IMG/VR virus record: IMGVR_UViG_3300020442_003192
Coordinates: 1-20,922 of that record
Length of the DNA stretch: 20,922 bases
Strand: one strand, 5' to 3'
Source of the DNA: a virus
The position numbers and the translations under genes are program-made. The notes beneath the pieces are model-generated. The model did no database searches. It saw only the letters and a list, made by a program, of their open reading frames with translations, and was not told the DNA's origin. The stretch's first letter is position 1; every line of letters starts with the position of its first letter. Positions 1 to 20,922 of this stretch are shown here, one piece after another.

Positions 1-188
1 TCGGTGTAGTCGCTGTTGTTCTCAGCGTATAGCAAAAACTCAGGAGTCTTTGGTTTAGTGCTAGGGAATCCGCACTCTACCGTTACCGGCTTGCCTTCCG
101 TGTTACGTTGGCAGTAGCTGCCAGCGTGAGCTTGTACGCTAATGGTGAAGCCGTCGTTACATTCGATTTGGGGATTGAAATTAAACAT
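1..188 (-). CDS. Small phage protein, C-terminus outside window
   Basis: The reading frame starts at an ATG at 188 and is still open at the window edge, so at least 62 residues are visible and the C-terminus is missing. The start is preceded by GAGG eight bases upstream, matching the spacing of its minus-strand neighbours. The N-terminus runs MFNFNPQIECNDGFTISVQA, followed by a second cysteine pair region (SYCQ, VECGFPS) and a proline-rich stretch. Short proteins beginning this way are common among small uncharacterised genes of aquatic phages, to my recollection; no function is known to me. It lies 42 bases downstream of the next gene with no promoter between, so it is probably co-transcribed from the promoter at 496-524. 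Confidence 0.75.
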   Translation of the reverse strand, partial: MFNFNPQIECNDGFTISVQAHAGSYCQRNTEGKPVTVECGFPSTKPKTPEFLLYAENNSDYT

Positions 189-230
189 AGTAAAAACCTC
201 TTTGGTTAGTGTTGTGGTTAGTGGTACGGC

Positions 231-455
231 CTACTCGTTGGCAGTGCCGTACTTCTCGAAGTATCGACGCATAGCGTCTAGCTTCTCTTGTGGTACTTCT
301 ACCACGCTGATAACCTCGCAGCTATCGTAGTGGTCATTGTAGCGAAACACTGTTTCGCCGCTATCGTTTTGCCGTAGTTGGTCACGGCTAACGCTGCGGA
401 ATGTGGTTGGTCGTCCAGTAACTGGGTCGATTGCTTTAACGTCAAATCTTTTCAT
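231..455 (-). CDS. Small hypothetical phage protein (74 aa)
   Basis: A 74-residue protein with no family I recognise. It is charged and has an N-terminal stretch (KAIDPVTGRPTTFRSVSRDQ) and a C-terminal likely helix (EKLDAMRRYFEKYG). Two in-frame ATGs exist, at 461 and 455. The ribosome binding site AAGG lies only two bases from the first but eight bases from the second, the same distance as in neighbouring genes, so 455 is preferred. It is driven by a near-consensus promoter at 496-524. It fits the pattern of small early phage genes that act on host functions, but that role is inference only. Confidence 0.8.
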   Translation of the reverse strand: MKRFDVKAIDPVTGRPTTFRSVSRDQLRQNDSGETVFRYNDHYDSCEVISVVEVPQEKLDAMRRYFEKYGTANE

Positions 456-495
456 TGTCATTACCTTTGTGAAGTGTTGTGTTTGTTATGCTTTA

Positions 496-524
496 AGTAT
501 ATCATACTTATCGGCGTTTGTCAA
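496..524 (-). promoter_or_regulatory. Strong sigma70-type promoter (early class, copy 1)
   Basis: On the minus strand TTGACA (524-519) is separated by exactly 17 bases from TATACT (501-496). The spacer begins AACGCCGATA, which recurs in the two other promoters of this block. Five bases after the -10 box comes CATAACAA, also shared, so transcription probably starts at its first A. It reads into the gene at 231-455 and then the gene at the left edge. Confidence 0.9.
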
Positions 525-533
525 GTGGTTTCT

Positions 534-704
534 TTAACTATTTATGATATTTTGCAAAGTATTTTTCTTATCCCATAATCCTTGGATCTTCCTATAAACA
601 CAGCTTTTGTTGTGCTGTCCTAGTTCGCGTTTCCATTCGTCAAGAGCTTTTTCAATCTGTCGATCTGTCTTGAATAGTTCTAGTTTTGCTTCGTTGCGTG
701 TCAT
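534..704 (-). CDS. Small hypothetical phage protein (56 aa)
   Basis: A 56-codon frame starting ATG at 704, ending TAA at 536-534. AAAGG lies seven bases before the start. The protein begins MTRNEAKLELFKTDRQIEKA and is rich in charged residues in a heptad-like pattern, so it is probably largely helical; it ends near LWDKKNTLQNIINS. I recognise no family. It has its own consensus promoter at 738-766, and its stop lies ten bases before the -35 box of the next promoter, so each small gene here sits in its own promoter cassette. Confidence 0.75.
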   Translation of the reverse strand: MTRNEAKLELFKTDRQIEKALDEWKRELGQHNKSCVYRKIQGLWDKKNTLQNIINS

Positions 705-737
705 GTTGTAACCTTTCGTTTAACTTGTTATGATCTT

Positions 738-766
738 ATTATACCATAAGTATCGGCGTTTGTCAA
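738..766 (-). promoter_or_regulatory. Consensus sigma70 promoter (early class, copy 2)
   Basis: Minus strand TTGACA (766-761), 17-base spacer, TATAAT (743-738): a perfect consensus match, with TATGG just before the -10 box giving an extended -10. The spacer begins AACGCCGATA, and CATAACAA follows five bases after the -10 box, as in the other two copies. It drives the gene at 534-704. Confidence 0.93.
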
Positions 767-775
767 GAGCAAACT

Positions 776-931
776 TTAAGTATTTTTGAAATTTTTCCAT
801 TTATGTTGAACGTAATCGCGGCTACCTTGAACAAGGATCGAGCCGGATGAGGTGACGATCTGTAGCGAGTAATCGCTAGTTTGAACGAGGTGATAATCGC
901 CGTGGTTGTTGGTGTCGATGATAGTTTTCAT
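776..931 (-). CDS. Small hypothetical phage protein (51 aa)
   Basis: A 51-residue frame with ATG at 931, stop TAA at 778-776, and AAGG seven bases before the start. It begins MKTIIDTNNHGDYHLVQTSD and continues with alternating polar and hydrophobic residues (YSLQIVTSSGSILVQGS) typical of a small beta-sheet protein, ending in a basic tail (HKWKNFKN). No family is recognised. A strong promoter of its own lies at 970-997. The end of the gene is only ten bases from the -35 box of the next cassette. Confidence 0.75.
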   Translation of the reverse strand: MKTIIDTNNHGDYHLVQTSDYSLQIVTSSGSILVQGSRDYVQHKWKNFKNT

Positions 932-969
932 TGTTTTACCTTTTGTAGTAGTGTTGTTGTTATGTCTCT

Positions 970-997
970 ATTATACATATATCGGCAGGTTTGTCAA
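970..997 (-). promoter_or_regulatory. Strong sigma70-type promoter (early class, copy 3)
   Basis: Minus strand TTGACA (997-992), 16-base spacer, TATAAT (975-970). The spacer carries GCCGATA as in the other two copies but shifted by a few bases, and ATG directly abuts the -10 box. CATAACAA again follows five bases after the -10 box. It drives the gene at 776-931. Confidence 0.9.
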
Positions 998-1019
998 TAG
1001 CATTTAGCAAAAAAACTAA

Positions 1020-1068
1020 AAAAAAATAAAAAAAACGCCATGCATTTTAGCAGAAAAATTTATGCACG
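1020..1068 (-). terminator. Intrinsic terminator closing the HNH unit
   Basis: On the minus strand CGTGCAT (1068-1062) pairs with ATGCATG (1045-1039) through seven base pairs including one G-T, with a 16-base AU-rich loop. It is followed by GCG and a run of eight T, an A and more T. It begins directly after the TAG that ends the open frame at 1070-1231, where a terminator is expected. The long loop makes it weaker than the terminator at 14393. Confidence 0.55.
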
Positions 1069-1069
1069 C

Positions 1070-1231
1070 CTAGATAAGATACCGGCCTATTGTATCTTCA
1101 GGAAAGAAAGTAACTTGATTGGGTGAAAAAGCCTTGGTGGTGCAGACGCAGTACGGAGCAGGATCTAGGGGTGTCTTACCTAAACCACATAAGTAAGCCG
1201 TAAATAGATTAGTCGGCCCAGTAGCCTCCAC
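1070..1231 (-). pseudogene. Probable C-terminal gene fragment next to HNH gene
   Basis: In a frame shifted relative to the HNH gene, an open stretch runs from a stop at 1238-1240 to TAG at 1072-1070. After the HNH stop it reads TNLFTAYLCGLGKTPLDPAP, then YCVCTTKAFSPNQVTFFPED and TIGRYLI. The mix of Cys, Pro, Gly and aromatic residues looks like real protein. The frame ends exactly where the terminator hairpin begins. There is no convincing start: a GTG at 1231 lacks a properly spaced ribosome binding site. I read it as the 3' end of a gene whose 5' part was cut off or displaced by the HNH insertion. It could also be the second exon of an intron-interrupted gene, or chance. The residue range before the HNH stop is uncertain. 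Confidence 0.4.
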
Positions 1232-1775
1232 CTTTCTTTAGATTCTCTTCAGCCCACAGAGGCTGCAAGTTAGTGTAGTGGAACGCCTTCTTTTGCTCTT
1301 CTAAATCTAATAGATCAAATTGAGCAAGAGGTACGATATGATCTATGTGCCACCCATAAAGACCGTAGTTATCCCAACTCATGCCCTCTTTGAATTGGCC
1401 CTCAATATGCTCCTTTAACTCATTCGCATTGCACCCTACATATTTTAGCGTGCTTAATTTTTTTTCAGAACCCGCCCTCTCAAGAGCCTTCTTGATTCTT
1501 TTTGCTTGAGACTTTCTTACTTTACGTCTGGGATCTGATCTTATCTTTTCCCAATTTTCTTTTTTGTACTGCTTGACACGAGGAAGTAGGCGATGCTTAT
1601 TCTTCTGGTAATATTCCCTATGATATTGCCTCTTCTCTTCATTGCTCCTATATCTTTCCCTTTTTATTTTATTTAGACAATCCCTGCACCTAGATTGCTC
1701 CCTGCACCTGTGGGATGGAGCAAAATTATCTTCAGTTAGGTTCTGTTCACACACGGTACACTTCATTTTTCTCAT
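1209..1775 (-). CDS. HNH homing-type endonuclease (188 aa)
   Basis: This is a DNA-cleaving HNH endonuclease of the kind carried as a selfish gene by many phages. Cys6, Cys9, Cys24, Cys30 and Cys33 form an N-terminal zinc-ribbon-like cluster. A long basic region (about 36-100) likely binds DNA. The C-terminal HNH core has WHIDHIVPL at 142-150, with His143, Asp145 and His146, then HYTNLQPLWAEEN at 166-178 with the conserved asparagines. ATG at 1775 has AAGGA seven bases upstream. It stands between minus-strand early genes and the plus-strand late region. It is flanked on both sides by short open frames in the same orientation, which suggests insertion into a gene. Family members nick or cut cognate DNA to spread by homing; the target here is unknown. 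Confidence 0.9.
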   Translation of the reverse strand: MRKMKCTVCEQNLTEDNFAPSHRCREQSRCRDCLNKIKRERYRSNEEKRQYHREYYQKNKHRLLPRVKQYKKENWEKIRSDPRRKVRKSQAKRIKKALERAGSEKKLSTLKYVGCNANELKEHIEGQFKEGMSWDNYGLYGWHIDHIVPLAQFDLLDLEEQKKAFHYTNLQPLWAEENLKKGGGYWAD

Positions 1776-1797
1776 TTTTATTTCCTTATCTATCTAC

Positions 1798-1832
1798 GGA
1801 CCGAGTCCATTTATACCTATGAAGAATAGGTA
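1798..1832 (-). other. Tandem hairpins in HNH leader
   Basis: Two inverted repeats lie just upstream of the HNH ribosome binding site. TACCTAT / ATAGGTA (1814-1820 and 1826-1832) is a perfect seven-base-pair stem with a five-base loop. GGAC / GTCC (1798-1801 and 1805-1808) is a four-base-pair stem with a three-base loop. Hairpins before free-standing phage homing endonuclease genes often restrain their translation; that this is so here is inference. Confidence 0.5.
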
Positions 1833-1871
1833 CAGGTCAAGTTAGCAAGCAACTAGGACTTCAACACAAAA

Positions 1872-1898
1872 TTATTCTCAACGGCTTGTTATTCTCAA
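1872..1898. repeat. Short direct repeat TTATTCTCAA x2
   Basis: TTATTCTCAA occurs at 1872-1881 and again at 1889-1898, 17 bases apart start to start. It lies in the 129-base gap between the HNH gene and the small frame at 1905-2078, where I see no gene. Its role is unknown; it might be part of a structured RNA or of an insertion boundary. Confidence 0.6.
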
Positions 1899-1904
1899 AG
1901 AGCT

Positions 1905-2078
1905 TCATAGGTTCAGGTTGTCATGGTGGGACATTGCCTGATTTTTCAATTGCCTAGTCTCGGAGTGCTCGGACACTCTCATGTAACTTGCTTGTTCAGA
2001 TGGACTTGGACTCACTACCACAGCCCCATTTAACGGATTTATACGAATATTTTCTGAACTTGAGTACTTTTTGACCAT
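1905..2078 (-). CDS. Small open frame upstream of HNH gene (57 aa)
   Basis: An ATG-to-TGA frame of 57 codons on the same strand as the HNH gene. It begins MVKKYSSSENIRINPLNGAV and continues through VVSPSPSEQASYMRVSEHSE to HHDNLNL. The composition is protein-like, but the ribosome binding site is poor (GCGAG only two bases from the ATG) and no promoter is evident. A -10-like TATAAT at 2100-2105 on this strand has no -35 partner. It may be a genuine small gene, or the 5' part of a gene whose 3' part lies at 1070-1231 with the HNH cassette between. The two pieces together would make about a 100-residue protein. Chance remains possible. Confidence 0.35.
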   Translation of the reverse strand: MVKKYSSSENIRINPLNGAVVVSPSPSEQASYMRVSEHSETRQLKNQAMSHHDNLNL

Positions 2079-2141
2079 TACTCGCTTATATACTATAGGA
2101 TTATACGTATTTTCCCAAAATGGTTTTTGGCATTTTTGCAG

Positions 2142-2158
2142 TTTCTGTGTATTATATC
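2142..2158 (+). promoter_or_regulatory. Late-type -10-only promoter (copy 1)
   Basis: TTTCTGTGTATTATATC matches the T-rich GTGTATaAT motif also found at 9141, 11261 and 14424. The -10-like hexamer TATTAT is at 2150-2155, giving a predicted start near 2162 and a leader of about 30 bases before the ATG at 2192. No -35 box lies at the right distance. It heads the packaging operon, which includes the gp55-like sigma gene. Confidence 0.65.
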
Positions 2159-2191
2159 TGTAGAGAACTTACTTACAGCACGGAGAGACAA

Positions 2192-2350
2192 ATGTCAAAC
2201 AAAGAAGAACCCCAAAAATTAGAATCAGAAATTGTTCTGAAGGCTACAGCCGCCCTACAAGGTGAGGTTGAGCAGGATTTAAAAAAAGAAGACGGATCAT
2301 TAAAGGAACTTATTGAAAATGTCGAGTCAAAAGCAGACGAAGATAACTAA
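2192..2350 (+). CDS. Acidic helical micro-protein (52 aa)
   Basis: First gene of the plus-strand operon. The frame is open upstream to 2120, but a promoter motif lies inside that extension. The ATG at 2192 has GGAGAG seven bases before it, so it is taken as the start. The protein begins MSNKEEPQKLESEIVLKATA, is strongly acidic, and is probably one or two amphipathic helices (LKELIENVESKADEDN at the end). No family is recognised. Its end overlaps the next gene by 32 bases, implying coupled translation. A small scaffold, adaptor or inhibitor role cannot be told from sequence. Confidence 0.7.
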   Translation: MSNKEEPQKLESEIVLKATAALQGEVEQDLKKEDGSLKELIENVESKADEDN

Positions 2351-3086
2351 TTATAGCCTTGCTGTCGGTAAAGTCACCGATGATAAAGGAAAATTCTTAG
2401 TTTTATCTCCTACATCTGAAAATTTACGTAGTAGCAACAGCTATTACCCTGAATTTCCAGAAGAACTCGCCCTAGATAAGGTGGTCCCACTAGATTCTCT
2501 GTTTTTCTACAAGATAGAACAGTATGATTCCAAGCCATTCCCCTCACGAGAGCTGCTAGTATACGAGGAAGGCATAGCAGAACTCAAAAAACAAGGTGTA
2601 GATACTATTTTACAGGTTATCACACCTTTATATTACTATACAAAAGAGAGTGGCAGAAAACCTTGCACAAGAAGAAGTGCTGAATTTGAAAAAAATGGCA
2701 AGGATGTCTTAATAACCACACGTCTACCACAAAATATCACAGATCTCTTTCAATTTAAAGACACTGTGCTATGCTCTGATGGTGAAGGTCGCCCTAATTT
2801 GGTGAATCTAGAAGAAAACACAATGCTTTACCATGACAAAGATGGTATTAATGGGATTACTCTACAAAATCTCCTTCTTAAAAACTATGACTCTTTAATA
2901 ACACAGGGAGATAGATTTGAACTAGCTGGTAAAAGCTCTATTATAATATCTAACTCTTTACGTTTAAAACCTACAAGAAGTCGCCCTGACAATCCCCAAC
3001 CCGGAACTATCGTTTATAATTCGAGAAAAAAAGTTTTTCAAGGATATGACGGCGAATCTTGGAAAACATTGAAGTGGGAGGACTAG
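2319..3086 (+). CDS. Putative fibre-like virion protein (255 aa)
   Basis: The protein ends with a module frequent at the ends of phage fibre and baseplate proteins. LRLKPTRSRPDNPQPGTIVY is followed by a segment with FQGYDGESWKTL, where a short strand, Pro-Gly turn and G-x-x-G-x-x-W pattern recur. The N-terminal part (about 1-190) is unfamiliar, with predicted beta strands and a Cys-rich spot (RKPCTRRS, TVLCSDGEG). No signal peptide or membrane segment is seen. ATG at 2319 is chosen; a TTG at 2313 sits closer to AGGA (five bases rather than eleven), so the start is uncertain by two codons. The gene lies far from the main fibre genes, in the packaging operon, so it may be a neck or whisker-type protein. 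Function is inferred from the C-terminal motif only. Confidence 0.6.
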   Translation: MSSQKQTKITNYSLAVGKVTDDKGKFLVLSPTSENLRSSNSYYPEFPEELALDKVVPLDSLFFYKIEQYDSKPFPSRELLVYEEGIAELKKQGVDTILQVITPLYYYTKESGRKPCTRRSAEFEKNGKDVLITTRLPQNITDLFQFKDTVLCSDGEGRPNLVNLEENTMLYHDKDGINGITLQNLLLKNYDSLITQGDRFELAGKSSIIISNSLRLKPTRSRPDNPQPGTIVYNSRKKVFQGYDGESWKTLKWED

Positions 3087-3092
3087 TTTAGT

Positions 3093-3608
3093 ATGAAAAT
3101 CCCAAAGGGAATGACAGAAGATCAGGTAATAAAACAAATAGAGAAGGTTTGTAATAGAATATCACCCAAGTATACCTTTTATGGATATACAGTTGATGAC
3201 CTAAAACAAGAATCTTTTATTATTTGCATGGAAGCCCTCCATAGATATGATGAATCTCGCCCTCTTGAGAATTTTCTCAGTGTTAACCTATCTAACAGGC
3301 TCAAAAACTTCGTGCGAGACAATCATTACTTTGCGGGTGATAGCGAAGACAGAATAAAACTGATGCAACCGGCACAATTGGAGTATGAAAACAACATAGT
3401 AGACGAAGATAATCCTTATACAACATCTTACGAAGATATTGAACTGAGGGAAATGGCTAGATTAATAAATGAGCACATGCCTGCGGACACACGAATGGAC
3501 TATCTTAAGATGATTAACGATGTTTATATTACTAAGCAGAAAAAAGAAGACATCATAGAGATTATCATGGAGATTTTAGAGGAGCACGGATATAATGAAG
3601 AAGGGTAG
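3093..3608 (+). CDS. gp55-like late-transcription sigma factor
   Basis: A 171-residue protein, close in size to T4 gp55 (185 aa), the small sigma factor that steers host RNA polymerase to late promoters. Residues about 29-78 resemble sigma70 region 2: YGYTVDDLKQESFIICMEAL, then the HRYDESRP turn and a helix with NFLSVNLSNRLKNFVRD. This follows the region-2 plan D-L-x-Q-E ... A-L-x-x-[FY]-D ... Y/F-L-x-x-x-L-x-x-x-x-x-x-x-x-R. Region 4, which reads the -35 box, is not visible; the C-terminal half is acidic and helical. A sigma lacking region 4 fits the -10-only promoters at 2142, 9141, 11261 and 14424. In T4 such a factor also needs a sliding clamp and gp33, neither present in this window. GGAGG lies upstream. 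The call rests on motif likeness, without a search. Confidence 0.65.
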   Translation: MKIPKGMTEDQVIKQIEKVCNRISPKYTFYGYTVDDLKQESFIICMEALHRYDESRPLENFLSVNLSNRLKNFVRDNHYFAGDSEDRIKLMQPAQLEYENNIVDEDNPYTTSYEDIELREMARLINEHMPADTRMDYLKMINDVYITKQKKEDIIEIIMEILEEHGYNEEG

Positions 3609-4407
3609 AATCTCCAAAGACGAAGAAAATTGGATCAAAAACAATCTAGATCTCGGTTTGGAACCAATTGCAACCGAACTAGACCGAGATCCAGACAGCG
3701 TGCTCGGTTTTATAAAGAAAAAAGTAGCAAAAAACGAGCTTGACCGCCCAATTTGGATGGAAGAGCCTGAAGGATTAGAAAAAGCCAAGTATGATTTAAC
3801 CTTTAGACCATACTGGCTGGAATTACAACAGCAATTTACTGAAGATGAACTTAAATTGTTCCAATACCATTGGGCAAGAATTATCTCACAGTTTAAAGAT
3901 GACGTTATACCAACGGAAGAGCTACAAGTAGTTGACTTAATCAAGCTTGAATTATTAATGAATAGGGCACTTAAGCATAATAAAGAGAACCTAGAGCAGG
4001 TTTCGGCTTTAGAAGCCCTCATAGCCGAGGAGAGGCAACGCGATCCAGATCAGGTAGATCGAGACGCATTGTTTAATATGGAGCGTCAGGTGGCGTCTCT
4101 GAAGGCCTCAACGGAATCCCTGAACAAGGACTACAGGGAACTACAGACTAAGAAAAATTCTATGTTAAAAGAAATGAAAGCAACTAGGGAGCAAAGAGTC
4201 AAAAGACTCGAAGACAGCAAACAGAATTTTGTTTCATGGCTAGCTTACTTGGTATCCAATCCTGATGTCGCAAAGACGTATGGTGAAGAGATGGAAAAGA
4301 TGCGAATGGCCATGAACAAAGAAAAAGAGAGACTTGCAAAATTTCATAAATACACAGACGAGATGGTGGATCAACCATTTTTAACCCCAGATACAGTTGA
4401 AGACTAA
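3595..4407 (+). CDS. HTH and coiled-coil protein, candidate small terminase
   Basis: The first 45 residues look like a Myb/homeodomain-type helix-turn-helix (ISKDEENWIKNNLDLGLEPI followed by ATELDRDPDSVLGFIKKK). A central segment has FRPYWLELQQQFTEDELKLF. A long charged coiled coil covers about 125-255 (leucine/isoleucine heptads, many Glu and Lys). HTH plus oligomerising helices is the architecture of small terminase subunits, which recognise phage DNA and regulate the large subunit. The gene is in the same operon as the large terminase, though four genes and the gmd insertion lie between. It overlaps the sigma gene by 14 bases. Alternatives are a transcription regulator or a scaffold. I could not match it to a named family. 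Confidence 0.45.
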   Translation: MKKGRISKDEENWIKNNLDLGLEPIATELDRDPDSVLGFIKKKVAKNELDRPIWMEEPEGLEKAKYDLTFRPYWLELQQQFTEDELKLFQYHWARIISQFKDDVIPTEELQVVDLIKLELLMNRALKHNKENLEQVSALEALIAEERQRDPDQVDRDALFNMERQVASLKASTESLNKDYRELQTKKNSMLKEMKATREQRVKRLEDSKQNFVSWLAYLVSNPDVAKTYGEEMEKMRMAMNKEKERLAKFHKYTDEMVDQPFLTPDTVED

Positions 4408-4419
4408 AGGAAGGAACAG

Positions 4420-5514
4420 ATGAAAAAAGCTATCATTTTTGGTGTCACCGGTCAAGACGGAAGCCATCTAGCTGATTTGCTGCTACTCAAAGATTATTTA
4501 GTGCTAGGAGTAGCTAGAAGAACTAGCACCGACAATACAAACAGAATTAAACATCTCGAAGAGAATCCAAATTTTCGATTAATTCAAGGAGATATCACTG
4601 ACTCCTTCAGTATTTTAAGAATCCTAACAGAACACGCAGACGTAGATGAAATCTACAATCTAGCAGCTCAATCTCATGTCGCTGTATCATTTAAGCAACC
4701 TGCTTTGACTTGGGACATTACAGGCAAAGGGTGTCTTAATATCCTTCAGAGCATCGTTGATCTTAAAATGGACAACGTAAAGTTTTACCAAGCAAGCTCT
4801 AGTGAGATGTTTGGTAGAAATTACGACGAGAGAACTTCTGAAGGTGATTTCGACAGCAAGCTACCTGTTGAAAAATATCAAGACGAAGAAACAAAGTTCT
4901 TACCTCAAAGCCCCTATGCGATAGCAAAATGTGCCGCACACCACATGACGAGACTTTTTAGAGAGGGGTACAACGTTCACGCAAGTGCGGGAATCTTGTT
5001 TAATCACGAAGGACCAAGAAGAGGCGAGACATTTGTTACACGTAAAATTACAAAATGGATTGGAGAGTTTGTAGAATGGCTCGAAAATCTAAATATAAAA
5101 CATACTGATATCTCAGAAACCTGCAAGGAAGGCGATTTGTTATTTGCCTCTGGGGTTCAGTACAGTTTTCCAAAGCTGCGTCTAGGTAACTTGGAAGCTT
5201 TTAGAGATTGGGGGTATGCAGGAGATTACGTGGAAGCCATGTGGATGATGCTCCAGCAGGAAAGCCCAGATGATTATGTCATTTGCACTGGTGAAACCCA
5301 TACCATTCGCGAGTTTCTAGACGTAGCATTTAAACATATAGGTATTGACGATTGGTCTGACCTAGTTGTCCAAGATCCAGAATTTTACAGACCTGCCGAA
5401 GTAGATTATCTCAGAGGCTGCAACAGCAAAGCAAAGGAAAAATTAAAGTGGACTCCTGCGAATTCTTTTGAGGATCTTGTTAAAATGATGGTTGATCACG
5501 ACGTAAGAGAATAA
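4420..5514 (+). CDS. gmd: GDP-mannose 4,6-dehydratase
   Basis: Converts GDP-D-mannose to GDP-4-dehydro-6-deoxy-D-mannose in the cytoplasm, the entry step to GDP-fucose, rhamnose and perosamine sugars. The Rossmann NADP-binding motif GVTGQDG is at 8-14. The catalytic set is Ser127 (Thr in E. coli Gmd) and Glu129 in SSSEMFG, with Tyr166 and Lys170 in YAIAK. The substrate segment NHEGPRRGETFVTRKI is at 195-210, and FRDWGYAGDY at 261-270 and FYRPAEVDYL near the C-terminus are family hallmarks. Compared with E. coli Gmd there is extra sequence before the YxxxK helix (about 135-160) and at about 220-252, and a shortened stretch of about 30 residues before FYRPAEV. Good ribosome binding site (AAGGAAGG). 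It is a host-derived metabolic gene sitting inside the packaging operon, probably altering host surface glycans or virion sugars. Confidence 0.95.
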   Translation: MKKAIIFGVTGQDGSHLADLLLLKDYLVLGVARRTSTDNTNRIKHLEENPNFRLIQGDITDSFSILRILTEHADVDEIYNLAAQSHVAVSFKQPALTWDITGKGCLNILQSIVDLKMDNVKFYQASSSEMFGRNYDERTSEGDFDSKLPVEKYQDEETKFLPQSPYAIAKCAAHHMTRLFREGYNVHASAGILFNHEGPRRGETFVTRKITKWIGEFVEWLENLNIKHTDISETCKEGDLLFASGVQYSFPKLRLGNLEAFRDWGYAGDYVEAMWMMLQQESPDDYVICTGETHTIREFLDVAFKHIGIDDWSDLVVQDPEFYRPAEVDYLRGCNSKAKEKLKWTPANSFEDLVKMMVDHDVRE

Positions 5515-5765
5515 TGAAAATTTACAAAGTTTCAATGGACTTGACACTGGTAATGACAAGCCTTAAAAGTTTTAGATTGCAAGAGTATAACTCTGAAAAC
5601 CCGACAATTTTTGTAGAAGCAAACGATCCCGACGAAGCATGTTACTTGGCTTATCATCAACTAGGACAAATAATACTAAAACAAGATTCATCAAAGAAGT
5701 CTACGCTACTTGTAAAAGAGTTGTTTCACGATATAAGAATTAAGAAGATAACGGTGCCGCAATGA
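5514..5765 (+). CDS. Small hypothetical protein (83 aa)
   Basis: No family recognised. The protein is a likely alpha/beta fold: MKIYKVSMDLTLVMTSLKSF gives N-terminal strands, and VEANDPDEACYLAYHQLGQI is a strand-loop-helix typical of small proteins in which an Asp/Glu-Ala step caps a helix. The C-terminus is basic (HDIRIKKITVPQ). Its ATG shares one base with the gmd stop (TAATG) and its stop overlaps the next ATG (ATGA), so it is translationally coupled on both sides. Nothing shows a functional tie to gmd or to the nucleases. Confidence 0.75.
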   Translation: MKIYKVSMDLTLVMTSLKSFRLQEYNSENPTIFVEANDPDEACYLAYHQLGQIILKQDSSKKSTLLVKELFHDIRIKKITVPQ

Positions 5766-6028
5766 AAAGAAACTACGAAGACCCAGTATACAAGGAGTGG
5801 AGAAAAAAGGTATACGCCAGAGATAGATTTAAGTGTCAGATGCCTCAGTGTGGATCTAATTTCAGATTGCAGGCACACCATATTAGAAAATGGTCAAATG
5901 CCGCTATGTTGAGATACGATGTTGAAAACGGTATAACTTTGTGTCGTTCATGCCACGAAAAAGTAACGGGGCACGAACATTTATACGAATCTTTATTTTC
6001 ACAGATAGCGAGAAAGAACAGTGGCTAA
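5762..6028 (+). CDS. Small HNH nuclease (88 aa)
   Basis: A compact HNH endonuclease. YKEWRKKVYARDRFKCQMPQ is the usual N-terminal helix and first zinc half (Cys25, Cys30). AHHIRKW gives His39 and His40 of the catalytic motif. DVENGITLCRSCHEKV gives Asn56, Cys61, Cys64 and His65; His71 follows. All zinc and metal ligands are present. Small HNH proteins encoded near terminase genes assist the terminase in cutting packaged DNA in some long-tailed phages. Position two genes before the ClpP-like protease and three before the large terminase fits that role, but a recombination or homing role is possible. Starts inside the preceding stop (ATGA). Confidence 0.88.
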   Translation: MKRNYEDPVYKEWRKKVYARDRFKCQMPQCGSNFRLQAHHIRKWSNAAMLRYDVENGITLCRSCHEKVTGHEHLYESLFSQIARKNSG

Positions 6029-6512
6029 GTCAAAACCGTTTACAATAATAAAAGATACAAGAGAGCAGGATGGCTATTCTTTTGCCGCGAGTTCCTCAAG
6101 ATATCATACTTGCAATGGAATGATATCAAGAAAGCTTGACACGGGCGACTATAGCATAGAAGGTCTTGAAGACAAACTTTGCATAGAAAGAAAAGCTAGC
6201 GTTGTTGAATTTGCAAACAATGTTGGTCATGATCAGGTTAGGTTTCTCAAAGAAATAGAAAGGATGAAAGATTTTCCTTATAAGTTTCTAGTCTTTGAGT
6301 TTTCGTTAACAGATCTTATGAACTTCCCTGAAGGTTCAAGTATCCCCGAATCGGATTGGGGTAAACTTAGAGTAACGAATAAGTTTATGTTAAAAATGAT
6401 AATGGAATTTCAGTTGCACCACGATATAAAAGTATTGTTCTGCGACTCGAAGAAAAATGCTAAGTGGGCAGTTTTGAGTATAATTAAGAGAGTCAATGAA
6501 ATCCTCCAGTGA
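6021..6512 (+). CDS. ERCC4-fold nuclease
   Basis: A 163-residue nuclease with the ERCC4/XPF core: IIKDTREQ at 9-16 (Asp12, Arg14, Glu15), LDTGDYSIEG at 39-48 (Asp43), and CIERKAS at 54-60 (Glu56, Arg57, Lys58). This is the metal-binding ERK motif of the family. No HhH2 tandem domain or helicase is attached, as in other short phage members. Such enzymes cut branched or flapped DNA. Here it may process replication or recombination intermediates before packaging. Start is GTG at 6021, overlapping the HNH gene by eight bases in another frame; no ATG is nearby. It forms a nuclease pair with the HNH gene. Confidence 0.88.
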   Translation: MAKSKPFTIIKDTREQDGYSFAASSSRYHTCNGMISRKLDTGDYSIEGLEDKLCIERKASVVEFANNVGHDQVRFLKEIERMKDFPYKFLVFEFSLTDLMNFPEGSSIPESDWGKLRVTNKFMLKMIMEFQLHHDIKVLFCDSKKNAKWAVLSIIKRVNEILQ

Positions 6513-7167
6513 GAAAAATATGAATATTGATATTATCTCAGACGTACACAGCTATGGGCTGGATGTAAAGAACAGAGAAATATACCTTCATAGTTACATA
6601 GCGAACTCAGATGAAGATCCCGGTGTCGATTACAAGATGGCGGCTAATTTTTATAAAAACATAAGATTATTAGACGCTACAAATAAAGATCCAATACTAA
6701 TACACATGCACAGTATTGGAGGTAATTGGAATGACGGAATGACAATCTTTGACGCTATACAGCTATGCACTTCGTATGTAACGATAATCGCTTACGGACA
6801 AGCAGAGTCTATGAGTAGTATTGTCTTGCAAGCTGCGGACAAAAGGGTGATGATGCCAAACGCTTATTTTATGGCACACTTTGGTTCCAGTGGATACTCT
6901 GGTAATTACTTGGATGTACAGAAAGGTGCGGCCTTTGAAAAAGTACAAACAGATATAATGCTAGATGTGTATACCGACGCCTGTTGCGAGGGCAAATACT
7001 TTAAAGAGAAGTATACAGATCCAACACAAGAGAAGGTTAAGAACTATCTAAAAAGAAAATTAAAAGATGGAGACTGGTATCTTGACGCAAACGAAGCTGT
7101 TTACTATGGGTTTGCTGACGCGGTCCTCTCCACAAGAAAATACCCATCAATAGGTAGTCTAAAATGA
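6496..7167 (+). CDS. ClpP-like serine protease, possible head maturation
   Basis: Resembles ClpP/S14-type proteases. HMHSIGGNWNDGMTIFDAIQ at 70-89 matches the ClpP S-x-G-G substrate-binding strand. GQAESMSS at 101-108 carries the nucleophile Ser105 in A-x-S-M. FMAHFGSSG at 125-133 gives His128. DGDWYLDANEAVYYGFAD at 191-208 gives Asp193 in the ClpP R-D-x-F/Y-L position. The full Ser-His-Asp triad is therefore present. ClpP-like proteins encoded next to the terminase or portal often process phage proheads. This phage also has a separate prohead protease at 11292, so this one may act on another target. Start at 6496 overlaps the nuclease gene by 17 bases; an ATG at 6520 is an alternative. Confidence 0.85.
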   Translation: MKSSSEKNMNIDIISDVHSYGLDVKNREIYLHSYIANSDEDPGVDYKMAANFYKNIRLLDATNKDPILIHMHSIGGNWNDGMTIFDAIQLCTSYVTIIAYGQAESMSSIVLQAADKRVMMPNAYFMAHFGSSGYSGNYLDVQKGAAFEKVQTDIMLDVYTDACCEGKYFKEKYTDPTQEKVKNYLKRKLKDGDWYLDANEAVYYGFADAVLSTRKYPSIGSLK

Positions 7168-9131
7168 ATCTAAAAAATATAGATGAAGCTTGGCTAAATC
7201 TAGATGACAGCAAAATACTTTTCAATCCTTTTGACATTGTAAATTTTAACGAAGATAATTTTCATCTCAAATTAACTTGGCTGATGTCAAGACCCGAGTA
7301 TTTTTCTTTCTTGTGCAAGCACATTTTCAATATCAACATCCTACCTTCGCAAGGCCTTTTTCTCTGCGAGATGTGGAACAGAAGATTCCCAATGCTAATA
7401 GCTAGTCGTGGATTTGGTAAATCTTTTATACTCTCCTTGTATGCAATGATACGGGCACTTCTTCTCCCAGAGAGAAAGGTTGTAATTGTTGGTGCCGCCT
7501 TTAGACAGTCTAAAGTTCTTTTTGAGTATATGGAAACAATATGGAACAATTCACCAATACTTAGGAGCCTTTGCGATGCAAGCAGTGGACCCAGACGTGA
7601 CGTTGATCGCTGTGTTATGCGTCTCAACAAGTCTCGCGTCACTTGCCTCCCTTTGGGTGACGGACAAAAAATTAGAGGCCAGAGAGCTAATGATATTATT
7701 AGCGATGAGTTTGCTTCCATTCCTCGGGATATCTTTGAAACAGTTGTCGCTGGTTTTGCTGCTGTTAGCTCTGATCCTATAGAAAACGTCAAACGCATAG
7801 CGGCAGAGAAAAAAGCAAAAGAGCTTGGTATAGAAGTCGAAGAAAAGAGCGATAACGTTTTAGAAAAGAAAGACAATCAAATTATATTATCTGGTACTGC
7901 CTACTATGACTTTAATCATTTTGCGGAATACTGGAAAAAATGGAAGACAATAATTAAAAGCCAAGGTAAAGAAAGCAGACTGAGAGAAATTTTTGGCGAA
8001 GACCCTCCAAAAGATTTTAACTGGCGAGACTACTCAATAATCAGAGTTCCTTACGAGCTTTTACCAGAAGGCTTTATGGACGCCTCACAGGTCGCCAGAT
8101 CGAAGGCAACAGTACATGCTGGTATATATCAAATGGAGTTTGGAGCGTGCTTTACACGCGATTCTCAGGGCTTCTTTAAGCGTACACTTATCGAATCGTG
8201 CGTATCCAACGAAAAAGACCCAATCAAAGACTCTAAGGGCGAAGATATTGTATTTCAAGCTCAATTAAGAGGTGACCCAGAAAAGAAATATATATTTGGT
8301 GTTGACCCCGCATCTGAGGTTGACAACTTCAGTATTGTTGTTTTAGAATTAAACAATGACCACAGAAGAATAGTTCATTGCTGGACAACAAATAGGGAAC
8401 AACACAAAGAAAAGGTAAAGAGCGGGTTCTCCAAGGAATCAGACTTTTATGCTTACTGTGCTAGAAAAATAAGAGACCTCATGAAAATCTTCCCATGTGT
8501 TCACATAGCTATGGATGCACAAGGGGGAGGTATAGCGGTCATGGAATCTTTGCACGACCCAGATAAAATAGAAGAGAACGAGCTACCAATCTGGCCAACG
8601 ATAGACGACGATAAACCAAAAGACACAGACGACAATAGAGGCCTTCACATATTAGAAATGTGTCAGTTTGCGAAGTATGACTGGCTAGCAGAGGCTAACC
8701 ACGGACTAAGAAAAGACCTAGAAGACAAGGCCATACTCTTTCCAATGTTTGACACCGTAAGCTTAGGAATAGCAAACGCAGAAGACGGCCTTAAAGGTAG
8801 AGTTTTTGACACCCTAGAGCAGTGCGTTATGGAGATAGAAGATCTCAAAGATGAACTCACTATGATTCAAATCACGCAGACAGCTACAGGTAGAGACAAG
8901 TGGGACACCCCAGAAACCGTAGTTGGAACAGGAAAGAAAGGAAAACAAAGAAAAGACCGTTATTCGTCTCTCATAATGGCTAACATGGCTGCAAGACAGC
9001 TAGCAAGAGCACCAGATCCTGTATCTTACAATTTCTATGGAGGGTTTGCAACCATTGATAAAACAGACAAAAGTGGTAGCTTATACTCGGGTCCAAACTG
9101 GTTCACAGACTCCGTAGACGGTATTTACTAA
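7164..9131 (+). CDS. terL: Terminase large subunit
   Basis: The DNA-packaging motor: an ATPase that drives DNA into the prohead and a nuclease that cuts the concatemer. The Walker A motif SRGFGKS is at 81-87, Walker B IISDEF at 178-183 with the catalytic Glu182, and the coupling motif SGT at 243-245. The C-terminal RNase H-like nuclease shows GVDPASEVDNFSIVVLEL from 379, with Asp381, and AMDAQGGG from 449, with Asp451. At 655 residues it is long for the family. Extra length includes a charged loop at about 212-238 (EKKAKELGIEVEEKSDNVLE) between Walker B and motif III. It overlaps the protease gene by four bases (ATGA). It is the last gene of the operon, followed by a new promoter at 9141. Confidence 0.95.
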   Translation: MNLKNIDEAWLNLDDSKILFNPFDIVNFNEDNFHLKLTWLMSRPEYFSFLCKHIFNINILPSQGLFLCEMWNRRFPMLIASRGFGKSFILSLYAMIRALLLPERKVVIVGAAFRQSKVLFEYMETIWNNSPILRSLCDASSGPRRDVDRCVMRLNKSRVTCLPLGDGQKIRGQRANDIISDEFASIPRDIFETVVAGFAAVSSDPIENVKRIAAEKKAKELGIEVEEKSDNVLEKKDNQIILSGTAYYDFNHFAEYWKKWKTIIKSQGKESRLREIFGEDPPKDFNWRDYSIIRVPYELLPEGFMDASQVARSKATVHAGIYQMEFGACFTRDSQGFFKRTLIESCVSNEKDPIKDSKGEDIVFQAQLRGDPEKKYIFGVDPASEVDNFSIVVLELNNDHRRIVHCWTTNREQHKEKVKSGFSKESDFYAYCARKIRDLMKIFPCVHIAMDAQGGGIAVMESLHDPDKIEENELPIWPTIDDDKPKDTDDNRGLHILEMCQFAKYDWLAEANHGLRKDLEDKAILFPMFDTVSLGIANAEDGLKGRVFDTLEQCVMEIEDLKDELTMIQITQTATGRDKWDTPETVVGTGKKGKQRKDRYSSLIMANMAARQLARAPDPVSYNFYGGFATIDKTDKSGSLYSGPNWFTDSVDGIY

Positions 9132-9140
9132 ATAATTGAT

Positions 9141-9157
9141 TATTTGTGTATATATCT
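9141..9157 (+). promoter_or_regulatory. Late-type -10-only promoter (copy 2)
   Basis: TATTTGTGTATATATCT shares the T-rich GTGTATaAT core with the other three sites. The hexamer TATATA is at 9149-9154. It lies ten bases past the terminase stop and about 50 bases before the portal ATG. No -35 box is seen. The AT-rich inverted repeat just upstream (AAATAAT / ATTATTT) has no GC and is not called a terminator. Confidence 0.6.
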
Positions 9158-9207
9158 ATTGAAGTGTTCATTCAAAATGTTTTGCAATCAATTAAACAGG
9201 ATTTAAA

Positions 9208-11232
9208 ATGACAGACAATCCAGACCACATGATTACTTGGAGCGATGACGACTCAGCCGGAAAAGCTAAGGCCTTTGAGCAATTCTCTGGAAGCCTAGAT
9301 GCCTACGAGGGTGTATCAAAAGCTTATCATAGAGAGTATCTCGACATTGAGCCAAATCGCTCAGTGAGACCAAGTTTCACGTCTAAGGATTACTATGCGT
9401 TTAGACCCGAAGAAGAAATTCCTAGGAAGTCTAAAAGAATTATCAAGATGTGTATGGACGCTTACGACAAGGTTGGAATCGTAAGAAATGTCATAGACTT
9501 GATGGGCGACTTTGGCTGTCAAGGCATTAAACTTGTACACGAAAACAAGAGCGTTGAGAAGTTTTTTCAACAATGGTTTAAAAAGTGCAACGGTAAAGAG
9601 AGATCTGAAAGATTTCTAAACAATCTCTACAGAACTGGCCAAGTGTTTGTTTATAAAAGCTATGCACAAATAACGCCAGAAATAACTAGCTATATTAAAT
9701 CTTTGGCGAATGACATAAGAGTAGAAGTCCCACAAATCCAAGACGGTCTTGTTCCTTGGAGATATAATTTCTTAAACCCTTTGAGCATAGACTTGAAGGA
9801 TGGTAATGTTAGTATGTTTTTAGGTAGAAAGAACTATCAACTTACTGCAAACACATTTTTTGACAACTTTAAAGATGGTGCCGTCCCCTCAAAGATACTA
9901 GACACTTTACCCCCAAGTGTTAAACAGGCCATGAAGAGGGGTGAGAAGAAAATTGACCTTGAACAAGAACGCTTGAGTACTTTCTATTACAAGAAAGATG
10001 ACTGGCAACAGTGGGCACATCCCCTTACGTATGCTATACTTGATGACATTATCATGCTAGAAAAGATGAGATTAGCTGACTTGTCCGCACTAGATGGTGC
10101 CATATCTAACATAAGACTTTGGACCCTAGGAAGTTTAGATCACAAAATACTACCAAACAAAGCTGCAATAAATAAGCTCAGGAATATCCTAGCTAGTAAC
10201 GTTGGCGGCGGAACAATGGAATTGGTTTGGGGTCCAGAGCTTTCATATACCGAGTCTAACAGTCAGGTTTACAAATTCCTTGGTTCTGAAAAGTATCAAT
10301 CTGTTTTGAATAGTATTTACGCGGGACTAGGAGTTCCTCCAACATTAACAGGAATGGCGGGACAAAGCGGAGGATTTACAAATAACTTTATATCACTGAA
10401 AACACTCGTAGAAAGACTTCAGTACGGCAGAGATCAACTCACTAAATTCTGGGAATCAGAAATAGAATATGTCAGAAAAGCTATGGGCTTCAGAAAGCCT
10501 GCATATGTAACTTATGACCAGATGAGCCTTTCAGATGAGTCTAGCGAGAAAAATCTTCTTATTCAACTAGCGGATAGAGATATTATAAGCCACGAAACAG
10601 TATTGGAAAGATTCAAAGAAATCGCACCCGTGGAAAAAATGAGACTACGAAGAGAGCAAAGAGAGCGTGACAGAGAAGTGCTTCCAGATAAAGCTGGTCC
10701 TTTTCATAATGCAAACCACAAGAAAGAGCTTGAAAAAATCGACAGACAGTCTAAAGTCAATGAGGAGAAAAAATCCTCTACAGAGAAAAGAAAAGAAGAA
10801 GTAAGAGAGAGTGGCAGACCACCATTTGCAAAAGACGAGGAACCAAGAAAGAAAAGGGTTGATACACCTAAATCAACTCCGGGTTTAGCAGACATTATAC
10901 TCTGGGCTACGGATTCGTTTGAAAATATATCTTCTGTTGTTAACAATGCCTACCTAAAATCTAACGGTAAGAGCAATCTAAGACAACTAACAAAATCTGA
11001 GGTTTGCAATCTGGAACAGGTAAAGCTCCACGCTTTCTCTTGCCTAGAACCCATGACCAAAACTGATGAAGACGCGGTGTTCAAAGCGTTATCCTCTGAG
11101 ATGAAAATGCCAAAAGAATTGAAAAAAACTTTGCACGACAATAAAATCTCTGCTTCAGAAATGCCTATCAATACTTACAAAAAACACGTAGTAGGTACGT
11201 TTGTAGAGTTTTTCCTTGCGTCTTACCTGTAA
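9208..11232 (+). CDS. Portal protein
   Basis: Forms the twelve-subunit ring at the capsid vertex through which DNA enters and the tail attaches. The family signature is at about 371-393: YAGLGVPPTLTGMAGQSGGF, followed by NNFISLKTLVERLQYGRDQL and the helix FWESEIEYVRKAMG. This is the stem/wing region in which portals carry a G-[VI]-P-x-x-L-x-G loop and helices. The N-terminal part includes IVRNVIDLMGDFGCQGIKL, usual for portals. Beyond about residue 480 a charged linker (KEEVRESGRPPFAKDEEPRK) joins an extra C-terminal segment of about 110 residues that ends VVGTFVEFFLASYL. ATG at 9208 has AGGA upstream. At 674 residues it is long for the family. Confidence 0.88.
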   Translation: MTDNPDHMITWSDDDSAGKAKAFEQFSGSLDAYEGVSKAYHREYLDIEPNRSVRPSFTSKDYYAFRPEEEIPRKSKRIIKMCMDAYDKVGIVRNVIDLMGDFGCQGIKLVHENKSVEKFFQQWFKKCNGKERSERFLNNLYRTGQVFVYKSYAQITPEITSYIKSLANDIRVEVPQIQDGLVPWRYNFLNPLSIDLKDGNVSMFLGRKNYQLTANTFFDNFKDGAVPSKILDTLPPSVKQAMKRGEKKIDLEQERLSTFYYKKDDWQQWAHPLTYAILDDIIMLEKMRLADLSALDGAISNIRLWTLGSLDHKILPNKAAINKLRNILASNVGGGTMELVWGPELSYTESNSQVYKFLGSEKYQSVLNSIYAGLGVPPTLTGMAGQSGGFTNNFISLKTLVERLQYGRDQLTKFWESEIEYVRKAMGFRKPAYVTYDQMSLSDESSEKNLLIQLADRDIISHETVLERFKEIAPVEKMRLRREQRERDREVLPDKAGPFHNANHKKELEKIDRQSKVNEEKKSSTEKRKEEVRESGRPPFAKDEEPRKKRVDTPKSTPGLADIILWATDSFENISSVVNNAYLKSNGKSNLRQLTKSEVCNLEQVKLHAFSCLEPMTKTDEDAVFKALSSEMKMPKELKKTLHDNKISASEMPINTYKKHVVGTFVEFFLASYL

Positions 11233-11258
11233 AAAAAACATGTTTTTTCATTTTTTTA
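11233..11258 (+). terminator. Weak AT-only inverted repeat after portal gene
   Basis: A6-CATG-T6 is a perfect 16-base palindrome directly after the portal stop, followed by CATTTTTTT. It could act as a weak terminator or pause. The stem has no GC pairs outside the loop, so the effect is doubtful. The T-rich tract also supplies the upstream part of the next promoter. Confidence 0.3.
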
Positions 11259-11260
11259 AT

Positions 11261-11275
11261 CTTTTTGTGTATAAT
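11261..11275 (+). promoter_or_regulatory. Late-type -10-only promoter (copy 3)
   Basis: CTTTTTGTGTATAAT, with TATAAT at 11270-11275 and no -35 box. The predicted start near 11282 falls inside the ribosome binding site AAGAGG (11279-11284) of the gene at 11292. A transcript from here would be nearly leaderless for that gene and could have a truncated Shine-Dalgarno sequence. Confidence 0.65.
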
Positions 11276-11291
11276 CTCAAGAGGTAAAATT

Positions 11292-12809
11292 ATGTCAATA
11301 AAAATTCATAAAAAAGAAATAGCAGACGGGATTGCTGAGCAGATCAAAACTACTGCTAGCATTGCCTACTGTTCTGAGGCAACTATCCACAAGGGTTCTG
11401 TTGTCGCCGCCGAAGAGCTTATTTCAGACAAGAAAATATTAGACAAGGTCGTAGCCCAAAACAAAGATCAGGTAGATCTCTATTATTTAGAGTCTGTTCT
11501 TGTTTCCTGCGGCTGGAACAAAAACGACGACGTGTTTATGCCTCAAGCTACTTGGGCTGCTAGAAACACACCGGAAGACAAACAATTCAATTTTATGCAC
11601 AATGAAAACGATATCATTGGGCATATTACTGGTAGTTACGTGTTAACTAAAGATGGAAAAGCTGTTGCGGACGATGAAGAAATGCCGCAAGACTTTGATA
11701 TTATAACACAAGCTGTTCTTTACAACAGTTGGACTGGTGAAGAGAACAGAGATCGTATGAGTAAGATTATTGCTGAGATTGAAGAGGGCAAATGGTATGT
11801 CTCAATGGAGTGCCTTTTTGCTGGATTTGATTATGCTCTAATTGGACCAAACGGAGAAGCTAAGGTATTAGCTAGAAACGAAGAGTCTGCCTTTCTGAGT
11901 AAACACTTACGTGCTTACGGAGGAGATGGCGAATACGAAGGATATAAGATTGGACGTGCACTTTCTAATATTGCTTTTTCTGGTAAGGGCTTGGTTTCAA
12001 AACCCGCAAACCCAAGAAGCGTAATTCTTAGGGACAAGAGCACAGCACAATTTAATGTAGAAGAACGTGATTCTCAACTTTTAATAGGAGACATAGATAT
12101 GTCAGATCAATCACTGTTGGAAAAGCAGTTGGCTGAAGTCCAGACCCAGCTTTCACAAGCTAAGGCTGAGAACGAAGCTATTAAAGCTAAGATTGAGGAA
12201 GCAAAAGATAAAGAATTTGCTGCCACCGTCGAAGCTTTTGAAGCTAAAGCAGAAGAAAGTAAAGCAACGATTGACGAACTTAATGAAAGCATTAAGTCTA
12301 CTCAGGCTCGTGTAGCTGAACTTGAAGACGCTTTGGCCACATCTCAGAATGAGCTTTCAGAAGCCATGAAAGAGATGGACGAAATGAAGAAAAAAGCAAA
12401 GATGGAAAAGCGTAAGGCTACCCTCCTCGAAGCTGGCTATGAAGAAGAATCTGTTGACGAAACCGTCGCAGCTTTTGATGCTCTTTCTGATGAAGCCTTT
12501 GAAACTGTCATTCTTGCCGCACCGATGGGCAAGAAGTATGCAAAAGACGATAAGAAGAAAAAGGAAGACGAAGCTGAAGCAGCAATGCCTCCAGCTTTGA
12601 AAGAGGCTCTTGAAAAGAAGAAGAAGGAAAAAGAGGCAAAAGCTGAAGAAGAAGCTGAAGCTGAAGCAGAAGAGTTTACCCAAGAAGCATTTGAAGACGT
12701 TGAGTCATCTGAAGCTACTTTGGTAGATGCGGACGATTACGACGAAGTTCAAGCAACCAGAGCTAGCGTTGCTGATTGGCTTGAAAAAAACGTACTTTCT
12801 AACAAATAA
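11292..12809 (+). CDS. Prohead protease fused to scaffold protein
   Basis: A 505-residue fusion. Residues 1 to about 250 look like a phage capsid-maturation serine protease. His103 in FNFMHNEND and Ser171 with Glu173 in WYVSMEC are the likely catalytic residues, and GKGLVSKPANPRS at 231-243 matches the conserved end of prohead proteases (G-L-V-x-x-P-A-N-P). Residues 270-505 are a Lys/Glu/Ala-rich coiled coil (QSLLEKQLAEVQTQLSQAKA and following), the composition of internal scaffolds. The frame is open upstream to a TTG at 11265, but the promoter lies in that extension. ATG at 11292 with AAGAGG seven bases before is the start. The protease is expected to cleave scaffold and capsid during maturation. 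The separate start at 12099 would give scaffold alone. Confidence 0.8.
   Translation: MSIKIHKKEIADGIAEQIKTTASIAYCSEATIHKGSVVAAEELISDKKILDKVVAQNKDQVDLYYLESVLVSCGWNKNDDVFMPQATWAARNTPEDKQFNFMHNENDIIGHITGSYVLTKDGKAVADDEEMPQDFDIITQAVLYNSWTGEENRDRMSKIIAEIEEGKWYVSMECLFAGFDYALIGPNGEAKVLARNEESAFLSKHLRAYGGDGEYEGYKIGRALSNIAFSGKGLVSKPANPRSVILRDKSTAQFNVEERDSQLLIGDIDMSDQSLLEKQLAEVQTQLSQAKAENEAIKAKIEEAKDKEFAATVEAFEAKAEESKATIDELNESIKSTQARVAELEDALATSQNELSEAMKEMDEMKKKAKMEKRKATLLEAGYEEESVDETVAAFDALSDEAFETVILAAPMGKKYAKDDKKKKEDEAEAAMPPALKEALEKKKKEKEAKAEEEAEAEAEEFTQEAFEDVESSEATLVDADDYDEVQATRASVADWLEKNVLSNK
12086..12090 (+). promoter_or_regulatory. Internal ribosome binding site for nested scaffold
   Basis: AGGAG lies eight bases before an in-frame ATG at 12099, inside the protease-scaffold gene. 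This is a better Shine-Dalgarno match than most start sites in the window. It falls exactly at the boundary between the protease and coiled-coil parts. Confidence 0.75.
12099..12809 (+). CDS. Nested scaffold protein (236 aa, internal start)
   Basis: In-frame internal start in the protease gene gives a protein beginning MSDQSLLEKQLAEVQTQLSQ. It is a long coiled coil (about 1-145) followed by a Lys/Glu-rich stretch and an acidic end (VDADDYDEVQ, then ADWLEKNVLSNK). Phage lambda encodes its scaffold Nu3 in the same nested way inside protease gene C, and other phages do likewise. Producing excess scaffold over protease is the known purpose. Here it is inferred from the strong internal ribosome binding site, the domain boundary and the composition. 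It directly precedes the decoration and capsid genes. Confidence 0.7.
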   Translation: MSDQSLLEKQLAEVQTQLSQAKAENEAIKAKIEEAKDKEFAATVEAFEAKAEESKATIDELNESIKSTQARVAELEDALATSQNELSEAMKEMDEMKKKAKMEKRKATLLEAGYEEESVDETVAAFDALSDEAFETVILAAPMGKKYAKDDKKKKEDEAEAAMPPALKEALEKKKKEKEAKAEEEAEAEAEEFTQEAFEDVESSEATLVDADDYDEVQATRASVADWLEKNVLSNK

Positions 12810-12830
12810 ATCCATAAAGGAGAATTAATT

Positions 12831-13331
12831 ATGGCTCTTAAAGCAGATAGATACGAAGAATCAACAGACATCAGCCACTTCTACAACGATGGTGTAGCTA
12901 CTCGTGGTGGTGTTGTTGTTCTCGATGCAGCAGCAATTGCTGGTGCTTCTGGTGCAGCACTTGACCAAGGTGAAAACCTTGTTAAGTACGCTACTGTCAC
13001 ACCAACATCAGTTCCTGTTGGAGTTTTGTTGAACGATGTTGTCAACAAAGACTTGACTAGAACTCATCTGAACCAACACAAAGACGAAGTACAGAAGGGT
13101 GGCAAAGTCACACTTTTGACTCGTGGTTGGGTTGTTACTAGCAATGTAGAAGGAACTCCAAAAGCTGGAGATTTGGCGTTTGCCTCTCCTTTCACGGCAG
13201 GTAGTATTTGTAACGGCACTACTTTTGCAGCTCAATCTGGCGAACTTGCAATTGGACGTTTCATGTCCCGCAAAGACGCAGATGGATACGCGAAAGTTTA
13301 CGTCAATCTTCCTAACACCTACGGCACCTAA
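12831..13331 (+). CDS. Putative head decoration protein (166 aa)
   Basis: Sits between scaffold and major capsid protein, where tailed phages usually encode a capsid-stabilising decoration protein. It is beta-rich and Gly/Ala/Val-rich. RGGVVVLDAAAIAGASGAAL is near the N-terminus, and VKYATVTPTSVPVGVLLNDV, GGKVTLLTRGWVVTS and PKAGDLAFASPF follow. This is the strand-and-turn pattern of DUF2190-like or gpD-like head proteins. ATG has a strong AAAGGAG ten bases upstream, suggesting high expression. Arginine codons include CGT and CGC as in the capsid gene, unlike the AGA-rich neighbours. Assignment rests on position and composition, not on a recognised motif. Confidence 0.65.
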   Translation: MALKADRYEESTDISHFYNDGVATRGGVVVLDAAAIAGASGAALDQGENLVKYATVTPTSVPVGVLLNDVVNKDLTRTHLNQHKDEVQKGGKVTLLTRGWVVTSNVEGTPKAGDLAFASPFTAGSICNGTTFAAQSGELAIGRFMSRKDADGYAKVYVNLPNTYGT

Positions 13332-13356
13332 GCCTTAATTTAAAGGAGACTATATA

Positions 13357-14364
13357 ATGTCATACACAGAAAGACCTAGTGATGAATTCATCACTCTTCT
13401 GAAGAAATCTGGCGATAGCGACCAGAATGTAGCTTACGCTGCACAACGTGAGTTCGCTAAAGCATTAGAACTTCCTTTACGTAAGGGTGTTCTTCTTGGA
13501 AATATCCTCGGAGATATTTTTGAGCAGATTAATGTCGAACCCGGAGCTTCAACCGAGTATCCGCTCGACTTAATTTCTCCCGGACTTGAAGGTGAGCACG
13601 TCGCCTATACTAATCCGGGTCATGGTCGCGTTCCTGAACGAGCAGTCGAAGGCGATTATGTCATGATCCCAACCTACAGCATCACAAGTAGCATCGACTA
13701 CTTGCTTCGTTATGCTCGTGAGGCTCGTTGGGATATTGTTGGTCGTGCAATGCAGGTGCTGGAAGCTGGTTTCGTCAAGAAGATGAACGACGACGGATGG
13801 CACACTCTATTGGCCGCAGGTGTTGACCGCAACATCTTGGTCTACGATGGAGACGCAACGGCTGGCATGTTTAGCAAGCGACTTGTTTCGCTTATGCAGA
13901 CCACTATGCGTAGAAACGCTGGTGGAAATACTGGCTCTGCTAATAGAGGTCGATTGACCGATCTTTATGTCTCGCCAGAAGCGTTGGAAGACGTTCGTAA
14001 CTGGGGTCTAGATCAGGTTGACGAAGTAACTCGTCGCGAGATCTACACTGCTAGTGAGGGCGGTGCTCCTATCACCAGAATCTTTGGTGTTAACCTTCAC
14101 GACCTAGACGAACTTGGCGAAGGTCAAGAATATCAGACGTTCTTCACGGACGGTCTTGGTGGTGCAGTTCAGTCTTCTGACGTAGAGCTTGTTGTTGGTA
14201 TTGATCAATCTGCCAACGATAGCTTTATCATGCCTATGAAGCAGGCAGTTCAAGTCTTTGAAGATCCTACCCTTCACAGACAGCAACGTGCTGGCTACTA
14301 TGGCTTTGCAGAGCTTGGTTTTGGTGTCTTGGACAACAGAAGAATCATTTTAGGTTCATTCTAA
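13357..14364 (+). CDS. Major capsid protein, HK97-like
   Basis: The shell-forming protein, 335 residues, the usual length of a HK97-fold capsid protein after processing. It begins MSYTERPSDEFITLLKKSGD and has a long helix region (DIVGRAMQVLEAGFVKKMND) matching the spine helix. A further segment (NRGRLTDLYVSPEALEDVRN) is the P-domain strand-helix typical of these proteins. The C-terminus (GYYGFAELGFGVLDNRRIIL) is also family-like. Perfect AAAGGAG upstream. It is followed by a strong terminator, and it has the highest share of CGN arginine codons among the large genes, consistent with heavy expression. The N-terminal segment upstream of the fold may be the target of the protease at 11292. Confidence 0.88.
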   Translation: MSYTERPSDEFITLLKKSGDSDQNVAYAAQREFAKALELPLRKGVLLGNILGDIFEQINVEPGASTEYPLDLISPGLEGEHVAYTNPGHGRVPERAVEGDYVMIPTYSITSSIDYLLRYAREARWDIVGRAMQVLEAGFVKKMNDDGWHTLLAAGVDRNILVYDGDATAGMFSKRLVSLMQTTMRRNAGGNTGSANRGRLTDLYVSPEALEDVRNWGLDQVDEVTRREIYTASEGGAPITRIFGVNLHDLDELGEGQEYQTFFTDGLGGAVQSSDVELVVGIDQSANDSFIMPMKQAVQVFEDPTLHRQQRAGYYGFAELGFGVLDNRRIILGSF

Positions 14365-14392
14365 TTGTTTTAAGCCATCTGTGCTAACGAAG

Positions 14393-14430
14393 AGAGTCAT
14401 TCCCATAATATTGGGAATGGCTCTTTTTTT
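14393..14430 (+). terminator. Strong intrinsic terminator after capsid gene
   Basis: AGAGTCATTCCCA (14393-14405) pairs with TGGGAATGGCTCT (14412-14424) through 13 base pairs with one G-T, a six-base loop TAATAT, and a run of seven T. Its T-run is at once the T-rich upstream half of the next promoter. Confidence 0.95.
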
Positions 14431-14439
14431 GTGTATAAT
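14424..14439 (+). promoter_or_regulatory. Late-type -10-only promoter (copy 4)
   Basis: TTTTTTTGTGTATAAT, with TATAAT at 14434-14439, immediately after the terminator. Predicted start near 14446, leaving a 40-base leader to the ATG at 14486. No -35 box: the expected position lies inside the terminator hairpin. Confidence 0.7.
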
Positions 14440-14485
14440 AGGATGTAACTTTGTCTAAATTGAAGGACTTTTCAGGAGAATTTAA

Positions 14486-14968
14486 ATGGCTTCTTTATCA
14501 GATTACTTAGAATCTGGTCTTCTACACCATGTTTTTAGAGGGCAGGACTTTCCAAAGCCCCTAAATGTGGCGGTCGCTTTATGCAGTGGTGTACCTAAAG
14601 ATTCAGACACTGGATCTACAATTCCAGAATTACCCAGTGGTGACTCACAAAATAGAAATACTGGGTATGCAAGGGTTAACCTTGGAAGACCCTCAGATGA
14701 GGGTAATAACAAATGGACTTATGATCAGGACGATCACGATGCAGGAAGCGGTATTATAAAAAACAAGGTAGGTTTCACTTTTGATGAAGGGGCTGGTAGT
14801 GCAGCCTTGGTAGACTGGGGATGGGTATCTGGCGTTGCTATTGTTGACTCCGGTGAATACGGAACTGGCAACTTACTTATGTTTGCTCAATTGGAAAATC
14901 CAAGAATTATTTACACCGGCGATACTGTCAAGTTTGACACATCGACGCTACAAATTAGCTTCGACTAA
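14486..14968 (+). CDS. Tail-associated virion structural protein (160 aa)
   Basis: Begins MASLSDYLESGLLHHVFRGQ and contains LNVAVALCSGVP, NTGYARVNLGRPSDE, VDWGWVSGVAIVDSGEYGTG and NPRIIYTGDTVKFDTSTLQI. This matches the pattern of a small virion protein seen in many aquatic phages (L-S-D-Y-L-E near the start, a Val-Ala-Leu strand, G-Y-A-R, a W-G-x-V strand, then G-N-L-L and a G-D loop before the end). It is beta-rich throughout. In those phages it is reported as a structural protein associated with fibres or the tail; the exact role is not known to me. AGGAG lies seven bases before the ATG. First gene of the fibre transcription unit. Confidence 0.7.
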   Translation: MASLSDYLESGLLHHVFRGQDFPKPLNVAVALCSGVPKDSDTGSTIPELPSGDSQNRNTGYARVNLGRPSDEGNNKWTYDQDDHDAGSGIIKNKVGFTFDEGAGSAALVDWGWVSGVAIVDSGEYGTGNLLMFAQLENPRIIYTGDTVKFDTSTLQISFD

Positions 14969-14985
14969 CCTTTATAGGCTAAAAT

Positions 14986-17900
14986 ATGATACTCTCCAAA
15001 TCTGAGTTCCTTGCAAAAATCGAGGATCTTCTACAAGATAATTCTACACAGTTAATATCACCTCTTGACGTTAGAACCAGCCTTATAGACCTAGCTGATT
15101 CTGTGCATTTACTGCTGGACGGGAATAGTGTTGTAAGTGCCAACTTTGCCTCCCCAGAAACCAGAACAACCAGAGCTGGGGATTTAGCTCTAAGTAAATT
15201 AAAATATCAGGGCAGAACAAGTGTAGATAACTCTGCTTTTGGGTATTATGCTCTTGGTGCAAATTTTGATGGTGCTCAAAACACTGCTATTGGCTCACAC
15301 TCACTAAGCTGTAATCTTCATGGAACATACAACACCGCTGTTGGTTTTAATAGTTCCGCCGGAAATACTACCGGTTCTGGAAATGTAAGCTTAGGCTCTT
15401 TTGGCTTACAGTCTTTGAGGACAGGTTCTTTTAATATAGCAATTGGTCACGGTGCTGGAAACAGAATAGGCAAAGATGCTGAATTCAAGTTTTATCTTGG
15501 TGTAGACCCTATTGATAGCGGAATGGATTGCCAGTCCATGTCAGAAGCTTCTGGTGCAACACCCCTTCTTTTTGGCGACCTAAAAGACTTAAAACTAGGT
15601 GTTGCAACACACCAAGAACTTCATAATTACGGTGTATTGCAGGTCTCAGGAGACATCTCTCCTTCGCACGCTAAAAACTTTAACGTAGGTAACGCAAACT
15701 ACCCTTGGGCGTCCTTCAATGAAGTTATCCATTTCTCTGGGGAACATGTTTCTATCAACACACCAGCTCCATCTGGTGAAGGCAAAGTTACTGTAAGTGG
15801 AAATATTGTACCTTCAGAAAATGGCAAGTTCTCCCTAGGTTGGGCTGACGGAACAGAAAACGGTGAAAAGTTGTTATGGGATGGTTTCTTTAATGACATG
15901 ACCGTAAGCGGAAGCTTTAATTGTAACGATATAAATATTAATGAAGTAAACTTATGCACCTACGACTGTAAGACTTTACACTTAGCAACTAGCGGCGTTT
16001 GTGACTCAGAAATAGGTTTTCATAACGATGCTTTTTGTGGATTTTTGTCTGACGAGTCTCTTGATGGTGCTGGGTTTGTAACACACTCCAGCGGGTCAGA
16101 CTACAGAAGAAATTACCATTTTGTCTACAGATCTCCAGATCCAGATCTTACCTGCCTAGAGGTGGATTCTCACTATGCCAGATCTAGATGGGAATCTAAT
16201 ATTTCCATCCAGATTGAATCTGGAAAACATCTACAAACGGATAGGGTTCTTGGTGACAGTACCCTTTCTATGGTAACCCAAAGCGGATGCTACGGATTAT
16301 TTATAGAGCCTAGCGGTCACGATCCCCACAACCCCTCTGGTAATCACGGTTTTGCTACAAGACAAAATATATTTAAGCAAAATCTACCAACGAAAAAAGA
16401 CTTCAACTTTGTTGCTCAATCAGGCACACACATTGGTACTGATGGCAATCCGTCAGGCTATGACTACACTTTGTTGACCGGAACTGTCGATTCAGGCGTT
16501 AAAGTTGCTCATGAATTTACCAGCAGAATGAAATCAGTGAGTGCCTCCAGAGGATTCAGTATCGTTTACTACGATGATTATGATAAGGTTTATAAAATTG
16601 GAACACCTCCACCTGATCCTCCAGCAGGTCCGGGCGGTGGAACCGACTTTGGTAACCTGTACCTTGTTGGTCAGGTGCCTATAACACGGCTAAACCCTGT
16701 TGGTAAGGGATCTAGTGTTGCAATGAACTTGAACGGTAATACTGTGGTCTACACGCACAATTTTGAATCCTATGATGACATCAATGTAGATGATGGTCAT
16801 AGCTTTACCGTAGAAGTTAGTAAAATAAGGCCTGAATTTAAAGATTCCACTAGAACGATTTCAGCTCCCTATACCCCTTTAACGAGCACGTACAAGGGGT
16901 TTGGTTCTGATTTATCACTTTCTTCTGATGGCTTATATTTAGCTGTTGGTACGCTAGACAAGCGATTCCTCGTATATAGCAGATCCGATACAAACTTCAA
17001 CTTCTTTGCACGAGCCAACATAGAACGTACTGCGGGGACAGAATACGCCTTTGGATCTACTGTGGAAATATCACCACTATCTTTCTTAAACCTAAGCTAT
17101 GGCTATTTCATTGCAGCCTCATCTCCATATAGAGACGTTGCTGGTGCTCCAGACGGCGGAGGCGTGTATTTATACACAGAATCTTTTGGAGGTATTTGGA
17201 CCCTCAGAGGCGGCAACGTCAAACAAATGAGAGGTAGAAGCAGAAATGACAGACTTGGAATTTCCAAGAACGGTATGTCAATTGGTAGTCGTGGTATAGA
17301 CCTCGCCGTTGGTGCCCCAATGGGCAAAAATGCAGACACACTGTTTGACTCGTATGACTCTGCTACTGGAGAAGTAAAATCAGGTTTAACAGAGCAAAAA
17401 GTAGGAACAAATGACAACGAGTACTTTGACAATGGGTATGTGGTTGTTGGTGATATATACAATTACTTCGATCTTAACTTTGTGCGAAATTCCGAACAAT
17501 ACGAAAAACACAGGTCTTATTTAGAGTGTCCAAGAAAAGACACTCTTGCCACAGAGCCTGCCAATAGAAAAACTGAGTTTGGATATTCTGTTCATCTTGG
17601 TCAAGACAAAGATGCTCCTGTTGTAAATCAAGATCAACTTGGATATGCTCAATACTTAGTTGTGGGTGCACCAAACGTAAGACCGGCTAGCAATGAAAGA
17701 AGCCAAGTTTGCACTGGAATGGTTTTTGTTTATAAGAAAAGCAGTGCTGCTCCGCTCTACCCCAAACACCATTACGGTGTAGGCGGAGGTGCAGATGTCC
17801 GGCAGAGAGTTGATTGGGAGTTGCTTGCTACTATCGCACCGACCTATGAGAATGTAGGCTTCACACCTTGGAGGTTTGGCCATGATGTATTTATTACACA

Positions 17901-18252
17901 CGACGGAAAAACCGTGGTAGTATCGTCTCCCGGATACGGCCAAGAAAACGGAAATGTTAGTGGTAAGCTATGGGTTTACACTTACAACACCGCAACAGAA
18001 AGTTACGATTTATCGTCTGCTATAAGGGGAACCAACGTTGACGGAAAAGCTTCTACTGCGTACCCTGAATTTGCAAACCTATCTGTTGCAGAGGACATAA
18101 GTGTTTCTCACGATGTTGGATATATATTGGCTGGCTGTCCAAAAACAAAAGCAACGGAGAACATTACTGACTCCAACGGTTATATACTCTATGAAGCTGA
18201 CGTAGACACTGGGCACGTCCAACTTTATTCACCAAACAACGTTATTGATTAG
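14986..18252 (+). CDS. Fibre/adhesin with beta-roll shaft and FG-GAP propeller
   Basis: A 1088-residue modular protein. Residues 1-50 (KIEDLLQDNSTQLISPLDVR) resemble the virion-attachment end of long phage fibres. Residues about 78-158 are YadA-like beta-roll repeats: NTAIGSHSL, NTAVGFNSS, NVSLGSFGL, NIAIGHGAG. A beta-rich shaft with SGD/SGN turns follows to about 535. A Pro/Gly linker (GTPPPDPPAGPGGG) at about 539-553 leads to a C-terminal half built of about seven repeats of the FG-GAP type. These have F-G-x-x-[VL] strands (FGSDLSLS, FGSTVEIS, FGYSVHLG, FGHDVFIT) each followed by a [VA]-V-G-A-P-like strand (LAVGT, IAASSP, LAVGAP, VVGAP, VVSSP, LAGCP). That is an integrin-like beta-propeller. 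It most likely forms the receptor-binding part; the ligand is unknown. Confidence 0.85.
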   Translation: MILSKSEFLAKIEDLLQDNSTQLISPLDVRTSLIDLADSVHLLLDGNSVVSANFASPETRTTRAGDLALSKLKYQGRTSVDNSAFGYYALGANFDGAQNTAIGSHSLSCNLHGTYNTAVGFNSSAGNTTGSGNVSLGSFGLQSLRTGSFNIAIGHGAGNRIGKDAEFKFYLGVDPIDSGMDCQSMSEASGATPLLFGDLKDLKLGVATHQELHNYGVLQVSGDISPSHAKNFNVGNANYPWASFNEVIHFSGEHVSINTPAPSGEGKVTVSGNIVPSENGKFSLGWADGTENGEKLLWDGFFNDMTVSGSFNCNDININEVNLCTYDCKTLHLATSGVCDSEIGFHNDAFCGFLSDESLDGAGFVTHSSGSDYRRNYHFVYRSPDPDLTCLEVDSHYARSRWESNISIQIESGKHLQTDRVLGDSTLSMVTQSGCYGLFIEPSGHDPHNPSGNHGFATRQNIFKQNLPTKKDFNFVAQSGTHIGTDGNPSGYDYTLLTGTVDSGVKVAHEFTSRMKSVSASRGFSIVYYDDYDKVYKIGTPPPDPPAGPGGGTDFGNLYLVGQVPITRLNPVGKGSSVAMNLNGNTVVYTHNFESYDDINVDDGHSFTVEVSKIRPEFKDSTRTISAPYTPLTSTYKGFGSDLSLSSDGLYLAVGTLDKRFLVYSRSDTNFNFFARANIERTAGTEYAFGSTVEISPLSFLNLSYGYFIAASSPYRDVAGAPDGGGVYLYTESFGGIWTLRGGNVKQMRGRSRNDRLGISKNGMSIGSRGIDLAVGAPMGKNADTLFDSYDSATGEVKSGLTEQKVGTNDNEYFDNGYVVVGDIYNYFDLNFVRNSEQYEKHRSYLECPRKDTLATEPANRKTEFGYSVHLGQDKDAPVVNQDQLGYAQYLVVGAPNVRPASNERSQVCTGMVFVYKKSSAAPLYPKHHYGVGGGADVRQRVDWELLATIAPTYENVGFTPWRFGHDVFITHDGKTVVVSSPGYGQENGNVSGKLWVYTYNTATESYDLSSAIRGTNVDGKASTAYPEFANLSVAEDISVSHDVGYILAGCPKTKATENITDSNGYILYEADVDTGHVQLYSPNNVID

Positions 18253-18263
18253 AGGAAATATAA

Positions 18264-20922
18264 ATGACAGATAGATTATCAATAAACGTAAATAACGGTC
18301 AAGACAAGGTTTTTGAAGCGTTTACTGTTTCAAGAAAGGGTGGCACAGTAAGCGAATCAGGGCTTGTTGGCATAACAAATATAACAAGAGAAGATCACCA
18401 AAGACCCATAGTCCCAGAAACAATCTTTAATGTCCAGTCTTCACTTGAGTCTAACATTAGATTTTCTTCACACGCTATTGCGAGAAGTAATCTTGAACTT
18501 ATCGCAAACGGCAATGTAAGAGCATCCGGCCTACATATCTCATATAATCCATCCCTTGACAATTCGCAGTTAAATGACGAATACGGCGGTGGTGCAGCAG
18601 ATCTTCCAGTCATCGACTTTTCTCACATAGAACCAAGCGGAACAGAAGGGTCTGAGTTTGGATTCTTGTCAGCAACCGAACAGGGCAACATAGGTATTGG
18701 CTTAACAAAAACTAGACATGGAACCAATGAGGTCAGAAAGTTTACAATAACAGACCCCTTAACCATATCTAATGGCAACTTTGGTCAGGCCGGTAATAGC
18801 GGCACTATATCTATAAAATCACAAACCGTCAATCCGGGCAACACTCTTAATTTTGGCAAAATTTTTGTCAAGCCGTTTGATGGAGGTTCTTTCCAGACAG
18901 AAATGCCCTATTTCTTAGATGGTGCTGGCAATCTCTTCACGCTAATAAACAGTAAATTAAACTCAGAGTCTGTGTATACAGATGGCTTTGGGAACACCTT
19001 TGCTGGCGAATACACACCAAAAGACAGGCAGATCGGATCTCACTTTCCTACCACATCAGCCAAGCGTGATAATACTTTTTTTGGCGAAGGTGCGGGCCAC
19101 ACAGCCGACACCGCAGAAGCGGCGAAGAACAACACTTTTATAGGCTCTAATGCGGGTAGTGGTATTGGTAAAAGCGAAGACGGTTTCGGTACGGCAAACA
19201 CTGTTATCGGTGCAAAATCCTTCAATAATGCACAAGGCGGAAATAATATTGTTATTGGGTTTAGAAGCCTATCAGATATTAACTTGCCTCCAGAGGAAGA
19301 GCCAGACAATTACACTGATTATATTATTATCGGTAATGATATAAGAACTCCTGAAACTAAGCTTCAAATAGGAAACTATATTTATGGTATTAATGGGAGT
19401 AGTCGTAACATTACTACTGGCAAACCGACAGTTTTCACAAAAGGCCATATCGGGGTAAAAGACTCAAACCTACAAACCTTGATAAGTCACGGAAATAGAG
19501 GCACCAGAAACGTATCTCAAATTGTGTCTCAAAACTTTGATGCAGCATTAACAAATCCAGATATTTTCACCTTTGATTTTTTAAACTCTACCAATAAAAG
19601 CCAAACGCTCTTTGAACTTGACCCAAGCGGCAATATCCCCAATGCTTCACCCACCTTTGCATCGCCAACTTTTGCCACACCGTTCGTTGGTGTTAGTGGC
19701 GACATAAGACTAGTCGGAGGTATAAGATTTAGCGACGGCACGTTTATGAACACCAACCCAATTGTTGGGCAGGCCAACTTGGGCGGATCAGGCATCTCAA
19801 GAACACAATCGGGACAAACATATAGCTTCCATTTAGATTTCACATCTCTTAAAGAAGCTACTACATACAAAGATCCTATTGATGTAAATAACGCGTTTCT
19901 TGCACTTCAGGTAAATGATGATACCTCTATAGACAAGATGTCAAAGATAAAGATGCAAGATCTTGCTGGTTATCTCGGTAGCAACCAAGCTGCCTTCCAG
20001 ACAAATTGTAATGCGTACTTTACTAATAATAATAATGCTATTGATAAAGACAAGAATAAAAATTCTGTATTTATAGGCTGTGACGTTGCGGTCGGGGCTA
20101 CCGGCTGGAAGTCTTCTGTTATAATTGGTAATGAAGCTGGCTATGGTTCAACAATACCAAACGTTAGTCTTGAAACAGATACGGCTGCTGTTTACATTGG
20201 ATACAGAGCCGCTTATCAAGCTATCAATTGTGACAACGCTGTTTTTGTAGGATCTAATGCTGGTAGAGATGCAGACTCGTCAGAGCACTCCATATTCATA
20301 GGTTCTAGTGCGGGTGAGTACGCGAATAATCCAAACTCTATTGGTATTGGACGCTTCGCACTTCACGGGCAGTCATCTGTAGACGAGCAAGGCTCTAACA
20401 ATATAGAGATAGTTGCTGGGCTTAACGACTCGCAAAGATTGCTTTACCAAAAATCAGACATGTCTAATAGGCTAAATATTCAAAACACTATAGCCGCAGA
20501 TACTAAGACTAGAACTGTCTCAATCGGAGATGCCAGATTATCCTCATCATCCACAGAAACAAAACCTTTAGACGCTGTTCTAGAGGTAAGATGGCACGAT
20601 AATGTGGCAAGTGATTCAGACCATCGGCACACTAACTATGTTCAGAGCTGGCACGCAAACGATACCCACATCGGAGCTGTTACGGCCTCTGGCCATTTAG
20701 TCACCAATGTAAAGGGCTGGAATGAAAGCTCTTCATCTCCTGACTGCTGGTTTGGAAACCTTGAAGGAGTTATTCAAGACACGATTGCCGCTCCTTCAAA
20801 CCATAATTCTTCAAACACGGGCACTATGAGGGTCTTTAAGGTTGACCAATCAACAGGGACTCGCACACTTCTCAGCGATACAGTAAAAGTTGTAAATAGA
20901 AACCCTTCGATGAGTTTGGCTG
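18264..20922 (+). CDS. Second long tail fibre, C-terminus outside window
   Basis: ATG at 18264 with AGAGGAAA upstream opens a frame with no stop to the window edge: 886 complete codons plus one base. It begins MTDRLSINVNNGQDKVFEAF. Two blocks of YadA-like beta-roll repeats are visible: about 269-328 (NTFFGEGAG, NTFIGSNAG, NTVIGAKSF, NIVIGFRSL) and about 599-697 (NSVFIGCDV, AVYIGYRAAY, AVFVGSNAG, SIFIGSSAG, NSIGIGRFAL). Between are beta-rich segments with GDIRLVGGIRFSDGT, a common shaft turn. Such repeats form trimeric left-handed beta-rolls in adhesins. It is 11 bases after the preceding fibre gene and shares its repeat type, so the two probably arose by duplication or module exchange. No propeller is seen in the visible part. 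Confidence 0.88.
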   Translation, partial: MTDRLSINVNNGQDKVFEAFTVSRKGGTVSESGLVGITNITREDHQRPIVPETIFNVQSSLESNIRFSSHAIARSNLELIANGNVRASGLHISYNPSLDNSQLNDEYGGGAADLPVIDFSHIEPSGTEGSEFGFLSATEQGNIGIGLTKTRHGTNEVRKFTITDPLTISNGNFGQAGNSGTISIKSQTVNPGNTLNFGKIFVKPFDGGSFQTEMPYFLDGAGNLFTLINSKLNSESVYTDGFGNTFAGEYTPKDRQIGSHFPTTSAKRDNTFFGEGAGHTADTAEAAKNNTFIGSNAGSGIGKSEDGFGTANTVIGAKSFNNAQGGNNIVIGFRSLSDINLPPEEEPDNYTDYIIIGNDIRTPETKLQIGNYIYGINGSSRNITTGKPTVFTKGHIGVKDSNLQTLISHGNRGTRNVSQIVSQNFDAALTNPDIFTFDFLNSTNKSQTLFELDPSGNIPNASPTFASPTFATPFVGVSGDIRLVGGIRFSDGTFMNTNPIVGQANLGGSGISRTQSGQTYSFHLDFTSLKEATTYKDPIDVNNAFLALQVNDDTSIDKMSKIKMQDLAGYLGSNQAAFQTNCNAYFTNNNNAIDKDKNKNSVFIGCDVAVGATGWKSSVIIGNEAGYGSTIPNVSLETDTAAVYIGYRAAYQAINCDNAVFVGSNAGRDADSSEHSIFIGSSAGEYANNPNSIGIGRFALHGQSSVDEQGSNNIEIVAGLNDSQRLLYQKSDMSNRLNIQNTIAADTKTRTVSIGDARLSSSSTETKPLDAVLEVRWHDNVASDSDHRHTNYVQSWHANDTHIGAVTASGHLVTNVKGWNESSSSPDCWFGNLEGVIQDTIAAPSNHNSSNTGTMRVFKVDQSTGTRTLLSDTVKVVNRNPSMSLA

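Follow-up and report, generated by a model that had tools for sequence, protein, structure and literature searches.

Beta-propellers have been described on several phage receptor-binding proteins, including those of phi11, PhiKZ (gp131C) and PRD1 (P2) (PMC4901313). The propellers of the phi11 protein lie in a platform in the middle of the fiber and provide a precedent for a propeller in that position (PMC4901313), and the exchange of modules between phage fibers is well documented (PMC10684548). Propellers of the FG-GAP type were described in a 2024 study of an alga virus as nearly unknown in viruses (PMC11467894). Annotated phages with FG-GAP proteins were few in our comparisons, namely, Vibrio phage nt-1, cyanophage S-TIM66, and one uncultured phage in which the FG-GAP gene comes after the tail genes.

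The window analyzed here is an entire contig (20,922 bases) of an uncultured virus of bacteria. It encodes a terminase (Pfam and PHROG matches), a portal candidate (weak PHROG match), a cement/decoration protein, and two long fiber-type genes, the second of which is truncated at the contig end. The major capsid protein (13357-14364) was named through its match to the major head protein of Bacillus phage G, which was its sole match among phage records, at 21% identity. At least 599 relatives of this capsid protein were present in the virus collection, and these matches indicate that the lineage is widespread and abundant, with no close isolate in the collection searched. Among the head genes, candidates for a GDP-mannose dehydratase and a ClpP-like protease were noted by eye at positions 4420-5514 and 6496-7167.

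The first fiber reading frame (14986-18252, plus strand) encodes 1,088 amino acids (Table 1). A C-terminal module (residues 556 to 1088) shares this open frame with the conserved shaft and is thus a covalent part of the fiber protein. We infer that the protein is carried on the virion because its gene lies between the capsid genes and the next fiber gene and because PHROG tail-spike and virion families match shaft residues 61 to 160. The first-pass annotation had described an FG-GAP propeller joined to a fiber shaft by a Pro/Gly linker; the linker (TPPPDPPAGPGGG) was located at 16603-16641. The start assigned to the module at that time, 16600, has to be moved slightly upstream: the shaft ends at about residue 533 (window position ~16587), and linker and module together begin near 16588.

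TABLE 1 Features of the fiber locus (positions in the window)
Feature	Positions	Strand	Basis
Gp80-like small structural protein, directly 5' of the fiber gene	14486..14968	+	Pfam PF23140 'Podophage GP4 fiber I protein gp80', E 4.3e-22; phrog_240 head protein
Fiber shaft, residues 1-534; YadA-like beta-roll repeats near N terminus; end RGFSIVYxDxxDK	14986..16587	+	19-row alignment with relatives ending here
Junction and Pro/Gly linker (VYKIGTPPPDPPAGPGGGTDFG)	16588..16653	+	Translation; nearest relatives lack it
N-terminal strand (LYLVGQVPITRLN region), predicted to close blade 7 (velcro)	16654..16704	+	Aligned to N-terminal strand D of FG-GAP_2 propellers (E-INS-i); AlphaFold strand E18-22
Blade 1, weakest by sequence	16705..16899	+	Alignment, AlphaFold model; leave-one-out not significant
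Blade 2 (FGSDLSLSSDGLYLAVG...)	16900..17049	+	Blade model, alignment, AlphaFold model, leave-one-out
Blade 3 (FGSTVEIS...FIAASSPYRD...GGVYLYTE)	17050..17253	+	Blade model, alignment, AlphaFold model, leave-one-out
Blade 4, long loop between strands 2 and 3 (IDLAVGAPMG...)	17254..17577	+	Blade model, alignment, AlphaFold model, leave-one-out
Blade 5 (FGYSVHLG...YLVVGAPN...GMVFVYKK)	17578..17874	+	hhalign/L148 comparison, alignment, AlphaFold model, leave-one-out
Blade 6 (FGHDVFITHDGKTVVVSSPG...GKLWVYTYN)	17875..18084	+	Blade model, L148 comparison, alignment, AlphaFold model, leave-one-out
Blade 7, three strands, predicted to be completed by N-terminal strand	18085..18249	+	Blade model, alignment, AlphaFold model, leave-one-out
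Stop TAG overlapping AGAGGAA ribosome-binding site, then ATG of next fiber gene	18250..18266	+	Unextended relatives share this site and start
Second fiber half, open at contig end; directly fused to shaft in other relatives	18264..20921	+	blastp to L002, L020, L016 and C-terminal parts of L076, L013, L035, L037

Repeats, homology and predicted fold of the module

The translation of 16600-18249 contains seven repeats of the form FG-x-x-V ... VGAP ... GxVxVY, which start at its residues G37, G102, G152, G220, G328, G427 and ~497 (the blade starts in Table 1). A blade model built only from a protein of a related phage that Pfam recognizes as FG-GAP_2 found seven in-order places in the module, with a total of 10.1 bits compared with 7.7 bits for the best of 1,000 shuffles. 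A seven-blade profile derived from 38 phage and bacterial propeller proteins scored 37.0 bits on the module, 6.1 bits on the best of 1,000 shuffles, and 2.0 bits on the shaft of the same protein. The roughly seven FG-x-x-V/VGAP repeats that had been noticed in the C-terminal half were therefore recovered by both models, at scores above those expected by chance. When each blade was searched for with a model of the other six, blades 2 to 7 were all recognized (0 to 9 of 500 shuffles did equally well). Blade 1 was not (114 of 500), and its assignment therefore rests on the alignment and the structural model.

The E-INS-i alignment mode, which tolerates long insertions, brought 34 of the 38 propellers into the register proposed for the seven blades. 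With the default mode of MAFFT, many subsets gave another register that skipped blade 1 and split blade 4. An eight-blade or shifted register was set aside in favor of the seven-blade register because E-INS-i finds the latter unprompted, the closing strand matches, and the strands of the structural model agree with it.

The best match to the module by hhalign was a propeller from a related contig (L148; E 1.1e-5), with ~31% identity over two blades. The Pfam models of FG-GAP_2 (PF14312) gave no match to the module by hmmscan at an E value of ≤1 or by direct search at an E value of ≤10, and the integrin FG-GAP family (PF01839) had no match to it in the Pfam scan. Weak Pfam matches of the whole fiber protein to Toxin_3 and a phage p2 neck protein fell below the cutoff and were disregarded. 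As judged from these comparisons, the module is a strongly diverged relative of FG-GAP_2 that is not filed as a Pfam member. The DxDxDG calcium motif, searched for as the pattern D.[DN].[DN]G, was absent from the module, which therefore lacks the calcium sites seen in integrin propellers. The description "integrin-like" given by the first-pass annotation thus holds for the fold, for which the top Foldseek matches in the PDB were to integrin alphaIIb (E 3.8e-10), but not for the motif or for the nearest sequences, which are FG-GAP_2 proteins.

An alignment-based AlphaFold model of the module (pTM, 0.77; mean pLDDT, 66; core strands mostly 70 to 91) contained 28 strands, arranged as seven sets of four in which the N-terminal strand closes the last set. 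Single-sequence AlphaFold, run without an alignment, gave an unusable model (pLDDT, 29). The alignment rows were propellers picked so that the alignment made by the tool kept the seven-blade register, because default MAFFT often favors another one; the model is therefore not independent of the homology claim. In a viral library, the best matches were giant-virus FG-GAP repeat proteins and one from an uncultured phage annotated as 'FG-GAP repeat', and VIA-align gave a Z score of ~29 over ~300 residues to solved seven-bladed propellers such as G-beta. The module is thus predicted, from a register-selected alignment, to fold as a closed seven-bladed beta-propeller with velcro closure, the topology that had been expected from the repeats.

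Direct searches of phages, viral contigs, bacterial and archaeal genomes, PDB sequences, PHROGs and NCBIfam found no close relatives of the module; two of these searches used exact peptide patterns, which distant copies would escape. Whether modules of this kind occur elsewhere had been raised as a question, and such propellers were found in proteins of bacteria as well as on further proteins of viruses. Nine further contigs of the lineage encode FG-GAP_2 propellers two or three genes downstream of the shaft. These are up to 59% identical to proteins from Bacteroidota, including Saprospiraceae, and similar propellers are present in SAR92/Porticoccaceae, Verrucomicrobiota and Planctomycetes. 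The genes concerned are long and lie past the fiber pair (L017:15915-20315, L102:10296-12245, L140:10413-13583, L148:10393-13686, and others). These matches show, at the level of sequence, that phages and bacteria share such propellers, although this sharing gives no identification of the host. The matches of the downstream genes may reflect an exchange between phages and the surface proteins of bacteria. An origin of the module from the downstream propeller gene of the lineage was considered and is unsupported, the closest such gene being that of L148, with the two-blade similarity given above. In L002:15922-18279, L005:11117-13015 and L016:11868-15239, the same downstream gene has sub-threshold Hint/intein-like matches near the N terminus, and its products are possibly self-processing fiber proteins.

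The split point in related fibers

The shaft is 50 to 65% identical across relatives, and its nearest relatives (66%) carry no extension. In most relatives the shaft protein stops at residues aligned to residue 533 of the window protein, and 56 of the 79 distinct shafts with complete ends stop within 40 amino acids of the shaft end. In other relatives the chain runs unbroken from the shaft into a homolog of the next gene of the window. Since about 55 relatives stop where the module begins and others are fused there, the position of the propeller coincides with the split point of a two-part fiber. At the DNA level, relatives read '...GAT GTA TAA AGAGGAA...ATG...AAAGATAGATTATCA' and the window reads '...GAT AAG [module] ATT GAT TAG AGGAAATATAA ATG ACAGATAGATTATCA', so that the module directly follows the final codons of the shaft and directly precedes the stop codon with its ribosome-binding site.

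Two other relatives carry extensions at the same point, each behind a low-complexity linker: L031 has three Big_12 Ig-like stretches there, and L014 has a region rich in Thr and Cys. The three extensions are mutually unrelated. When 82 shafts were placed on a tree, those with extensions occupied three different supported clades and were surrounded by unextended relatives in each, which means that the extensions were gained separately. The presence of nothing, of an Ig-like domain or of a Thr/Cys-rich domain at the same point in relatives also bears out the earlier suggestion that the module is exchangeable in evolution. The tree was rooted at the midpoint only, and with this root it could be that the fused state of the fiber is derived rather than ancestral.

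The GC content of the module resembles that of its neighbors (0.417/0.436/0.418), as does its third-position GC, and a recent transfer judged by composition is thus unsupported. No RNA features were found, and no repeats or mobile-element marks at the edges of the module. Among the second fiber halves of relatives, a dockerin-like repeat (GDFNNDGVVDAADYTIW...) was seen by eye at about residues 595 to 650 of a fused protein (L013:10663-14397), for which Pfam reports none. The second half is ~600 residues longer than usual in L113:7595-12103, L123:7622-12085 and L127:6682-11235; a Pfam scan of those of L113 and L123 found no domain.

Possible roles of the propeller and comparison with known systems

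We propose, with a probability of about 0.6, that the module is a seven-bladed FG-GAP_2-related propeller that acts as an accessory adhesion domain at the mid-fiber joint of a fiber made of two polypeptides. The propeller would have been gained as a discrete module at the C terminus of the first polypeptide, and the two polypeptides together would build one virion fiber in which their junction is internal. From this joint the propeller would project sideways on its flexible Pro/Gly linker, and a trimeric fiber, as is usual for such fibers, would carry three propellers per joint. The propeller would most likely bind a glycan or protein of the host surface (or of the surroundings), with primary contact made by other parts of the fiber or by other fiber genes.

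The first-pass annotation had placed the propeller at the fiber tip. If the first polypeptide were a fiber of its own, the propeller could form its distal, specificity-determining end, since it is C terminal, the usual site of receptor-binding domains. The second half stays a separate gene in the window with its own ribosome-binding site, and PMC4901313 cites a C-terminal seven-bladed propeller of PhiKZ gp131 at the baseplate periphery. However, unsplit homologs continue from the same residue into the homolog of the next gene and so place the junction within a longer chain, which makes a side position at the joint more likely than the far tip. Most split relatives also have no domain there, and a receptor-binding tip at this site can therefore not be obligatory. 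We therefore regard a tip head as the strongest alternative but an unlikely one.

Beta-propellers are common platforms for protein-protein interaction, and the location of this one exactly at the split point would also suit a structural coupling in which it replaces the lost covalent link, holds the second polypeptide or stiffens the joint. About 55 split relatives do without a propeller, however, two others have unrelated domains at the same point, and a flexible Pro/Gly linker fits such a role poorly; we consider coupling improbable. Still less credible is an enzymatic propeller, for instance a glycoside hydrolase or lyase acting to trim the polysaccharide of the host. Propellers are frequent among glycan-active enzymes, and the propeller of the phi11 receptor-binding protein superposes on an enzyme (PMC4901313), but the nearest relatives of the module are FG-GAP_2 repeats rather than an enzyme family, and Pfam, NCBIfam and PDB sequence searches gave no match to any enzyme. 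A chimeric assembly joining an unrelated propeller gene to the shaft is the least probable explanation: the exact fusion is present in one contig only and the virus collection yielded no relative of the propeller, yet the frame is open through 1,088 codons, the ribosome-binding site and start of the next gene are kept right behind the stop codon, the base composition matches, and two independent relatives have the same kind of insertion in the same place.

The accessory adhesion domain at the joint suggests a concrete route by which fibers may gain surface-binding parts: in at least three separate lines, ready-made domains have entered at one gene boundary within the fiber. Should the propeller indeed lie at the joint, modules on the side of the fiber may contribute to host attachment alongside the tips in this widespread uncultured lineage, which has at least 599 related contigs. 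FG-GAP propellers, moreover, are present in several phage groups, including on genes adjoining structural modules. A broader proposal, which we advance tentatively and consider more doubtful than the role of this one module, is that the gap in the split fiber serves generally as a docking site, with unrelated adhesion domains (propeller, Ig-like and Thr/Cys-rich) being gained and lost there. The surfaces to which these abundant uncultured marine phages adhere might then be tuned by modules mounted on the side of the joint rather than by the tip, and the lineage might also trade FG-GAP propellers with bacterial surface proteins.

Among known systems, the module shares most with the seven-blade FG-GAP_2 repeat proteins that occur in marine Bacteroidota, giant viruses and phages. 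In those compared (the gene two downstream of the shaft in L017, Vibrio phage nt-1, the 'FG-GAP repeat' protein of uncultured Caudovirales LR797314 and the 'virion structural protein' of cyanophage S-TIM66), the order of strands, the seven repeats and the N-terminal closing strand are the same as in the module, and the FG...GAP motifs are in register with it. The window copy differs from them in its ~19 to 28% identity in the alignment, its long loops, its score below the Pfam threshold, and its joining to a fiber shaft at the split point. The integrin alpha propeller has the same seven-bladed fold, but the module lacks the calcium motifs and the adjacent integrin-family domains. PhiKZ gp131C (PDB 4GBF, as cited in PMC4901313), for which a role in binding is suspected but unproven, is likewise a C-terminal seven-bladed propeller on a phage baseplate-periphery fiber protein; it had no sequence match in the PDB search, and it lies at the end of a single protein, whereas the module lies at a split joint. 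In the phi11 platform, as in our proposal, propellers lie midway along a trimeric fiber with further fiber beyond them, but they have five blades, belong to a different family and are part of a single polypeptide (PMC4901313). Fiber mosaicism likewise exchanges C-terminal modules on a conserved N-terminal part (PMC10684548), but the exchange point in the window is the gene split of a fiber that was formerly, or is elsewhere, continuous. What appears to be new is the presence of a very divergent FG-GAP type on a fiber shaft and its exact placement at a split point that unrelated domains also use.
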